Source: an uncultured Coriobacteriaceae bacterium
Lineage (GTDB): Bacteria > Actinomycetota > Coriobacteriia > Coriobacteriales > Atopobiaceae
Direction of reading: 5' to 3'
Assembly: GCA_902791035.1 (NCBI GenBank)
Contig: CADAUA010000001.1
Coordinates: forward strand, 62,001 to 126,000
DNA: 64,000 bases
In this document: positions 1 through 64,000 of the stretch, piece after piece
Layout of the letters: each line of letters opens with the position of its first letter
How positions within the stretch are numbered: the first letter of the stretch is position 1
Notes under the pieces: model-generated
Seen by the model: the letters and a program-made list of their open reading frames with translations, nothing else
Database searches by the model: none
What the model was told of the DNA's origin: nothing
Position numbers and translations under genes: made by a program

Positions 1-903
1 CTGGAGGCCAACCCCGACTACCACCAGGGCAAGCCCGCCCTCGACAAGGTCGTGGTCACCTACATCGACGACGCCAACACCCGTATGATGAACTACAAGA
101 ACGACGACATCGACCTCTGCAACATCGACATCTCGCTCCTCGAGCAGTACACCAACGACGCCGACGTCAAGGACCAGATCGTCTACTACACCCCGGCCTC
201 CACGCAGTTCGTGAACATCAACCTCAACGACGAGCGTCTGGCAAACAAGGACCTCCGCCAGGCAATGTCGCTCGCCATCAACCGCCAGGAGCTCTGCGAC
301 ACGGTGCTCGCGGGCGCGGCGGAGCCCTGCTCGGGCTTCATCACCCCCACCGAGACTGCCTCCGACAAGGATGCCGAGCCTTTCGAGTACGACCCCGACA
401 AGGCCAAGGAGCTCGTGGCCAACTGCGGCATCACCGACCTCAACTTCACCGCTGAGGTCCGCTCCCAGGATCAGGCCGTAATGATTGCCCTGCAGAACTA
501 CTGGAGCCAGATTGGCATCAACATCGAGGTGCAGGTCATCGATGCCGGCCTCTGGAGGCAGGAGCGCGCCGACGGTACGCTGCTCCTCTCGCTGGTCACC
601 TGGTCCACCCTGTCCTTCGTGGGCGTGGAGCACATGGGCTCCTACTTCCGCTCCGACAAGGCCGCCCAGAAGAGCTCCTTCTACAACAGCGCCACCTTCG
701 ATGAGCTCGTGGACAAGGCCCGTGCCACCAACGACGTGGCCGAGTCCGAGCAGTACACCATCCAGGCGGACCGCCAGCTCTGCCGCGAGGACTATGGCAC
801 CATCCCCGTGGACTGGCCTCAGCAGCCCTACGTGCTGCGCCAGGGCTTTGACGGCCTTGAGGTCCTCGTGAACTTCCACTACAAGAACATGACCAAGGCA
901 TAG
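1..903 (+). CDS. Peptide ABC transporter substrate-binding protein, C-terminal part (5' truncated by window)
   Basis: The reading frame is open from base 1 and ends at TAG 901-903, so the start lies outside the window. The product is the C-terminal part of a family 5 solute-binding protein (SBP_bac_5), the extracellular lipoprotein that delivers oligopeptides to an Opp-type importer. It aligns along its length with the complete binding protein at 5554-7215: both share the 'TQF(V/I)N(I/L)NL' strand, 'LRQAMSLAINRQEL' versus 'VRQALSLAINRQEL', and 'FEYDPDKAKEL' versus 'FEYDPEKAKSL'. It is therefore a divergent paralogue. It runs towards the opp operon and is separated from it by a terminator and GTAC hairpins. 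Substrate is unknown. Confidence 0.9.
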   Translation: MEANPDYHQGKPALDKVVVTYIDDANTRMMNYKNDDIDLCNIDISLLEQYTNDADVKDQIVYYTPASTQFVNINLNDERLANKDLRQAMSLAINRQELCDTVLAGAAEPCSGFITPTETASDKDAEPFEYDPDKAKELVANCGITDLNFTAEVRSQDQAVMIALQNYWSQIGINIEVQVIDAGLWRQERADGTLLLSLVTWSTLSFVGVEHMGSYFRSDKAAQKSSFYNSATFDELVDKARATNDVAESEQYTIQADRQLCREDYGTIPVDWPQQPYVLRQGFDGLEVLVNFHYKNMTKA

Positions 904-935
904 GGCCATACAGCAACAAGCACCAGCCGCACCAC

Positions 936-969
936 GGCGCCCGGGCCCCTTCCCTCGGGCGCCTTTCTT
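936..969 (+). terminator. Rho-independent terminator after the partial binding-protein gene
   Basis: An 8-bp stem GGCGCCCG / CGGGCGCC (936-943 with 956-963) is followed by TTTCTT, 33 bases after the stop codon. Confidence 0.75.
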
Positions 970-1000
970 GTGCCATGGGGTCGGAGTTCGTGTCACGCGA

Positions 1001-1060
1001 CAAACAAAGGGGGTACTCCCCCGTGTTTTACCAAACACAGGGGAGTACCCCTCTTGTTTC
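1001..1060. repeat. Two tandem GTAC-centred G4/C4 palindromes
   Basis: Two adjacent hairpins of the form AAACAxA-GGGG-GTAC(T)-CCCC-xxGTTT lie between the convergent binding-protein gene and oppF. The same element recurs at about 5403-5462, 39187-39215, 39914-39958, 59143-59225 and (variant flanks) 62441-62489, always between genes. Just before it (975-996) is the reverse complement of another dispersed motif, GTGACAxxAxCTCCGACCCC. Confidence 0.7.
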
Positions 1061-1096
1061 TCTTGTTTGTCTGCATCCGCAGTACGGCAGGGTGTC

Positions 1097-2182
<1,086 letters not shown>

Positions 2183-2183
2183 G

Positions 2184-3299
2184 CTACTCACCCCACTTGT
2201 CGGTGTACTTCCAGCAGGCCACACGGTGGTTCTCGTTGCCGTTCACGGGCACCAGGTCGGGGCACTGCTGCCGGCATACGTCCTTGGCAAAGGGGCACCG
2301 CGGGTTGAACGGGCAGCCCTTGGGCATCTCGGAGAGCATGGGGACGTTGCCGGGGATGGCATAGAGCTTCTCCACCGAGTTGTCGAGCGACGGGATGGAG
2401 TCGATAAGGCCACGCGAGTATGGGTGCAGGGGGTTCGTGAAGAGCTCGGCCGCCAGGGTGTACTCCACCTTGTGGCCGGCGTACATCACGAGCACCCAGT
2501 CCGCCATCTCGGATACGACGCCCATGTCGTGCGTGATCAGCATGACGGCCGTGCCCAGCTCGTCGCGCATGTGGTCGATGAGCTGGAGGATCTGCGCCTG
2601 GATGGTCACGTCGAGTGCCGTGGTGGGCTCGTCGCAGATGAGCAGCTGCGGCTGGCAGGCCAGGGCCATGGCGATCATGATGCGCTGCCGCATGCCGCCG
2701 GAGAGCTCGTGCGGGTAGCTCTTGAAGACCTTCTCGGGCGCGGGGATGCCCACGAGCTTGATCATGTCGAGCGCGCGGGCGTCGGCCTCCTTCTTGGGCA
2801 TCTTGGGGTTGTGGACCAGGATGCCCTCGCGGATCTGCTTGCCTGCCGTCATGACCGGGTTGAGCGAGGTCATGGGCTCCTGGAAGATCATGCCGATCTT
2901 GGAGCCGCGGAAGTCGCGCATCTGGTCGCGGCTGAGCTTGGCCAGGTCGGTGCCGTCGAGCTCGATGGAGCCGCCGGTGATCTTTGCGGGCGGCTGGGGC
3001 AGCAGACCCATGATGGAGAGGGCCGTCATGGACTTGCCGCAGCCGGACTCGCCCACGAGCGCCAGCGTCTCGCCCTTGCGCATGATGAAGGAGAGGTCGG
3101 TGATGGCGGGAAGCGCGCCGTCCTCGGTAAAGAGCGTCACGTGCAGGCCGTCGACCCGCAGGAGCACGTCCTTCTTCGCCTGCTCCTCGAGCGCGGCCTC
3201 CACGACCTCCTCGCCCAGATTCCTGGTGGCGTCGCTTATGGCCTCGGTGTTGGTCAGGCCCTCCTCGGGGTACTGGGTCCCCTTCTTGGTTTCACTCAT
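2184..3299 (-). CDS. oppD: Oligopeptide ABC transporter ATP-binding protein OppD
   Basis: Second ATPase of the Opp importer. It carries Walker [10 protein letters not shown], a Q-loop in [11 protein letters not shown], signature [14 protein letters not shown], Walker B LLICDEP and the H-loop ITHDMGVV, plus the C-terminal oligo_HPY region with [14 protein letters not shown]. The 371-residue product has an N-terminal extension of about 45 charged residues before the ABC domain. It lies between oppC (12-bp gap) and oppF in the - strand operon. OppD and OppF normally form a heterodimer on the OppB-OppC permease. Confidence 0.92.
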
Positions 3300-3311
3300 T
3301 CGGCGTCCTCC

Positions 3312-4277
3312 CTATGCGCGCATCTTGGGGTCGAGCGCGTCGCGAAGCGCGTCTCCCAGCAGGTTGAACGCCATGACCGTGATGATGATGGCGATGCCGG
3401 GGATGACCGAGTAGTAGGTGTTGGACTGGATGTAGGGCTGCGAGGCGGAGATCATCTGGCCCCAGCTCGCGGTGGGCGGCTGGACGCCCAGGCCCAGGAA
3501 GGAGAGCGACGCCTCCGAGAGGATGGCGTTGGGGATGCCCAGGGTGGACACGACGATGAGGGTGGAGACGCAGTTGGGCAGGAGGTGCTTCATGATGATG
3601 CGCCAGCTGGAGCCGCCCGAGAGGATGCAGGACTGGATGTACTCCGAGCCCTTGAGACGCATGACGTCGCCGCGCACCAGGCGTGCCGTGGAGGTCCACA
3701 TGAGCAGGCCCAGGGCCACGTAGAGGTTAACCAGGCCCGGCCCCATGACGTACATGACCACGATGGCGAAGAGCAGGAAGGGGAAGGAGGAGAAGACCTG
3801 GATGATGAAGGAGAGGACCGCATCCACCTTGCCGCCAAAGTAGCCGGCGCACACGCCCACGAAGAAGCCGATGACAAGGGCGATGATCTGGGAGACCACG
3901 CCAACGGAGAGGGAGATCCGGCAGCCGTAGATGGTGCGCGAGAGGATGTCGCGGCCGTACTCGTCGGTACCGAGGAGGTAGGTGGAGTTGGGCGCCTGCA
4001 GGCGTGCCGTCAGGGTCTGGAAGTCGGGGTCATAGGGCGCCAGGAGCGGCGCGAAGAGCGCCACGAAGACCAGGATGCAGACGACGACCAGGCACGCCAT
4101 GCCCAGGCGGTTCTTCTTGAAGATGCCCCAGGACACGGCCCAGTAGCTGGATGCACGCTTCTTGCCAGTCTTCTCGGCCTCCACGCGCTCCCCGGTCTGC
4201 GCGGTGGCGGCGTCCGCCGCGACGCGCTCGGCCTCCTGCGTGCGCTTGTCGTTCTTGTCGCTGTTGAGAAGTGCCAT
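3312..4277 (-). CDS. oppC: Oligopeptide ABC transporter permease OppC
   Basis: Inner-membrane permease half (321 residues) of the Opp importer. A charged cytoplasmic N-terminus of about 50 residues precedes the first membrane segment, followed by the DPDFQTLTARLQAPN stretch and the 'LLGTDEYGRDILSR' motif characteristic of OppC/DppC. The binding_protein-dependent permease domain contains the EAA-like loop near 'EASLSFLGLGVQPPTASWG'. The ATG overlaps the oppB stop in TAATG, so the two permease halves are translationally coupled. Confidence 0.93.
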   Translation of the reverse strand: MALLNSDKNDKRTQEAERVAADAATAQTGERVEAEKTGKKRASSYWAVSWGIFKKNRLGMACLVVVCILVFVALFAPLLAPYDPDFQTLTARLQAPNSTYLLGTDEYGRDILSRTIYGCRISLSVGVVSQIIALVIGFFVGVCAGYFGGKVDAVLSFIIQVFSSFPFLLFAIVVMYVMGPGLVNLYVALGLLMWTSTARLVRGDVMRLKGSEYIQSCILSGGSSWRIIMKHLLPNCVSTLIVVSTLGIPNAILSEASLSFLGLGVQPPTASWGQMISASQPYIQSNTYYSVIPGIAIIITVMAFNLLGDALRDALDPKMRA

Positions 4278-5212
4278 TACTCCGCGCCCTCCCCTCCGAG
4301 TCGAATGCGGGGGTCAACCACGGCGTAGAGGATGTCGACGACGAGGTAGACGCCCACGCAGATGATTGCGATGTACATGACGCCGCCCTGGATGAGGGGC
4401 AGGTCGCGTGCGTTGATGGCGTCGAGCAGGAGCTTGCCCATGCCAGGCATGGCAAAGACGGACTCGATGAGCAGTGAGCCGGTGAAGATGTCGCCCAGCT
4501 GGGTGCCGGCCACCGTGATGATGGGGATGAGGGCGTTCCTCAGACCATGGACCAGGATGATGCTGCCGCGCTTGAGGCCCTTGGCCTCGGCGGTGCGCAT
4601 GTAGTCCTGGTTGAGGACCTCGAGCATGGAGGTGCGCGTGACGCGGGCGATCGACGCCGCGTAGCGCAGGCCCAGGGCGATGGTGGGCAGCACGAAGGCG
4701 GCTGCGGTCTTGATGCCCGAGAGCGGGAACCACTTGAGGTTCAGGGCAAAGACGATCTGGAGGATGATGGCCACCCAGAAGGACGGTGCCGAGATGTTGA
4801 AGATCGAGAGCGCCATGAGCAGGCGGTCCGGCCACTTGCCGTGGTATACGGCCGCCAGGATGCCCACCACCAGGCCAAAGGCCAGGGCGATGAGGTAGGC
4901 GAAGCCGGCCAGCTTGGCCGTGACGCCAAAGGCGTTGCCCATGAGAGAGGCCACCGTCTTGTTCTGCGTGTACGAGGTGCCAAAGTCACCGGTGATCATC
5001 TTGCCGAACCAGTTGGCGTACTGCTCCCAGACCGGACGGTCGAGACCCATGTTGTGGCGTACCTGCTGGACCGTGGCCTCGTCGGCCATGTCGCCCACCA
5101 TGATGCGTACCGGGTCGCCAGGCACGATGTTGAGCACGAAGAACGTGATCGCGGAGATGCAGATCACGACTCCCAAGGCCTGCAACACACGCTTGATGAG
5201 AAAGTCTCGCAT
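4277..5212 (-). CDS. oppB: Oligopeptide ABC transporter permease OppB
   Basis: Inner-membrane permease half of about 311 residues. It starts MRDFLIKRVLQALGV, typical for OppB/DppB, has the periplasmic PGDPVRIMVG segment, five or six membrane helices and an EAA loop at 'YMRTAEAKGLKRGSI'. ATG 5212 is preferred to the longer frame because GGGAGAGGA stands 5-6 bases upstream. A 341-bp gap holding two strong hairpins separates it from oppA, which fits the usual excess of binding protein over permease. Confidence 0.93.
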   Translation of the reverse strand: MRDFLIKRVLQALGVVICISAITFFVLNIVPGDPVRIMVGDMADEATVQQVRHNMGLDRPVWEQYANWFGKMITGDFGTSYTQNKTVASLMGNAFGVTAKLAGFAYLIALAFGLVVGILAAVYHGKWPDRLLMALSIFNISAPSFWVAIILQIVFALNLKWFPLSGIKTAAAFVLPTIALGLRYAASIARVTRTSMLEVLNQDYMRTAEAKGLKRGSIILVHGLRNALIPIITVAGTQLGDIFTGSLLIESVFAMPGMGKLLLDAINARDLPLIQGGVMYIAIICVGVYLVVDILYAVVDPRIRLGGEGAE

Positions 5213-5402
5213 GCGCGTCCTCTCCCTGCTTGCCGACAATTACATAACGCTGATGCTACGGAACATACTTTAAGGCATCGCTGCGCACTCACGACCACGC
5301 ACGGGAACGTTGCAACGTAGCTGCAACGTCCGGCTCTTATGTGAGTCCGTTTGCAAACTTCCCGCAACGTAACGCAGCTAGGCAGCGGGCAGTCACGGGG
5401 GG

Positions 5403-5462
5403 AAACACGGGGGGTACTCCCCTTTGTTTGCATGCAAACAAAGGGGAGTACCCCCCGTGTTT
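5403..5462. repeat. 60-bp perfect palindrome built from two head-to-head GTAC hairpins
   Basis: The left half, reading AAACACGGGGGGTACTCCCC then TTTGTTTGCA, is exactly mirrored by the right half around GCATGC at 5430-5435. It consists of two copies of the GTAC-centred element in opposite orientation. It lies between oppA and oppB, where the transcript could fold into one long or two short hairpins. Confidence 0.85.
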
Positions 5463-5491
5463 GCGTGCTGCCCACTGCCGACCCGAACGCA

Positions 5492-5527
5492 AGGGACCCG
5501 CAACGTCGTGTGGCGCTGCGGGTCCCT
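5492..5527 (-). terminator. Hairpin downstream of oppA (attenuator or partial terminator)
   Basis: An 11-bp stem (AGGGACCCGCA / TGCGGGTCCCT) lies 26 bases after the oppA stop. In the - direction it is followed by TTGCGTT, a weak U-tract, so partial termination or RNA protection before oppB is plausible. Confidence 0.55.
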
Positions 5528-5553
5528 CTGGCATCTCCCGAAGCTACGTCAGG

Positions 5554-7215
5554 CTACTCGCCCACGTAGTCCTCCTTGGTGGTGTCGATGTCAACATCGA
5601 TCATGTGGTAGATCAGGTTGCCGACCTTGGCGTTGAGGACGTAGTCCTTGCAGACGAACTGCTGCTTGGGGTAGTAGAGCGGCAGCACGCCGTAGTCCTG
5701 GCGCGAGAGGATGTCGTCGGCCTGCTTGTAGAGGTCGGCGCGCTCGTCCTGGTCGGTAGACACACGAGCCTTGGCCATGAGGTCGTCGAACTCGGGGTTG
5801 TTGTAGAAGGACGACTTCTTGGTGGCGTTCTCGCTGTAGAAGTAGGTGTACATGTGGTTGTCGGCGTCGGCGAACAGGGGGAACCAACCAAGCGCGGTGA
5901 TCTGCAGGTTGCCATCGGCCCAGTCGGAGGCCCACACGCCGGAGTCCTCGACCTGGACATCCAGCTTGACGCCGATCTGATCCCAGTAGCTCTGGACGAT
6001 GGTCATGTAGGTCTCGTAGACGCCCTTGCGCACCTTGCAGACCAGGCTCAGGCCGTCGGCACCAGCCTCGGCGATGAGGGACTTGGCCTTCTCGGGGTCG
6101 TACTCAAAGGCAGGAGCAGACTCGTCGAAGCCCGGCTCGGCGGGGTTGAGGAAGCCGGAGGCCGCCTGGCCAGCGCCGTTGAGGGCGGTGTCGATGAGCT
6201 CCTGGCGGTTGATGGCCAGCGAGAGCGCCTGACGCACGCGCTGGTCGGTGAGGCCCATGTCGTCCTTGAGGTTCAGGTTGATGAACTGGGTGCCCAGGGG
6301 CAGGTACTGGTGGATGAGGGGCGAGACGTCCGGGTCGTTCTGGTACTGCTGGAGCAGGGCGGCGTCCAGGTCGCAGTAGTCGATGTCGCCGTTCTTGAAG
6401 GCCATCAGCTTCGTGTTGTTGTCGTCATAGAAGACGTAGTGCACCTCGTCCAGCGCGGGCTCGCCGTCGTGGTAGTCGGCGAACTTCTCGAGCACGACCT
6501 CGGTGGTGTCGTCGTTGGACACGACCTTGTACTTGCCGGTGCCGATGACGTTGGTACCGGTGCCCCAGGACTCGCCCGCGGCCTCGCATGCCTCGTGCGG
6601 GAAGATGTGGGCGTAGGAGATGCCCAGGTTGTAGATGAAGGTGGTCATCGGCGAGGTCAGGTGGAAGGTGAAGTGCGTATCGTCCTCGCAGGTGAGGCCA
6701 GAGAGCTCGGTGGCGGTGCCGGCCAGCATGTCCTTGGCGCCCTCGATGAGGTCGTACATGTAGGTGGACTTGGCGCCGGTGGCGGGGGTGAACATGCGCT
6801 CGAAGGTGTACTTCACGTCCTGCGAGGTGAGGGTGGAGCCGTCGTGGAACTTCACGCCATCCTTGAGGGTGCAGTGCAGGGTGAGGCCGTCGTCCTCGAA
6901 GGACGGGATCTCGGTGAGGAGGACGGGCTCGAGCTCGTTGTCCTCGTTCCAGCGAAGCGGCGCCTCGAAGATGGAGTCGGCGATGGAGGAGGAGCCGGAG
7001 TTCGTGGACTTCTGCATGTCCAGGCCCTGCTTGGCGTTGGACTGGCCGAAGCGCAGGATCTTCTTCTTTGCGGGGGCCTCGGCGCTGGAGTCGGAGCCGG
7101 CGTCAGAGCTGGTATCGGAACCGCCACCGCAGGCGGCAAGGCTGGCAACCGCGGCAGTGCCGGCTGCAGCAGCCGAGCCCTTTAGGAAGTTGCGACGAGT
7201 GAGGTTGTTGCTCAT
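5554..7215 (-). CDS. oppA: Peptide ABC transporter substrate-binding lipoprotein OppA
   Basis: Family 5 extracellular solute-binding protein (553 residues) that presents peptides to OppBCDF. The N-terminus has a twin-arginine-like NLTRRNFLKG followed by a hydrophobic stretch and a lipobox SLAAC (Cys about residue 28), then a Ser/Asp linker before the mature domain. The start at ATG 7215 is supported by GAAGGG upstream; the longer frame lacks a site. It is the first gene of the opp operon and is paralogous to the partial gene at 1-903. A GGGCGC...GCGCCC hairpin lies close to the ribosome-binding site (about 7231-7255). Confidence 0.92.
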   Translation of the reverse strand: MSNNLTRRNFLKGSAAAAGTAAVASLAACGGGSDTSSDAGSDSSAEAPAKKKILRFGQSNAKQGLDMQKSTNSGSSSIADSIFEAPLRWNEDNELEPVLLTEIPSFEDDGLTLHCTLKDGVKFHDGSTLTSQDVKYTFERMFTPATGAKSTYMYDLIEGAKDMLAGTATELSGLTCEDDTHFTFHLTSPMTTFIYNLGISYAHIFPHEACEAAGESWGTGTNVIGTGKYKVVSNDDTTEVVLEKFADYHDGEPALDEVHYVFYDDNNTKLMAFKNGDIDYCDLDAALLQQYQNDPDVSPLIHQYLPLGTQFINLNLKDDMGLTDQRVRQALSLAINRQELIDTALNGAGQAASGFLNPAEPGFDESAPAFEYDPEKAKSLIAEAGADGLSLVCKVRKGVYETYMTIVQSYWDQIGVKLDVQVEDSGVWASDWADGNLQITALGWFPLFADADNHMYTYFYSENATKKSSFYNNPEFDDLMAKARVSTDQDERADLYKQADDILSRQDYGVLPLYYPKQQFVCKDYVLNAKVGNLIYHMIDVDIDTTKEDYVGE

Positions 7216-7383
7216 ATTGGACCCTTCCGTCCTAGGGCGCCTCCCTTTGCGCCCTTCCAACAGAACAAAACGACTATGGGACAAGTGGGACGCAACGAAC
7301 GTCCCCAGAAAGCCCAAGGAAACATTAAAGTTACATGAAGGACAGCATTTTACGGTACCGGCGGGAGGCTTACTGCGGCGAGG

Positions 7384-8139
7384 TCACGCCCGGCATGCGT
7401 CCACGAAGGCCTGCCAGAGCATGAAGTCCGTGGGGATTCTCTGCCAGGTGTGTTCCGGATGCCACTGGACGCCCAGGCAGAAGCGCTTGCCCGGCACCTC
7501 GATGGCCTCCGGAACCCCATCCGTGGCCTCGGCCACGAGGACGGCCCCCTTGCCGAGCTCCCCAACGCAGCAGTGATGCGCCGAGTTGACCTGCAGCTCG
7601 GCTCGACCTCCCACGCAGCGGGAGAGCAGGCTGCCCGCCTTGACCTCCACCGGGTGCGCCGGCGTCTGCAGCACCATGTGGTGGCGCCAAAGGTTCATGC
7701 CCTCGCGCGGCGTCAGGCCCGGCACGTCCATGCAGAGCGTCCCGCCCAGGACCACGTTGAGCATCTGGGTACCGCGGCAGATGGTAAAGATGGGCTTGTC
7801 CATCTCGAGCGCCATGGAGAGGAGCTTGAGCTCGAAGCCGTCACGCACGTGGCAGAGGAGCTTCTCGTCGTAGCCTGAGTCATCGCCCCAGAGCTTGGGA
7901 TCGACGTCGGGGCCGCCAGGCACGTTTACGCCATCGCAGAGGTCCAGGTAGCTGCGGATAAGGTCTTCGTCGTCCGTGAGGGGCAGGACCACGGGCATGC
8001 CGCCTGCAGCGATGATGGCGTCGAGCTGGCCCGTGGACTCCGCGACGGACGAGCCCACGCGCTCCCCCAGGAACTCCTGGTCGGGCTGAAACCTTGGAGC
8101 CACGCCGATAATCGGCCTACTTTGCACGTCAGCTGCCAT
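7384..8139 (-). CDS. Gamma-glutamyl-gamma-aminobutyrate hydrolase family protein (peptidase C26)
   Basis: Class I glutamine amidotransferase-like hydrolase of the PuuD type (about 251 residues). The nucleophile cysteine is visible in FTICRGTQMLNV, and the His-Glu pair in GVQWHPEHTW; 'GVNVPGGPDVDP' matches the family oxyanion region. Such enzymes cleave gamma-glutamyl amides, for example gamma-glutamyl-GABA in putrescine breakdown; the substrate here is unproven. ATG 8139 has GGGGG four bases upstream. A GTG 24 bases earlier has its possible site directly abutting it, so I prefer the ATG. It stands alone between oppA and the alpha-galactosidase gene. Confidence 0.85.
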   Translation of the reverse strand: MAADVQSRPIIGVAPRFQPDQEFLGERVGSSVAESTGQLDAIIAAGGMPVVLPLTDDEDLIRSYLDLCDGVNVPGGPDVDPKLWGDDSGYDEKLLCHVRDGFELKLLSMALEMDKPIFTICRGTQMLNVVLGGTLCMDVPGLTPREGMNLWRHHMVLQTPAHPVEVKAGSLLSRCVGGRAELQVNSAHHCCVGELGKGAVLVAEATDGVPEAIEVPGKRFCLGVQWHPEHTWQRIPTDFMLWQAFVDACRA

Positions 8140-8301
8140 GCTGCCCCCGTCGATGACTTTCACCTTCCTAAAAGGACGCCACGGATTATACGCATCTGCT
8201 GCATGAAGACGGTTGCCCGCGCGTTACTTTTCCTAGGTGGAAATCTCGCGCCCCCGAGCGACCGGACCGGAGTGCCCGCAAGCGGACGGGCTGCCAGCCC
8301 G

Positions 8302-9966
8302 CTAGGCCCTCCCCACGAAGTCCGCCAAGGCCGTGGCATAGGCAGCACGCTCGGTGGGGCCCCAAGCATCCATGTCGTCTGACGTAAAGAAGACCCCGCC
8401 CAGCGAGGCGTCCGCCTCAAGGAGGTCGTGGCGCTGCCGCTCCGTCAGGCGCACGTCGCCGCGGAGGAAGAAGACGTCCGGGTCATTGCGCCAGGCGCGG
8501 CCGTCCAGGTGCGCCCTCCCCCGCGTATTTGCCAGCGAGTTCCGCGTGCTCACGCGCTCTCGATGCATGAGGCGCATCCAAGGTTGGTCGTCCCAGTCCA
8601 GCCCCACGTCGCAGCCGATGCGGCAGTACTGGCCACGCCCCAGCGCACTTGCGATCGGGACGCCGCAGAGGTCGACCAGCGTGCCCTCCGGTACGGACTC
8701 CCATATGAGGTCGAGCGCATCTGCCATGAGCTCGCCGCGGTTCAGGCCACCGTGGGCGAGCATACATGCCGCATAGAGGAAGTCCAGCTTGAGCAGGCGG
8801 AAGCCCCACTCGCGCGTGGCGGCAGAGAGGCTGCGCCTCACGTAGTCGCGGACCTCGGGGTTGAGCGTGTCGAGCGCCACGCCACCGCTCCAGTGGCCAC
8901 CGGTGGCCACTGGCTGACCTGCCTCATCGCGGAGGAGCCAGCTTGGGTGCTCGGAGAAGAGCTTGGACTCCCGCTCGCACAGGAAGGGTGCCAGCCAGAT
9001 CCCCGGAAGGAGCCCCCGAGAACGAATCTCGGCTGCAACGGGCGCCATCCCGTGGGGGAACTTGCTGGCATCCGGCGCCAGCCAGTCCCCTACCTTGGTG
9101 TAGCCGTCGTCCACCTGGAAGGTCGCCTGGGCCGCACCTAGGTCGTGTTGGCCCAAGGCGCGCGACACGCCGACAAGGTCGTGCAGCAGGCACTTCTCGC
9201 TGATGTCCGTGTAATGGCGGTACCAAGAGGAGTAGCCCACGAGGGCCGGTCCGGGCATCCGGGTCACGCCAGCAAGCGCAAGCCACGCCTCCACCGCCCG
9301 ATCCAACGTCCCGCCAAGCAGGCAGAAGGCCATAAGCTCGCGTGCCTCGCCAGCGGCGACCGGCCTGGCAGGCGGTTCCTTGCGCAGCGTCAGCGTGCCT
9401 GTACGGTAGTTCTCCACTAGGGCGGTCTGGCCCAGAGCCTCATCGAGCGACCCCACGAGACGCACTCGGTCGCCGTAGCGCAGGTAGCCGTAGCCCCAGC
9501 CGTGCTGGTGGCCGCGCCGGCCGTCCTGAGGGAAGAAGCGATAGTCCCCCGACCCATCAAAAGTGGTAGCACGCACGCCGGCGTAGGCAACCGGGCCCAT
9601 GGTGGGCGTGGCGGCATCGGCCGGACGCTCCACGGAGTCGGTCCAGGAGTTATAGCCGTTGAGGAAGAGGGCATCGCAGCTGGCAAGGTCGAGGTCGAGC
9701 ACGGCTTCCACGGCGACCACCGTCACCTGGTCCCGAGGCTGGCAGGTCAGGCGCCAAGCAGTGCCGCGCACGCCGTTGTCTGCGGCATCGGGGTCCTGCT
9801 CGAGCGAGAGCCCAAGGGCGGCCGCACCCCTGCCCTCCCAAGCGCCCGCCGCGCCGGCGAGCGTGCATTCGTGCTCCCAGCCGTCAGACCCTCGCCACCG
9901 TACCAGGAAGGCTGGCTCCAGCCCCTCGGCACCGCCTGCCGCAGCTCCCATGCCCTTGTCTGCCAT
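8302..9966 (-). CDS. Alpha-galactosidase-like glycoside hydrolase, GH36 (clan GH-D)
   Basis: Predicted cytoplasmic hydrolase of about 554 residues with no signal peptide. 'LLKLDFLYAA' contains the nucleophile Asp expected in GH36, and 'CRIGCDVGLDW' resembles the region of the acid/base Asp; 'FQVDDGYTKVGDW' and 'WLAPFLCERESKL' are further GH36/GH31-like barrel motifs. The N-terminal beta-sandwich of classical GH36 is shorter than usual. It follows the sugar symporter by 6 bp, so imported oligosaccharides are probably cleaved by it. Whether the bond is alpha-galactosidic is inferred from family only. Confidence 0.85.
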   Translation of the reverse strand: MADKGMGAAAGGAEGLEPAFLVRWRGSDGWEHECTLAGAAGAWEGRGAAALGLSLEQDPDAADNGVRGTAWRLTCQPRDQVTVVAVEAVLDLDLASCDALFLNGYNSWTDSVERPADAATPTMGPVAYAGVRATTFDGSGDYRFFPQDGRRGHQHGWGYGYLRYGDRVRLVGSLDEALGQTALVENYRTGTLTLRKEPPARPVAAGEARELMAFCLLGGTLDRAVEAWLALAGVTRMPGPALVGYSSWYRHYTDISEKCLLHDLVGVSRALGQHDLGAAQATFQVDDGYTKVGDWLAPDASKFPHGMAPVAAEIRSRGLLPGIWLAPFLCERESKLFSEHPSWLLRDEAGQPVATGGHWSGGVALDTLNPEVRDYVRRSLSAATREWGFRLLKLDFLYAACMLAHGGLNRGELMADALDLIWESVPEGTLVDLCGVPIASALGRGQYCRIGCDVGLDWDDQPWMRLMHRERVSTRNSLANTRGRAHLDGRAWRNDPDVFFLRGDVRLTERQRHDLLEADASLGGVFFTSDDMDAWGPTERAAYATALADFVGRA

Positions 9967-9972
9967 GGCGTC

Positions 9973-11364
9973 CTACTTCCCCTCGTCCAGAGACGCGACC
10001 TTCTCGCCCGTGGCGTCGGCGATGACCTTGAGCGTCTCCCTCTCGTGGTAGCGCAGGAACACGAGGGCGCCCGCAAGGCAGAAGACCGTGGCCGTGAGGG
10101 CCGTCAGGCGATAGCCCATGCCGGTGGTGTCGATGGTCGAGATGGAGGTAAAGAGGATCATGGCCAGGGTCTGACCCAGCGTCATCGAGAAGGTGCGTGC
10201 CGCATAGAACATGCCCTCGCGGTTCTCGCCGCTCTGGATGGCGTCCGCCTCTGCGATGTCTGCCAGCACGGCCTGGGGCAGGATGCCCAGGATGGCCATG
10301 GGGATGGCAGCCAGTATGGCCACGAGCACGCCCCACACGATGGCGGGAATGCCGAACTGGCCGCACACGCTGGTAGCACCAAAGGCCAGGCAGAAGAAGA
10401 AGAACGCAAAGGCCACCAGGCGCTTCTTGCCCAGCTTCTTGGCCAGCTTGTTCACGGGTGCGTAGAAGAGGAGCGACACGAGCGTCATGCCGATGAAGAA
10501 GATCGAGGTCATGGAGTCGTCGAAGCCCATGAGCACGGTCACGTAGTAGGGCATGCCCGTCTGGAACACGGTGATGGCCACCCAATACAGCACGTCAGAG
10601 ATCTCGAAGGAGAGAAACTCGCGGTTGCGGAAGGTCTTGCCCACGCTCTTGAGCATGGGGGTGGTGGAGGGCTCAGTCTCGGCATAGAGGTTCTCGTCGA
10701 TGGCGAAGGCGGGGATCAGCATGAAGGCGACTGCCAGGGCAGAGAGGATGCCGATGGCCATGCGGAAGCCGCCCGCCACGCCGAAGGTCCCCTCAAAGAA
10801 CCCCGCCAGGTTGGGCACCAGGTAGGCGAACGCCGTGCCAAAGAAGTAGGTCACGCTGATGTAGGTGGAGAGGTTGATGCGGAGCTCCTGGGTGCGGCCC
10901 AGCTCCGGAATCAGGGCGTTGAAGGGCGTGCAATAGAGGGAGAGCGTGATGTAGAAGAGCATGAGGCAGACGAAGAGGGCCACGTTGTTGATTGCCTCCA
11001 CGCCGGTCGAGGGCGCGCAGAATACCAGCACAGTCATGACGCCGAAGGGTATCGCCGCGCGCCGCATGAAGGGGATGCGCCGACCCTCGGGGCTATCCAG
11101 GGAGTCCGACTTGGACGCGATGAAGGGGTCGATGAAGCCGTCGAGCAGGCGGCCGCACGCGGTGATGATGCCAATGACCGTGAGGCCGGCAAACACGACG
11201 CCCTGCGTAATGAAGAGCTGCATGCCCTGGGAGACGAACTCGGCGCTGGGCATGTAGTAGTAGACCAACCAGTTGCTGATCACGCCCGAGAGGATCGCCC
11301 AGCCCAGCTGGCCGACTGCGAACGTCCAGAGCACCTTGGGTGTTGCGAGCTGCTTCTCTTGCAT
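9973..11364 (-). CDS. Sugar:cation symporter of the GPH (MelB-like) family, MFS superfamily
   Basis: Integral membrane transporter of about 463 residues with twelve predicted hydrophobic segments. 'GRLLDGFIDPFIASKSDS' matches the GPH motif around the helix 2-3 loop, where MelB has Asp residues for cation binding, and 'SPEGRRIPFMRRAAIPFG' is also typical. ATG 11364 has GGGGGA four bases upstream. It lies between the TetR gene (25-bp gap) and the GH36 gene (6-bp gap), a transporter-hydrolase pair suggesting uptake and hydrolysis of a galactoside or other oligosaccharide. Confidence 0.88.
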   Translation of the reverse strand: MQEKQLATPKVLWTFAVGQLGWAILSGVISNWLVYYYMPSAEFVSQGMQLFITQGVVFAGLTVIGIITACGRLLDGFIDPFIASKSDSLDSPEGRRIPFMRRAAIPFGVMTVLVFCAPSTGVEAINNVALFVCLMLFYITLSLYCTPFNALIPELGRTQELRINLSTYISVTYFFGTAFAYLVPNLAGFFEGTFGVAGGFRMAIGILSALAVAFMLIPAFAIDENLYAETEPSTTPMLKSVGKTFRNREFLSFEISDVLYWVAITVFQTGMPYYVTVLMGFDDSMTSIFFIGMTLVSLLFYAPVNKLAKKLGKKRLVAFAFFFFCLAFGATSVCGQFGIPAIVWGVLVAILAAIPMAILGILPQAVLADIAEADAIQSGENREGMFYAARTFSMTLGQTLAMILFTSISTIDTTGMGYRLTALTATVFCLAGALVFLRYHERETLKVIADATGEKVASLDEGK

Positions 11365-11389
11365 GTGTTCCCCCATCCCTGCCCTTGCG

Positions 11390-12085
11390 CTACGCTGCGC
11401 GAAGGTACTGCACTGCCATGTCCACCAAACAACCAAGCTCGCGAGCGAGCTGATCTTTGCCGAACTCGTCCGAGGGTATGACCTCCCCAGACACGAGCTT
11501 CTCCGCCACCCCCATGAGCGCATGGGCCACGGCCAGATAGAATGCGCGAAAGTCCACCTCGCGCACTACGGAGCCGTCCATACGCCCCAGGAGGTAGGCA
11601 TCGTCAAACATGATGTAGAAGGAGTCGACCTGCGCGCCATATGCCGCAAGGTCCTCCTTGCCCATGCCTTCCTGACGCACCATGTGATCGAACTCGTCGA
11701 GGAAACGGACGAAGGCAGGGTTCTCCAGATAGAGCGTGACATACGTATGGAGCAGGCGCTCCAACCGGTCCGCCCCGTCTAGCTGCATGAAGTCGTCGGA
11801 CTCCACGATTGCGTGGATCCGCTCGTTGAGCTGCGTCCACATGAGGGTGCCCGCCGCAACCGCGAGCGAGGCCTTGGTCGAGAAGTGCCGGTAGAGCGTG
11901 GCAACCCCCACACCCGACCTCTCGGCGATGTCCGTCATCCGGACGCTGGCGATGCCCCCCTCCAGCATGAGCTCTCGGGCCGCCTCCGCAGCACGGAGAT
12001 CGGCATCCTCGGGCTCTCCCAAGGGATAGAACCAGCCGCCGTCCCAGTCGTATGGCCCTTGTTCCTGCCGAGAATCGAATGACAT
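11390..12085 (-). CDS. TetR/AcrR family transcriptional regulator
   Basis: A 231-residue DNA-binding repressor. The N-terminal helix-turn-helix reads TDIAERSGVGVATLYRHFST, the canonical TetR arrangement, preceded by an unusual tail of about 25 aromatic and acidic residues (YDWDGGWFYP). The C-terminal ligand domain is not assignable to a subfamily. It is divergent from the GT-B-like gene at 12179 across a 93-bp region holding two near-identical palindromes, and lies 25 bp upstream of the symporter-GH36 pair, so it probably represses both directions and itself. Confidence 0.9.
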   Translation of the reverse strand: MSFDSRQEQGPYDWDGGWFYPLGEPEDADLRAAEAARELMLEGGIASVRMTDIAERSGVGVATLYRHFSTKASLAVAAGTLMWTQLNERIHAIVESDDFMQLDGADRLERLLHTYVTLYLENPAFVRFLDEFDHMVRQEGMGKEDLAAYGAQVDSFYIMFDDAYLLGRMDGSVVREVDFRAFYLAVAHALMGVAEKLVSGEVIPSDEFGKDQLARELGCLVDMAVQYLRAA

Positions 12086-12107
12086 CGCTTGACCCTCCCC
12101 TCATCGC

Positions 12108-12148
12108 GTGATAGTCTGACTATCACCGGCTTGATAGTCAGACTATCA
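12108..12148. promoter_or_regulatory. Twin TetR operators in the divergent promoter region
   Basis: Two 17-bp palindromes, TGATAGTCTGACTATCA (about 12109-12125) and TGATAGTCAGACTATCA (12132-12148), share the arms TGATAGTC/GACTATCA and are spaced 23 bp centre to centre (about two helical turns). Their position between the TetR gene and the gene at 12179 is that of an autoregulatory operator. Confidence 0.8.
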
Positions 12149-12178
12149 CATCGCGGGACCACGTCAAGGAGGATTCCG

Positions 12179-13711
12179 ATGACTGAGGCATTTGATAGGG
12201 CAAAGTGGGTCTTCGGCAACGAGCAGGACGACGACACCTACCGCAAGGCGTGCGAGGGCAAGGAGAAGTTCCTCCGCAAGTTCGGGGACGACACCGCCGC
12301 CGTCTATCACCTGGCCTCGGCGGACGTGCCCGTAATCAGCCAAGCCCTTGGCGTGCGCAACCTGGTGATGGCACCGGAGGGTGCCTCGCCGCTCGACATC
12401 GTGGCGGATGCCGCCAACTGCCCCCTACCGCCGGCAACGCCGCGCACCGTGGAAGGCGCAGCAGGCAAGCCCGTCATCGTAGGCAACATCCGCATGGGCT
12501 TCGGCCACTACCGCATCAGCATGGCCATGGCCTCCGCGGCCCACGCCATGGGCTACACCCCCTACTGGCTGGACCTGGCGTCCTTCTCGCAGACCACGGG
12601 CTCAAAGGTCATCGCCTACCAGAACAAGCTCTATAGCATGGGTTCGCGCATGTCGCAGGCCATACCTCCCTTCAACGCCCTGGTATGGGAGCCGCTCAAC
12701 TCCGAGGGCTTCCGCAAGCTGACCTACAACGCCGGAGACCAGAAGAACGCCGAGCTCTGCGTGCCTCTCTTCCGCGACATCGACAAGGACACGCCGTATG
12801 TGGGCACCCACGTGTGGCCCGCGCAGGCCGCCGTGCATGCCGGCATGACGCACGTGGTCAACGCCATCCCCGACAACTGGCCCATGGCCCTCCACCTGGC
12901 AGAGGGCTCCATCCATACCGTGCAGACCCCCAGCGCATACCTGGGCTATCACCAGCTGCGTGGCATGGATCCCAAGCGCCAGCTCAAGCCCATGCCCGAG
13001 GACTCGCTCGTCTACACCGGCCACTACGTGGACCACGAGCTCGTGGCAAACATCCCAGCCGACTGCGAGCGGCGCCGTTCGCGGGTGCTGGGCGGCGGCC
13101 CCGTGCGCTACCTGCTCTCCGTAGGAGGCGCCGGCGCCCAGCAGGACCTCTTTGCGGCCATCATCGGCCACCTGCTGCCCTACATCCGCCGCAACGAGGC
13201 GGTTCTCTTCGTGAACGTGGGCGACCACCGCGACGTGTGGAAGTGGCTGCGTCGGCACGTGGAGGGCTTGGCCGGCATGGCCCAGGAGCACTTCGACAAC
13301 TTCGCGTCCGTGGCAGCGCTGGCGGCGGGCGCCCTCGAAGGCGAGGTGGAGGGCGTGCACGCCTTCTGCGACAAGGACATCTTCTCGGCAGTGTACAGCT
13401 CCAACCTGCTCATGCGCTGCTCCGACGTGCTGGTCACGAAGCCCAGCGAGTTCAGCTTCTACCCCGTACCCAAGCTCATGATCCACCGAGTGGGCGGCCA
13501 CGAGGCCTGGGGCGCCATACGTGCGGCCGAGGTGGGTGACGGCACCTACGAGATGGACGAGACATCCGAGGTCCTTGGCATGATCGATTCCTTCCAGGCG
13601 GATCGTAAGCTTCTGGCCTTCATGTGCGACCGCATAGAGGAGGCCAACCGCCAGGGCGTGTACGACGGCGCCTACAAGGTGATAGACCTGGCCGTCAACG
13701 GCGTACGGTAG
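12179..13711 (+). CDS. GT-B-like protein of unknown function (MurG/MGDG-synthase-like motifs)
   Basis: A 510-residue protein that I do not recognise as a named family. It has two features of GT-B glycosyltransferases related to MurG and MGDG synthase: a Gly-rich N-terminal loop 'NIRMGFGHYRIS' (about residues 103-114) followed by a Rossmann-like strand, and a late 'SDVLVTKPSEFSFYPVPKLMI' resembling the nucleotide-sugar-binding 'D.xVTKPG..' loop. 'YLLSVGGAGAQQDLF' fits the start of the second Rossmann domain. AAGGAGG stands 7 bases before the ATG. It is transcribed divergently from the TetR gene under the twin operators, so it is likely ligand-controlled. No membrane segment is evident. Confidence 0.6.
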   Translation: MTEAFDRAKWVFGNEQDDDTYRKACEGKEKFLRKFGDDTAAVYHLASADVPVISQALGVRNLVMAPEGASPLDIVADAANCPLPPATPRTVEGAAGKPVIVGNIRMGFGHYRISMAMASAAHAMGYTPYWLDLASFSQTTGSKVIAYQNKLYSMGSRMSQAIPPFNALVWEPLNSEGFRKLTYNAGDQKNAELCVPLFRDIDKDTPYVGTHVWPAQAAVHAGMTHVVNAIPDNWPMALHLAEGSIHTVQTPSAYLGYHQLRGMDPKRQLKPMPEDSLVYTGHYVDHELVANIPADCERRRSRVLGGGPVRYLLSVGGAGAQQDLFAAIIGHLLPYIRRNEAVLFVNVGDHRDVWKWLRRHVEGLAGMAQEHFDNFASVAALAAGALEGEVEGVHAFCDKDIFSAVYSSNLLMRCSDVLVTKPSEFSFYPVPKLMIHRVGGHEAWGAIRAAEVGDGTYEMDETSEVLGMIDSFQADRKLLAFMCDRIEEANRQGVYDGAYKVIDLAVNGVR

Positions 13712-13735
13712 GGGCACTTGGCCCGGGACAGATAG

Positions 13736-13761
13736 GCACGTTTGTTCTCGGGCAAACGTGC
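13736..13761. terminator. Hairpin between the GT-B-like gene and the oxidoreductase gene
   Basis: A 9-bp stem GCACGTTTG / CAAACGTGC with an 8-base loop lies 25 bases after the stop at 13711; no strong T-run follows. About 40 bases further on, TATACT (13798-13803), 38 bases before the next ATG, is a possible -10 element for the oxidoreductase gene. Confidence 0.4.
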
Positions 13762-13841
13762 AGGCAGTCCCGCCCGGGCAGACATGTCTCTTGGCCTTAT
13801 ACTCTTGCAATTGCATCCCACCTACGGCAAAGGAGCCTCCC

Positions 13842-16800
13842 ATGGAGCGCGACGTCTTCTCCGAGGACCACGGCAACTTCACCCTCCCTGACACCTCTCA
13901 GGACGACGCTGCCATAAACGCCTCGCTCGACCCGGCGCGCAACCGCGGCGCCGTGCCTGCCACCGTATTCGACCATCCCGAGACCGCGCCAGACAAGGAG
14001 CACTCCGACCATCCCGAGCTCTGGACCCAGCCCTACGCCTGGCACCCGCGCGAGGGTCACCGTCCCGAGCACCCCAACGACCCCTTCCCGCCCTCGCAGG
14101 AGGGCCCGGCCCGCGGCAACCTGCTGCGCCTGGGACGCAAGCTCACGGACCGTGCCCTCAACCCCATGACCCGTCGCGAGCCCGAGTACTGGGGGCTCGA
14201 CAAGATCGCCACCGACTCCATGATCGCCATCGCCAACCACATGCAGGTCCGCGTGCCCTACACCATGGAGGAGATCGCCGCCCTCGTGCACAAGCCGGTC
14301 GCCGAGGTCGAGGACGACGTCAACCAGATGGCCCAGACGGGCATCCTGGAGTACAACTGGGAGAACGAGGACCGCCACAAGCAGTTCGTGCTGCCGGTTC
14401 TTCTCCCCGGCATGGGCGAGTTCTACGCCATGAACGAGGCCCTGGCCGAGAAGCAGCCCCAGATGAACACCTTCTTCGAGCGGGTGGCCTACCTGGGACC
14501 CGAGTTCGTGCACGCCATGGTGCCCATGGGCGGCGCCGGCCTGGGCATGCACGTGATTCCCGTAGAGAAGGCCATCGAGCACGAGAACGTGACGGCCGAC
14601 GTGGAGCACATCTCCCACTGGCTCGACAAGTACGACCGCTTTGCCGCGGGCACCTGCTCCTGCCGCCAGTCCGAGACCGTGCGTGGCGTGAACTCGGGCG
14701 ACGACCCCGAGGGCTGGTGCATCGGCGTAGGCGACATGGCCGACTACGAGGCCCAGACCGGCAAGGGTCGCTACATCACCAAGGAGCAGGCCCTGGCCAT
14801 CATCCAGAAGGCCGAGGACAACGGCTTCGTCCACCAGATCACGAACATCGACGGCTCGGGCAAGATCTTTGCCATCTGCAACTGCAACAAGTCCATGTGC
14901 TATGGCCTGCGCACGAGCCAGCTCTTCAACACGCCCAACTTCTCGCGCTCGGCCTACGTGGCCCACACCGACGCGAGCAAGTGCGTGGCCTGCGGCATGT
15001 GCGTGGAGGCCTGCCCCGCCGGGGCCGTGCGTCTGGGACAGCGCCTGTGCACCACGCACGGGCCCGTCCGCTACCCCAAGCGCGAGCTGCCCGACGAGGC
15101 CAAGTGGGGTCCCGAGCGCTGGGACTACGACTACCGCGACAACAACCGCATAGAGACCTACGACACCGGCACCGCCCCCTGCAAGGTGGCCTGCCCAGCC
15201 CACATCGCCATCGAGGGCTACCTGCGGCTGGCCGCCCAGGGGCGCTACCGCGAGGCACTGGCTCTCATCAAGAAGGAGAACCCCTTCCCCGCCACGTGCG
15301 GGCGGATCTGCAACCACCGCTGCGAGGATGTGTGCACCCGCGCCCAGCTGGACCAGGCGCTTGCCATCGAGGCTGTCAAGAAGTTCATTGCCGAGAAGGA
15401 CCTGGAGGCCGAGCATCGCTTCGTGCCGCCGGTGGTACAGCCGTCCCTCCGCGGGCCCTACGTCAACAAGATCGCAATCATCGGCGCCGGCCCCGCCGGG
15501 CTTACCTGCGCCTACTACCTGGCGGCCATGGGCTACTCCCCCACCGTCTTCGAGCGGCAGGCCCTGCCGGGCGGCATGATGACCTACGGCATCCCCTCCT
15601 ACAAGCTGGAGAAGGACGTCGTGGCGGCAGAGATCGACGTCCTGCGCGAGCTGGGCGTAGACATCCGCTGTGGCGTGGACGTGGGGCACGACGTGACGCT
15701 GGACCAGCTGCGCGACCAGGGCTACCAGGCCTTCTACCTGGCGATCGGCGCGCAGGGAGCAAGGCGCGCCGGCATTCCCGGCGAGGACGGGCCGGGCGTG
15801 ACATACGCGGTTGACCTTCTCCGCGAGGTCTTGGCCGACGAGACCTATCCCCTGCCCGGGACCACCGTGGTCGTGGGCGGCGGCAACGTGGCCGTGGACG
15901 CGGCGCGCGCGGCAGTGCGCGCGGGGAGCGGCGGCGTCTCCATGTGGAGCCTCGAGCAGCGCAACGAGATGCCTGCCACTCCGGAGGAGCTCGTGGAGGC
16001 CGAGGATGACGGCGTGACCGTGAGCTGCGGCTGGGGTCCGGCACGCGTGGAGCGCGACGAGACAGGCCACGTGACGGGCATCACCTTCAAGCGCTGCACG
16101 CGGGTCTTTGACGAGTCCGGTCGCTTCTCGCCCGCCTACGACGAGACGGACACGGTGCTCGTGCCCTGCGACAACGTGGTCTTCTCCATCGGCCAGACCA
16201 TCAAGTGGGGGTCGCTGCTGGACGGGTCCACGGTAGAGCTCGCGGGCGGCCGTGCGGTGGCAGACCCCGTGACCTACCAGACCGCGCAGCCCGACGTGTT
16301 TGTGGGCGGGGACGACCTGACCGGTCCGCGCTTCGTGATTGACGCCATCGCCGCAGGTCACGAGGCCGCGGTGAGCATCCATCGCTTCGTGCAGCCGGGC
16401 AACTCCCTTACCGTCGGCCGCAACAGGCGCCAGTATGTGTCGCTCAACAAGGACGAGCTCGACCTTCGCGGCTACGACACGGCCCCGCGCCAGGAGGCCG
16501 GGGTGGACGCCCACGTGAACAAGCACGGCTACCGCGACTGGCATCGCACCCTCACGGAGGAGCAGGTCAAGGCCGAGTGCGCCCGCTGCCTCAAGTGCGG
16601 CGCCTCCGTAGTGGACCCCAACCGTTGCGTGGGCTGCGGCGTGTGCACCACCAAGTGCAGCTTCGACGCCATCCACCTCTTCCGCGAGCACCCCGAGGCG
16701 TCCGTCATGGACCGCAACCAGGACAAGATGAAGAAGATCATCCCCTACGCCCTCAAGCGCGAGGTCAAGATCGTGCGCAAGAAGCGCGCCGGCGGCCCGG

Positions 16801-16853
16801 CCGAGGAGGAGCTCAGCCAGACCCTCGAGGAGCAGAGCCGGTCGGTGGAGTAG
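13842..16853 (+). CDS. Iron-sulfur/FAD-dependent oxidoreductase fused to GltD-like module (1003 residues)
   Basis: Multidomain electron-transfer enzyme. An N-terminal region (1 to about 370) has a winged-helix-like stretch and the cysteine cluster CSCRQSE and CNCNKSMC. A 4Fe-4S motif CVACGMCVEACP starts at residue 381. The next part resembles the GltD N-terminal Fe-S domain (CGRICNHRCEDVC). An FAD Rossmann fold (IIGAGPAGLTCAYYL, near 548) and an NAD(P) fold (VVGGGNVAVDAAR, near 679) follow. Two C-terminal 4Fe-4S motifs are CARCLKCG (from 913) and CVGCGVCTTKC (from 929). It resembles GltD-type NAD(P)H:acceptor modules; the physiological donor and acceptor are unknown. ATG 13842 has AAAGGAG upstream. 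It stands alone, with repeats beginning about 95 bp after the stop. Confidence 0.85.
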   Translation: MERDVFSEDHGNFTLPDTSQDDAAINASLDPARNRGAVPATVFDHPETAPDKEHSDHPELWTQPYAWHPREGHRPEHPNDPFPPSQEGPARGNLLRLGRKLTDRALNPMTRREPEYWGLDKIATDSMIAIANHMQVRVPYTMEEIAALVHKPVAEVEDDVNQMAQTGILEYNWENEDRHKQFVLPVLLPGMGEFYAMNEALAEKQPQMNTFFERVAYLGPEFVHAMVPMGGAGLGMHVIPVEKAIEHENVTADVEHISHWLDKYDRFAAGTCSCRQSETVRGVNSGDDPEGWCIGVGDMADYEAQTGKGRYITKEQALAIIQKAEDNGFVHQITNIDGSGKIFAICNCNKSMCYGLRTSQLFNTPNFSRSAYVAHTDASKCVACGMCVEACPAGAVRLGQRLCTTHGPVRYPKRELPDEAKWGPERWDYDYRDNNRIETYDTGTAPCKVACPAHIAIEGYLRLAAQGRYREALALIKKENPFPATCGRICNHRCEDVCTRAQLDQALAIEAVKKFIAEKDLEAEHRFVPPVVQPSLRGPYVNKIAIIGAGPAGLTCAYYLAAMGYSPTVFERQALPGGMMTYGIPSYKLEKDVVAAEIDVLRELGVDIRCGVDVGHDVTLDQLRDQGYQAFYLAIGAQGARRAGIPGEDGPGVTYAVDLLREVLADETYPLPGTTVVVGGGNVAVDAARAAVRAGSGGVSMWSLEQRNEMPATPEELVEAEDDGVTVSCGWGPARVERDETGHVTGITFKRCTRVFDESGRFSPAYDETDTVLVPCDNVVFSIGQTIKWGSLLDGSTVELAGGRAVADPVTYQTAQPDVFVGGDDLTGPRFVIDAIAAGHEAAVSIHRFVQPGNSLTVGRNRRQYVSLNKDELDLRGYDTAPRQEAGVDAHVNKHGYRDWHRTLTEEQVKAECARCLKCGASVVDPNRCVGCGVCTTKCSFDAIHLFREHPEASVMDRNQDKMKKIIPYALKREVKIVRKKRAGGPAEEELSQTLEEQSRSVE

Positions 16854-16947
16854 CGGGGTTCGCCGCCGCGCACTTGGCTCGGCGTGTGCAAGCGGCTGGC
16901 CTTCTCGCCCGGCGTTCTGGCTGGCCTTCTCGCCGTCCTACTCGTCC

Positions 16948-17013
16948 CAGGCACCTGCGGGTGGTGACACCCTGTTACGCCAGGCACCTGCGGGTGGTGA
17001 CACCCTGTTACGC
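16948..17013. repeat. 33-bp tandem duplication
   Basis: CAGGCACCTGCGGGTGGTGA plus 13 further bases is present twice in exact tandem (16948-16980 and 16981-17013). It leads into the ACATGT palindrome cluster between the oxidoreductase gene and nuclease-like gene A. No gene is seen in 16854-17351. Confidence 0.85.
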
Positions 17014-17017
17014 CAGG

Positions 17018-17332
17018 CCCCTGCAAGTGACATGTCACTTGCAGGGGCATTCGTTTTGATTGCAGTTTATATAACTGCAGGTAGATGACCTGTGCTCTTG
17101 TGCCACCCCCTGGCCACGGCCACCTGCAAGTGACATGTCATGTTGTCCCTGGCCACGGCCACCTGTAAGTGACATGTCATGTTGTCCCTGGCCACGGCCA
17201 CCTGCAAGTGACATGTCACTTGCAGGTGGGCCAACATATGGTTGTAATTCATATAATAGCTGGTAGATGACCTGTGCTCTTATGCCGCCGCGTGACCGCA
17301 GCCACCTGCAAGTGACATGTCACTTGCAGGTG
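17018..17332. repeat. Cluster of ACATGT-centred palindromes with two stem-core elements
   Basis: Three 30-bp perfect palindromes with half-site (C)ACCTGCAAGTGACA or CCCCTGCAAGTGACA occur at 17018-17047, 17199-17228 and 17303-17332. A 39-bp tandem unit (CTGGCCACGG...) repeats three times at about 17110-17226 and contains the left half-site. The two intervals between palindromes hold a similar core: TTTATATAACTGCAGGTAGAT...GTGCT...GTGCC at 17073-17105 and TTCATATAATAGCTGGTAGAT...GTGCT...ATGCC at 17247-17285. The last palindrome ends 19 bp from the stop of gene A. Confidence 0.85.
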
Positions 17333-17351
17333 GCTCCAAGAATTGCGGGCG

Positions 17352-18617
17352 CTATGCATGGGGGCTAGCCAGGAACTCCGCATCGCGATCCAGCGCAGCC
17401 CAATATCCGGCATCAGACTCGATTGCCGGCGGTGCCTCGTCCGGCGGGCGTGAATCCTTGGCATCAGTGGCAGTCGCCGCCAGCACGCCCTCCCGCAGCA
17501 CTCGTCTGCGCCTTCGGAACGATGGCGTCGCGTAGGGTAGCTCATTACCCAACTGGCGGCAAATGTCCTCCATCGCTGCTACGAAGTGCCGATCGTCATC
17601 CACTTCCGGTGAGGTCAGCGTCGTGCACTCGTAGCCCTTGGCATGATAGGCCTTGTCGCGCAGAGATGTGTCTGCGATTCCCTGGTTGCCACCGTGATAG
17701 AGCCATCCGTTCGCTTCGAGCACGACTCGCCTGTCCTTCCAAGCAAAGTCGGGCGTGATGGCATCCAGCGAGACGAACCTCTGCGCCTCCGCGCTCAGCG
17801 GAAGCTTCCGGTTGATCAAGGGCTGTCTAATTCCCAGCGACCCGCATCGCCTGTCGCAGAAGGCCAAGGCCCAGATGCGCCATTCCAGGGGCGAGGCCAG
17901 TCGGTCCGTTACCAGCGGCAAGGCCCTTCTGAGCTTCCGCGCCCCATACATCCCCAGCGGCACCCAGTCTAGGAAGTGCTCGAGCTCCTGCCGCGTGATG
18001 AGCGGCTTGAGGCCATAGGCAGTCGCGGAGACGCAGGTTTGCGGCGTTGAGTCGCGCGGGTAAAGCTCCACTCGCACATTCGGAAGACTCCGGTAGAGGG
18101 GAACCTCGGCGGGGCGGATGGCCCTGAAGGTCCCGCAGAACTGGCTTGCCAGGTAGGCAACCTGCCAGTGGCTCAGTCCGGCGGAAAGCTGCATGAGCAA
18201 GAAGGCGGGCGGGAGGACGCATAGCTCAGGTACACCCTCGCGTGCGCCGCTGACGCCTATGAGCGTGTCCGAGGGGATGCGCGCCATGGTGTGCGGTCGC
18301 ATTCCCTTGGTTGCAGTCAGGCGTGTCCCGTCTGACACGACAATATCCACTGGTCGAGGCAGCAGCTCCGGAAGGGCGGCAACAAGCCCGTCCGGCAGTA
18401 ATCGCCGCGGCACGATGCGCCATAGGTCCGCATTGTCTCGTTCCGAGTCCACCGGGAGCGGCGGTTCACGGGGAAAAGTAGGAAACTCATCGCACTCAGG
18501 ACCGGCAACGGAATCAAAGGGCTCCAAGGGCTCAACGGGCTCGTCGACCCAGTAGCCATAGAGGTCGAGCAGCTCGACGCCGGACCTGTGGCTCACGATG
18601 ATTGCGTCGTCGTGCAC
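17352..18617 (-). CDS. Putative PD-(D/E)XK nuclease-fold / AbiEi-like protein, copy A
   Basis: A 421-residue protein not assigned to a named family. The N-terminus 'IVSHRSGVELLDLYG' and the C-terminal half align with the protein at 34259-35254. The C-terminal part has the order E245 (ASPLEW), D290 (ITPDFAW) and E301 (VVLEANG), a spacing compatible with a PD-(D/E)XK or DUF559-type endonuclease fold in which the final Lys is replaced (Asn). The end 'RRRRRVLREG' is strongly basic. GTG 18617 is the start: GGAGG lies six bases upstream, and the shared SH(R/A)(S/T) motif follows within ten residues. AbiEi-like resemblance is tentative. The gene is enclosed by palindromic repeats on both sides and has no obvious partner gene. 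Confidence 0.6.
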   Translation of the reverse strand: MHDDAIIVSHRSGVELLDLYGYWVDEPVEPLEPFDSVAGPECDEFPTFPREPPLPVDSERDNADLWRIVPRRLLPDGLVAALPELLPRPVDIVVSDGTRLTATKGMRPHTMARIPSDTLIGVSGAREGVPELCVLPPAFLLMQLSAGLSHWQVAYLASQFCGTFRAIRPAEVPLYRSLPNVRVELYPRDSTPQTCVSATAYGLKPLITRQELEHFLDWVPLGMYGARKLRRALPLVTDRLASPLEWRIWALAFCDRRCGSLGIRQPLINRKLPLSAEAQRFVSLDAITPDFAWKDRRVVLEANGWLYHGGNQGIADTSLRDKAYHAKGYECTTLTSPEVDDDRHFVAAMEDICRQLGNELPYATPSFRRRRRVLREGVLAATATDAKDSRPPDEAPPAIESDAGYWAALDRDAEFLASPHA

Positions 18618-18718
18618 AAAGCACCTCCGTCCTAGTCGACCGGGACCTGTCTCCACGTGATTTGGTGCGGATAGGATAGCAGGCACGAGCGGTTCTTGGC
18701 AGCCAGAAGGCGAAGTGT

Positions 18719-18814
18719 CACTTACAGGTGCCTAGCAATCTGGCTACTTCTGCGTTTTCGCAGGTAGATAGCTTGCTGCCTGCCTCGGCCTCTCGCGCGG
18801 GGCACCTGTAAGTG
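18719..18814. repeat. Stem-core-stem element upstream of gene A
   Basis: Arms CACTTACAGGTGCC (18719-18732) and GGCACCTGTAAGTG (18801-18814) are exact reverse complements around a 68-base interior containing TTTTCGCAGGTAGATAGCTT. A near-identical element lies at 19271-19366. The right arm continues into GACATGTCAGGTTTGGC. Confidence 0.85.
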
Positions 18815-19021
18815 ACATGTCAGGTTTGGCCATCAGCAAACAGGCACCTTTCGTGCGTCAGATGCCGTTCATGCGACAGGCACTTGTGCGCGGGGCACCT
18901 GCAAGTGACACTTCGCCGCCTCGGGCCGCTGGCTGCAGCGGCGGCGTAGAATCTCGCCTCACATCGGCAGTGTCCGTGATGCGGGCGGCGCTTCTTTCGA
19001 CCCTTGAAGGGACTGACGCTC

Positions 19022-19138
19022 ATGGACGACCTTGTCCTCAAAGTCCTGCAGGCAATCTATCTGGTTGCCGCCATAGCGAAAACGATCCATGAGCTGTGGA
19101 GGGAGTATAAGCACCCAACGGATGACGCTCAAGAGTAG
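19022..19138 (+). CDS. Possible small hydrophobic peptide (38 residues)
   Basis: ATG 19022 to TAG 19136-19138 encodes a peptide with one predicted amphipathic/hydrophobic helix (LVLKVLQAIYLVAAIAKTI) and a charged tail. AAGGGA lies about ten bases upstream, a loose spacing. A TAGAAT -10-like box is at about 18950. A GCGGGGC/GCCCCGC hairpin begins directly at the stop (19139-19166). The layout resembles type I toxin or small membrane-peptide genes, but I recognise no family. It lies between two stem-core elements. Confidence 0.35.
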   Translation: MDDLVLKVLQAIYLVAAIAKTIHELWREYKHPTDDAQE

Positions 19139-19270
19139 GCGGGGCCTGGCTGGCACCAAGCCCCGCTAAACCAACCAGCGCCGCCCGCTCTCGTTAGCCC
19201 ATCGGGCACTGCCGGTGCACTTGTCATTGTACCTGAGTAGCACCGCTCGCCAGCCCGAACGGCGAAGTGT

Positions 19271-19366
19271 CACTTACAGGTGCCTGGCAATCCAGCGCCA
19301 TCTGCATTTTCGCAGGTAGATGGCTTGCCGCTCGCCTCGGCCTCTCGCGCGGGGCACCTGCAAGTG
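19271..19366. repeat. Second copy of the 96-bp stem-core-stem element
   Basis: The left arm CACTTACAGGTGCC (19271-19284) pairs with GGCACCTGCAAGTG (19353-19366), with one T/G difference, around a 68-base interior with TTTTCGCAGGTAGATGGCTT. Length and layout match the copy at 18719-18814, about 550 bp away, in the same orientation. Confidence 0.85.
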
Positions 19367-19380
19367 ACATGTCAGGTTTG

Positions 19381-19471
19381 GCGGGCTGCGGTCAGGTTTG
19401 GCCGGCTGCGGTCAGGTTTGCCCGGCTGCGGTCAGGTTTGGCCGGCTGCGGTCAGGTTTGCCCGGCTGCGG
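19381..19471. repeat. 20-bp tandem repeat, about 4.5 copies
   Basis: The unit GSCGGCTGCGGTCAGGTTTG repeats with a 20-bp period. The GTCAGGTTTGGC segment is the same sequence that flanks the right arm of the neighbouring stem-core elements, so the array may have expanded from that flank. It lies downstream of rpsA. Confidence 0.85.
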
Positions 19472-19538
19472 CTGGCTGCGGCCAGCTCCGTCCAGCCCAG
19501 CTCCGTCCAGCCCCGGTCACCCGAATCCCCCACGCAAA

Positions 19539-19569
19539 GGCGGGGCCGCGAACCAGTCGCGACCCCGCC
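19539..19569 (-). terminator. rpsA terminator
   Basis: A 12-bp GC stem (GGCGGGGYCGCG / CGCGRCCCCGCC, one mismatch) is followed in the - direction by TTTGCGTG, 50 bases after the rpsA stop. Confidence 0.7.
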
Positions 19570-19619
19570 GTCACTTGCCAGCAAGAAGCCCTTGTCACCG
19601 AATCGCTCGGCTGGCCAGG

Positions 19620-20789
19620 CTAGGCCTCGGCAGGCTCCTCGTCCTTCTTCTCGGCCTCGGGCAGAGGCTTGACCTCGACCTCGGTGCCCAGGGTCTCCGC
19701 AGCGGCCTTCATGGAGAGGCTGATGCGGCGACGGTCGAGGTCGACCTCCATGACCTTGACCTGGACCTTGTCGCCCACGGAGCAGACCTGGGACGGCTGG
19801 TCAACGTGCTGCTTGGCCATCTCGGAGATGTGCACCAGGCCCTCGACGCCGTCGCCAAGGTCGACGAAGGCACCAAAGGTCACGAGCTTGGTCACAGTGC
19901 CCTCGACGATGGAGTCGACGGGGTACTTCTTGACCAGGGTGCGCCAAGGATCCTCGGTGGTCTGCTTGAGGCCAAGGGAGATGCGCTCGCGGTTGAGGTC
20001 CACGTCGAGCACCTCGACCTCGACCTCCTGGCCCACATGCACGACCTCGGAGGGGTGGTTGACGTGGTTCCAGGAGAGCTCGGAGATGTGCACCAGGCCG
20101 TCGATGCCGCCCAGATCCACGAAGGCGCCGAAGTCGACGATCGAGGAGACGGTGCCCTTGAGGCGCATGCCCTTCTTGAGCTTGCCCAGGATGGCCTGGC
20201 GCTCGGCCTTGCGGGCCTCCTCGAGCACGACACGACGGGAGAGGACGACGTTGTTGCGGTTGCGATCCATCTCGATGACGCGGGCCTCGATGGTGGTGCC
20301 CAGATAGGCGGTGAGGTCCTTCACGCGGCGAAGGTCAACGAGCGAGGCAGGCAGGAAGCCACGAAGGCCGATGTCGAGGATGAGGCCGCCCTTGACGACC
20401 TCGATGACCTCGCCCTCCACGGTCTCGCCGGAGTTGAACTTCTCCTCCACGCGGTTCCAGGCGCGCTCGTACTCGGCGCGCTTCTTGGACAGGACCAGGC
20501 GGCCCTCCTTGTCCTCCTTCTGGAGGACAAGCGCCTCGAGCTGGTCGCCCAGGTGCACGACCTCGGACGGATCCACGTCCTTGCGGATGGACAGCTCGCG
20601 CGCGGGAATGACGCCCTCGGACTTGTAGCCGATGTCAAGGAGAACCTCGTCGTGCTCGATCTTGACGACGGTGCCCGTGACAAGGTCGCCCTCATCGAAA
20701 TCGGTGACGGTGCCGTCGATGAGGTTGTTCATCTCCTCGTTGGAAATGTCATCCAGCTCGAAGATGGACGAGTTCTGAATCTCACTCAA
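19620..20789 (-). CDS. rpsA: 30S ribosomal protein S1
   Basis: Ribosomal protein S1 (389 residues), which promotes mRNA binding to the 30S subunit. Four S1/OB-fold repeats are visible, starting near residues 35, 121, 207 and 292; the last two contain the canonical FGAFVDLG and GLVHISE motifs. A short acidic tail (EAEKKDEEPAEA) ends the protein. Four repeats instead of the six of E. coli is usual for Gram-positive actinobacteria. An AAGGGG site precedes ATG 20789. The gene is alone, between a repeat field and the pilus locus. Confidence 0.95.
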   Translation of the reverse strand: MSEIQNSSIFELDDISNEEMNNLIDGTVTDFDEGDLVTGTVVKIEHDEVLLDIGYKSEGVIPARELSIRKDVDPSEVVHLGDQLEALVLQKEDKEGRLVLSKKRAEYERAWNRVEEKFNSGETVEGEVIEVVKGGLILDIGLRGFLPASLVDLRRVKDLTAYLGTTIEARVIEMDRNRNNVVLSRRVVLEEARKAERQAILGKLKKGMRLKGTVSSIVDFGAFVDLGGIDGLVHISELSWNHVNHPSEVVHVGQEVEVEVLDVDLNRERISLGLKQTTEDPWRTLVKKYPVDSIVEGTVTKLVTFGAFVDLGDGVEGLVHISEMAKQHVDQPSQVCSVGDKVQVKVMEVDLDRRRISLSMKAAAETLGTEVEVKPLPEAEKKDEEPAEA

Positions 20790-21053
20790 AGGTGGACCCC
20801 TTCCGGAACGGGGCCCCGGTCTACATGGTCGCTGCCGGCAGATCTCAACGGGGGCGTTGGCGTCTACGTGGAAACTTGCATGCTCTCGGGGGCCGATAGA
20901 TACGTTGCATGAGCCCCATGCCCATGCGTGGTAGACGATAGCAAAATGGGCCAGTGAATTTCAAGGCCGCTCGCGGGATTCGCGGGATTTTATTGGTGCA
21001 GGTAACAGTGGATGGGGGCGGTAATTATATCGCGCGGGCTGGGCCGGCGTCAC
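20790..21053. other. rpsA upstream region, no gene seen
   Basis: This stretch should hold the rpsA promoter and leader. No confident -35/-10 pair or riboswitch was recognised. The region between rpsA and the adhesin gene has no credible open reading frame. Confidence 0.5.
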
Positions 21054-21216
21054 TGCACCCGGGATGAGGCCGCGAATGGGAAACCCCAGTTGGCCGCTGG
21101 TCATATCGCATCCCGGGTGCACCCGAGGGCCCTCCGAGGCCCGGTTCCTGCACCCGGGATGAGGCCGCGAATGAGAAACCCCAGGTGGCCGCTGGCCGCA
21201 TCGCATCCCGGGTGCA
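21054..21216. repeat. Two 68-bp inverted-repeat elements in tandem
   Basis: Each copy has 13-bp arms TGCACCCGGGATG / CATCCCGGGTGCA (21054-21066 with 21109-21121; 21149-21161 with 21204-21216) around a 42-base interior starting AGGCCGCGAATG and containing AAACCCCAG and TGGCCGCTGG. The interiors differ at about six positions while the arms are identical, so the foldable arms appear to be maintained. Confidence 0.9.
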
Positions 21217-21239
21217 GAGACCTGCGCCTGAAAACGCGG

Positions 21240-21268
21240 GTGCCGCCGAGCTGCAAGCCCGGCGGCAC
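21240..21268 (-). terminator. Terminator-like hairpin after the pilus adhesin gene
   Basis: A 9-bp stem GTGCCGCCG / CGGCGGCAC lies 20 bases after the adhesin stop and is followed in the - direction by CCCGCGTTTTC, a weak T-run. Confidence 0.5.
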
Positions 21269-21287
21269 CTGTTGAATGACTGTCGCG

Positions 21288-24200
21288 CTAGCGCCTGCGA
21301 TGACCGTAGCGACTGGCCGGTCGCGCGGCCCGCCAGCGAGCGACCGCCGCGACCGCGGCAAGCACGCCGCCAACAAGGACGAACGACCAGATGCCCGCCC
21401 CGCCTGTCTTGGGCAGCTCGTAGCCCTGCGTGGAGTTGGTCACCGTGATGATGCCAGTCTGGATGCCGTCGTTGTTGGTGTAGGAGACGGTGTAGGAACC
21501 GGCATCCTCCTCTTCCACACGGTAGTAATACTTGTTGCCATTGGGGTCGGTAGCTTCCAGGTTGTCCCAGTTGTGGGTCCAGCTGTTGCCGGCGTTCAGG
21601 GTAACGGAGTCGCCGATCTTGGTGCGGCTGCTGTCGCTCAGCTCCATGCTGCCTGCGGTGTAGTCGGTGATTCTCACATTTGCTGCATTATTAGTACCTA
21701 CTAGCTGCACGGCAACCGTCTGGTTGTCTCCCGAGAAGTACGAGGCGGGAATCGTCAGCTCGTAGCTTCCTTTAACCGTTGAGTAGGTACCCCCAAACTG
21801 GGTCCCCTTGTTATTGGAATCATCAAAGAGACCATCCGTGACGCTTCCGCCTATGTAGACGTTGAAGCTCAAGTCCCAGCCATCGACAAGGACCTTAACG
21901 GTACTGTTCTTCTTAATCACCTTGGTATCACGAGTCTCCTTGTGATCATACTGGTTGGTACCTGCACCGATGCCGACCACGTTTACGTTGCAGGAGTCAT
22001 CCGCATTTGGCTGCTGCGTGTAGCGATACAGCCCCACCTTCACGCTGGCGCCACTGGGAGCGGTCGCCGGCGTGCCGTCGGAATTGGCCCAGGTCTTCTT
22101 CACAGACACACGCGTGTATTTGTTGGGCACGTACAGGATGCCGCCGCTGTTCTTGAAGAAGGTCACGTCGGACTGCTGCAGACCGCCAATCTCATTGCCA
22201 TTGGCATCGGTCTTCTTGGCCCCGGCGCCCTGCGACTGCGCCCAGGAGGTACCTGCGTCGGTTGTCTTTCCGTTGAGCGTCGAGCTCATCCAGATGAAGT
22301 AGTGCGGCGTGGCATCCTTCTTGTAGCCTTCGGGTGCCGTGGTCTCGATCAGGCGATACAGGGTGTCGGTAGAGAGCTTGTCCTTGTCCACGCCCGCGAG
22401 GTCCCACGTGAGTTTGCCGTCGTCACCCACGGCCTCGTTCGAGCTCACCGTGGCCCAGGAGTTGTTCTCCCACTTCTCCAGCTTGAAGACCGCGCCGGGC
22501 AGGAGCTTGCGGAAGTTGTCCCCGTCCACCTTGTCCAGCTCGATCTTGGCCTTGTATGCCGTGGAGCTGGAGCTGGACTCCTTGAGTTGAGTCTCGGTCT
22601 TGCTGCTCCAGTTGCCATTGAGAGAGCAATTGTTGGTGACCTTGTTGCCGTCGACCACGGAGTTGGGAGTGATCTCGTAGTCGTACACCAGCACGCAGGC
22701 CAGGCTGTCCGGCACCTTCACGGTCATCTTGCCAGCGGAGGCGTCAAACTGCACCGAGTATCTGCTGGCGTCAATCTCGGCGCCCAGGTTGTGCTCGGCG
22801 TTGGCGTCAAAGGCATAGAGGTGCACCGACGAGAGGTCCAGCGCCGGCGAGTACTTGCCCACGTCGCTCAGCTGGTCAACCAGCGTGAGCACGTCGGAGT
22901 TCTTGTCCAGATTCCTTGCCGCGGGGTTGATGTCCACGTAGTAGCGCAGCTTGTTGACCGGTGTGCCCGTGGGGTTGCCGTTGGAGTCAAGCTGCACGGC
23001 ATTGCCGTCCTTGTCCAGCTGCACGCCGGACTTGTCCACGGTCTTGACGTCACGCCTCACCTTGGTGTGGTTGTCGTCGGAGTGGCCGTCCCACGTGACG
23101 TTGTTGGTGTAGGTCTTCTTGACGTTGGAACCATTCTGCCAGTAGGGATCGCCCTTGACGGACACCTTGTAGTGCAGGGCCACCATGGGCATGGTATCCG
23201 TGTAGTGGAAGTCAGGGATGGTAAAGGTGACCGTTGACGTGCCGTCCGGGTTGTTCACCACGCTGACCTGCGGCTTCTGGGCTCCATTGAAGCGCACGCC
23301 ATCCACGTTGGCATCTCTCCAGTTGCTGTCGTGCTCGGTGTTGTCGTTCACGTAGAAGCGCGCGTAGACCGACCCGTCAACATAGGTCATTCCCGCAGGC
23401 ATGGTGTCCACCACGGTGATGGTGCCGTCCTTGGTGGTCTCCATCAGCACGCGGTACTCAATGGTGCCCGTCTCCGCGTCGTACTTGACCGTGGCGTTGT
23501 CACTCACCCACGTGTTGTTCCCAGCCTTCGCCGACTTGTCCAGCGGCTTGGGGTTGGGGATGTCATGCGACACTTCGGAGTGATGCCCATCGATATCTCC
23601 AGCGTTCTTCGCGTTCCAGGTTGTACCGCCCTCGGCATAAGTGGCATCAACATGGGTGGGATAGTCGGTAATGGTCAGGTGGCGCCCCGTCTTGGAAAAG
23701 CCCGTAGCAGGCGTAACCTTAACATCGAACCTGCTGATCTTTGTGTTCCACGTGCTGTCGCTTGGGACTACCACGTTGCCGTCGAGGTCGTAGTAGGTGA
23801 CCACAATAGTCATGTCGTTGGTGGTCTGGGCACCGCCGTTGTTGTAGTTCTCATATGCCGTATGGTTGTAGCCACCGTAGATGTAGTAGTCGTAGTCGTT
23901 CATCTTGATCTTGAGGTGGCCCTCGTCGCCTGACTCGTGCTGGCGCAGGTAGTTCTCCAGCTCGCCGAGAAGGGCGTAGTGGGTCCCAGCACCCATGTCC
24001 TCCCCGTTGGGGCCCGTTGCGTTGTCGATGGTATCCGTGAAGGTGAAGGTAGTCATGGGGCTGTCCGGCAGGGTCACGTCCACGTCCCAGGTCAGCTTGT
24101 GGTTGCGGCCGGAGACGACGGTGTCGGACTTGTAGGTCTTGGTCACATCGGTGGTGCGGTGCTCGACGGGCACGCCAATCTCGCCAGTCGTGGAGTAGCC

Positions 24201-26510
24201 GTTGTTGCCATGCCACTCCTGAGCGGTGTTGTTCACCGTGGTGTCACCCTCAGGCGCATTAGTATAGAAGTCGATGTAGAAGACTTTGTTCTTGTGCTCA
24301 TCGGAAACATTGCTAAAGGTGTAGTCGACGACACTCTCGCCGTTGTGCGCCCAGTTCTGAATGACCGCGCCGTCCTCGCAGGTGACGATGTAGCCGCCCG
24401 AAAGCTTCAAACCATCAGGCAGGGCGTCGTACACGCGCGTTCCGTTGACGTCGGTACCGTTGGTGTTCACCTTGATGCGCCAGGAGATGAGACCCGTCTC
24501 CTTATCGTACCAACCGGTCTTCTGGATGTTCTTCTCCCAGCTCTCCTGGTTCCAAGACCAGTCGTTGTGCTTAGGTGTGATACCGCCCGCCGAGTTGGCA
24601 ATCTTGCCGACCTCAGCGCCGGAGCCAGGATTGACGTTCACCTTGTAGTGGACCTCATACTTCTCCCCAGCGTTTAGCGCGGGCAGGTTATCCACGTCGA
24701 GCCCGGGATGGTTGGCGTCTCCCGCATTCCAGTTGGGAGTGTAGCCCGTGACCTGGGTCTTGTTTCCGTTTGCATCCACCTTGTAGATGACCAAGGAGCT
24801 CTGGTCGTACGAAGGGTTCACGTTCTGGGAGTTGTCCGTCCGGATGCGGTCAGAGAACTTCACGGGGTCGCCCGTGCCCTTGGTGGTGCTCACCGTGACC
24901 ACGTAGTCAGCCGTCCGGTGGTCCTCGGAGAGCTTGCCGGTCTTCTTTGTGTGGATGTCGTACTGGGTGTCCTGCTGCTCGGGCTTCTTGATGGTGACGT
25001 CCGCCGCGGCGCCACCAAAGTGGACGCTGCCGCTGTCCTTGCCCTCGCTGAGGGTTGCCGTGCCCTGCCAGGTGGTGGAGCCCACAACCGCACCGCCACC
25101 AGCAGCGGCGGACTCGGAGAAGGTCACCGTCATCTTGCCGTCGGTCCCGATGGTGTAGGTACCGATCTCGTTGCCGGAGGGGTCAGTGATGGGGCCACTC
25201 TGCGCCTCTGCAGGACGCACGCCATCGGGCACCGTGTAGGTAAAGGTGCGGTTGTTCGGAGTCACAACGCCAGCCGGGAAGGTGTAGGCCAGGTTGACCT
25301 TGATCTTGTCGCCTTCCTTGACCTCGGTGGTGGGGACCCATGTGCCGTTCTCGAGCTTCATGACCGAGGTGCCGCTGGTGAGGTACTGGGTAAGGTCGTT
25401 GCTCGTGGCCGCAGCCTCACGACGGGGCGCCGCCAGGCTCACCCGCTTGACGCCAGAGGTCTCCTTGGGAAGAAACTCGGCGTAGGAGGAGCTGCCTGGC
25501 GTCTGGACGACGGCCGGGAGGACCTCGTCCACGGTGTTCTGAATCGGCTCGTCCGCGGTGTTGCCAGCCTCCGCTGCGGGCTCCTCTGTAGTAGCCGGCT
25601 CATCTGCGGGCTGGTCGTCCGTGGTTGCGGGCTCGTCGGTCGTCGCGGGCTGATCATCGGTTGCAGCAGGCTCGTCGGTCGTTGCGGGCTGATCATCGGT
25701 TGCAGCAGGCTCGCCGGTCGTCGCGGGTTCGGTCGCCGCGGCCGGTTCGTCGGTAGATGCGGGCTCGGCCTGCTCCGGCTCCGCGGCAGGCTCGTCAGCC
25801 GTCGCAGGCTCCTCGGCCGCGGCCGGCTCCTCCGCCGGCTCGGCCTCCGGCTCCACGTACTTCTGCACGTCCAGGCTCACGCCGGTTGAGAAGGCCAGCT
25901 TCGCCGTCCCGTCATCGGCCACCTTAACGTGCGACCAGTCCAGGTCCACGTCCACGTAGCCGTCCACGTCCTGCGCGGGGACCGCCGCGGCCTCCGCGGT
26001 CTCGGGGCTACCCAGGTTCTGAAGCACCACCTGGTCGGTGAAGGTCACGGCCAGCATGCCGTCCTTGCCCTGTGCGTCGCCCACGGCCACGAGCCCATCC
26101 TCGCTCGGCGAGTCCACGGGCCCGCCCACGTACACGCGACCGGTCAGGCCGTCGAGGTCGAGCCCGTCCGGCACGCGCATGTAGATCGTCGCTGCGTCCT
26201 GCAGGGAGTTGGCCGGCATGCGGAAGGCCAGGCGGAGCCTCAGCTGGGCGTCCTTGTCCACGGCACCCTGACCGTCGGCGCGCACCCAAGCGGCCTCGCC
26301 GGCGCCAGCCTCGCGCGCGTACATCGCGCTCTGGCGGGTGAGCATGGCGGAGAGCGTGTCCGCATGCGTAAGCGCCATGGCGCCCGAGACCAGCGCAGCG
26401 GCCGAGATCACGGCCACGAGCACGCCCAGAAGCCCCGTCACACGGTTGCGCTTGCGGGCTCGCCGGTTGGCGCCCTGCATGCGCTGTGCCTTCTCCTCTA
26501 GCCTATTCAT
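21288..26510 (-). CDS. Large LPXTG-anchored surface protein, probable pilus tip adhesin (1740 residues)
   Basis: Cell-wall-anchored adhesin at the distal end of the pilus operon. A basic N-terminus and hydrophobic segment (about 22-47) form a long signal or anchor. Residues of roughly 215-335 are a Pro/Glu/Thr-rich linker with repeats of TDEPAATDDQPAT. A long middle region contains many beta-sandwich-like segments. Near the C-terminus a SpaA/Cna-B-like domain reads 'LPGAVFKLEKW' and 'YRLIETTAPEGYK' (E-box), and a second one 'YYRVEEEDAGSYTV'. The sorting signal LPKTG at about 1699-1703 is followed by a hydrophobic helix and a basic tail. Intramolecular isopeptide bonds are likely from family knowledge. 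ATG 26510 has AAGGAG upstream. Confidence 0.88.
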   Translation of the reverse strand: MNRLEEKAQRMQGANRRARKRNRVTGLLGVLVAVISAAALVSGAMALTHADTLSAMLTRQSAMYAREAGAGEAAWVRADGQGAVDKDAQLRLRLAFRMPANSLQDAATIYMRVPDGLDLDGLTGRVYVGGPVDSPSEDGLVAVGDAQGKDGMLAVTFTDQVVLQNLGSPETAEAAAVPAQDVDGYVDVDLDWSHVKVADDGTAKLAFSTGVSLDVQKYVEPEAEPAEEPAAAEEPATADEPAAEPEQAEPASTDEPAAATEPATTGEPAATDDQPATTDEPAATDDQPATTDEPATTDDQPADEPATTEEPAAEAGNTADEPIQNTVDEVLPAVVQTPGSSSYAEFLPKETSGVKRVSLAAPRREAAATSNDLTQYLTSGTSVMKLENGTWVPTTEVKEGDKIKVNLAYTFPAGVVTPNNRTFTYTVPDGVRPAEAQSGPITDPSGNEIGTYTIGTDGKMTVTFSESAAAGGGAVVGSTTWQGTATLSEGKDSGSVHFGGAAADVTIKKPEQQDTQYDIHTKKTGKLSEDHRTADYVVTVSTTKGTGDPVKFSDRIRTDNSQNVNPSYDQSSLVIYKVDANGNKTQVTGYTPNWNAGDANHPGLDVDNLPALNAGEKYEVHYKVNVNPGSGAEVGKIANSAGGITPKHNDWSWNQESWEKNIQKTGWYDKETGLISWRIKVNTNGTDVNGTRVYDALPDGLKLSGGYIVTCEDGAVIQNWAHNGESVVDYTFSNVSDEHKNKVFYIDFYTNAPEGDTTVNNTAQEWHGNNGYSTTGEIGVPVEHRTTDVTKTYKSDTVVSGRNHKLTWDVDVTLPDSPMTTFTFTDTIDNATGPNGEDMGAGTHYALLGELENYLRQHESGDEGHLKIKMNDYDYYIYGGYNHTAYENYNNGGAQTTNDMTIVVTYYDLDGNVVVPSDSTWNTKISRFDVKVTPATGFSKTGRHLTITDYPTHVDATYAEGGTTWNAKNAGDIDGHHSEVSHDIPNPKPLDKSAKAGNNTWVSDNATVKYDAETGTIEYRVLMETTKDGTITVVDTMPAGMTYVDGSVYARFYVNDNTEHDSNWRDANVDGVRFNGAQKPQVSVVNNPDGTSTVTFTIPDFHYTDTMPMVALHYKVSVKGDPYWQNGSNVKKTYTNNVTWDGHSDDNHTKVRRDVKTVDKSGVQLDKDGNAVQLDSNGNPTGTPVNKLRYYVDINPAARNLDKNSDVLTLVDQLSDVGKYSPALDLSSVHLYAFDANAEHNLGAEIDASRYSVQFDASAGKMTVKVPDSLACVLVYDYEITPNSVVDGNKVTNNCSLNGNWSSKTETQLKESSSSSTAYKAKIELDKVDGDNFRKLLPGAVFKLEKWENNSWATVSSNEAVGDDGKLTWDLAGVDKDKLSTDTLYRLIETTAPEGYKKDATPHYFIWMSSTLNGKTTDAGTSWAQSQGAGAKKTDANGNEIGGLQQSDVTFFKNSGGILYVPNKYTRVSVKKTWANSDGTPATAPSGASVKVGLYRYTQQPNADDSCNVNVVGIGAGTNQYDHKETRDTKVIKKNSTVKVLVDGWDLSFNVYIGGSVTDGLFDDSNNKGTQFGGTYSTVKGSYELTIPASYFSGDNQTVAVQLVGTNNAANVRITDYTAGSMELSDSSRTKIGDSVTLNAGNSWTHNWDNLEATDPNGNKYYYRVEEEDAGSYTVSYTNNDGIQTGIITVTNSTQGYELPKTGGAGIWSFVLVGGVLAAVAAVARWRAARPASRYGHRRR

Positions 26511-26593
26511 CGCAGCTCCTTACGTTTCCCTGCGAGTGAGTTCCACCAAACCCTCTCTGTGCCGGCCCGCCGGCCCTTCGGCCGCGGCCGCCG

Positions 26594-27187
26594 CTAAGAG
26601 ACCTTGGTGCAACCCGCCCAGGTCTTGTTTCCCAGCTCGTCCTCGTAGTACATAAGCAGGTCAAAGTCGTCGTCAAAGTCCGCCTTGGTCCTGCCCGCGC
26701 TCACCACCACGTACTCCTGGCTCGCTCCTGTCATGCCCGTGAGGGTCACGTGCTCGCCGCCCGCAAGCTCGCCGATGCGCTCCCAGGCGCCATCCCCTTG
26801 GTATGTCGAGCCGGCCACGAGCACCTTGCCCTCGTCGCCGTCGGCGCGCGCCACCCGCGTGGGCACGAGCGCCGCGTCGCTCCCCTCCGCCGCCACCGGC
26901 ACGTCCAGCCCGATGGTCGCAACCTGCAGGCGCGCGACCACGTCCACGCCCCTAAGCTCCAGCACCGGCAGCGCAGCCACGTCGAGCCCGGCCGCGGCCG
27001 CCGTCACCGGCACCCGCTCGTCCAGCTCGCCCAGGATCTGGGAGCAGAGCTCGCCGCTCCGACCCTCGGCCGCACGGACGCCCGCCGCCTGCCACGCAAA
27101 GACGGCCACGGCCGCGGCCACCAAGGCCACGCCCACGACCACGAACGCCCTGCCGGACGTCTTTCTCTTTGCGTGCGCACCCGTCAC
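26594..27187 (-). CDS. Sortase-fold protein lacking catalytic residues (putative pseudosortase)
   Basis: Membrane-anchored protein of 197 residues with a transmembrane segment at about 13-31. 'GVDVVARLQVATIGLDVPV' resembles the start of a sortase barrel, and 'KVLVAGSTYQGDGAWERIGELAGGEHVTL' matches the sortase region 'VxIAGHxY..G..F..L..L..GD.V', with Ser127 where the catalytic His belongs. At the expected catalytic-Cys strand the sequence is DLLMYYEDELGNK (usually DLTLFTCTYGG), and the following Arg is absent; only a late Cys193 remains. It overlaps the minor pilin stop by 4 bp, so it belongs to the pilus operon. A non-enzymatic assembly or anchoring role is inference. Confidence 0.6.
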   Translation of the reverse strand: MTGAHAKRKTSGRAFVVVGVALVAAAVAVFAWQAAGVRAAEGRSGELCSQILGELDERVPVTAAAAGLDVAALPVLELRGVDVVARLQVATIGLDVPVAAEGSDAALVPTRVARADGDEGKVLVAGSTYQGDGAWERIGELAGGEHVTLTGMTGASQEYVVVSAGRTKADFDDDFDLLMYYEDELGNKTWAGCTKVS

Positions 27188-28338
27188 TTGCGTCCGCCCT
27201 CAATCTTCCGGTCGTCCGAGCTCTTCCGAACCCTTGCCACGCCCAGCGCCACGAGCACCACGCCCACCGCCACAAGGACCGCCGGCAGCGTGTAGTCCGT
27301 GTTGTCCCCCGTGTGGGGCGGGCCCGCAGGGGGCGTGTCGCCCGGAGGGGTCGTGGTCTTGTTCGTAACGGTCAGGGTCGTCTGGTGCGTCTGGGCCGCG
27401 CTCGCCGCCGTAGCCGCAGCGCCGCTCGCGTCCAGGTCCTCCTCGTTCGTGACGACCGAGAAGGTGTAGCCGCTCGCACTAGCTGCGTCCTCAACCACGG
27501 ACCAGTCGCCCTCGCCGTCCCACTCGTAGCTCCAGTCGTTCTGGGCGTTGAGTTCCACGGTCTGGTAGAGGGTGGTGCCGTCGTAGATCCGCATGGTCAC
27601 GCTCGCGGGACGCGTGGCCGTGGTGTCGCCGCTCCAGAGCTTCTGCAGGCGGTTGTGGAACTTGGGGGCCTGCGTGGTCGTGACCTTATCGGCCTTGACG
27701 GTGCGGTCGTACATCCACACCCCCTCGGCGTTGAGCGCGGGCACGCTCACCAGATAGGGGCTGCTCACGTAGGTCACGCCGTTCGCGGTCACGGTGTCCA
27801 TGGTCAGCAGGTAGAGGCCGGGCTTGAGGTCCCTCAGCCGTGCCGTGCCGTCCGCGGCCACCTGGGCCGTCGTGCGCTCGAAGCCGTCCGCACCCTCCGC
27901 CACCAGGCCCGCGTAGGCCTCGGCGAAGTCGCGCAGGGTCTGGGCGTCCGTATCCGCACTGAGGAGCGCCGGGTCCATGCCCGAGAACTCGATGCCCGGC
28001 TTGAGGGCGTCCACCGCCTGCAGGCGGCCGTCCGCCGTCATCGACGCCACGCGCCAGGCCACGACCTCCTGGCCCGGGACCTTGCAGTCCTCCAGCGTGA
28101 TGGAGCAGGCAGCAGCCGTGTCCACCCGCTGACCCGCCTGCGGCGTCGTGGCCGAGCCCGCGACCGCGGTCGCACCCGTGCCCGAGCCCGTGGCCGTCGC
28201 CGAACCCGTGCCCGAGCCCGTTGCCGCCAGCGCGCCCACGGGGAGAAGCGCCACCGCGAGTGCCACCAGAAGCGACGCCAGGCCCACGGCCACCAGCCGT
28301 GCGCCGCGCCCTAGCCCCTGCGTCTTGGAACCCCGCAT
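27184..28338 (-). CDS. Minor/basal pilin-like protein with PPHTG sorting signal
   Basis: Secreted, wall-anchored protein of about 384 residues. A basic N-terminus and hydrophobic segment end in GALAA (signal peptide about 1-35), followed by a Gly/Ser/Thr/Ala-rich linker. A beta-rich domain includes 'RLRDLKPGLYLLTMD', typical of pilin D1/CnaB folds, and a second domain has 'WSYEWDGEGDWSVVED'. The C-terminus carries PPHTGD, a hydrophobic helix and RVRKSSDDRK; this is an LPXTG-type signal with Pro in place of Leu. ATG 28338 with AGGGGAG upstream is preferred to the longer frame. By position it resembles SpaB/FimB-type minor pilins. Confidence 0.8.
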   Translation of the reverse strand: MRGSKTQGLGRGARLVAVGLASLLVALAVALLPVGALAATGSGTGSATATGSGTGATAVAGSATTPQAGQRVDTAAACSITLEDCKVPGQEVVAWRVASMTADGRLQAVDALKPGIEFSGMDPALLSADTDAQTLRDFAEAYAGLVAEGADGFERTTAQVAADGTARLRDLKPGLYLLTMDTVTANGVTYVSSPYLVSVPALNAEGVWMYDRTVKADKVTTTQAPKFHNRLQKLWSGDTTATRPASVTMRIYDGTTLYQTVELNAQNDWSYEWDGEGDWSVVEDAASASGYTFSVVTNEEDLDASGAAATAASAAQTHQTTLTVTNKTTTPPGDTPPAGPPHTGDNTDYTLPAVLVAVGVVLVALGVARVRKSSDDRKIEGGRK

Positions 28339-28384
28339 GTGCTCTCCCCTCACTTCGCGCCCAGCCACAGCCGGTCGCGCCTTC

Positions 28385-29224
28385 TTACCCCACGTCGAGC
28401 GTCCTGCGCAAACGCACGTGCCGAATCGCTCGTACCACCACGACCACCACGAGGGCCAGAGCCGTCGTAGCCGCCGCGATCAGCACCGGGTCGACCTGGC
28501 TCATGTCGCCTTGGATGGTGCTGAGCTGCTCGTTTGGGATCCGGTGGCCACGCACGAGCAGCCGGTGCGTGTTCACCCCGTACGGCGTGCACGTAACGAG
28601 CGTGCACAGGTCCAGGTTCGGGTCTATCTCCAGGTCGTCCAGCTCGTTGGGCAGGACGGTACGGATCTGGTCCACCTGGTAGGTGAGCGTCTTTCCCAGC
28701 ACGTGGAGCATGAAGACGTCACCCTCGCGGAGCTGGTCGATGTCGCTGAAGAGCCGCGCCGAGGGCAGGCCTCGGTGGCCGCTGATCACGCAGTGCGTGC
28801 CGGTGCCTCCCACCGGCAGCGACGAGCCCGGGATGTGGCCGATGGCAACCTGCAGGACCGTGTCGTCCGTGCCGTGATAGATGGGCAGGTCGACGTTGAT
28901 CTTGGGGATCTCCACGTAGGCCATGATGCCCGTGCCCGTTACGTCCAGCGTCGACTCGTAGCGCTCGCGATCCGCGTCCGTCAGGTTGAAGCGACCCAAG
29001 CCCGCAGACAAGGTCTCGTTGTAGGCAACGGCCCCGTCCCAGAGCTCCTGGTTGCGCTCGGCGGAGTTGTCGTGCACGGCCTCCGTGTAGCTCGCGATGG
29101 CCTGCGTCTGGTGTTGGCTGTTCCACCAGTCGCTGATCCACGGGTAGAGCGCAATTCCGATTCCGACGATGAGCAGCAGCGTAAGAAGGATCTCCGGGAC
29201 GCGCGCCTTTAGGCCCTTCTTCAA
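28385..29224 (-). CDS. srtC: Class C (pilin-polymerising) sortase
   Basis: Membrane transpeptidase of 279 residues that joins pilin subunits through LPXTG cleavage. It has an N-terminal membrane segment (about 11-29), catalytic His150 in ISGHRG, Cys212 in TLVTCTPYG and Arg221/225 in NTHRLLVRG, plus a C-terminal membrane helix (about 246-266); two membrane helices and the 'TCTPYGVNTHR' motif are class C hallmarks. It is located directly after the major pilin gene, whose LPSTG signal is its likely substrate. Confidence 0.93.
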   Translation of the reverse strand: MKKGLKARVPEILLTLLLIVGIGIALYPWISDWWNSQHQTQAIASYTEAVHDNSAERNQELWDGAVAYNETLSAGLGRFNLTDADRERYESTLDVTGTGIMAYVEIPKINVDLPIYHGTDDTVLQVAIGHIPGSSLPVGGTGTHCVISGHRGLPSARLFSDIDQLREGDVFMLHVLGKTLTYQVDQIRTVLPNELDDLEIDPNLDLCTLVTCTPYGVNTHRLLVRGHRIPNEQLSTIQGDMSQVDPVLIAAATTALALVVVVVVRAIRHVRLRRTLDVG

Positions 29225-29248
29225 GCTACCCTCTCTTCTTTGGAACCT

Positions 29249-29284
29249 GCCGACGGTGACCCGGGTAGGCGGGTCACCGTCGGC
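29249..29284. terminator. Hairpin between major pilin and sortase genes
   Basis: A 14-bp stem GCCGACGGTGACCC / GGGTCACCGTCGGC with a short loop lies in the 133-bp gap. No T-run follows in the - direction, so it more likely reduces read-through or protects the pilin mRNA than ends transcription fully. It would help the major pilin to be made in excess. Confidence 0.6.
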
Positions 29285-29357
29285 TATGGGTCAAACAGAC
29301 ACGAACACGCGCGAACGATCGACAAGTGCCTGGCGTCGTGGCGTCAGGCGACGGAGA

Positions 29358-30959
29358 CTAGGCGTCCTCGCGACGGGAACGGGCCACGTGCAGGCCGATG
29401 CCAGCGGCCACGGCGATGCCGCAACCAACAAGCACGAAGGGCAGCACGCCCATGCCACCGGTGGACGGCAGCGTGGAGCCGGACTTGTTGACCACGTCGG
29501 TGGTCAGGGTGCCGTCGAGAGCGCCGTCAGTCTTGTTGGCGCTGAAGGAGGCCTGGTCAGACGTAGCAGTAAGGTCAGTCAGAACGTAGGCGTCTCCGAC
29601 CTTGCCGTTCTCGTTGACCTGGCCGCTCTCGAAGTTAACCGTATGAGTGCCGGTAACGGTGAAGACGATGGGGTCGATGGTGTTGTAGCCAGTGGGAGTC
29701 GTGGTCTCGACGAGCTTGTACTCGCCATCGTCGATGCCCTTGAATTCGAAGGTCGTGTTCTCGCCAGCAGCAATCTCCTGGACAGCAACCCAGCCATCGG
29801 AGTCGGCGGTCTTACCAGCAGGCACCTTGGTGGTGTCAGCGTACTTCTTGTACAGGGTGAAGCCAGCGCCTGCGAGCTTGTTGCCGTCAGCAACCTTCTC
29901 AGCGTACTTGTTGACGTTCACAGTGTAGGTGAAGACGATGACCGTGTCCTCGGGCGTGGTGCCGTGGTGCTGCTCGTTGTTGGAGTCGTTGGAGAACTCG
30001 ATGTTGGAGCCGTTGATGTTGCCCTTGGCGCCAATCTGGGCACCGGAGAGCAGCTGCGACTCGTACTCAACGGTGATGACGGAGCCAGCATGGGCAGCGG
30101 TCTGCTTGAGGTCGGCGAAGACGACGTCGAAGCCCGCGTCGGTGGTCTTGAGCTCGTAACCAGTGGTGACCTCAGTGCCGTCAATCTTGACAGTGACGGA
30201 GGTGGGGTCGCTCAGCTGCGTCTTGTTGTGCGTATCGTGGAATGCGAAGTAGTACGGCGAAGCGTAATCCGCGTAATCAGAAGCCACGGTACCGGTCAGC
30301 TGGAAAGGAACCATGTCACCGATGTCGTAGTCAGCGGAGTCCTGCCAGCCGCTGGTGGCGTTCTCGGTAGCAGAATCGTTGGTGTCCTTGACCTTCTTCT
30401 GCGAGGTCGTGGTGGTGTCCTTGGCAGTGATCTCAACGTCGTCGCACACCTGCAGAATGTACTTAGAGTAGGTGTCGCTGGTGAGCTTCTCAGAGACATC
30501 CTTAACGAAGTAGTAGCCGTCACCGGTAACGGTCAGCGGGCTCTTGCCGGTAGCAGCCTTGGTGCTGCTCAAGTTGGCAGCGATAACCTTGGCTAGGGCC
30601 TCGGTCTCGGTGGCTTTCAGGCCAGACATGGCCGCAGCTGCGGTCGGCGCGTCAGTGGCGCTGGCAAACTTGCTGCCAATGGTGGCGTCTGCCTTCAGGG
30701 CGGTCAGCAGCGCATCGCCGTTGACGCCTGCGCCCCAGGTGATGCCTTCCAGCTGCTTGGTGGTACTGTTGTACGTGCCCGCGAACACCTGGTACGCCTC
30801 GTAGGAGTGCGTATCCACGTTCCCGGTCGGCTCGTTGATGGTGATCGTATGCTGGGTTGTCGCATCGGCCAACGCGGCCGTCGGCACCAGCGCGAGCGCC
30901 ATCGCGAACGCTGCCACTAGGGCAACGATGCGCTTGAGCGTGTTGCTTGCCTTTCGCAT
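29358..30959 (-). CDS. Major pilin, SpaA/FimA type, LPSTG-anchored
   Basis: Backbone pilin of 533 residues. The signal peptide (about 1-31) ends at ALAD. The N-terminal domain contains 'GDGYYFVKDV' and 'VCDDVEITAKD', the latter in the place of the pilin-motif lysine region. A C-terminal CnaB domain has 'GAGFTLYKKY' and the E-box 'YKLVETTTPTGYN', which normally supplies the Glu for an isopeptide bond. The sorting signal LPSTGG at about 497-502 precedes a hydrophobic helix and RSRRED. Sortase C lies immediately downstream. A 121-bp gap separates it from the signal peptidase gene and may hold its own promoter. Confidence 0.92.
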   Translation of the reverse strand: MRKASNTLKRIVALVAAFAMALALVPTAALADATTQHTITINEPTGNVDTHSYEAYQVFAGTYNSTTKQLEGITWGAGVNGDALLTALKADATIGSKFASATDAPTAAAAMSGLKATETEALAKVIAANLSSTKAATGKSPLTVTGDGYYFVKDVSEKLTSDTYSKYILQVCDDVEITAKDTTTTSQKKVKDTNDSATENATSGWQDSADYDIGDMVPFQLTGTVASDYADYASPYYFAFHDTHNKTQLSDPTSVTVKIDGTEVTTGYELKTTDAGFDVVFADLKQTAAHAGSVITVEYESQLLSGAQIGAKGNINGSNIEFSNDSNNEQHHGTTPEDTVIVFTYTVNVNKYAEKVADGNKLAGAGFTLYKKYADTTKVPAGKTADSDGWVAVQEIAAGENTTFEFKGIDDGEYKLVETTTPTGYNTIDPIVFTVTGTHTVNFESGQVNENGKVGDAYVLTDLTATSDQASFSANKTDGALDGTLTTDVVNKSGSTLPSTGGMGVLPFVLVGCGIAVAAGIGLHVARSRREDA

Positions 30960-31080
30960 TTCTTTCCTCTCTCTTGTCCTACATGCGGAACGCTATGGTC
31001 TCAAGCCGTCGGAGGGCGCGCGTTCCCTGGTTCGGCTGATAACCCAAAGTCAAATGGCGCGATGCGCCGAGGCGCCGCGC

Positions 31081-31734
31081 CTAGCTACTGCCGCCGGGCG
31101 CGCCCAAGCGGTCGAAGGGCCAGAGGCGCCACACCAGCCGGCCGACCACCTGCTCCTTGTTTATGCAGCCCATCTGCTTGGAGCGGGAGTCGATGGAGGT
31201 GGCACGGTGGTCGCCCATCACGAAGTAGCAGTTCTCGGGCACCTGGTACGGGAGCGTGATGTCGCACGTGCCCAGGGCCTTCTCGCCCGCGGGGAGGTAG
31301 TCCTCGGCGAGCTCGACGCCGTTTACGGAGACGGTGCCGTCGGAGGCCACGTCCACCCAGTCGCCGGGGCCGGCGATCACGCGCTTGGCCAGGAGCTGAT
31401 TGTTGTAGCTGAAGGCCACGAGGTCGCCGGTGGCAAAGTCGCCCAGCTTTGAGGCCACGACGATGTCGGCCTCCTGGAGCGTGGGCTCCATGGAGGTGCC
31501 ATAGATGCGAAACATTGGCAGCGCCAGCTGGGAGACCAGCACCGTTACGGCAAAGACCGTGAGCAGGATGGCCACGGTGCGCCGGGTGGTGGCGCCGCGG
31601 CTGCGCTTGCGGCGCTCGCGGGCGAGCTCGCGGTCCACCTGCTGGGTGGTGGGGAGGTTGCGCGGGGCGCCCTGGCTTGCGCGGGACACGGTGACCGGGG
31701 TGCCGAGGGCGGTGGCTGTGGAGAAGGCGGACAT
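31081..31734 (-). CDS. lepB: Signal peptidase I
   Basis: Membrane-bound serine peptidase of 217 residues that removes signal peptides. One membrane segment (about 53-75) is followed by catalytic Ser in YGTSMEPTL and Lys in AKRVIAGPGD, and by the conserved 'FVMGDHRATSIDSR' box. It overlaps the upstream coiled-coil gene in TAATG and lies just upstream of the major pilin. Dedicated signal peptidases are known in other sortase pilus loci (SipA/LepA of streptococcal FCT regions), so a pilus-specific role is likely though a housekeeping role is possible. Confidence 0.9.
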   Translation of the reverse strand: MSAFSTATALGTPVTVSRASQGAPRNLPTTQQVDRELARERRKRSRGATTRRTVAILLTVFAVTVLVSQLALPMFRIYGTSMEPTLQEADIVVASKLGDFATGDLVAFSYNNQLLAKRVIAGPGDWVDVASDGTVSVNGVELAEDYLPAGEKALGTCDITLPYQVPENCYFVMGDHRATSIDSRSKQMGCINKEQVVGRLVWRLWPFDRLGAPGGSS

Positions 31735-32267
31735 TACTCGTCGTCCTCCGCTCCATCAGCCCCCGGAGCGCTGTAGGGAGCGCCAGTCCCCTCTGCTGCG
31801 AATGGGGACATGTACGAGAGCTCTGCCGTGGTGTCGGCGTCGGGCATGCGGACGATGCCCGTGGGGTTGATGCTGCGCGCGGGCTGAGCGTAGGCCATGC
31901 CGCGCGGGTGGCACTCCTCGATGTTGTAGCCGTAGAGGTCAATGGCGCGCTGCGCCGCGGCAAAGACACCCGAGAGGCGAAGCGACGCCTCCGCGAGCGA
32001 CTCGGAGTCGTCGAGGACGATCCTGCGGTCGGCCAGCTGGGCCTGGGCGTCGGCGAGCTCCGCGCGCAGGCGGTCGTTCTCGGCCATGGCGTCGCGCAGG
32101 AGCTGGAGGAGCTGCAGGCGGTCGAGCTTCTTTAGGTTGATGTCGTCCGGGGTGGAGGCGGACTTTGGGGACTTGCCGGGGCGGTCGGGCCTGTCGAGCT
32201 TGTTGGCCTTCTTGGGCTTGCGGGACTTGTCCCTGAGCTCCTCGGCGTCCTTGTCCTTCTTGCTCAC
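31734..32267 (-). CDS. Charged coiled-coil protein of unknown function
   Basis: A 177-residue soluble protein. Residues 1-45 are lysine-rich and disordered-looking, about 46-90 form a coiled coil (LQLLQLLRDAMAENDRLRAELADAQAQL written in part), and the C-terminus is low-complexity acidic. No family was recognised. It is the first gene of the pilus locus and is translationally coupled to the signal peptidase gene. The coiled coil might place it at the membrane or division site, but that is a guess. Confidence 0.7.
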   Translation of the reverse strand: MSKKDKDAEELRDKSRKPKKANKLDRPDRPGKSPKSASTPDDINLKKLDRLQLLQLLRDAMAENDRLRAELADAQAQLADRRIVLDDSESLAEASLRLSGVFAAAQRAIDLYGYNIEECHPRGMAYAQPARSINPTGIVRMPDADTTAELSYMSPFAAEGTGAPYSAPGADGAEDDE

Positions 32268-32762
32268 GCGGCCTCACCGCCTTGCGGGAGATGGCGAGCG
32301 AGTCGCAATGCCGCCGCGAGCAGGGTCGCCCTCGATGACGCTAGAGCAACCCCCCCCCCGCGCCGATTCCAAGCGCGTTCGGGCAGCAGGTAGCGTGGCC
32401 CTTATATAGAGATGCGCTCACGAGTTCCTAGCTCCTTCGTTGCGCGCGAAACGCTCTTGCCTGCCACGTCGAGGCCAATTGCGAGGTCTCGGCTCCCACT
32501 TCCAGTAATCAGATGGGAACCTTACCACAACGCCCAAGTACGGTTTGCCACAATTCTGCTCGTTTAACTTACGTGCTTTGCGAGCGGTACCCGTTACTCC
32601 GCGAACGACCGGCCGCGAGCGAAACTGTAACCATTGTGCGATCAACGGCACATGGCCGCCCCACGGACCGTACCGCAACTCCCGCCGAGCCGGTGATGGA
32701 CGCGGGCCGCATGCGGGTATCATGAGCCTTGGATGCGGACGGCGGGCCTGGGGAGGTGGCGC
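32268..32762. promoter_or_regulatory. Divergent intergenic region with a C10/G10 tract upstream of the pilus locus
   Basis: No credible gene lies in this 495-bp stretch. Its salient feature is a run of ten C at 32350-32359 (G10 on the - strand), 83 bases upstream of the first pilus-locus gene. On the - strand a TTGGAA hexamer ends about 7 bases before the G-run, so the tract could sit in a promoter spacer. The assignment of the promoter is uncertain. Confidence 0.5.
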
Positions 32763-33494
32763 GTGATTAGGGCGGTGCTCTTTGACCTTGACGACACGCT
32801 GCTGGACCTCAACCTCACGGCCTTCCTCGTGCGGTACTACCAGGGGCTGGCGGATCGCATCGCGCGCGCGGCCGGGCGGCCGACGGTTGCGGTGGCACCG
32901 GCGCTGGCGTGGGCGCTCGCGCGCATGGAGGACGAGCGGCGCACCGACTCGCTGACCAACCGCGACTTCCTGCGCAACACGTTCTTCTCGCTCACTGGGA
33001 TCCCGCTGGGCGACCCGGCCTACGCGCGACTTTGGGAGGAGTACGACCTTACCGTGGCTCCGACGCTGGGCGACGGGCCCGTGATGGCGCGCCCCATGCC
33101 CGGCGGGCGGGCGGCGATCGAGGCCGTGCGGCTCATGGGGCTGCCGTGCGCGCTGGCCACCAACCCCAACTTTACGCTGGAGGCCGTACTCGTACGGATG
33201 GGGTGGGCGCAGGTGGAGCCGGAGGACTTCGTGGCCATCTCCAGCTGGGAGACGTCCACGCGCGTGAAGCCGAACGCCCGGTACTACGAGGAGTTCTGCG
33301 GGATGCTAGGGCTGGCGCCCGAGGAGTGCCTGATGGTGGGCAACGACGCGCGGCTGGACATCCCGCACCCGGCGTGCGGGCTGCGGACCGCGTACGTGGG
33401 CCACGCGCATCCGGCGCGGGCGATCTGGTGGGGCAACCTGCAGCGGTTCGCGGACGACCTGCCGCACGTCCTGGCGCTCGCGGAGCGCGAGTAG
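32763..33494 (+). CDS. HAD-superfamily hydrolase
   Basis: Predicted cytosolic phosphatase of 243 residues. HAD motif I is FDLDDTLLD (near residue 7), motif II ATNPN, motif III the Lys in RVKPNARYYEEF and motif IV VGNDARLDI. An alpha-helical cap occupies about residues 15-110. The GTG start at 32763 is chosen because GGGAGG lies six bases upstream and motif I follows at once. Substrate cannot be told. It is alone on the + strand, with the first 95-bp array downstream. Confidence 0.85.
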   Translation: MIRAVLFDLDDTLLDLNLTAFLVRYYQGLADRIARAAGRPTVAVAPALAWALARMEDERRTDSLTNRDFLRNTFFSLTGIPLGDPAYARLWEEYDLTVAPTLGDGPVMARPMPGGRAAIEAVRLMGLPCALATNPNFTLEAVLVRMGWAQVEPEDFVAISSWETSTRVKPNARYYEEFCGMLGLAPEECLMVGNDARLDIPHPACGLRTAYVGHAHPARAIWWGNLQRFADDLPHVLALAERE

Positions 33495-33559
33495 CCGGGC
33501 GGGCGGCGCGGCCGGTGGCGGGCGGCGGCGGGCGGCGCGGCGGCGGCGGGGCGTGGGGC
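33495..33559. repeat. GGC/CGG-rich simple sequence
   Basis: About 60 bases almost entirely of G and C, with short GGCGGGCGG units, directly follow the HAD gene and lead into the 95-bp array. Confidence 0.7.
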
Positions 33560-33563
33560 TCGA

Positions 33564-34013
33564 CGTACTGACTTCGCGCTGGGGACGCCTCACTTTTCTC
33601 CGACCTTCAACCTCGGTACGCCCTTGTCGGCGTTTGCGCAGACAGCGGCGGCTCGGCCCGTACTGACTCTGCGGCACGCGGGCCTCTGCTCGGGCGGGGT
33701 TCCAACCTCAGTACGCCCCTGGCGGCGTTTGGCCAGTTGGCGGCGGCACAGGGCGTACTGACTTTGCGGCATGGGGGGCCTCAAGCGTGTCGGGGGCCAA
33801 CCTCAGTACGCCCTTGTCGGCATCTGTCCTGTTGGCGATCCTCCGGGCCGTACTGACTCTGCGGCTCGGACGCCCACAGGCGAGCCGAGTGTCAACCTCA
33901 GTACGCCCTTGTCGGCATCTGTCCTGTTGGCGATCCTCCGGGCCGTACTGACTCTGCGGCTCGGACGCCTGTGGGGCGGACAGAGCACCAACCCCAGTAC
34001 GCCCTCCGCTACA
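33564..34013. repeat. Array 1 of 95-bp repeats (upstream of gene B)
   Basis: The anchor CAACCTCAGTACGCCC recurs at 33611, 33706, 33801 and 33896 (exact 95-bp period), with a diverged fifth anchor near 33991. Each unit holds a 54-bp inverted-repeat module (TCAGTACG ... CGTACTGA, interior with CGGCRTYTG and GTTGGCG) and a 41-bp spacer with constant ends (CTYTGCGGC ... CAACC) and a variable middle of roughly 20-25 bases. The last two full units are nearly identical. No gene is seen from 33495 to 34258. Confidence 0.9.
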
Positions 34014-34258
34014 GATCGCATATGGACGCCCTGTGGAGGGCTTTCATCACCGAGAGAGCCCCTGTCACGGCAATACCCCTGCAGCACTCCCGAGCGCACA
34101 CCCCCTGACCTGCACCTTAGCGCCATCGTGGAAGATTGCTGGATGATTCGCGGAAGACCGCTGTAAGCCCCGGGGAAGATTGCGGGAACTTTCGGCCGCC
34201 ACAATCCAAGGCCAGCTTCCCATTTACCACGCCCGCCTATTCCCCAGGAGACGTCCAG

Positions 34259-35254
34259 ATGAGGTGCATCTGCTCACACGCCACAGCGCTATGGTACTGG
34301 TACCTGAGAGGACCAGCCCGTCTGCTCACCGCTCAGCCATACCTTGGCAACGCGCTCGAAGGCGCCGCCCACACTCGCGCACAGATATCACACTTTGACC
34401 TGGCCGGCGCCGGCATCAACCCCTGTCCCCCGTCCGTCATACCCTGTGCCAATCCAGGCGGCGAGCTCGACCTGCTCGTCTCGCCGGACGACTCGTGGCG
34501 CGCGCCGGAGGACATCCGGCTGCACAGGTGGTACGCGGGCTTTCCCGCCGGGTCACTCTACGTGGTTGGCAACGGCGTCCTCGTCTGTTCGCCTGAGCTC
34601 GCGCTCCTGCAGGTCGCCCGCTCGCTCACTGACACCCAGCTGATTCGCCTCGTCTTGTCGCTCTGCGGTCGCTATTACATCAATCCGGAAACCGACAAGG
34701 CTTGCGAGCGCAACCCCCTCACCACGATTGCTAAAATCCGGCAGCTGCTTGCCGGCGTTCCCGGGCGACTGGGCATTCGCCGCCTCAACAAGGTGCTTGC
34801 GCTGTGCGACGACGATGCCGCCTCGCCGACCGAGGTCGAGACGTATATGCTCGCGTGCCTGCCTGCGCGCATGGGTGGCTACGGTCTGGCTGGGGCAGAG
34901 CTCAACGGCAAGATCGACCTCAGCGGGACGGACGGCCGTCTGCTGGACAAGCCAGACAGGCAGTTCGTGAGGGTCGACCTGTACTGGCATGGCAAGCACG
35001 TCGGCATCGAGTACCAGAGCAAGGACCACGACGTCGTTGCGGACCGGCGGCGAATCAACATGCTCACGTCGCTGGGCGAGGACATCTTTCAGGTGGACGC
35101 TAGCCAGCGCAGCGACACCGACAGGTTTGACGCAACCATGGCGCAAGTGGCCAAGCGGCTTGGTCGGGAGGTGCCCGCACTCGAGAGCGAGTGGGTTTCC
35201 GCGAGAGGCGCCCTGCGTCGCGAGCTGCTCGGAGCCAACCGGATGAGGCTGTAA
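34259..35254 (+). CDS. Putative PD-(D/E)XK nuclease-fold / AbiEi-like protein, copy B
   Basis: A 331-residue protein of unassigned family, paralogous to the product of 17352-18617. Shared features are the N-terminal CSHATALWYWYLRG (SH-x-alpha-helix), the central 'PELALLQVA' helix and the C-terminal half: E192 (ASPTEV), 'LACLPARMGGYG', 'LNGKIDLSG', D240 (VRVDLYW), E251 (VGIEYQSK, with K255), then a helix 'VAKRLGREVP'. E...D-x10-E-x3-K is compatible with a PD-(D/E)XK-type active site; this is inferred from pattern, not proven. AGGAG stands eight bases before ATG 34259. The gene is flanked on both sides by arrays of the same 95-bp repeat. Confidence 0.6.
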   Translation: MRCICSHATALWYWYLRGPARLLTAQPYLGNALEGAAHTRAQISHFDLAGAGINPCPPSVIPCANPGGELDLLVSPDDSWRAPEDIRLHRWYAGFPAGSLYVVGNGVLVCSPELALLQVARSLTDTQLIRLVLSLCGRYYINPETDKACERNPLTTIAKIRQLLAGVPGRLGIRRLNKVLALCDDDAASPTEVETYMLACLPARMGGYGLAGAELNGKIDLSGTDGRLLDKPDRQFVRVDLYWHGKHVGIEYQSKDHDVVADRRRINMLTSLGEDIFQVDASQRSDTDRFDATMAQVAKRLGREVPALESEWVSARGALRRELLGANRMRL

Positions 35255-35275
35255 GGCTGCGGCGCAGGTCGGGGG

Positions 35276-35713
35276 CGTACTTACTTTCGTCGCGCGGGCC
35301 ACTGGGCGGGCTGGGGCCTGACCTCAGTACGCCCCTCTCGCCGTTTGGCCAGTTGGCGGGCTCAGGCCCCGTACTGACTTTGTGGCAGGGGCGCCCATAG
35401 GCGAGCCGGGACGCAACCTCAGTACGGCCTTGGCGACGTTTGGCCAGTTGGCGGGGTCCCGGGGCGTACTGACCTTGCAGCACGCGGCCCCAAATTGCGG
35501 CCAGTCCCGCAACCTCAGTACGCCCCTGGCGCCGTTTTCCCTGTTGACGGCCTCGTGCCCCGTACTGACTTTGCGCCGCGAGGGGCTGCGGGCGGGCCGA
35601 GCGCCAACCTCAGTACGCCCCTGGCGGCGTTTGGCCAGTTGGCGGGCTCAGGCCCCGTACTGACTTTGTGGCAGGGGCGCCCATAGGCGAGCCGGGACGC
35701 AACCTCAGTACGC
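35276..35713. repeat. Array 2 of 95-bp repeats (downstream of gene B)
   Basis: ACCTCAGTACG anchors recur at 35322, 35417, 35513, 35608 and 35703 (95, 96, 95 and 95 bp apart). They are the same family and the same orientation as array 1. The unit following 35322 and that following 35608 share an identical stretch of more than 80 bases including the spacer, pointing to recent duplication inside the array. The region up to the desulfidase gene (35255-35850) has no other gene. Confidence 0.9.
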
Positions 35714-35850
35714 CTCGCCGCCCCACGCCCCTCCCGGCCCCCACCCCACGTGAACGCAGTGTTGCCCGCGACCATCCGCGGCCGCCGGGCCGCAGCGCGC
35801 GCGGTATCCTTCACTAGTTGCCAAGCCCCTGCCGCGACCCCGGAGGACCC

Positions 35851-37158
35851 ATGGACCCCAACGCCTACCGCAACCACGTGAACATCCTGCACGAGGAGCT
35901 TGTCTGCGCCCTTGGCTGCACCGAGCCCATCGCCGTGGCCTACGTGGCGGCGCTCGCGCGCGAGGCCCTGGGCACCCTGCCCGACCACATCGACGTCTCC
36001 TGTTCCGGGAACATCATCAAGAACGTCAAGTCCGTCACCGTCCCCAACTCGGGCGGCCAGCGCGGCATCGAGGCCGCGGCGCTCCTGGGCATGGTTGGAG
36101 GCGACGCCACGAGCGCCCTCGAGGTGCTCCAGTCCGTGACCGACAAGGATCGCGAGCTCGCGGCCCAGCTCGTGGCGGCCGACGCCTGCTCCGTGGAGCT
36201 TGCCGAGGACGTCCCCAACCTCTACGTGCGCGTGGTCGCCAGCGGCGCGGGCCACACCTCCGCGGCCGCCGTGGCCGAGCGCCACACGAACGTGATCGAG
36301 CTCACGCGCGACGGCGAGCCCGTGGAGGCGGCCGGCGTCTCGGCGCGCCCGGGCTCCGACACCTGCGGCTCCGACTCCGACGGCTGCGACCGCTCGTCCT
36401 TGTCGCTGGAGTCCATCTGGCAGTTTGCCCACGAGGTCCGCATCGACGACGTCTACGACGTGATCGAGCGCCAGCTCAAGCTCAACCGCGCCATCTCCGA
36501 CGAGGGCCTCCACGGCGACTGGGGCGCGCGCATCGGCAAGACGCTCCTCCTCACCCGCCCAGACGACATCTCCTGCCGCGCCCGCGCCGTGGCAGCGGCC
36601 GGCTCCGACGCCCGCATGAGCGGCTGCCCCATGCCCGTGGTCATCAACTGTGGTAGTGGTAACCAGGGCATTACCAGCTCCATGCCCGTAGAGGAGTACG
36701 CCCACTACCTGCGCGTGGACCACGAGACCCTCATTCGCGCGGTGGTTCTCTCCGACCTCACGGCCGTGCACGCCAAGCGCTTCATCGGCGAGCTCTCGGC
36801 CTTCTGTGGCGCCGTGACGGCTGCCACCGGGGCGGGCGCGGCCATCTGCTACCTGCGCGGTGGCTCTTTTGCCCAGTACCAGGCGACCATCGCGAACACC
36901 CTGGCAAACGTGGGCGGCATCGTGTGCGACGGCGCCAAGCCCTCCTGCGCGGCAAAGATCGCGGCCGGCGTGGACGCGGCCATCCTGGGCTGCGACATGG
37001 CGCTCGCAAACGTGGACTTCCGCCCCGGCGAGGGCCTCGTGGGCGACTCAGCCGAGGACACCATCCGGTCCATGGGCTACGTGGGCCGCGTGGGCATGCA
37101 CCCCACGGACGTGGAGATCCTCAACATCATGATCGGCAAGACCGACGTGAGGGGGTAG
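35851..37158 (+). CDS. cyuA: L-cysteine desulfidase / UPF0597 (CyuA/YhaM) family
   Basis: Cytoplasmic protein of 435 residues of the serine-dehydratase-alpha-like UPF0597 family, whose studied members release sulfide, ammonia and pyruvate from L-cysteine using a 4Fe-4S cluster. 'ALGCTEPIAVAYVAALA' (near residue 18), 'VSCSGNIIKNVKSVTVPN', 'NCGSGNQGITSSMP' and 'GGIVCDGAKPSCAAKI' are family hallmarks and supply conserved Cys residues. CGGAGGACCC precedes ATG 35851. A short Asp/Ser/Cys-rich insert (SDTCGSDSDGCDRSS) in the middle is unusual. It lies after array 2 and converges with the ATPase gene. Confidence 0.9.
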   Translation: MDPNAYRNHVNILHEELVCALGCTEPIAVAYVAALAREALGTLPDHIDVSCSGNIIKNVKSVTVPNSGGQRGIEAAALLGMVGGDATSALEVLQSVTDKDRELAAQLVAADACSVELAEDVPNLYVRVVASGAGHTSAAAVAERHTNVIELTRDGEPVEAAGVSARPGSDTCGSDSDGCDRSSLSLESIWQFAHEVRIDDVYDVIERQLKLNRAISDEGLHGDWGARIGKTLLLTRPDDISCRARAVAAAGSDARMSGCPMPVVINCGSGNQGITSSMPVEEYAHYLRVDHETLIRAVVLSDLTAVHAKRFIGELSAFCGAVTAATGAGAAICYLRGGSFAQYQATIANTLANVGGIVCDGAKPSCAAKIAAGVDAAILGCDMALANVDFRPGEGLVGDSAEDTIRSMGYVGRVGMHPTDVEILNIMIGKTDVRG

Positions 37159-37197
37159 GGGTCTTATCGCCCTGTTTGGTGAGAAGCGCTGCGGTCG

Positions 37198-38535
37198 CTA
37201 CAGGCTCTGCACCAGCATGTCCGCGGCATAGAGCGGCATGTTTACGAGCCACCTTTGATCCTCGTAGCCACGGAGTGAGAGCCGCACGCACCTCTCAATG
37301 CCATATTCCTTGGCAAACTTGCTCAAGCTCGCGCTCGACACGTTTCGATCGGCCTTGACCTCCACGGGAACCACTGTCCCGTCATAGTCGTAAAGGAAGT
37401 CAATCTCCGCCTTGCTCTGCTTGCCATCGGCCGACCAGTAATATGGCGCGCTGCCGCCACATGCCACAAGTTGTTGGCACACGTACTGCTCAGCATAAGC
37501 GCCCTTGGCATGGGTAAAGAGCTTGTCGCCTTCAATGATGGCTCTCTCCGGAAGGTGCAATGCTGCACCCAACAGGCCAACATCGAGCATGAAGAGCTTG
37601 AACGAGCGATCGTCCGCATAGCTACGCAAGGGCATGCCCGGCATGCTAACCCTGGGAACACGCGTGACAAGTCCCGCATCCACGAGCCAAGAAACCGCAT
37701 CACGGTAGTCACGCCCCCGGCCACCTGCGCGGACCTGTGAGTACACGAACTTGCCGTTGCTGTCCTCGCGTGCAATCTGCGCCGGGACGGAGCGCCACGT
37801 CTCTCGAATGCGCTCAGTCTCCACAGGCGAGGTAACGTGTTTGGAAAAGTCGTACTCGTAGTCTCGGAGCAAGCGATCCTGGACGTCCCGAGCGTCGGGC
37901 AGGAAGCGGCTCTCCGTATAGGCAGCAACCGCCTCCGGCATACCGCCCACATAGAGATAGGTGCGTAGAAGGTCCTCGTACTTCTCGCCCATTGCGCTCA
38001 CAAGATCTACGGAACCATTACGAACGAGGCTGGCAAGGCCTCCCTCCCCCATGGCTTCAAGAAACTCCACGAAAGTCATGGGGTACAGGTCCAGGTGGTC
38101 AACCTTTCCCACAGGCCAAGAAGCTCTAGCCTGCTCATCCGAGCAGCCCGCCCTATTGAGAGCCACGCCAAGAAGCGACCCCGCCACCACAATGGGAATG
38201 TCGGGCCGCTGCTCGCAGAACATCTTGAGCGCCGTGAGCGCGCGAGGACACTCCTGCACTTCGTCAAGAAAGACAAGCGTACGACCGTCCGAGGCGTTTA
38301 CACCGGTGTAAGCACTGATGGCGGCGAGGAGACGTCCCGGCTCGAGGCTGCCTGCAAAGACCTCCTGCATCACCCTGTTGTCCAGGAGGTTGACATAAGC
38401 CAAGGGGCCACGACTTGCGGCAAAGTCTTGCACGAGCCACGTCTTGCCCACCTGACGAGCCCCGCTCACAACAAGGGGTTTGCGCCGGGGCGAGTCATAC
38501 CACTGGGCAAGCTCTTGGGTCGCATCGCGTCTCAT
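37198..38535 (-). CDS. AAA-family ATPase with DUF4143 domain
   Basis: P-loop ATPase of 445 residues. Walker A is SGARQVGKTWL (near residue 27), Walker B TLVFLDEVQECPRAL and sensor 1 VVAGSLLGV. The C-terminal DUF4143 domain includes 'AYAEQYVCQQLVA', 'YYWSADGKQSKAEIDFLYDY' and 'VPVEVKADRNVSSASL', which has the pattern of a PD-(D/E)XK nuclease-like core (E...D...E-x-K). AGGAGG five bases before ATG 38535 sets the start. The family is widespread and its function unclear. It is monocistronic, upstream of a 30-bp palindrome. Confidence 0.9.
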   Translation of the reverse strand: MRRDATQELAQWYDSPRRKPLVVSGARQVGKTWLVQDFAASRGPLAYVNLLDNRVMQEVFAGSLEPGRLLAAISAYTGVNASDGRTLVFLDEVQECPRALTALKMFCEQRPDIPIVVAGSLLGVALNRAGCSDEQARASWPVGKVDHLDLYPMTFVEFLEAMGEGGLASLVRNGSVDLVSAMGEKYEDLLRTYLYVGGMPEAVAAYTESRFLPDARDVQDRLLRDYEYDFSKHVTSPVETERIRETWRSVPAQIAREDSNGKFVYSQVRAGGRGRDYRDAVSWLVDAGLVTRVPRVSMPGMPLRSYADDRSFKLFMLDVGLLGAALHLPERAIIEGDKLFTHAKGAYAEQYVCQQLVACGGSAPYYWSADGKQSKAEIDFLYDYDGTVVPVEVKADRNVSSASLSKFAKEYGIERCVRLSLRGYEDQRWLVNMPLYAADMLVQSL

Positions 38536-38619
38536 GGGCACCTCCTGTCTGCCGCTTTTATTCTGAGTGTACCCAATACTGCCGTGATTGGCGTTTTTCG
38601 ATTTCGGCTTCTACCTAAA

Positions 38620-38649
38620 ATGGCGGTTTCCGATATCGGAAACCGCCAT
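38620..38649. terminator. 30-bp perfect palindrome, likely terminator of the HMA gene
   Basis: ATGGCGGTTTCCGAT is exactly mirrored around GATATC. In the - direction it follows the HMA gene stop by 48 bases and runs into TTTTAGG, which fits a terminator; it also lies 85 bases upstream of the ATPase start, so an operator role is possible. Confidence 0.6.
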
Positions 38650-38697
38650 CACCAGGCCCTCGTTAAATCAACGCCAACCGCTCCTGTACCACGTCCG

Positions 38698-39078
38698 CTA
38701 CGAGAAGTTCAACGCGTGGTAGCCGGCGTCGGTGACGGCGCGGCGGTAGGCGTCCTTGTCGATGGGGTCTTTGCACAGGATGTGCGCACTGCCGGCCGAG
38801 AGGTCCACGCGCGCCCAGGTGCCGGCCACGGAGTCCAGCGCGTTCGTGACGTTCTTCGCGCAGTTCTCGCAGTGCATGCCGTCGATGGCCAGCGTGGCCT
38901 CGTAGGGGTAGTGGGACTCGTCGGTGTCGGTTATGTGGGCCTTGGGGAAGGTCTTGGCGCCGGAGCCGCCGCCCTCGCAGCAGCCCTTCTTGCCGGAGGC
39001 GATGCCGGCAAAGCGGCGGACGGCAACCACCAGCACGGCGGCAACGATGACAAGGACTACGAGGTCGATAGGTTTCAT
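38698..39078 (-). CDS. Membrane-anchored heavy-metal-associated (HMA) domain protein
   Basis: A 126-residue protein with an N-terminal membrane helix (about 5-24), a Cys/Gly patch KKGCCEGGGSG, and a C-terminal HMA domain with GMHCENC, the CxxC that binds Cu(I) or similar ions. It resembles CopZ-type metallochaperones tethered to the membrane. No copper ATPase is adjacent, so its partner is not visible. A GGAGCGCACC-type site precedes the ATG. Confidence 0.8.
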   Translation of the reverse strand: MKPIDLVVLVIVAAVLVVAVRRFAGIASGKKGCCEGGGSGAKTFPKAHITDTDESHYPYEATLAIDGMHCENCAKNVTNALDSVAGTWARVDLSAGSAHILCKDPIDKDAYRRAVTDAGYHALNFS

Positions 39079-39149
39079 AGGGTGCGCTCCTCACGAGATA
39101 GCTGTGGTTAACTTTGCTCGCGTCCCACTATACCCCATCAGGGTACCCG

Positions 39150-39215
39150 TGTGTCACAAAAGTGTCTGACACTTCTGTGACACATACAGGGGGTACTCCC
39201 CCGTGTTTGTGTCCT
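39150..39215. repeat. Composite palindrome (left border of the toxin-antitoxin cassette)
   Basis: TGTGTCACAAAAGTGTC is mirrored around one base (39150-39184; one A/C mismatch), and a GTAC-centred hairpin (ACAGGGGGTACTCCCCCGTG) follows. An identical first part with the same second part lies at 39867-39934, on the other side of the toxin-antitoxin genes, in direct orientation. Confidence 0.85.
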
Positions 39216-39229
39216 CCCCGGTGTTTGGG

Positions 39230-39505
39230 TCACGCGATGGAACGGCCGGGGACAACCGCCAGCATGACGACCTTGTCGTCCACATGTCGATAGACGAGCA
39301 CGTAGCCGTCCACCACGAGCTTACGTAGCCCCTCGCCAAATCTCGCCACAAGCGCCGGGCGCAGCATCGGCGATCCCATGTCTGGAAAGGGCGCTAGCTG
39401 GGCCTCCAGCATCTGGATGTGGCCGAGCGTGCGGTCACTGGGAATCTCCAGGAGCGCGCCGACGTACGTCTCGGTGTGCTCGACGCTGACCCTATCCTGC
39501 GGCAC
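39230..39505 (-). CDS. RelE/ParE-superfamily toxin
   Basis: A 91-residue toxin-like protein. The fold pattern is visible in 'ALLEIPSDRTLGHIQMLEAQL', 'FGEGLRKLVVDGYVLVYRHVDDKVVMLAVV', where the strand-Arg/Tyr arrangement RKLV...YVLVYR matches RelE/ParE. The predicted GTG start at 39505 overlaps the antitoxin stop by 14 bp, with GGGG five bases upstream; an ATG 42 bases earlier is the alternative. RelE members cleave mRNA at the ribosome and ParE members poison gyrase; which applies is not decidable here. It is co-transcribed with the antitoxin. Confidence 0.75.
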   Translation of the reverse strand: MPQDRVSVEHTETYVGALLEIPSDRTLGHIQMLEAQLAPFPDMGSPMLRPALVARFGEGLRKLVVDGYVLVYRHVDDKVVMLAVVPGRSIA

Positions 39506-39785
39506 GGCAGCCCCGCTGCTCCCAGACCCTCTCCCAGCCCTCATCAGCCGGAATCGTGCGGCCTGCAGCCTCGTCTGCCACACCACGCGAGAGCGCGTCG
39601 AGTACGCGCTGCTCCATCACGGCCTCGTCCACACGCCGCTGCACGTAGTCCTCAAAGACCTGCTCGCTGGCAAACACGTAGGCGCCTCGCCCATCTACCG
39701 TAAGGCGCACGATGTCGGTCGCGGCATCCTTGCGGAGCGCTTGGGCGTCCTTCTGCAGCGCGCTGATGGGGTAGATTGCTTCCAT
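39492..39785 (-). CDS. Phd/YefM-like antitoxin
   Basis: A 97-residue protein. The N-terminus 'IYPISALQKDAQALRKDA' and 'VRLTVDGRGAYVFASEQVFEDYV' match the dimer/DNA-binding part of Phd/YefM antitoxins, and the C-terminal tail after about residue 60 would wrap the toxin. GGAG stands five bases before ATG 39785. It precedes and overlaps the toxin gene, the standard type II order. Its promoter holds TAGAA...TTCTA palindromes. Confidence 0.75.
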   Translation of the reverse strand: MEAIYPISALQKDAQALRKDAATDIVRLTVDGRGAYVFASEQVFEDYVQRRVDEAVMEQRVLDALSRGVADEAAGRTIPADEGWERVWEQRGCRAAG

Positions 39786-39798
39786 GTGAGCTCCAAGG

Positions 39799-39835
39799 TA
39801 GAAGATTTTCTAACGATTATACCTAGAATTTTCTA
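39799..39835 (-). promoter_or_regulatory. Toxin-antitoxin promoter with paired operators
   Basis: On the - strand TATAAT (39816-39821) lies between two inverted repeats, TAGAAAATTCTA (39824-39835) and TAGAAAATCTTCTA (39799-39812), both of the form TAGAA-N-TTCTA. This is a clear layout for autorepression by the antitoxin-toxin complex. Confidence 0.65.
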
Positions 39836-39866
39836 CTCGCGCTGAGCCAAGGTTGCTGGAAGACTC

Positions 39867-39959
39867 TGTGTCACAAAAGTGTCTGACACTTCTGTGACAC
39901 ACAGTGTGACACACAGGGGGTACTCCCCCGTGTTTCAGGGGGTACTCCCCCGTGTTTGG
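39867..39959. repeat. Composite palindrome (right border of the toxin-antitoxin cassette)
   Basis: The 35-base TGTGTCACAAAAGTGTC/GACACTTCTGTGACACA palindrome (39867-39901) is identical to that at 39150-39184. It is followed by an extra GTGTGACACACA and two GTAC hairpins (AGGGGGTACTCCCCCGTGTT twice). Confidence 0.85.
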
Positions 39960-39971
39960 TGTTTCCCCCGC

Positions 39972-40511
39972 CTACGCGGAGAAGCCCTTGTCGTCCTGCA
40001 GCGGGCCAAGCTTGCCGTCGGCTGCCTGAGTGGCCAGCTCGTCGCAGCGCTCGTTGAGCTCGTGGCCGGCATGGCCCTTGACCCACACCCACTCCACGTC
40101 GTGCGGTTCCATGGCCGCGAGCAGGCGCCGCCAGAGGTCCTGGTTCTTTACTGGCTGCTTGCTAGCCGTCTTCCAGCCCTTGCGCTGCCAGCCGTCCACC
40201 CAGTGCTTGTTGAAGGCGTTGACCACGTATTGCGAGTCGGAGTGCAGCTCCACCGAGCATGGCCGCGTGAGCGCCTCGAGGGCCGTGATCGGACCCAGGA
40301 GCTCCATGCGGTTGTTCGTGGTGTTGCGGTAGCCCTGCCAGAGCTCGCGGGTGTGGCGCATGCCGGCGGAGTCGATGTACACAAGGACGGCGCCGTAGCC
40401 GCCCGGTCCGGGGTTGCCCCGCGAGGAGCCGTCGGTGTAGACCACCACATGCTGACGTGCGGGCGCCGCGCCCACGCCGCCCTGCCGCGCGAACTCGTTG
40501 AAGCTGGCCAC
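39972..40511 (-). CDS. rnhA: Ribonuclease HI
   Basis: Degrades the RNA strand of RNA-DNA hybrids. All acidic active-site motifs are present in order: [27 protein letters not shown] and [12 protein letters not shown], with the GHAGHELN His loop; the handle region [13 protein letters not shown] is of the E. coli type. The 179-residue product has an 18-residue N-terminal extension. It lies between the toxin-antitoxin cassette and the 35-bp palindrome at 40547. Confidence 0.95.
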
Positions 40512-40546
40512 GTGCCGCCCTTCTCCGTCCGGTTCATCAATCTTCT

Positions 40547-40581
40547 AACGTGACAAAAGTGACTGTCACTTTTGTCACGTT
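40547..40581. repeat. 35-bp perfect palindrome with AAGTGAC/GTCACTT centre
   Basis: AACGTGACAAAAGTGAC is exactly mirrored around a single T. It lies between the rnhA start and the ROK kinase stop. It belongs with the palindromes at 39150, 39867 and 53765 and shares its centre with those at 17018-17332. Confidence 0.9.
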
Positions 40582-40593
40582 TCGTACTTTGTG

Positions 40594-41496
40594 CTAATTG
40601 CGCCGCATGGCGGCGTAGGTGGCACCGATGAGGTTGGCGTCGTTGCCAAACTGCGCGTGCACCACGCGCGGCTGGGGGAACTCGCCAAAGGGCAGTCCGG
40701 CCACGAAGTCGTGCGCCTGCCGCGCGATGGCCTCCACCAGCACTGGCTGGGCCGAGATGCCTCCGCCGATGGCTATGACCTCGGGATCCACCAGTGCCTG
40801 GACGTTCACGCAGAGAAGGGCCACGTCATGCGCATAACGCTCGAGGCCGCGGCAGGCCGCCTCGTCGCCGGCGTTTATCCACGAGAAGAGCTCGCGGCCG
40901 TCCACGGATTCGTCCACCGGCAGGCCCTTCTCGGCAAAGACCGCCCGCCGCAGGCCCGGCCAGCCGCACTGGAAGCCGGACATGTGGAGAAGAGCGCCCC
41001 GGCCCGACGTCAGGTCGTCGAACACGAAGCTGTACTCCCCCGCGAAGGCGTGCGCCCCGCGCAGGACCCGGCCGTCCACCACGATGCCGCCGCCCACGCC
41101 CGTGCCCAACACGATCACGGAGCCCACGGCGCAGCCTTGCAGGGCGCCGCGCGCATACTCGGCCAGGGCCGCGGCCTTGCCGTCGTTCTCCACGGTCGCG
41201 GGCACGCCGCAGCGGGTGGCCACCGCGCGTCCCAGCTGGTAGCCGCCCAGGTAGCGCAGGGCCCCGCCGCCGAGCACGGTGCCCGCCTCGTCGCCCGGCA
41301 CCTGGCCCGGGCAGGAGATGGCCACGGCCGCGCTCGCCGGCGCATGCTCCGCCCGCAGGGCGGCGATGGCGTCCGCGAGTTCGTCGGCCGTGGAGAAGTC
41401 CGTGTCTATGCTCCCCTGCTCGCCAAGCATCAGGTCCTCGGCGACCTGCGCCCACTTGACCTTGGTCCCGCCCACGTCCACCGCAAAGTACCCCAT
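40594..41496 (-). CDS. ROK-family sugar kinase
   Basis: Predicted cytoplasmic hexose kinase of about 300 residues. The phosphate loop AVDVGGTKVKW opens the protein, followed by VENDGKAAALAEY, VLGTGVGGGIVVDG and the C-terminal IAIGGGIS. The zinc motif C-x-C-G-x2-G-C of glucokinase-type ROK proteins is not present ('GFQCGWPGLRR' stands in its place), so N-acetylmannosamine or other sugar kinase activity is as likely as glucokinase. GGGGGA precedes ATG 41496; the longer open frame upstream overlaps polA and is not used. Confidence 0.85.
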   Translation of the reverse strand: MGYFAVDVGGTKVKWAQVAEDLMLGEQGSIDTDFSTADELADAIAALRAEHAPASAAVAISCPGQVPGDEAGTVLGGGALRYLGGYQLGRAVATRCGVPATVENDGKAAALAEYARGALQGCAVGSVIVLGTGVGGGIVVDGRVLRGAHAFAGEYSFVFDDLTSGRGALLHMSGFQCGWPGLRRAVFAEKGLPVDESVDGRELFSWINAGDEAACRGLERYAHDVALLCVNVQALVDPEVIAIGGGISAQPVLVEAIARQAHDFVAGLPFGEFPQPRVVHAQFGNDANLIGATYAAMRRN

Positions 41497-41528
41497 GTGT
41501 CCCCCACCCGATTTGATATCAAACTTAC

Positions 41529-41577
41529 AACGTGACAAGAACTCCGACCCCCTGTCACGCAGACCCCCTGTCACTTG
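41529..41577. repeat. CTCCGACCCC dispersed motif
   Basis: CGTGACAAGAACTCCGACCCC-like sequence followed by two CTGTCAC half-copies lies between polA and the ROK gene. Related copies are at about 975-995 and 52487-52509 (both reverse) and 44698-44795. Confidence 0.6.
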
Positions 41578-44492
41578 GCGGCGGCCCAGTTGGGGCCGTA
41601 CGAGACCTCGGCGATCAGCGGCACGCGCAGCTGGGCCACGCCCTGCATGGTGTCGCGCACGAGGGCGCTCACGGCCTCGACCTCGCCCTCCGGCACCTCC
41701 AGGTCCAGCTCGTCGTGGATCTGCAGCACGAGCTTGCTGGCCAGCCCGCGCTCGTTGAGCTCGCGCTGCACGCGCACCATTGCGATCTTTATGATGTCCG
41801 CCGCCGTGCCCTGCATGGGGTGGTTCATGGCGGTGCGCTCGCCGAAGGCCACGAGCTGGCGGTTGTGCTGGGCGAACTCGCGGATGTGGCGCTTGCGGCC
41901 GTACATGGTCACGGCATAGCCCGTCTGGTGGGCGTCGGCCACGCACTTGTCGAGGAACTCGCGCACGCCCGGGTAGGCCTCGAAGTACCTGTCGATCATC
42001 TCCTGGGCCTCGGCGCGCGGGATCTCCAGCGACGTGGCCAGCCCGTAGGCCTGCTGGCCGTACACGATGCCGAAGTTCACGGCCTTGGCACGGCTGCGCA
42101 GCTGCGGCGTGACCTCCTCCACCGGCACGCCAAAGACACGCGCCGCCGTGGCCGCGTGGAAGTCCGCCCCGGAGTTGAAGGCCGCCACCAGGTGCTCGTC
42201 GCCCGAGAGGTGGGCGAGCAGGCGCAGCTCGATCTGCGAGTAGTCGCAGGCGAGAAACACGCTCCCCTCCGGCACCGTGAAGGCCGTGCGCACGCGATGG
42301 CCCAGCTCGGAGCGGGTGGGGATGTTCTGCAGGTTGGGGTCGGAGCTGGAGAGGCGCCCCGTGGCCGCCACCGTCTGGTTGAGCGTGGTGTGGATCCGCC
42401 CGTCCCCGCGGATGAGGGCCGGCAGGGCGTCCAGGTAGGTGGACCTTATCTTGGCCCGCTCGCGGTAGTCCAGCACGGCACGCACACGCGGATCCTTGGC
42501 GGCCAGGTCCTGCAGGGTCTTGGCGTTTGTGGAGTAGAAGCCCTTGCGGGTCTTCTTCAGGCCGTAGGTCGGGAGCTTCCACACATCAAACATTATGTGA
42601 GAGAGCTGCTGCGGGGAGTCCAGGTTGAAGTCCTCCCCCGCCGCCTCGTGGAGGCTGCGCACCATGGCGTCTATCTCGGCGCCGAGCTCGGCCGACTGCT
42701 CGCGCAGGATGGTCGGGTCGGCGCGCAGGCCCTGCCGCTCCATCTGGGCCAGGACAGGCAGGAGGGGCATCTCGATCTTGTCCATGAGATCGGCGGAGCC
42801 ATCGGCCGCGAGGCGCGCCCGCAGGGGCTCCACCAGGAGTCGCGCGAGCACCGCGTCGAGAGCGGGCTGGGGGACCTTGTCGCTCGGCTCCGGCACGGAG
42901 ACCTCCGGCAGGTAGTCGGCCGCCAGGTCCGCCACGGCAAAGCCCGCCCGGTCAGACTCCAGCAGGTAGACCGCCACGGCCACGTCGAAGATGCGCGCCG
43001 GGTCCACCTCCTGCGGCGCCAGGCGCTCCGGCTCGGAGGAGTCCATGGGCGAGAGCACGTGGACAAGGGCCTTCACGTCGCCCGACGCTACGCGACCGGC
43101 GCGAAGGAGCCGCTCGAGGGCAGCGTCGGCCTCGTCGCCGTCAAAGCGGAGAAGGGCCGCCGGGGCAGCAGGGGCGGTCGGGGCGGCGGGGGCGGCGTCT
43201 CCGTTCGTCGCTGCGCCCGCGCTAGCCGGCACGCCCGCAGCGACCCCCGGCACGCTGACCCAGAGGGTGTGGGCCAGGCCAAAGAGGGCCTCCGCCAGCT
43301 TGCCGTCGTCCTTGGCCACGCCCACCCAGGCGCCTGCCGCGACTGCCGCCTCCAGGGCCGCCTGGGCGGCCTCGCCCACCAGGGGCTCGCCGACCTCCAC
43401 CGATGGCGCGGGTGCTGGAGCAGCCTCGGCCACCGACGCGGCCGCATCCCCACCGCCCAGCTTGACCAGCCGGCTGGTCATGCCCGTGAAGCCCAGGGCC
43501 GAGAAGGCATCCCGAACGACCGCAGGGTCGAAGGTGGGGAACTTGGCGTCCGCCAGGTCGAGCTCGATCGGGGCATCCGTGCGGATGGTCGCGATCGTGC
43601 GGCTGAGAAGGGCATCCTCCCTGTGGGCCCGAAGGTTCTCGCCCATCTTGCCCTTGACCTCGTCGGCGTGGGCCAGGACCTCGTCCAGGCTGCCGTACTG
43701 CACGATGAGGGCGGCCGCTTTCTTTGGCCCGATACCGGGCACGCCGGGGATGTTGTCGGACGTGTCGCCCTTGAGGCCGTAGAAGTCGGGCACGAGCGCC
43801 GGCGTGATGCCGTGGTAGAGGTCGTCCACCGACTCGGGCGTCATGATGGCCACGTCGGTGACGCCCTTCTTCGTGGATACGATCTTCACGTGGTCGGTGG
43901 CCAGCTGGTACATGTCGCGGTCGCCGGTAAAGAGGAGCATCTGGTAGCCCTCGGCCTCGCCGCGGCGGGCGAGCGTGCCCAGGATGTCGTCGCCCTCCCA
44001 TCCCTCACACTCGCAGACGGGCACGTCGAGCGCGCCCAGGAGCTCCTTGACCATGGGGAACTGCTCGTGGAGGGCCGGGTCCATGGGCGGGCGCTGGGCC
44101 TTGTACTGGGGGAGCATCTCCATGCGGACGGCGGGCTTGCCCTTGTCGAAGGCGCAGATGACGCCGTCGGGCTGGAAGGTGTCCACGAGCTTGATGAACA
44201 TGTTGAAGAAGCCGAAGAGGGCGTTCGTGGCGCGGCCGTCCGGCGCGTTCATGGGCTGGCGGATGGCGTGGTAGGCGCGGTGCATGAGGGAGTTGCCGTC
44301 GATCACGGCGATGGTGCGGGTGGGTGCGGGCGTTGCTGCGGGCGTGGGCGTGGCTGCGGGCGTGGGCGTTGCCGCGGGCGTGGGCGTGGCCGCGGGCGTG
44401 GGCGTTGCTGTGGGCGTGGCTGCGGGCGTGGGCGTGGCTGCGGGCGTGGGCGTTGCTGCGGGCGTAGCTGCGGGCATAGAATCCTGGGGCAT
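41571..44492 (-). CDS. polA: DNA polymerase I with Pro/Thr/Ala repeat extension
   Basis: Repair and Okazaki-fragment polymerase (about 973 residues). The N-terminus is a low-complexity run of AATPTP repeats (about 7-58), unusual for PolA. The 5'-nuclease domain follows (AVIDGNSLMHRAY, GWEGDDILGTLA, LLFTGDRDMYQL, GDTSDNIPGVPGIG). The middle domain lacks an evident FDTET motif, so 3'-5' exonuclease is probably inactive. The polymerase domain has motif A DYSQIELRLLAHLSG, motif B RAKAVNFGIVYGQQAYGL and motif C QIHDELDLEVPE. GAGGAGG before ATG 44492 supports this start and hence translation of the repeats. Confidence 0.93.
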   Translation of the reverse strand: MPQDSMPAATPAATPTPAATPTPAATPTATPTPAATPTPAATPTPAATPTPAATPAPTRTIAVIDGNSLMHRAYHAIRQPMNAPDGRATNALFGFFNMFIKLVDTFQPDGVICAFDKGKPAVRMEMLPQYKAQRPPMDPALHEQFPMVKELLGALDVPVCECEGWEGDDILGTLARRGEAEGYQMLLFTGDRDMYQLATDHVKIVSTKKGVTDVAIMTPESVDDLYHGITPALVPDFYGLKGDTSDNIPGVPGIGPKKAAALIVQYGSLDEVLAHADEVKGKMGENLRAHREDALLSRTIATIRTDAPIELDLADAKFPTFDPAVVRDAFSALGFTGMTSRLVKLGGGDAAASVAEAAPAPAPSVEVGEPLVGEAAQAALEAAVAAGAWVGVAKDDGKLAEALFGLAHTLWVSVPGVAAGVPASAGAATNGDAAPAAPTAPAAPAALLRFDGDEADAALERLLRAGRVASGDVKALVHVLSPMDSSEPERLAPQEVDPARIFDVAVAVYLLESDRAGFAVADLAADYLPEVSVPEPSDKVPQPALDAVLARLLVEPLRARLAADGSADLMDKIEMPLLPVLAQMERQGLRADPTILREQSAELGAEIDAMVRSLHEAAGEDFNLDSPQQLSHIMFDVWKLPTYGLKKTRKGFYSTNAKTLQDLAAKDPRVRAVLDYRERAKIRSTYLDALPALIRGDGRIHTTLNQTVAATGRLSSSDPNLQNIPTRSELGHRVRTAFTVPEGSVFLACDYSQIELRLLAHLSGDEHLVAAFNSGADFHAATAARVFGVPVEEVTPQLRSRAKAVNFGIVYGQQAYGLATSLEIPRAEAQEMIDRYFEAYPGVREFLDKCVADAHQTGYAVTMYGRKRHIREFAQHNRQLVAFGERTAMNHPMQGTAADIIKIAMVRVQRELNERGLASKLVLQIHDELDLEVPEGEVEAVSALVRDTMQGVAQLRVPLIAEVSYGPNWAAAK
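44315..44475. repeat. 18-bp/6-bp tandem repeat within the 5' end of polA
   Basis: GCGGGCGTGGGCGTKGCY-type units repeat about eight times and encode the AATPTP run of PolA on the - strand. Such a tract can change length by slippage in multiples of 18 bases without loss of frame. Confidence 0.85.
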
Positions 44493-44584
44493 GGGGCCTC
44501 CTCGGGTGGGCTGTGTGCCCTCGATTGTACCCGTGGTGGCGGGTCGTGCCTCGCTGGGGAGGCAAGCGGAGCGCTGCCGCATTG

Positions 44585-44672
44585 AATAACGGACAGATGT
44601 TTGGGCATGACGGCGTTGAGCGTCGATTATTCCTGCAGTTATATGAAGTTGAACCAACATCTGTCCGTTATT
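44585..44672. repeat. Stem-core-stem element, arms AATAACGGACAGATGTT
   Basis: The left arm AATAACGGACAGATGTT (44585-44601) and right arm AACATCTGTCCGTTATT (44656-44672) are exact reverse complements around 54 bases. Read on the - strand the interior has TTCATATAACTGCAGG...ATCG...GCT...ATGCC, which lines up with the cores at 17073-17105 and 17247-17285 although the arms are unrelated. It lies upstream of polA and of the glutamine synthetase gene, in a 474-bp gap without another gene. Confidence 0.85.
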
Positions 44673-44697
44673 TCGCGCGGCACGGGCGCCGGAAGCA

Positions 44698-44815
44698 TGA
44701 CAGCAGCTCCGACCCCGCGTGACAGCAGCTCCGACCCCGCGTGACAGCAGCTCCGACCCCGCGTGACAGACCCCGCGTGACAAGAGCTCCGACCCCAGGG
44801 TGGACCCCAGGGAGC
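44698..44815. repeat. 22-bp tandem repeat of the CTCCGACCCC motif
   Basis: GTGACAGCAGCTCCGACCCC (plus GC) repeats with a 22-bp period three times, then breaks into shortened copies up to about 44815. It lies about 150 bp upstream of the glutamine synthetase start. Confidence 0.85.
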
Positions 44816-44966
44816 CGCTCGCGCCTCGCAGCCGTCACCACAGCTTTATCGCCATGTAACAAGTCGAGACCCCCCTCGCAACAATTACCGGATAAAGTAT
44901 GCCTTGTGTTACGTAAGCAACCGGGGAGCGCCATGCCCCGCCGGCCCACGTACGAGAGGAAGTGTC

Positions 44967-47057
44967 ATGGCTCAGGACAAGGTAACCGAGGAATACGGCA
45001 GCCTGCTGTTCACCGATGCCGACATGCAGGAGAGGCTCTCCAAGCCCACCTACAAGAAGCTCAAGCAGGTGATCAACGACGGCACGCCGCTCAACATCGA
45101 GATCGCCAACGAGGTAGCGCACGCCATGAAGGAGTGGGCGCTCGAGCACGGCGCCACCCACTTCACCCACTGGTTCCAGCCCCTCACCGGAATCACCTCC
45201 GAGAAGCACGACTCCTTCATCAACCCGCGCGAGGACGGCACCGTCCTCATGAACTTCTCCGGCAAGGAGCTCATCCAGGGCGAGCCCGACGCGTCGTCCT
45301 TCCCCTCCGGCGGCCTGCGCGCCACCTTCGAGGCCCGCGGCTACACCGTGTGGGATCCCATGAGCCCCGCCTTCATCAAGGACGAGGTCCTCTGCATCCC
45401 CACCGCCTTCATCTCCTACACCGGTGAGGCGCTGGACAAGAAGACCCCGCTCCTGCGCTCCGAGGTAGCCCTGGAGACGGAGGCCAAGAAGGTCCTGGAG
45501 CTCTTCGGCCAGACCCCGCACCGCGTTTACACCACCATCGGACCGGAGCAGGAGTACTTCCTCATCAAGGAGGAGGACTACAAGGCCCGTCCCGACCTCA
45601 TCCTCACCGGCCGTACGCTCTTTGGCTGCGAGCCCGCCAAGGGCCAGGAGCTCGAGGAGCACTACTTCGGCGCCATCCGCCCGACCGTGAACGAGTTCAT
45701 GAAGGAGCTCGACGACGAGCTCTGGAAGCTGGGCATCCCTGCCAAGACCAAGCACAACGAGGTGGCCCCCGCCCAGCACGAGCTCGCCCCCATCTTCGAG
45801 CGCGGCTCCCTGGCCGTTGACGACAACCTCCTCACCATGGAGAAGATGAAGCTCATCGCCTCCCACCATGGTCTGGTGTGCCTGCAGCACGAGAAGCCCT
45901 TCGACTACGTGAACGGCTCCGGCAAGCACAACAACTGGTCCATCTGCGCCGACGGCAAGAACCTGCTCGAGCCCGGCGACAAGCCCGAGGAGAACCTGCA
46001 GTTCCTGGTCTTCCTGGCCTGCCTCGTGGCCGCCGTGGACACCCACGCCGACCTGCTGCGTCTGTCCGTTGCCTCCGCCGGCAACGACCACCGTCTGGGT
46101 GCCAACGAGGCGCCTCCCGCCATCATCTCCATCTTCCTGGGCGACGCCCTCACCCCGATCGTCGAGGGCCTCATCAAGAAGGAGCACCCCGAGAGCGGCG
46201 AGCGCGAGCTCATGGACACCGGCGTCCCCGCCCTGCCCAACATCATCCGCGACAACACGGACCGCAACCGCACCTCTCCCTTCGCCTTCACCGGCAACAA
46301 GTTCGAGTTCCGCATGTGCGGGAGCCAGCAGAACCTGTCCGACCCCAACGTGGTGCTCAACACCGCCGTGGCCGAGCAGTGCGCGCGCTTCGTCAAGTAC
46401 ATGGAGGGCGTCGCTCCCGAGGACTTCATGGCCATCGCCATGCGCTTCGTCCGCCACACCTTCCGTGACCACCAGCGCGTGCTCTTCGACGGCAACGGCT
46501 ACTCCGAGGAGTGGGAGGCCGAGGCGGCCAAGCGCGGCCTGCCCAACCTCAAGACCACCGTGGACGCCCTGCCCGCGCTCGAGAAGCCCGAGAACGTGGA
46601 GTTCTTCTCCGAGTACGGCGTCCTCTCCGCGTCCGAGGCCCACGCGCGCTTCGTGACCAAGGCCGAGCAGTACGCCAAGCTGCTCAACATCGAGGCCAAC
46701 ACCATGGTGTACATGGTCAACCACATGTACCTGCCGGCCCTCATGGACTACTCCGGCGACCTGGCCACCACCGTTGCCACCAAGGCCGAGATCGGCGTGG
46801 ACTCCCCCGCCGAGCGCGCGCTCGTCCAGAAGCTCACCGACGGCATCACTGCTATCTCCGCCACCGTGGCCGAGCTCGAGGCCACCAACGCCGCGGCCCG
46901 CGAGGTCGAGGACCCGCTGGCCAAGGACGAGAAGATCCGCGACGAGGTGCTCCCCCTCATGGAGAAGCTCCGCGGCGAGGTCGACGGCATGGAGAAGATC
47001 TGCGGCCACGACTACTGGCCCGTTCCCTCCTACAACAAGATGCTCTTCTACGTGTAG
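44967..47057 (+). CDS. glnN: Glutamine synthetase type III
   Basis: Makes glutamine from glutamate, ammonia and ATP. The 696-residue length and motifs are those of GSIII: 'HWFQPLTG', 'SSFPSGGLRATFEARGYTVWDP', 'GPEQEYFLI', 'HNEVAPAQHELAPIFE', 'HEKPFDYVNGSGKHNNWSI' and 'NRTSPFAFTGNKFEFR', with metal and substrate Glu/His residues in place. ATG 44967 with GAGAGGA upstream is preferred over an ATG 63 bases earlier. It is monocistronic, with a strong terminator. The upstream gap has the 22-bp repeats; no nitrogen-regulator site was recognised. Confidence 0.95.
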   Translation: MAQDKVTEEYGSLLFTDADMQERLSKPTYKKLKQVINDGTPLNIEIANEVAHAMKEWALEHGATHFTHWFQPLTGITSEKHDSFINPREDGTVLMNFSGKELIQGEPDASSFPSGGLRATFEARGYTVWDPMSPAFIKDEVLCIPTAFISYTGEALDKKTPLLRSEVALETEAKKVLELFGQTPHRVYTTIGPEQEYFLIKEEDYKARPDLILTGRTLFGCEPAKGQELEEHYFGAIRPTVNEFMKELDDELWKLGIPAKTKHNEVAPAQHELAPIFERGSLAVDDNLLTMEKMKLIASHHGLVCLQHEKPFDYVNGSGKHNNWSICADGKNLLEPGDKPEENLQFLVFLACLVAAVDTHADLLRLSVASAGNDHRLGANEAPPAIISIFLGDALTPIVEGLIKKEHPESGERELMDTGVPALPNIIRDNTDRNRTSPFAFTGNKFEFRMCGSQQNLSDPNVVLNTAVAEQCARFVKYMEGVAPEDFMAIAMRFVRHTFRDHQRVLFDGNGYSEEWEAEAAKRGLPNLKTTVDALPALEKPENVEFFSEYGVLSASEAHARFVTKAEQYAKLLNIEANTMVYMVNHMYLPALMDYSGDLATTVATKAEIGVDSPAERALVQKLTDGITAISATVAELEATNAAAREVEDPLAKDEKIRDEVLPLMEKLRGEVDGMEKICGHDYWPVPSYNKMLFYV

Positions 47058-47090
47058 TGCTTGTCGACAGGCACTGTCCCAGGCACGCGA

Positions 47091-47124
47091 GCGGCCCCGT
47101 TCCCACAGCTGGAGCGGGGCCGCT
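47091..47124 (+). terminator. Glutamine synthetase terminator
   Basis: A 9-bp stem GCGGCCCCG / CGGGGCCGC is followed by TTCTTTTGTT, 33 bases after the stop. Confidence 0.85.
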
Positions 47125-47141
47125 TCTTTTGTTCCCCCGAA

Positions 47142-47504
47142 CCACGCCTAAGCGGGTCACCCTTCCCGCCACGGGACAACCCGGACGCCTAGCCGCCCCT
47201 AAGCGGGAGACCCTTCCCGCCGCGGGACAACCCGGACGCTTAGCCACGCCTAAGCGGGCCACCCTTCCCGCCGCGGGACAACCGCGACGCTTAGCCACGC
47301 CTAAGCGGGTCACCCTTCCCGCCGCGGGACAACCCGGACGCTTAGCCACGCCTAAGCGGGTCACCCTTCCCGCCGCGGGACAACCCGGACGCTTAGCCGC
47401 CCCTAAGCGGGTCACCCTTCCCGCCGCGGGACAACCGCGACGCTTAGCCGCCCCTAAGCGGGAGACCCTTCCCGCCGCGGGACAACCCGGACGCTTAGAG
47501 GACG
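47142..47504. repeat. 51-bp tandem repeat, seven copies
   Basis: CCTAAGCGGGTCACCCTTCC is the start of a 51-bp unit repeated seven times between glnN and the DUF308 gene. Each unit contains CTAAGCG ... CGCTTAG arms and a CCCGCCGCGGG palindrome, so each can fold. Because 51 is divisible by three, open frames run through on both strands as 17-residue repeats, but they lack good starts and are probably not genes. Confidence 0.9.
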
Positions 47505-47532
47505 CTTGGCGCCCCCTGCCGGAACTCGCGGG

Positions 47533-48066
47533 CTACTTGGCGTCCTTGTCCATCTTGAGGCCGCCCACGATCTCCATCGCGCCCGCATACACGAGCGCCA
47601 CGGCGCAGATGATCATCGTGGCGTTGGCCATGGAGAAGGGCGAGAGCATGACCAGCGCGCCCAGGACGATGGCCACCACCGAGCCCGCCATGGAGCTGCC
47701 AGCACCCGGCGCGCCCAGCACATGCAGGGCGTTGGCGGCGTAGAGCGAGCGGAAGCCGCCCACCATGATGGCGATGCCCAGCAAGATGAAGATCCACGCC
47801 ACGAAGAAGCCCGGGTTGGAGATGATCAGGATGCCCATGAGCAGGGCCAGGATGCCCGTGTAGAGGTCCATGGACGAGAGGATCACGCTCCAGTGGTTGA
47901 AGGCCCCCGCCAGGTTGGACACGCCCAGGATCACAAGCACCCAGCCCACGACCTGTGTGATGGCCATCGTGGAGTTCTGCGGGTTCATGAAGATGATGAC
48001 ACCCAGGATCACGGCCAGCACCCCCGTGGCGATGGTCGAGACCTTGGAACGCTGAAGCCTTTCCAT
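47533..48066 (-). CDS. DUF308 / HdeD-like membrane protein
   Basis: A 177-residue integral membrane protein with six hydrophobic segments arranged in pairs, e.g. 'ATGVLAVILGVIIFMNP', 'VVGWVLVILGVSNLAG', 'YTGILALLMGILIISNP', 'AWIFILLGIAIMVGG'. Repeated G-x-(L/I)-x-I-x-NP units are typical of DUF308/HdeD proteins, of which E. coli HdeD is linked to acid resistance. AGGAGG before ATG 48066 sets the start. It is monocistronic and its function here is unknown. Confidence 0.85.
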   Translation of the reverse strand: MERLQRSKVSTIATGVLAVILGVIIFMNPQNSTMAITQVVGWVLVILGVSNLAGAFNHWSVILSSMDLYTGILALLMGILIISNPGFFVAWIFILLGIAIMVGGFRSLYAANALHVLGAPGAGSSMAGSVVAIVLGALVMLSPFSMANATMIICAVALVYAGAMEIVGGLKMDKDAK

Positions 48067-48156
48067 AGCTCCTCCTAGCAAGAACGACGGCCGACGCCTC
48101 GTCGGCCACAAACCTTGATGTACCCAATACGCCACGCCTCATGTCATGCACAAAGA

Positions 48157-48191
48157 CAGCCGCCCGTGGGCAGATGTCCCACAGGCGGCTG
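48157..48191 (-). terminator. Terminator of the Fe(III)-type ABC operon
   Basis: A 14-bp stem CAGCCGCCYGTGGG / CCCACRGGCGGCTG with a 7-base loop is followed in the - direction by TCTTTG; it lies 44 bases after the ATPase stop. Confidence 0.75.
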
Positions 48192-48234
48192 CGCCCGTCA
48201 ATCGCGGAGGTGAGTACTAGAGCACGTTTGAGCG

Positions 48235-49311
48235 TTAGAGCACGTGCAGGTCGTCCCTGTTGAAGGCGACCCAGGCCTCGTCGCCCACCTCATAGATCTT
48301 GTGGTTCTTGGGGTTGAAGTCCTGGATCTTGATCAGGGTGTCGCCCACCATGACCTGGTAGTTCTGGTAGTGGCCCATGAAGCGCGACAGGGTCACCTTG
48401 CAGCGGAGCACGCCCTCGTCGGCCACGCGGGCGGACTCGGGACGCAGCACGAGCGAGACGTCGTCGCCCGCCGAGTGCTTGCTCACGCCACTCACCGGGA
48501 TCTTGTGTCCCTCGAAGGACACGGTTCCCTCGTCACCCTCCCTGGCGTCCAGCTTGCCGCGCAGGAAGTTGGCTTCGCCGATGAAGTCCGCCACGAACTC
48601 GTCCACGGGCTGGTAGTAGATGGTGTGGGGGTCGGCCACCTGGTCCACCAGGCCCTTCTTCATGACGATGATGCGGTCGGAGATGGCCATGGCCTCGGAC
48701 TGGTCGTGCGTGACGTACACGGCCGTGATGCCTGCCTCCTGCTGGATGCGACGGATCTCGGTGCGCATGTCCACGCGGAGCTTGGCATCCAGGTTGGAGA
48801 GGGGCTCGTCAAAGAGAAGGACGCCGGGCTCGATGACCAGGGCTCGGGCCAGGGCCACGCGCTGCTGCTGGCCACCGGAGAGCTGGTTGGTCATGCGGTC
48901 CTCCATGCCCTCCAGGCCCACCATCTTGAGGATGTTGGTCACCTTGCGCTGGATCTCGTCCTTGGGCATCTTGCGGAGCTTGAGGCCGTAGGCCACATTG
49001 TCAAAGATGTTGTAGTGCGGGAGCAGGGCGTAGGACTGGAAGACCATGGCGGTGTCGCGCTTGTTGGGCGTGAGCTCGTTGATGGGCTCGCCACCCAGGT
49101 AGATCTGGCCCTCGTTGGGGCTCTCGAAGCCGGCGATCATGCGCAGGATCGTGGTCTTGCCGCAGCCGGAGGGACCCAGCAGCGTCACGAACTCGCCCGG
49201 CGCGATCTCCAGGTTGGCGTCGTGCACGGCATAGAAGTCCTTGCCGGTCTTGGGGTCCTGGTAGATCTTGGAGACGTGCTCCAGACGAAGGCCCTTCTTC
49301 TCCTTTGCCAT
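48235..49311 (-). CDS. ABC transporter ATP-binding protein, PotA/FbpC type
   Basis: ATPase of 358 residues that energises the adjacent importer. Walker A GPSGCGKTT, Q-loop VFQSYALLPH, signature LSGGQQQRVALARAL, Walker B VLLFDEPLSNLD and H-loop VTHDQSEAMA are intact. The C-terminal TOBE-like regulatory region (about 245-358) includes 'LVLRPESARV'. ATG 49311 with GAGGAA upstream is chosen; it starts one base after the permease stop, so the two are coupled. Last gene of the operon. Confidence 0.92.
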   Translation of the reverse strand: MAKEKKGLRLEHVSKIYQDPKTGKDFYAVHDANLEIAPGEFVTLLGPSGCGKTTILRMIAGFESPNEGQIYLGGEPINELTPNKRDTAMVFQSYALLPHYNIFDNVAYGLKLRKMPKDEIQRKVTNILKMVGLEGMEDRMTNQLSGGQQQRVALARALVIEPGVLLFDEPLSNLDAKLRVDMRTEIRRIQQEAGITAVYVTHDQSEAMAISDRIIVMKKGLVDQVADPHTIYYQPVDEFVADFIGEANFLRGKLDAREGDEGTVSFEGHKIPVSGVSKHSAGDDVSLVLRPESARVADEGVLRCKVTLSRFMGHYQNYQVMVGDTLIKIQDFNPKNHKIYEVGDEAWVAFNRDDLHVL

Positions 49312-49312
49312 G

Positions 49313-51034
49313 CTATTCCTCCTCGCTCTGCGCCTGGATCTTGGCGCTGGTGCCAAAGTGCTTGATTGCGACGTTCATGAGTGCGACCGCCGTGTAGGTG
49401 ATGGCGATCAGGATGGTTGCGAAGGCGCAGGCCACGCCGTAGGCGCCCTTCTCGGCGAACTCGTTGATCTGGACCGTGATCATGAGCGTGGACGGCGTCA
49501 CGAGCAGGATGACCGCGGAGATTGCCGTGATCGAGCGGACGAACGAGGTGACGAGGCCGGAGAGGAAGGAATCCTTGATGAGCGGCAGCGTTACGGTCGT
49601 GAAGACCTCGTAGCTGTTCGCGCCCATGTCGTAGGCCGACTCCTCGATGGACTTGTCTATCTGGCGCAGGGCGGAGATGCCGGAGCGCGTGCCGGTGGGC
49701 AGGGAGCGCACGATGAAGACGATCACGAGGATTGCCGAGGTGCCATAGAGCCCCTGCAGGAAGCCGGTGTGGAAGACGCCACCGGAGAAGCCGCGGATGT
49801 AGCCCACGCCCAGGACGGTGCCGGGCACGGCCATGGCCAGCATGGACACGAACTCGATGAAGGGCTTGGCCTTGAAGTTACGCTTGACCACCAGGTAGGA
49901 GATGATCATGGAGAGAAGCGCCGTGATGGGGGCCGAGATGAACGACAGCAGGAAGGAGTCGCCGAAGGCCTCGAAGCCGTGGTGCATGGTAAAGACCTGC
50001 TGGAACCACTTGGTGGTGAGGTGGAAGTCGTAACCCCAGGTCTTGAAGAGGCCGCCCAGGGGCACGCAGATGTACATCAGCGTGACGAAGAGGGCGATGA
50101 TGCCACACAGGATGGTGAGCGGCACGCGCACGGAGCGGTCGTCGATGGGCTGGCGTGCGCGGCTGGCCTTGCCCGTGAGAGTGGCCGTGGACTTGGCCTC
50201 GAGCACGTACTTCTGCAGGATGAACATGATGAGCGTGATGGAGAGCAGGACGACCGACATGGCCGACGCGCCCTGCTTGTCGTAGGCGCCCGTGATCTGC
50301 AGGTAGATCGAGGTGGCCAGCGTGTCGTAGGAGCCGCCGATGATCATGGGGTTGGCGAAATCGGCGATCGACTCGATGAAGGTCACCAGGAAGGCGTTGC
50401 CCATGCCGGGAAGGATGAGCGGCAGCGTGACGGAGGTGAAGACCTTCCAGCGGCTGGCACCCATGTCGCGGGCGGCCTCCTCGAGGGAGGGGTCGATGTT
50501 CTTGAGCAGGCCGCGGAACATCATGTAGCACACCGGGAAGAAGGTCAGAACCTGCACCAGGGCGATGCCCCAGAAGCCGTAGACGTTGTTGTCGTAGATG
50601 CCCAGCAGGTAGCGGGTGATGATGCCCGACTTGCCGAAGAGCATGATCACGGAGAGCGACAGCACGAACGGGGGCGACACGACGGGCAGGATCGACACGA
50701 CCGAGAAGAGCCCCTTCATGAACTTGCTCTTGAGCTCGACGTACTCCTCCACGTAGGCGAAGAGAAGGCCGATGAGGGTGGCCAGGATGCCCACCAGGAA
50801 GCCCACGGTCAGAGTGTTCGTGATGGCCGTCTCGAAGGAGGGCATGGCCAGCACGCGCTGGAAGACCGAGAGCGTGGGGCCGGTGTCGCCCACGAAGGAG
50901 TCCACCAGAAGTATCGCCAGCGGGTAGAGGATGAAGAGCGTGAGGAACGCGATCAGGACCACGATGGTGGTGACCAGGATCGGGTCGGCCATCATCTTCT
51001 TTCTGTCTAGCGACGTGCTTTGGTTCTTTGCCAT
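49313..51034 (-). CDS. ABC transporter permease with two fused permease domains (FbpB/AfuB-like)
   Basis: A 573-residue membrane protein with about twelve segments, containing two binding-protein-dependent permease domains in tandem. Each has an EAA loop: 'EEAARDMGASRWKVFTSVTLPL' in the first half and 'EESAYDMGANSYEVFTTVTLPL' in the second (split here by description). Fused permeases of this length are typical of Fe(III) importers (FbpB, HitB). GGGAGG precedes ATG 51034. It lies between the binding protein and ATPase genes. Confidence 0.92.
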   Translation of the reverse strand: MAKNQSTSLDRKKMMADPILVTTIVVLIAFLTLFILYPLAILLVDSFVGDTGPTLSVFQRVLAMPSFETAITNTLTVGFLVGILATLIGLLFAYVEEYVELKSKFMKGLFSVVSILPVVSPPFVLSLSVIMLFGKSGIITRYLLGIYDNNVYGFWGIALVQVLTFFPVCYMMFRGLLKNIDPSLEEAARDMGASRWKVFTSVTLPLILPGMGNAFLVTFIESIADFANPMIIGGSYDTLATSIYLQITGAYDKQGASAMSVVLLSITLIMFILQKYVLEAKSTATLTGKASRARQPIDDRSVRVPLTILCGIIALFVTLMYICVPLGGLFKTWGYDFHLTTKWFQQVFTMHHGFEAFGDSFLLSFISAPITALLSMIISYLVVKRNFKAKPFIEFVSMLAMAVPGTVLGVGYIRGFSGGVFHTGFLQGLYGTSAILVIVFIVRSLPTGTRSGISALRQIDKSIEESAYDMGANSYEVFTTVTLPLIKDSFLSGLVTSFVRSITAISAVILLVTPSTLMITVQINEFAEKGAYGVACAFATILIAITYTAVALMNVAIKHFGTSAKIQAQSEEE

Positions 51035-51084
51035 GGCGCTCCTCCCACTCGCGGGGCCAGGCCCCACCCCTACTTACATGCGAA

Positions 51085-51114
51085 GGCGCGCCCCGTCATA
51101 GGGCGGGGCGCGCC
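51085..51114 (-). terminator. Hairpin between binding protein and permease genes
   Basis: An 11-bp stem GGCGCGCCCCG / CGGGGCGCGCC lies 18 bases after the binding-protein stop. No T-run follows, so read-through control or mRNA protection is more likely than full termination. Confidence 0.6.
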
Positions 51115-51132
51115 GTCAAAGCCTTGCGGAGA

Positions 51133-52281
51133 CTACTCGGTCTGGAAGCGGTCGTCGCCACCGCCGAGGGCGTTCATGACATCGGAGACGTACTGCTCGG
51201 TGTTCTCCTTGGCGTCCTCGAAGTCGTAGTCCATCACGTTGTCGGGGTCGAGGCCGTACTCGTCGACCACGGCCGGCTGCTTGGCGTCATCGATGACCAG
51301 GAACTGGTAGGCACCGACCTCCTGGGCGCGCTCGACGCACTCGGGCGAGAGGGCGTACTCGATCCAGAGCTTGGCGGCGTTCTCGTGCTTGCAGCCCTTG
51401 AAGATGGCCGTGGCGCCGACCTCGTAGGAGGCGCCGGAGCTGGGGATCACGAGGCCGATGTTGCCGTAGCCGTTGTCAACGATCTGGTAGATGGCGTCGT
51501 GCAGGAAGCCGATGCCGATGGTGCACTCGCCGGTGCCGACGTTCTTGGAGGGGCCGGAGCCGGACTTGGTGTAGACCTGAATGTTCTTGTCGAGGTCCAC
51601 GAGATACTTGATGCCGTCGTCATGGCCGTACTTCTGGATGACGGTGTTGAGGATCAGCTTGGCGGTGCCGGCCGTGTTGTAGTTGGACATCCAGATGAGG
51701 TCCTTGTAGTCCTCCTTGATGAGGTCGGGCCAGTCCTCGGGGACAGCCAGGCCCTTGCGGTCCATCTCGTCCTTGTTGTAGAAGAAGCCCAGGATGCCCT
51801 TGTAGATGCCGTACCAGTTGCCGTCGGCGTCCTTGAACTTGTCGGAGACCAGGTGGGAGGCGTTCTTGGCCTCGTAGGGCACGAGCAGGCCCTTGCCGAC
51901 TGCCACGTTGTAGGGGTCGGTGGTGCCGCCGAACCACACATCGGCGGACGGATTGCCGTTCTCCTCCTCGATCTTGGACTCGACCTCGCCCGTGGACAGG
52001 CGCTGGTAGGTGGTCTCGATGCCAAAGAGCTCCTGGAAGTGCTCGCAGCAGGCGGCCACGTGGGCCTCCTCGCAGGAGCCGTAGACGATGAGCTGGCCGT
52101 CGGCCTTGGCGGCGTCGATGAGCTCCTGGTCGGCGATGCGGGCGAGGTTCTCGTCGGAGGAACCGGAGGAGTCGGAGGTGTCGGTACCGGAGCCGCCGTC
52201 GCCGCCGCAAGCGGCGAGGCCGGCCATGGTGGCGAACGCCGCGGAGGCGCCCAGGAAGTTCCTACGAGTGAGGTTGGTCAT
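51133..52281 (-). CDS. ABC transporter substrate-binding lipoprotein, Fe(III)/AfuA-like
   Basis: Extracellular lipoprotein of 382 residues. The signal has twin-arginine-like NLTRRNFLGA, a hydrophobic segment and lipobox GLAAC (Cys near 24), then a Ser/Gly/Asp linker. The periplasmic-binding-protein type 2 domain begins 'GQLIVYGSCEEAHVAACCEHF' and includes 'YQRLSTGEVESKI' and 'ADVWFGGTTDPY', as in FbpA/AfuA proteins. The ligand could be ferric iron, or a phosphonate or thiamine-type compound in related systems. AAGGGG precedes ATG 52281. First gene of the - strand operon. Confidence 0.88.
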   Translation of the reverse strand: MTNLTRRNFLGASAAFATMAGLAACGGDGGSGTDTSDSSGSSDENLARIADQELIDAAKADGQLIVYGSCEEAHVAACCEHFQELFGIETTYQRLSTGEVESKIEEENGNPSADVWFGGTTDPYNVAVGKGLLVPYEAKNASHLVSDKFKDADGNWYGIYKGILGFFYNKDEMDRKGLAVPEDWPDLIKEDYKDLIWMSNYNTAGTAKLILNTVIQKYGHDDGIKYLVDLDKNIQVYTKSGSGPSKNVGTGECTIGIGFLHDAIYQIVDNGYGNIGLVIPSSGASYEVGATAIFKGCKHENAAKLWIEYALSPECVERAQEVGAYQFLVIDDAKQPAVVDEYGLDPDNVMDYDFEDAKENTEQYVSDVMNALGGGDDRFQTE

Positions 52282-52979
52282 GTTGTCCCCTTCCCAAAGG
52301 TTTACGGACGTACCTCCGACCATCTTGGGGCTCGCCCTGTGACGTACCTGAAACAAATCGACCAACGGACGATAAATGCACCGCAACGGCTTACATTCAT
52401 CTTATACAGTTCTTACCTTCTCCTTATGTAATGCTCCTGAAAAGAACGTTACACCGCTTTGTTCTCTTGTGAGGCCGCCGCCCTCCCGTGGGGTCGGAGC
52501 TGGTGTCACGTTGCTCGGGCGGACGATGCACCGGCGCACCCTAACGGCCTGTCGCCGGGTCTCGGGCTCGGCAACCGGCCGGTAGGGTGCAAGAAACAAG
52601 CCTGAGCAGCGCTTTTCTGCACCCTAATGGCCCTCCGACCCACAAGATTGCCTTGCGATCCCCAGTAGGGTGCAGGCCAGTACGCCCATGCGCGTGATTG
52701 CCCGGTGCCTACGGCAGGCGCGTCTACGAACCGAGTTGAGTTGGAGCAGGCGACGGCCGACCGGCACGCAAGCGGTGGTCTGCTGGCACGGAAGCCTAGC
52801 GGGGCCCGCACAAAGGCCGTCAAATCAAAGAGCTCCCGCACGGATGCCGCAACTTGCGGCGCCCGTGTGGGAGCTCATAACCGCCACCTGTCATAGCGGC
52901 GGGTCAAAATCCTGGTGACAGAAGGTCAAAACCCCGTGACAGGCCCCGCGGACCCCGTAACAGGCCCCGCGGGACCGCC
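52282..52979. repeat. Intergenic region with two TGCACCCTA hairpins and motif copies
   Basis: No gene is seen in this 698-bp gap. Two hairpins use related arms: GCACCCTAACGGCC (52536-52549) with GGCCGGTAGGGTGC (52577-52590), and TGCACCCTA (52618-52626) with TAGGGTGCA (52666-52674). A reverse CTCCGACCCC motif lies at about 52489-52510, and short GTGACAGGCCCCGCG-type copies occupy 52913-52975. The binding-protein promoter should lie near 52380-52430, where the - strand has TATAAG, but no clear -35 was found. Confidence 0.7.
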
Positions 52980-53747
52980 CTACTGGGCCAGCCTGGCGTA
53001 GTCCTCGGCATCCACCGGCTCGAGCCACTCGTTGGAGCAGTCCTCTCCCTCGACCTCGATGGCCAGATGGCTGAACCAGCTGTCGGCCGCGGCGCCGTGC
53101 CAGTGCTTGACCTCAGCCGGGATGTGCACCACGTCGCCGGGACGCAGGGCCCGCGCCGGACGGCCCCACTCCTGGTACCAACCGCGGCCGGCCACGCACA
53201 CCAGCATCTGGCCGCCGCCCGAAGTAGCGTGATGGACGTGCCAGTGGTTGCGGCAGCCGGGCTCGAAGGTCACGTTGTGCATGGGCACCTGCTCGCCGCT
53301 CACCACGGAGAGGTAGCTCTGCCCGTCGAAGTACTTGGCGTAGGCGTCGTTGGGCTCCCCGATGGGGAAGATGCAGTTGCGCTCGAACTCCGCGCGCGCA
53401 TTGCCCGCAGTGGTCTCCGCGTCGTCGGCCCAGACCTCCTTGGCCATGTTGAAGGCGGCCCAGGCCTTGGGCCAGCCCACGTAGAAGGCCGCGTGGGTGA
53501 TGACCTCGGCGATCTGCGCACGGGTCACGCCATTCTTGCGCGCGTTGACCAGGTGATACTTGAAGCTGGAGTCCTCCATCCCCATGGCCATGAGCGAGAC
53601 CACCGTGACCAAGCTGCGGTCGCGGAGGCTCAGCTCCTCCTGGCGGTTCCATACCTGCCCGAAGAGCACGTCGTCGTTGAGCTCCGCGAACTTGGGGGCA
53701 AACTCGCCCAGGGCATCGCGACCCGCCGTCTGTACCACCTTTGCCAT
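52980..53747 (-). CDS. Carboxymuconolactone decarboxylase-cupin fusion protein
   Basis: A 255-residue protein. The N-terminal half is a CMD/AhpD-like domain ('NRQEELSLRDRSLVTVVSLMAMG' in part, 'KNGVTRAQIAEVITHAAFYVGWPKAWAA'); the usual AhpD CxxC is missing, with HAAFYVG at the equivalent place. The C-terminal half is a cupin with metal-type residues NHWHVHHATSGGGQMLV and PAEVKHWHGA. Such fusions are common beside LysR and flavodoxin genes and are annotated only generally. GGGGAGAGGG precedes ATG 53747. The last gene of the LysR-linked - strand group. Confidence 0.88.
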   Translation of the reverse strand: MAKVVQTAGRDALGEFAPKFAELNDDVLFGQVWNRQEELSLRDRSLVTVVSLMAMGMEDSSFKYHLVNARKNGVTRAQIAEVITHAAFYVGWPKAWAAFNMAKEVWADDAETTAGNARAEFERNCIFPIGEPNDAYAKYFDGQSYLSVVSGEQVPMHNVTFEPGCRNHWHVHHATSGGGQMLVCVAGRGWYQEWGRPARALRPGDVVHIPAEVKHWHGAAADSWFSHLAIEVEGEDCSNEWLEPVDAEDYARLAQ

Positions 53748-53764
53748 TTCCCTCTCCCCTCTCC

Positions 53765-53793
53765 GTGCCAAAGGTGTCTGACACTCTTGGCAC
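53765..53793. repeat. Imperfect palindrome of the GTGTC/GACAC family
   Basis: GTGCCAAAGGTGTC and GACACTCTTGGCAC (53765-53778 and 53780-53793) pair with two mismatches. The GTGTCTGACAC centre is the same as in the toxin-antitoxin borders. It lies between the flavodoxin stop and the CMD-cupin start. Confidence 0.7.
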
Positions 53794-53824
53794 GCCTGAC
53801 GTCCCCGCACCCTTGCAACCTTGA

Positions 53825-54301
53825 TCAGAAGCGCGCAGCCCACTTGGCCAGCTTGTCCTGGTTCTGGCGGCCGTTCAGCAGCTCGCCCCGCTCCACCTTG
53901 GCTCCCTTGGCCGAGGCCACGAGCGCCCGGTGCGCCCCGCCGATGCCCGAGCCGCCGCTCGTGGCGAAGGGCACCACGGTCTTGCCGGCCAGGTCATAGT
54001 CCTCCAGGAAGGTCTGGCAGACGCGCGGCGCCTCGCCCCACCAGATGGGAAAGCCCAGGAAGATCGTGTCGTAGTCCGCCATGTTGTCCACGTGCGTGCT
54101 GATGGCGGGGCGCACGGAGGCGTCCTTCATCTCCAGCGTGGAGCGGCTGCCGCGATCGGTCCAGTCCAGGTCCGCCGAGCTGTAGGGCGCGACCGGCAGG
54201 ATCTCCACGAGGTCCGCCCCAGCCGCCGTAGCCAGAGCCCGCGCCAGGCTCTCCGTGGTCCCCGTAGCCGAGAAGTATGCGACGAGCTTCTTGCCTGCCA
54301 T
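53825..54301 (-). CDS. Flavodoxin
   Basis: FMN-dependent electron carrier of 158 residues without signal peptide. The phosphate-binding loop is YFSATGTTESLA (near residue 9), followed by 'YDTIFLGFPIWWGEAP' (aromatic FMN contact) and 'VPFATSGGSGIGGA'. This arrangement matches the flavodoxin_4/BilS-like group of gut bacteria. GGGGAGG precedes ATG 54301; a longer in-frame start is less likely. It sits with the CMD-cupin gene and a DUF4405 remnant. Confidence 0.9.
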   Translation of the reverse strand: MAGKKLVAYFSATGTTESLARALATAAGADLVEILPVAPYSSADLDWTDRGSRSTLEMKDASVRPAISTHVDNMADYDTIFLGFPIWWGEAPRVCQTFLEDYDLAGKTVVPFATSGGSGIGGAHRALVASAKGAKVERGELLNGRQNQDKLAKWAARF

Positions 54302-54400
54302 GACTGCCTCCCCATCCGCCGGCCGCGCCGGCCGTTCGTCCTTGTCGGCATCCATTACACGCCGACGAGATACTCATGTCCAATACCTGTTGCTCAACGA

Positions 54401-54425
54401 TACCGATGCCTGCTGCGCATCGGTA
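54401..54425. terminator. Small hairpin after the DUF4405 gene
   Basis: An 8-bp stem TACCGATG / CATCGGTA lies just after the DUF4405 stop on the - strand; no T-run is present. Confidence 0.35.
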
Positions 54426-54442
54426 CGCCTACCTCGCACGCC

Positions 54443-54676
54443 TCAGCCGTGCGCACCCCGAATAGCCCGCCGCCATGCCCAACGGCCACGTCCGTGCGAC
54501 CCCCACCAAGTCCGGTTGAGCACCTGATGGGCCACGAACAGGACAAACATCGCCACGCCCAGCCACTCGTGGGCCAGGCCCCACTCGAGGGGCGTGACCA
54601 TGAGGGCAAGAAGGTCTGCGCCCATCGCGTGGTCCACGAGGAGCCGGGCGCGACCGGCCGCGCTCGTCATGGGCAT
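54443..54676 (-). CDS. Short DUF4405-like membrane protein (probably truncated)
   Basis: A 77-residue product with two hydrophobic segments and 'EWLGVAMFVLFVAHQVLNRTWW' in part, where HEW...H..LNR matches the heme-type histidine pattern of DUF4405 (cytochrome b561-like) proteins. Family members usually continue with further membrane segments; here the frame ends in an Arg/Gly-rich tail, so the gene is probably truncated. GGAG stands eight bases before ATG 54676, and the start follows the stop of the flavodoxin remnant by 3 bases, so they were once an operon. Confidence 0.5.
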   Translation of the reverse strand: MPMTSAAGRARLLVDHAMGADLLALMVTPLEWGLAHEWLGVAMFVLFVAHQVLNRTWWGSHGRGRWAWRRAIRGAHG

Positions 54677-54679
54677 CGT

Positions 54680-55080
54680 CTATGCTCCAATCCAGTCCGC
54701 AGCCATGGACGCGCCCTCGCCCAGGTGCGAGGTCGTGACCGTGAGGCCGTCCGCGAGCCCCATATCCGGGTAGAGGTCGCGAAGGTCGTCCACAGCACCA
54801 CTTATGTTGCTCCCGCCGGAGGTGCAGAAGGGCATGACCTTCTTGCCAGCAAGGTCGCAGGCGTCGAGGAAGCTCCGCACGATCATGGGCGCGGTGTACC
54901 ACCAGATGGGAAAGCCCAGGTAGACGGCCTCGTAGCTGGAAAGGTCGACTCGTCCGCCGACTTGCTGGCCGGCTCGCCGTCGTTCGCCACCCCGCGAGAC
55001 GCGCAGCCCGCCAGAGCCAGCAGCCCCAGCCCCGCCAAGGCGGTACCCACGAAGTCCTTCCTAGGAATGACGCTGGACAT
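54680..55080 (-). pseudogene. Flavodoxin lipoprotein remnant (frameshift and internal deletion)
   Basis: The 5' part (55080 down to about 54950) encodes a lipoprotein signal 'DFVGTALAGLGLLALAGCAS' (Cys lipobox) and a linker. The 3' part, in another frame, encodes 'DLSSYEAVYLGFPIWWYTAP', 'MIVRSFLDACDLAGKKVMPFCTSGGSN', the second half of a flavodoxin. The FMN phosphate loop and about 80 residues in between are missing. The gene is therefore broken by deletion plus frameshift. Compare the intact paralogue at 53825-54301. Confidence 0.8.
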
Positions 55081-55249
55081 GTTGGCCCCTTCCGCCGCAA
55101 CTGTGCTGGAATCAGTTCACAACAGGCGGTCGAACATGTCCAATGCCACTTCCTCAGGCCAAACCATACCTTAAAGGCATGTTCACAAATTCCAACACGT
55201 GTCGCCCCAATAGGGTCAACCACTCTTGGGGCGTTCAGTCATACAACAT

Positions 55250-56155
55250 CTATTCTGACTTACGTCCCAGCCGCTCGCGGGCGTAGCGCACGAACTCGTC
55301 GGCCGCGGCAGGCAGTACCCGGCCGCGCTTCCAGGCCATCACGACCGTGGCAGTGAGGGGCGGGTCGAGAGGGAGCAGCGAGAAGTTCGTGGGGTCGAGC
55401 CGTTCCACCGACCCACGAATCGCCAGCATGCAGGCGCCCGACCTCCGAGCCACGAGCGACCCATTGGTCGAGAGGTTCATCGAGAAGCGCAGGTCGAGCT
55501 CGTCGTAGCCGTCCCCGTACCAGTTGGCGAGCACGCCCGCGGCACTGGAGCGCCAGGGCACCACGAGTGGCAGCCCCGTGAGGTCGGCCGGCCGCACTGC
55601 CCCGAGTCCCTCCAGACGGGACCCGCGAGGCACCGCGGCCACCCACTCCTCGGCCTGTGGGAACCGCACATACTCGTAGGTGGAGAGGTCTGTGGGTTCC
55701 ATCAGGATCGCAACGTCCACCAGACCTTCGTCCACCCGCGAGCGCACCACGTCCGCCGTGCCCGTGAGCAGGTCGAACCTCACCTGCGGGTGCTCCGCAG
55801 AGAAGTCCGCCACCACCTGCGCGAACTTGTCCATGGCAGCGAACTCGCCGCAACCCACCGCCACGCGGCCCGTAAGCTCCTGGGCGTCCGCTGCCACCTC
55901 GCGCTCGACCTTCTCGGCCAGCTCCAGCAGCTCCTGCGCCCGAGCGTAGAGGAGCTCCCCCTGGCGGGTGAGCTTGATGCCACGTCCCTCGTGCTCCAGC
56001 AGCTTGACGCCCAGGTTGCGCTCCATCTGTGCGATCTGCCGGCTGAGGGTGGGTTGGGTGAGGTGCAGCCGGTCCGCCGCGCGCGTCACGCTGCCCTCGC
56101 GCGCCACTGCCGCGAAGTAGCGCAGCACGCGTAGATCCAGGCTCTCTCCATCCAT
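55250..56155 (-). CDS. LysR-family transcriptional regulator
   Basis: A 301-residue regulator. The winged helix-turn-helix is at the N-terminus ('LRYFAAVAREGSVTRAADRL', 'LTQPTLSRQIAQMERNLGVKLLE'), followed by the LysR substrate domain ('GRVAVGCGEF', 'VDVAILMEPTD', 'LTGLPLVVPWRS'). GGAGG five bases before ATG 56155 supports the start. It is divergent from the decayed alcohol dehydrogenase gene and upstream of the flavodoxin/CMD-cupin group, which it probably controls. The ligand is unknown. Confidence 0.92.
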   Translation of the reverse strand: MDGESLDLRVLRYFAAVAREGSVTRAADRLHLTQPTLSRQIAQMERNLGVKLLEHEGRGIKLTRQGELLYARAQELLELAEKVEREVAADAQELTGRVAVGCGEFAAMDKFAQVVADFSAEHPQVRFDLLTGTADVVRSRVDEGLVDVAILMEPTDLSTYEYVRFPQAEEWVAAVPRGSRLEGLGAVRPADLTGLPLVVPWRSSAAGVLANWYGDGYDELDLRFSMNLSTNGSLVARRSGACMLAIRGSVERLDPTNFSLLPLDPPLTATVVMAWKRGRVLPAAADEFVRYARERLGRKSE

Positions 56156-56301
56156 GGCATCCTCCCTGCACCCGGCTCACGCCTGGACATGCGCTTATGG
56201 CATGCGCTCAAGGCATCGTTTTCTCAAACCACTTGTCATTGGTAATTGATTCTACCGCGTCCCATACTCCGACCTGACCACACCAGATGGGGGAGACCCC
56301 C

Positions 56302-56850
56302 ATGCTCGGCAACCTTACCTACCGCAACCCCACCCGCGTGCACTTTGGGCCCGACGCCCTCGACCAGCTGGCGGACGAGCTCGCCCAGTCTGGCCCCACC
56401 GTCATGCTCGCGTACGGCGGCTCCGTGATCGGCTACGCCAAGGGCGTCCCGGTGTCTATGACGCCTCCAGCCACATCTGCGAGCAGTACTTCTCCGGCGA
56501 GAACGACAACACTAGCGACTACCTGGCCGAGGGCCTCATGAGGAGCCTCGTGCATTCCAGCCTCGTCACCGAGCAGGACCCCAGCGACTACGAGGCCCGC
56601 TCCAACATCTCCTGGGTCTGCACCTGGGCGCTGAACACCCTCATCTCCCGCGGCAGGTCAACCGACTGGGAGGTCCACATGACCGACCAGGTCATCGGCG
56701 CCGTGACCAACGCCACCCACGGCATGATGCCCTCCGCCGTGAGCCTGCCCCGCTACCGCCACGTCATACCCTACGGCCTGGCCAAGTTCACGCGCTTTGC
56801 CACCAACGCGTGGGGCATCTCCTGGTGGAGAGCGATTAGGGCCCCGAGCG
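56302..56850 (+). pseudogene. Iron-containing alcohol dehydrogenase remnant
   Basis: The start 'MLGNLTYRNPTRVHFGPDAL' and 'VMLAYGGSVIGYAKGV' are the N-terminus of a butanol-dehydrogenase-type enzyme (YqhD/BdhA). The NAD-binding loop (GGGS..D) is missing, and after a frame change the middle part follows ('FSGENDNTSDYLAEGLM', 'ARSNISWVCTWALNTLI', 'NATHGMMPSAVSLP', 'VIPYGLAKFTRFATNAWGI'). The metal-ligand region and C-terminus are lost. GGGGGAGA precedes the ATG at 56302. It is divergent from lysR, as in many intact LysR-ADH pairs. Confidence 0.85.
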
Positions 56851-56938
56851 ACACGGGCAGGGCGGCAAAGCAACCGAAAGGGCTGCCATTCCCCCGCGGA
56901 ATGACGGCCCTCTTGCATGGGATACTCTGGGGCACCCG

Positions 56939-57010
56939 AATAAAGTCAGCGTTCAGAGGCCCATCAAGCCCGATAACCTGCAATGCGCATGCCTGAGCGC
57001 TGACTTTATT
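56939..57010. repeat. Stem-core-stem element, arms AATAAAGTCAGCG
   Basis: The left arm AATAAAGTCAGCGTTCAG (56939-56956) pairs with CTGAGCGCTGACTTTATT (56993-57010), with one T/G pair, around 36 bases. Read on the - strand the interior contains GCATTGCAGGTTATCG...GATGGGCC, resembling the cores near 17 kb and 44.6 kb. It lies between the ADH remnant and the YdcF gene. Confidence 0.8.
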
Positions 57011-57065
57011 TTGGCATGTGTGAGTATGGCCTTTCGCTCAGCGCATAAAGGAGCCCCGGCGACGG

Positions 57066-57887
57066 TTACTTCGCGGCAAAGCGCGGGTTGGCAGCGCGCA
57101 CGCACTCGGGGAAGGTCTCGCGCAAGCGGCCGAAGGCGGCCGTGACATCGCCTGGGATGTCCACGTGCACCAGGAAGTCCTTGCCGCGCGGGCCATAGCC
57201 GTCCACATCGTCCGTAAGGCGGGGAATCTCGCCCATGAGCAGCGTGAGGTAGCGCCGCGGCGCCCACATGCCGAGGGGCGCGGGCGAGAAGGTCAGGGCG
57301 TCGAGTGGGTCGTCGCCTCCGGCAGGTACCTCCCCCATCACCACGCACGTGGCATAGGTGGCGAAGCTCACCGGCTCCACCCGTGGCCAGTCGTGGCGGG
57401 CGATGGCCTCCATGCGCAGCTGCATGGTGGCATCCTGCGAGAGGATGGCCTTCCGGCAGGGCACGCCCGCATCGGCAAGAAGGTCGCGCAGGTAGGTGAT
57501 GTTGTTGCCACAGTTGGTGGACCGGCGCTCCAGGAGGTCGGCCTCAAGGCCGTGGCGCGTGCGCAGATATGCCGCGAAGACGTCCGCCTCGCAGGCGCCC
57601 TCGTCAAAGTCCAGGTCCGGGCAGAGGCCGCGCACGCGCTCGCGGAAGGTCTGGGTGGTGTGTCCCGCCCCGCCCACGATCACGTACCGATGCGCCACGC
57701 CTGCCCGCATGGCAGCCGCAAGCACGTCACCACCGGCCAGGATGGACCCGCCAAAGAGCGCCATGATGTCCGCCTGGCGCCATCCGTAGCGCGCCTCAAG
57801 CGCGTCCTGCGTCAGCTCCGGCACGGCACGACGGGCCAGGAAGGCCGCGAGCGTGTTCATGTCGCCTGTCACCTGCTGCAGATCCAT
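57066..57887 (-). CDS. YdcF-like (DUF218) protein
   Basis: A 273-residue protein with the DUF218/YdcF fold. 'DIMALFGGSILAGGDVLAAAMRAGVAHRYVIVGG' (in part), 'CEADVFAAYL', 'LLERRSTNCGNNITYLRDLLADAGV' and 'KAILSQDATMQLRM' are the conserved blocks; E. coli YdcF binds S-adenosylmethionine, but no activity is established for the family at large. No membrane segment is seen. GGAGG precedes ATG 57887. It lies 122 bp downstream of the aldolase gene on the same strand. Confidence 0.8.
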   Translation of the reverse strand: MDLQQVTGDMNTLAAFLARRAVPELTQDALEARYGWRQADIMALFGGSILAGGDVLAAAMRAGVAHRYVIVGGAGHTTQTFRERVRGLCPDLDFDEGACEADVFAAYLRTRHGLEADLLERRSTNCGNNITYLRDLLADAGVPCRKAILSQDATMQLRMEAIARHDWPRVEPVSFATYATCVVMGEVPAGGDDPLDALTFSPAPLGMWAPRRYLTLLMGEIPRLTDDVDGYGPRGKDFLVHVDIPGDVTAAFGRLRETFPECVRAANPRFAAK

Positions 57888-58009
57888 CTCTTCCTCCAAG
57901 AGAAGGGGCGCAGGACTTCTCGATCCCGCGCCCGACCTTGTAAATGCCTTATGAGACAAGCACACCGGTCCGCTTGCCCAGGCCCACCTGCCCGGCCCAC
58001 TCCTCCGGT

Positions 58010-58717
58010 CTACTCCTCCGGCAGGATGTGGAAGCCGAGCGAGGCGATGTCCTTGGCAAAGCCCTGCACCGTGGCCACGGAGAGCTCGAGGGGCGTGCGG
58101 CCGCGCTTGAACCACTTGTCCAGCACGGTATTGGGCACGGTGATGATGTCCACGCCCATCTGGTCGGCCTGGATGATGTTGTAGACCTCGCGGGTGGAGG
58201 CCCACAGGACCTCGGTGAGCGGACGGTCGCGGTTGAGCTCCACCGCATACTTCATGGCGGGGATGGGGTCGTTGCCCGCGTCGGAGAGCCGGCCGGCAAA
58301 GACCGAGATGTAGCCCGGCACCTCGGGGTTGAGGGCCTCGGTCACAGCCCTGACCTGCTCCTCGGTAAAAACAGCCGTCACGTTCACGTGCACGCCCGCG
58401 TCGGAGAGCCTCTTGATCAGACTATAGGTGGGGGTGCCGTCGGTCCTGATGCAGGGGATCTTCACGAAGACGTTCTGGCCCCACGTCTTTATCTCGTTGG
58501 CCTCCACCTCCATCTGGGCCTCGTCGTCGGCAAAGACCTCGAAGGAGATGGACTTGTTGGGGATGGCCTCGAGCACCTTGAAGGCGAAGTCGCGGTAGTT
58601 CTGCACGCCGCCCTTCTTCATGAGCGAGGGGTTGGTGGTAAAGCCGTCGACACCCCTCGCGTTCATCTCGAGCATGCCCTCGAGGTTGGCGCCGTCAGCA
58701 AAGATCTTGATAGCCAT
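58010..58717 (-). CDS. Transaldolase / fructose-6-phosphate aldolase-like protein
   Basis: A 235-residue class I aldolase of the transaldolase family. 'IFADGANLEGMLEM', 'GFTTNPSLMKKGG' and 'VFVKIPCIRTDGTPT' (Schiff-base Lys in VKIP) are characteristic, followed by 'VNVTAVFTEEQV' and 'SVFAGRLSDAG'. The length is that of the short TalC/Fsa-like subfamily. The natural substrate pair is unknown. AAGGGAA precedes ATG 58717. Confidence 0.9.
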   Translation of the reverse strand: MAIKIFADGANLEGMLEMNARGVDGFTTNPSLMKKGGVQNYRDFAFKVLEAIPNKSISFEVFADDEAQMEVEANEIKTWGQNVFVKIPCIRTDGTPTYSLIKRLSDAGVHVNVTAVFTEEQVRAVTEALNPEVPGYISVFAGRLSDAGNDPIPAMKYAVELNRDRPLTEVLWASTREVYNIIQADQMGVDIITVPNTVLDKWFKRGRTPLELSVATVQGFAKDIASLGFHILPEE

Positions 58718-58959
58718 GCCGGTTCCCTTCCCTAGCGCCGCCTGCGGCGGCCCCGTTCCTGCACAAATTGTAGCTACCGCAGCAAGGAAGTTCACAGGCC
58801 ACGCGGCCCGCGCCGCTGGCGGAGGCAATCTGTCACCTCGCCGGCACGCAGGCCACCGGCCGACAAGCGCGCGACGGCCCGTGGCCTAGCATGGGGTGGA
58901 TCATCGGCATGGGAAGGGAACCCGCTCAGAGAGGGTTCCCGACAACCGGAGGAGCGGTC

Positions 58960-59139
58960 ATGGCAGTGCAGTACGTGAGCTACACGGAACTGGACGACTA
59001 CCTCATGTCCCCCGACTGCCCCGACTGCGGCAGCGAGGACGTGGACCTTATCGCCACAGTGCAGGACGGCGCGTATGTGATCAAGCAGTACCGGTGCAAC
59101 GTGTGCGGCCACGTGTGGACCGAGCGCACCCGCGCCTAG
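58960..59139 (+). CDS. Small zinc-ribbon protein
   Basis: A 59-residue protein with two CxxC knuckles, CPDCGS (near 20) and CNVCGHVW (near 48), separated by a short beta stretch; this is a zinc ribbon typical of nucleic-acid-binding or adaptor proteins. CGGAGGAG stands before ATG 58960, which I prefer to an ATG 69 bases upstream. It is monocistronic, followed by GTAC hairpins that may serve as its terminator. No specific function can be named. Confidence 0.7.
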   Translation: MAVQYVSYTELDDYLMSPDCPDCGSEDVDLIATVQDGAYVIKQYRCNVCGHVWTERTRA

Positions 59140-59142
59140 GCC

Positions 59143-59225
59143 CAAACACAGGGGGTCAAACACAGGGGGCAAACACAGGGGGTACTCCCCTTTGTTTCAA
59201 ACACAGGGGGTACTCCCCTTTGTTT
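59143..59225. repeat. GTAC hairpins: two complete and two partial tandem copies
   Basis: Two left-half copies (CAAACACAGGGGG) are followed by two complete 28-bp units (CAAACACAGGGGGTACTCCC-CTTTGTTT) at about 59170-59197 and 59198-59225. They directly follow the zinc-ribbon gene. Confidence 0.9.
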
Positions 59226-59228
59226 GCC

Positions 59229-59338
59229 TGGCACCCCAAAATCCGTCCCTATAAGTTCAAACCACCGGCCTTAAAATCAGCGACATCTGGCCTTTTGCAA
59301 GATATATCAAAGTTATAGAGACGGATTTTGAGGTGCCA
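59229..59338. repeat. Stem-core-stem element with 26-bp arms
   Basis: The left arm TGGCACCCCAAAATCCGTCC-CTATAA (59229-59254) and the right arm TTATAGAGACGGATTTTGAG-GTGCCA (59313-59338) pair over 26 bp with two differences. Both differences would be G-U pairs in a - strand RNA but C-A mismatches in a + strand RNA. The interior of 58 bases contains, on the - strand, TTTGATATATCTTGCA...CAGATG...GCT...GGCC, resembling the other cores. No gene is seen in 59140-59603. Confidence 0.85.
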
Positions 59339-59563
59339 CAAGTGCGTATGGGCGGTTACGCGCACCACAAACGCGCAGGCAGAGTCCCATGAATTCGGGC
59401 ACCCTCTTCGCCCGACAGAGAAGAGGGCTGCAAAACCAGGCTGCCTAGCTGGGCAAACGTACCAGAGCCATTTTGCGCGCCGCAATCGCTCCCGATGGGC
59501 CTTGGGACCAGTGCTCCTCGGATAGGCCGTCTGGCGCCTTCTGGTGAGGCCGCCTATTACAGG

Positions 59564-59589
59564 GCGACCCCGCGGTTTGGCGGGGTCGC
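59564..59589 (-). terminator. Terminator-like hairpin after the GH106-like gene
   Basis: A 9-bp stem GCGACCCCG / CGGGGTCGC lies about 15 bases after the stop; the following - strand sequence CCTGTAAT is only weakly T-rich. Confidence 0.5.
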
Positions 59590-59603
59590 TCGGTCACTCA
59601 TTC

Positions 59604-62315
59604 CTACGCGCCCAGCTCCAGGGTGGCGCCGGTCATGCCCGTGGGCTCGAGGGGCAGGAACTGGCCCACGAAGTCGTCCATGGCGCGGGCCAGGGTGGTG
59701 TTTGTCTCCACCACTATGCGGTTGGTTCCGGCGTGCAGGCTGCCGTCCAGGTCGAAGGCGTAGTCCGGCACGATCCTGCAGCCGCAGTCCACGCCGTTGA
59801 CCGTCACGCGGGCACCCTCGCGCACGCCAGCCAGCGTCAGGCAGCCACGTGCTGGCGCCTCGCCCAGCTCCACGTCCCACGCGTAGCGGATGCGACCAGC
59901 GAAGGACCCCAGGCCCGGCAGGCCACTCACGTAGGCAGCATGGCCCAGCGACAAGGGCTCGCCCCACTCCTGGCACAGCCCCTCGTGCGAGGCCAGGCTG
60001 ACCGTGCAGGCGCCCAGCTCGAGGGTCTCGGTAGCCACGAAGGGCGCGGGCTTGGCAACCGCACCGGCCACGGCCTCGCGCGTGACCACCACCACACGGG
60101 ACCCATAGGGCGCCAGGTCCAGCTCCCAGGCGGCAGGGTCCTCCGTCAGCGTGTTCGCGAAGGGGTCGTAGGCGTACGTATAGCCCCTCGCGCCTCCCGC
60201 CAGCGTGCACACGACGCGATCCGTGCCGCTCTCGTTGACCAGCAGGTAGACGTCCGCGCCATCCGCCGGCCGCAGGTAGTGGTAGGTGCGCAGCCAGGGG
60301 ACCTCGCAGCTGGGGGCGAGCTCGCGGAGCCCCGCGTCCACGACGGCCTCGGCAAGGCCATCCAGCGCCACCACACGGACGTCCTTCTCCGCAGCAAGCG
60401 CGGCGAGAAGCCCGCACGCATCCAACCCGTCCGTCGCGCGCTCGGGGAGGGCGTCCACGAACCACACGGGCACACCGCCCCGCGCCAGACGCAGCAGGGC
60501 CTCCAGCGTGGGACGCGGCACGGCCTGGGACCAGGGTATCACGATGCCGCGGGCCTTCTCTGCGCCCAGCTGCGCGCGCCCGTCCGCCGCCACCGTGGCC
60601 CCGTCCAGGTAGTCCGACGACACGAAGTCGAACTCCACCTGCGCCCGGTCGAGCCGGGCCGCCGGCACCTCGAGCGACATGCAGTCTCCCGACCACTCGC
60701 CCTCCGCCGGGAACCACACGGCCACCGCCGGCGCGTACTCCCCGCCCGAGAGCAGGGCACCCAGGCGCTGGGTATAGGCCATGAGCTGCGCGAACTCCGG
60801 GTACTGGGGGTTGTGGCCACCGGCCCAGAAGTGGGCCGGGCAGTCGGTGTCCGGGAAGTCCTTGGCCGTGAAGGCGTGCGGCACGAAGCGGTTGACGCCG
60901 CGCACCAGCATGTAGTCCGCGATCCACTTGTCCAGCCGGTTGCCGCCCGCCCAGCCAAAGGCGCCAAAGACCTCCGCCATGCAGAGGCCGCCCTTCTTGG
61001 CGTCCAAGTGCGCCAGGGACCCGCCCAGCTTGCCCAGGGCGTGGTCGAAGAACTCCATCTCCCAGCCCGGCTTGTGGAAGGCCCGGAAGAGGCCCTGGTC
61101 ATAGCCCGGCTGCAGCTGCTGCATCACCACGTCGATGCCCGCCATGTCCGCGTGCGCCATGGCCCGGAAGAAGTGGCCGGCGCCGTAGCCCAGGCGTGCC
61201 ACGGCGTGGTTGTCCTCGATGGTATGGCCGATGTGGCGCACGCCATGCGCATGGCACCAGTCCGCAATCACGCCGTCGAAGTTGTCGGAGTAGAGCTGGC
61301 TCACCAGGTCCATGTAGGCGGCGCGCAGCACATGCGCCTCCTCGGTCTGGCCGAAGAAGAGCAGGGGCAGCCAGGGCACGATGGTCTTGTTGTCCAGGCC
61401 CGCCAGACAAGTGCCCGCCAGGCGCTGGGCCAGCAGGGTCGCCAGGTCGTCTCGCCAGGGCAGGGGCATCTGGGGGTTGTGGCCGATGGAGGCTCCCTCG
61501 GAGCCGTGGATGTTGCCGAATCGCGGCTCATCGGAGAAGAAGCCCTGGAAGGTCCTGCCGAAGTCCGCGCCAAAGTGCTCGTAGACGGGCTGGTAGACCG
61601 TGTCGAGAAGGACCTGCGTGGCGGCGGGGTCGATGGGATTGAGGTAGCCCTCGGTCTCCTTCTCGCCACCCTTGAAGCCCACGGTGAGCACGCACACGTA
61701 CCAGGCACCGGCGGGCAGGTCCAGGTCCACCACGATGCGCTCGGGCTCCGTCATCCCCGTGGGATTGCCGATGGGGTCATACATGGGGCGGCCGGTCATG
61801 TAGTCCGCGCGGCGGTGCAGGCCGGCCGTGAGGTCGACGGCCTGCGTGGGGTCGGGCCCGTCGGGACTGTTGCGGCGGATGGCCCAGACGCCCAGGACCT
61901 GCGCCTTGGGGTCGGTCATCATGAGCTGGTAGGTGAGGTTGAGCTCGGCGCCCACCTGCGGGCCCATCACGTCGAAGGTGGCCAGCCGCAGGTACTTCTT
62001 GCAGAGCTCCGGGTGGCTGCGCCTGACCTCGCCATTGGCGAATCCCGTGGGGAAGTGGGAGTCGTCCAGGAGCCACATGCGCATGCCGCGCGCCTTGCAC
62101 TCGTCCAAGATGACGCCCAGGTCGCGCCACCAGCCCTCACCGTTGAAGTCGTCGTGCGGTCGCGCCTCCACGCAGAGGGCGTCGATGCCGCTCTCCTGGA
62201 TACGCCCCACCATCTCGCGCAGGCGGTCCTCGCCGTCGGTCGACCCGTGCACCCACAGGAAGGGTGCCACGGCCTGCTTGGTGTCGTCGGTCAGAACCCT
62301 CTCGATGCCTGTCAT
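59604..62315 (-). CDS. GH106-like glycoside hydrolase (alpha-L-rhamnosidase family)
   Basis: A 903-residue enzyme without signal peptide. The N-terminal barrel begins 'APFLWVHGSTDGEDRLREMVGRI' in part, with 'VEARPHDDFNGEGWWRDLGVIL' and 'WLLDDSHFPTGFANG', as in GH106. 'GFFSDEPRFGN' and 'YMLVRGVNRFVPHAF' are further conserved barrel blocks. The C-terminal part has beta-sandwich domains, ending with a galactose-binding-like module ('ARVTVNGVDCGCRIVPDY', 'GTNRIVVETNTTLAR'). Rhamnosidase activity is inferred from family only. GGGGGAG precedes ATG 62315. It is alone on the - strand, downstream of the carbamate kinase gene. Confidence 0.8.
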   Translation of the reverse strand: MTGIERVLTDDTKQAVAPFLWVHGSTDGEDRLREMVGRIQESGIDALCVEARPHDDFNGEGWWRDLGVILDECKARGMRMWLLDDSHFPTGFANGEVRRSHPELCKKYLRLATFDVMGPQVGAELNLTYQLMMTDPKAQVLGVWAIRRNSPDGPDPTQAVDLTAGLHRRADYMTGRPMYDPIGNPTGMTEPERIVVDLDLPAGAWYVCVLTVGFKGGEKETEGYLNPIDPAATQVLLDTVYQPVYEHFGADFGRTFQGFFSDEPRFGNIHGSEGASIGHNPQMPLPWRDDLATLLAQRLAGTCLAGLDNKTIVPWLPLLFFGQTEEAHVLRAAYMDLVSQLYSDNFDGVIADWCHAHGVRHIGHTIEDNHAVARLGYGAGHFFRAMAHADMAGIDVVMQQLQPGYDQGLFRAFHKPGWEMEFFDHALGKLGGSLAHLDAKKGGLCMAEVFGAFGWAGGNRLDKWIADYMLVRGVNRFVPHAFTAKDFPDTDCPAHFWAGGHNPQYPEFAQLMAYTQRLGALLSGGEYAPAVAVWFPAEGEWSGDCMSLEVPAARLDRAQVEFDFVSSDYLDGATVAADGRAQLGAEKARGIVIPWSQAVPRPTLEALLRLARGGVPVWFVDALPERATDGLDACGLLAALAAEKDVRVVALDGLAEAVVDAGLRELAPSCEVPWLRTYHYLRPADGADVYLLVNESGTDRVVCTLAGGARGYTYAYDPFANTLTEDPAAWELDLAPYGSRVVVVTREAVAGAVAKPAPFVATETLELGACTVSLASHEGLCQEWGEPLSLGHAAYVSGLPGLGSFAGRIRYAWDVELGEAPARGCLTLAGVREGARVTVNGVDCGCRIVPDYAFDLDGSLHAGTNRIVVETNTTLARAMDDFVGQFLPLEPTGMTGATLELGA

Positions 62316-62440
62316 GTCTGCTCCCCCATCCTGCGGCCCTGGCAGCCGCATGTCCTTATTAACCTCGACTCTACATGGAACAGGGAGGCAGGGATGCCAT
62401 GACTCGGCAAATTGAAATGGCGTTTCAGCCAAATGGGGGC

Positions 62441-62489
62441 GGGCACTAGGGGGTACTCCCCGGGCACTAGGGGGTACTCCCCTAGCGCC
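62441..62489. repeat. GTAC hairpins, CTAG variant, two copies
   Basis: GGGCACTAGGGGGTACTCCC occurs twice in tandem and is closed by CTAGCGCCC, so the second copy forms a longer stem. It immediately follows the carbamate kinase stop on the - strand and may act as its terminator. Confidence 0.85.
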
Positions 62490-62497
62490 CGGCTTGG

Positions 62498-63478
62498 CTA
62501 GGCGTGGATGTGGGTGCCGGAGAGGCCGGCCATGGCCTCGGCGGCATGCTCCAGCGAGCCGATGATGCAGGTGCGGCCCGGGCGCGACCGTACGAACTTG
62601 ATGCCCGCGCGCACCTTGGGCTCCATGGATCCCTTGCCGAACTGGCCCTCGTCCACGTAGGCCTGGGCCTCCGCAGCGGAGACGTCCTCCAGGTCCTGCT
62701 GGTCCGGCTTGCCGAAGTTGATGGCCACGTGGTCCACCGCGGTGAGAAGCACGAGCGTGTCTGCCTGGCAGTCCTCGGCCAGGAGCTCGCCGCCCATGTC
62801 CTTGTCGATGACGGCGGCGACGCCCTTATAGGCGCCCTTGTCGGAGTAGTCGCGCACCACGGGTATTCCGCCGCCACCGCAGGCGATGACGATGAACTCG
62901 TTGTCCAGCAGGTTCAGGATGCTCTCGTACTCCACGATCTTCTTGGGCTCGGGAGAGGCCACCACGCGCCTCCAGCCTCGGCCGGAGTCCTCCACGAAGG
63001 TCATCTCGGGGTGGGCGGCCTTCTCGGCGGCGGCCTGCTCCCTGGTGAGGAAGGCACCGATGGGCTTGGTGGGATTGAGGAAGGCCGGGTCGCCGGGATC
63101 GACCTCGATCTGGGTGACGATGGAGGCCACGTGCCAGCGCTTGTAGGACTTGTGCATGGCCACGCCGATGGCCTGCTGCAGGTGATAGCCGATGTAGCCC
63201 TGGCTCATGGCGCCGCACTCGGGCAGGTCCATGGCAGGAACGGAGTCCGGTGCCTCGGCGTGGGCGATGGCGAAGGCCTTCTGGATCATGCCCACCTGGG
63301 GGCCGTTGCCGTGGGTGATGATGATCTCGTTGCCCATCTCGATGACCTTGAGGAGGGTGGGGGCGCAGGCGCGCAGGCGCTCGATCTGCTCCTGGGGGGT
63401 GTTGCCCAGGGCGTTGCCGCCCAGGGCTATGACCACGCGGTTGGGCTTCTGGAAGGACCTGGACAAGGACCTGGTCAT
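62498..63478 (-). CDS. arcC: Carbamate kinase
   Basis: Makes ATP from carbamoyl phosphate and ADP (or the reverse) in fermentation of arginine, agmatine or ureides. The 326-residue protein has 'VVIALGGNALG', 'IITHGNGPQVGMI', 'ACGGGGIPVV', 'AVIDKDMGGELLAEDCQAD' and 'LTAVDHVAINFG', all family hallmarks. GGAGG precedes ATG 63478. No arginine deiminase or carbamoyltransferase gene is inside the window; the neighbour on the 5' side is a 2-hydroxyacid dehydrogenase 94 bp away, so the pathway remains open. Confidence 0.95.
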   Translation of the reverse strand: MTRSLSRSFQKPNRVVIALGGNALGNTPQEQIERLRACAPTLLKVIEMGNEIIITHGNGPQVGMIQKAFAIAHAEAPDSVPAMDLPECGAMSQGYIGYHLQQAIGVAMHKSYKRWHVASIVTQIEVDPGDPAFLNPTKPIGAFLTREQAAAEKAAHPEMTFVEDSGRGWRRVVASPEPKKIVEYESILNLLDNEFIVIACGGGGIPVVRDYSDKGAYKGVAAVIDKDMGGELLAEDCQADTLVLLTAVDHVAINFGKPDQQDLEDVSAAEAQAYVDEGQFGKGSMEPKVRAGIKFVRSRPGRTCIIGSLEHAAEAMAGLSGTHIHA

Positions 63479-63572
63479 AATGGGGCCTCCGAGCTTGGTT
63501 CTTGGCCGGACTGGGTCAAGGAGGTCGGGCCCGGGCCTGGGCCGCATGCCCAGGCCCGGCCGCACGTCGCGC

Positions 63573-64000
63573 CTAGAGCTCGCAGACGTTCTTCGGCTCG
63601 CCCGCCAGCCAGCCGGCCACGTTGTCGAACTCGATGACGGCGCGACGTTCCATGGACTCCGCCGTGAGGAAGCCCACGTGCGGCGTGAGCACCACGTTGG
63701 GGGCGTCCACCAGGGGGTAGTCCGCGGGCAGGGGCGGCTCCATGTCGAAGACGTCGATGCCGGCACCCGCCAGGTGGCCGGACGCCAGAGCCTGGGACAG
63801 GGCAGCGCTGTCCACCACGGCACCACGGGCGCAGTTCACGAGCACGGCTCCGTCCTTCATCTGGGTGATGCGCTGAGCCGAGAGGAAGCCGCGGGTCTGG
63901 GCGTTGCTGGGGATGTGGAGGCTCACGATGTCGCTTAGGGCAAGAAGGTCGTCCAACCCGGTGAACTCGATGCCTGCGGCCGTGGCCTCGGGGTTCTCGT
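63573..64000 (-). CDS. D-isomer-specific 2-hydroxyacid dehydrogenase, C-terminal part (5' truncated by window)
   Basis: NAD-dependent oxidoreductase; the frame stays open through base 64000, so the N-terminus lies outside. Visible are 'SDIVSLHIPSNAQT', 'MKDGAVLVNCARGAVVD' (substrate Arg), 'AGAGIDVFDMEPPLP' (catalytic Glu) and 'LTPHVGFLT' (catalytic His). About 142 residues are present. Phosphoglycerate dehydrogenase, glyoxylate/hydroxypyruvate reductase and D-lactate dehydrogenase are all possible. It probably lies in one transcript with arcC. Confidence 0.92.
   Translation of the reverse strand, partial: ENPEATAAGIEFTGLDDLLALSDIVSLHIPSNAQTRGFLSAQRITQMKDGAVLVNCARGAVVDSAALSQALASGHLAGAGIDVFDMEPPLPADYPLVDAPNVVLTPHVGFLTAESMERRAVIEFDNVAGWLAGEPKNVCEL

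Follow-up and report, generated by a model that had tools for sequence, protein, structure and literature searches.

Gene B and its two repeat arrays

In the window, by which we mean the whole stretch of 64,000 nucleotides that was analysed, gene B lies between two arrays of one and the same 95-bp inverted-repeat unit (Table 1), and its neighbours, encoding a HAD hydrolase and a serine dehydratase alpha-chain (SDH_alpha) protein, are both intact. The bracketing of the gene on both sides, which the initial annotation had described, was confirmed by word positions, TRF and a repeat search. The arm words CTCAGTACGCC and GTACTGACTTTG occur five times each at steps of about 95 bp between 33565 and 33993, and five and four times, respectively, at similar steps between 35323 and 35704 (at most one mismatch in both cases). 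TRF reported a period of 95 at 33608-33969 and at 35321-35714, and the repeat search returned seven in-register copies with 61-76% identity to the reference copy. The final upstream arm ends about 250 bp 5' of the ATG of gene B, and the degenerate first downstream copy, GGCGTACTTACTTTCG at ~35275, follows about 20 bp past its stop codon. Within the window the arm words are confined to these two clusters (at most one mismatch), as had been claimed for the arrays, but the genome holds gene-less copies of the unit at three places beyond the window (C11:44206, C1:431112 and C6:67736-67992).

Table 1: Features of the gene B and gene A loci and repeats of further family members. Positions are those of the window.
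Feature	Position	Strand	Description
Gene B	34259..35254	+	intact 331-aa frame; predicted Vsr-like/DUF559/EDxHD-type nuclease family protein
Upstream array	33560..34010	+	95-bp inverted-repeat unit, ~4.5 copies
Downstream array	35272..35716	+	95-bp unit of gene B, same orientation, ~4.5 copies, first degenerate
Example hairpin	35605..35670	+	phase suggested by homologues: CAACCTCAGTACGCC, loop core GTTTGGCCAGTTGGCG, CGTACTGACTTTG
Loop core	33725..33750	+	GTTTGGCCAGTTGGCGG; variants at 33828, 33923, 35349, 35444, 35539, 35635
11-bp-phased GGAAG element	34127..34195	+	upstream of gene B ATG; candidate regulatory site
Gene A	17352..18686	-	second family member in the window
Gene A palindrome, downstream side	16940..17350		private palindrome ACCTGCAAGTGACATGTCACTTGCAGGT
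Gene A palindrome, upstream side	18687..19520		private palindrome, GTGTCACTTACAGGTGCC pairs and 20-bp tandem
Gene A repeat	in window		CACCTGCAAGTGACATGTCACTTGCAGGTG
L009 repeat			GCAGACGTTCGGGG
L010 repeat			31-bp units with AAACCCGACTTGTGCGGC
L011 repeat			GTTGCCTACG
L012 repeat			AACACCGATAGGTAGTCCTCT
L015 repeat			GCATACACTCTGCG...CGCAGAGTGTATGC
L016 repeat			CTCTACTAACCTGAAGTTCGT, inverted pairs
L018 repeat			AATAACGGACAGAAGTTG...CAACTTCTGTCCGTTATT
L228 (DUF559-type, beyond the order)			bracketed by CAGACACAAACTCGGGC...GCCCGAGTTTGTGTCTG
L233 (DUF559-type, beyond the order)			CGAGCAGACGCAAATGTCCC...GGGACATTTGCGTCTGCTCG nearby

Each unit contains an inverted repeat as proposed earlier, but its phase had to be corrected, as comparison with 82 homologous loci identifies the supposed variable 41-bp spacer with the hairpin loop. 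In the phase set by this comparison the functional hairpin most likely consists of the arm CAACCTCAGTACGCC, a loop with GTTTGGCCAGTTGGCG and the arm CGTACTGACTTTG. Folded as single-stranded DNA and compared with shuffles, the unit at 33702-33773 gave a clear signal (z -3.6) and the unit at 35605-35670 a weak one (z -1.3), and much stronger folding was seen for the longer hairpins of other family members (z -5.1 and -7.2). No sigma-70 promoters were found. The GGAAG element upstream of the ATG, phased by 11 bp or one helical turn, is a possible regulatory site; it is found as well before the paralogues L009 and L010 despite their unrelated arms, and of the 116 members scanned gene B and L009 alone passed a strict test for the phasing.

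Repeats are also found away from the family genes. A 51-bp unit, CCTAAGCGGGTCACCCTTCCCGCCGCGGGACAACCCGGACGCTTAG, which is itself an inverted repeat, is repeated seven times in tandem at 47142-47498; no family gene adjoins these copies, which may represent an orphan array of the same kind. A dispersed palindrome other than that of gene A, AAACACAGGGGGTACTCCC(CTGTGTTT), is present in 10 copies in the window against 0.05 expected (sites include 1008, 5409, 39188, 39915, 39937, 59177, 59205, 62448 and 62469), and it recurs at L015, L017, L018 and L148, several of these loci being in the same genome.

Predicted fold and residues of the gene B protein

The AlphaFold (AF2) model of the gene B protein, built on 93 family sequences, has a mean pLDDT of 94.6 and a pTM of 0.93. 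Its best credible Foldseek match is the catalytic domain of I-Bth0305I (3r3p; probability 0.99, rmsd 2.9 Å over 70 columns, E only 0.045), other matches being DUF559 and Vsr-type viral proteins, and a search of PDB chains with the family profile returned 3r3p (E 4.8e-5) and 3hrl (E 5.6e-4). Model and profile searches hence agree with the nuclease core suspected before and predict a domain of the Vsr/DUF559/EDxHD type, not the HUH fold of RAYTs. Gene B itself matched no Pfam model, including Y1_Tnp, DUF559 (PF04480) and MTES_1575 (PF18741), and its N-terminal region gave no confident match. Among the 93 members, 13 matched DUF559 and 25 matched MTES_1575 (E < 0.01), and the paralogue L013 passes the DUF559 gathering threshold with 42.5 bits (cut-off 20.6).

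The acidic part of the E192/D240/E251/K255 pattern from which a nuclease had been suspected stands, with glutamate 192 conserved in 92 and aspartate 240 in all 93 homologues and position 251 mostly glutamate (E in 70, N in 20, D in 3); since 20 of the 93 have asparagine there, some members may be inactive. Position 255 is lysine in only 6/93 homologues, and therefore a PD-(D/E)XK lysine is unsupported and was ruled out. R265 (88/93) and D262 (78/93) are also conserved. The fold and the acidic residues fit an EDxHD nuclease, whose motif is only partly present because the histidine column of the alignment contains H in just 27/93 sequences.

AbiEi was matched weakly, by one of the 93 members (E 0.003), as were restriction and defence models. 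These matches would suit a sequence-specific DNA binder with an AbiEi-like middle and a DUF559 nuclease, acting in regulation or defence, for which the repeats, spread by other means, would be operators governing its own expression or recognition sites that label the DNA as self. The hairpins located directly upstream of the start in many members and the 11-bp-phased element before three paralogues also point in this direction. Operators, however, need no two-sided flanking, no tandem arrays and no dispersal as inverted pairs with diverged spacers, and the genes beside gene B, for the hydrolase and the dehydratase chain, include no toxin partner. We therefore consider such a regulator or defence nuclease unlikely. 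An AbiE type IV toxin-antitoxin system was rejected, given the single AbiEi match and a neighbourhood of gene B in which no AbiEii toxin partner is found. Phage or plasmid cargo was discarded as well, as tblastn gave no match for gene B in plasmids and none for the paralogue L012 in phages.

Private repeats of paralogues and homologues

A search of the genome with gene B gave 12 homologous genes, the full-length members, and an alignment profile raised the number of matches to 14. In the stretches taken around these matches, most members have, up- and downstream of the gene, a private hairpin repeat that differs from member to member (Table 1). The assumption of one generic repeat type was thus abandoned, and gene A, so named by the initial annotation, turned out to be a paralogue of gene B with its own repeat. 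The members L013, L017 and the one on C29 have no 12-mers common to both gene flanks; for L017 and C29, a long hairpin does lie upstream. Several of the private repeats are also dispersed. The palindrome of gene A is present at 22 further genomic places, and 17 of these are inverted pairs of about 133 bp in which the palindromes and ends are well conserved around a diverged spacer with the core TCTACCTGC..TATA.AA.C.GC, an arrangement that by its anatomy appears to be a REPIN or BIME. The 31-bp repeat of L010 forms three gene-less arrays (G000 C6:1637-2197, C5:171031-172298 and C1:247377-247741).

Members of the family are present in 132 of the 140 genomes of the taxonomic family, mostly as multiple copies (1-17 per genome), and strong full-length matches are limited to the order. 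Taking at least five common 12-mers between the 600-bp upstream and downstream flanks as the criterion, we found shared repeats around 36 of 71 family genes compared to 3 of 62 control genes taken from those stretches (Fisher p = 2e-9). With the other genomes only, the ratio was 28/58 members to 3/62 controls (p = 4e-8), so homologues in related bacteria do sit in repeats far more often than controls, although these counts are not fully independent events because the sampled members include orthologues from related species. A long-loop hairpin (loop of at least 25 nt, at most 450 bp from the gene) accompanies 57/96 members from the taxonomic family of the window; for members from two further families of this order the figure is 12/20, and for control genes 3/70. 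Even among weaker DUF559-type homologues from 18 genomes of other actinobacterial families, private hairpins bracket 12 of 30 genes, compared with none of 30 alpha/beta-hydrolase genes serving as matched controls from the same genomes (p = 1e-4). Chance or low-complexity repeats as the source of the pattern are ruled out by the control genes. At the thresholds used, about 40-50% of the members are without adjacent repeats, and the association is therefore strong but not universal; homologues of this kind, which had been named in advance as evidence against a link, do exist, and the rest are flanked.

These controls also bear on a neutral co-location, in which fast-evolving, non-essential genes would come to lie in intergenic hot spots where hairpin repeats accumulate. 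Tandem and palindromic repeats indeed abound in the genome (TRF gave 34 rows for the window) and the gene regions diverge faster than their neighbours, but control genes of the same stretches are rarely flanked, the arms are paralogue-specific and conserved with orthologues, and the private motif on one side of the gene is also that on the other. Neutral co-location is already disfavoured and we regard it as highly improbable.

A comparison of nine repeats of the genome with 139 other genomes of the family gave no match at E <= 1e-3, a result that excludes strong matches only. Between syntenic orthologues with at least 75% identity the arms are nearly unchanged, and in non-syntenic pairs the arms become more similar as protein identity increases (permutation p = 2e-4) under a mismatch-tolerant scoring, exact k-mer sharing being too strict for this comparison. 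The arms thus move and evolve together with the gene. The loops, on the other hand, have words in common between members with unrelated arms, CGCAGGT being found at 9 and CCAGTTG at 8 of 57 loci (shuffles predict 0.7 and 0.8, respectively), and most units of gene B contain the CCAGTTG-type core GTTTGGCCAGTTGGCG. Of 92 non-redundant members, 7 have the extended word CC[AT]GTTGGC in their flanks, compared with none of 92 control stretches at a distance of 1 kb. ACCTGCG alone is enriched within the hairpin loops only and not over whole flanks (36 vs 29 of 92). As judged from these shared words, the element is bipartite, with variable private arms of 12-50 bp and a semi-conserved loop of usually 25-110 nt.

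Loop cores common to elements with unrelated arms could also mean that another enzyme moves the repeats, namely a resident Y1/HUH transposase or a recombinase acting on the shared core (ACCTGC/GCAGGT or CCAGTTGG), with the nuclease being carried along or making use of the site at a later stage. The CTAC at the edge of the core hairpin in the gene A element fits this idea, as it recalls the GTAG/CTAC tag of REPs (PMC8266576). Among the 57 loops CTACCTGC is found in five, where CTAC sits in the loop and not beside the arms, and it is not a general feature. Movement by another enzyme explains neither why the arms beside a nuclease are specific to it and diverge along with it nor why the association exists in distant actinobacteria, and we find it still less probable than the regulator or defence nuclease.

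Turnover of the units and a possible gene-repeat partnership

The fate of gene and repeats can be followed in G112 and G090, two species of one genus with 14-15 family members each. Four loci of G112 (L175, L158, L178 and L167) are empty in G090, the gene and the flanking repeats both being absent, and only 15-250 bp are found where G112 has 1.6-2.3 kb; the L175 unit, for example, measures about 1.9 kb and its counterpart about 15 bp. In this comparison the repeats of L175 and L165 occur in G112 only and those of L168 and L170 in G090 only. Repeats of the L159 and L160 types are dispersed also in G112, which has no syntenic gene there, and thus repeats can outlive the gene or occur without it, and the protein may be dispensable for keeping them. 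Repeats in genomes without the gene, the other observation named beforehand as speaking against the link, are therefore real for these two types. The flanking repeats of L175, L158, L178 and L167 are missing from the empty sites together with the gene. Inverted pairs spaced by 100-120 bp are seen in G112 and G090 as well. Around dispersed L165- and L175-type copies of G112 the flanks lie nearer to each other in G090 by about the element length or more, and the empty-site alignments at dispersed elements are too diverged to define a target-site duplication or junctions. Presence and absence alone would not demonstrate transposition, as a deletion between repeats would fit too.

Two further observations were made in this genus. 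At L171/L172 the chromosomal flanks of G112 and G090 are the same (96% and 88% identical) and the region of the family gene is too diverged for DNA alignment, with 75% protein identity and related arms. The word GGCGAGAAGAACC (or GGCGAGAAGGACC) marks outer unit and arm edges, e.g. at L175, L173 and L176, and is also present in many flanks of the genus; it borders the L175 unit on both sides as well as the empty site and is possibly a target or a further dispersed repeat.

We propose, with a probability of roughly 0.55, that gene B belongs, as a single unit, to a large family of REPtron-like gene-repeat partnerships built on an unrelated nuclease. Each unit combines a standalone Vsr-like nuclease gene with its own inverted-repeat hairpins, several units having gene-less copies elsewhere. 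We infer that the protein would recognise the inverted arms of its own repeat via its N-terminal region and dimer symmetry and that its nuclease domain would nick or cut the DNA at or beside the hairpin. Repair or copying from another copy would then spread, amplify and homogenise the repeat and occasionally move the gene along with it, by a chemistry of the homing-endonuclease type in place of HUH single-strand transposition. By analogy the pair of gene and repeat looks like a selfish partnership with a REP/RAYT-like way of working. A RAYT-like relation with another protein fold had been suggested at the outset, and it agrees with the flank statistics, the dispersed pairs and the Vsr-like fold, the action of the protein on the repeats being its conjectural part. 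The chances are about even that this extends to a class of selfish systems in several actinobacterial families, most elaborate in the order studied here. Each Vsr/DUF559-type nuclease would then keep up and propagate a hairpin repeat of its own, and the REPtron principle would have been invented independently, with enzyme and target co-diversifying into a dozen distinct pairs per genome.

If the proposed partnership is true, DUF559 and its relatives, a large and so far uncharacterised family of nucleases, would gain a function, and REP-like repeat families would prove to be linked to an enzyme that is no relative of the HUH transposases. Up to a dozen natural nuclease-target pairs, each distinct from the others, would be available per genome with targets that are legible from the flanks, and therefore DNA recognition as well as the spread and persistence of repeats in bacterial genomes would become directly testable. 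The enzymes might also find use as nucleases whose recognition sites are long and known. In the open-access papers that were searched we found neither a function or repeat link for DUF559 nor an earlier description of a system of a nuclease with a private repeat.

Among known systems, REPtrons, in which TnpAREP is documented to co-evolve with REP, are similar in having a dedicated protein gene flanked by cognate palindromes, repeats that are dispersed, frequently as an inverted pair around a variable linker and also in tandem, and a co-divergence of protein and repeat (PMC8266576). Dispersal is found here for gene A (22 places, 17 pairs) and at only three other places for gene B. In contrast to REPtrons, the protein is predicted to be a Vsr/EDxHD-type and not a HUH/Y1 enzyme, a genome contains 1-17 copies with many diverged paralogues instead of mostly one, and long arms usually surround a loop of 25-110 nt. 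Moreover, the gene units undergo turnover among related species, in contrast to tnpAREP, for which there is no evidence of mobility (PMC8266576). The gene B system is thus not a REPtron, because its enzyme is unrelated to HUH/Y1. The EDxHD homing endonucleases share the E and D residues and include with I-Bth0305I the closest solved catalytic domain (3r3p); this enzyme reportedly dimerises on a target of nearly 60 bp, which is compatible in size with the inverted repeats described here (PMC3943268). Unlike them, gene B is standalone, outside an intron, intein or target gene, has its own flanking repeats and a different N-terminal part, and would cleave DNA only by analogy. The DUF559 (PF04480) and MTES_1575 (PF18741) proteins of Actinomycetota, finally, differ in that gene B itself reaches neither Pfam model, but they are its sequence relatives, and weaker homologues of the DUF559 type are likewise flanked by private repeats in 12 of 30 cases.
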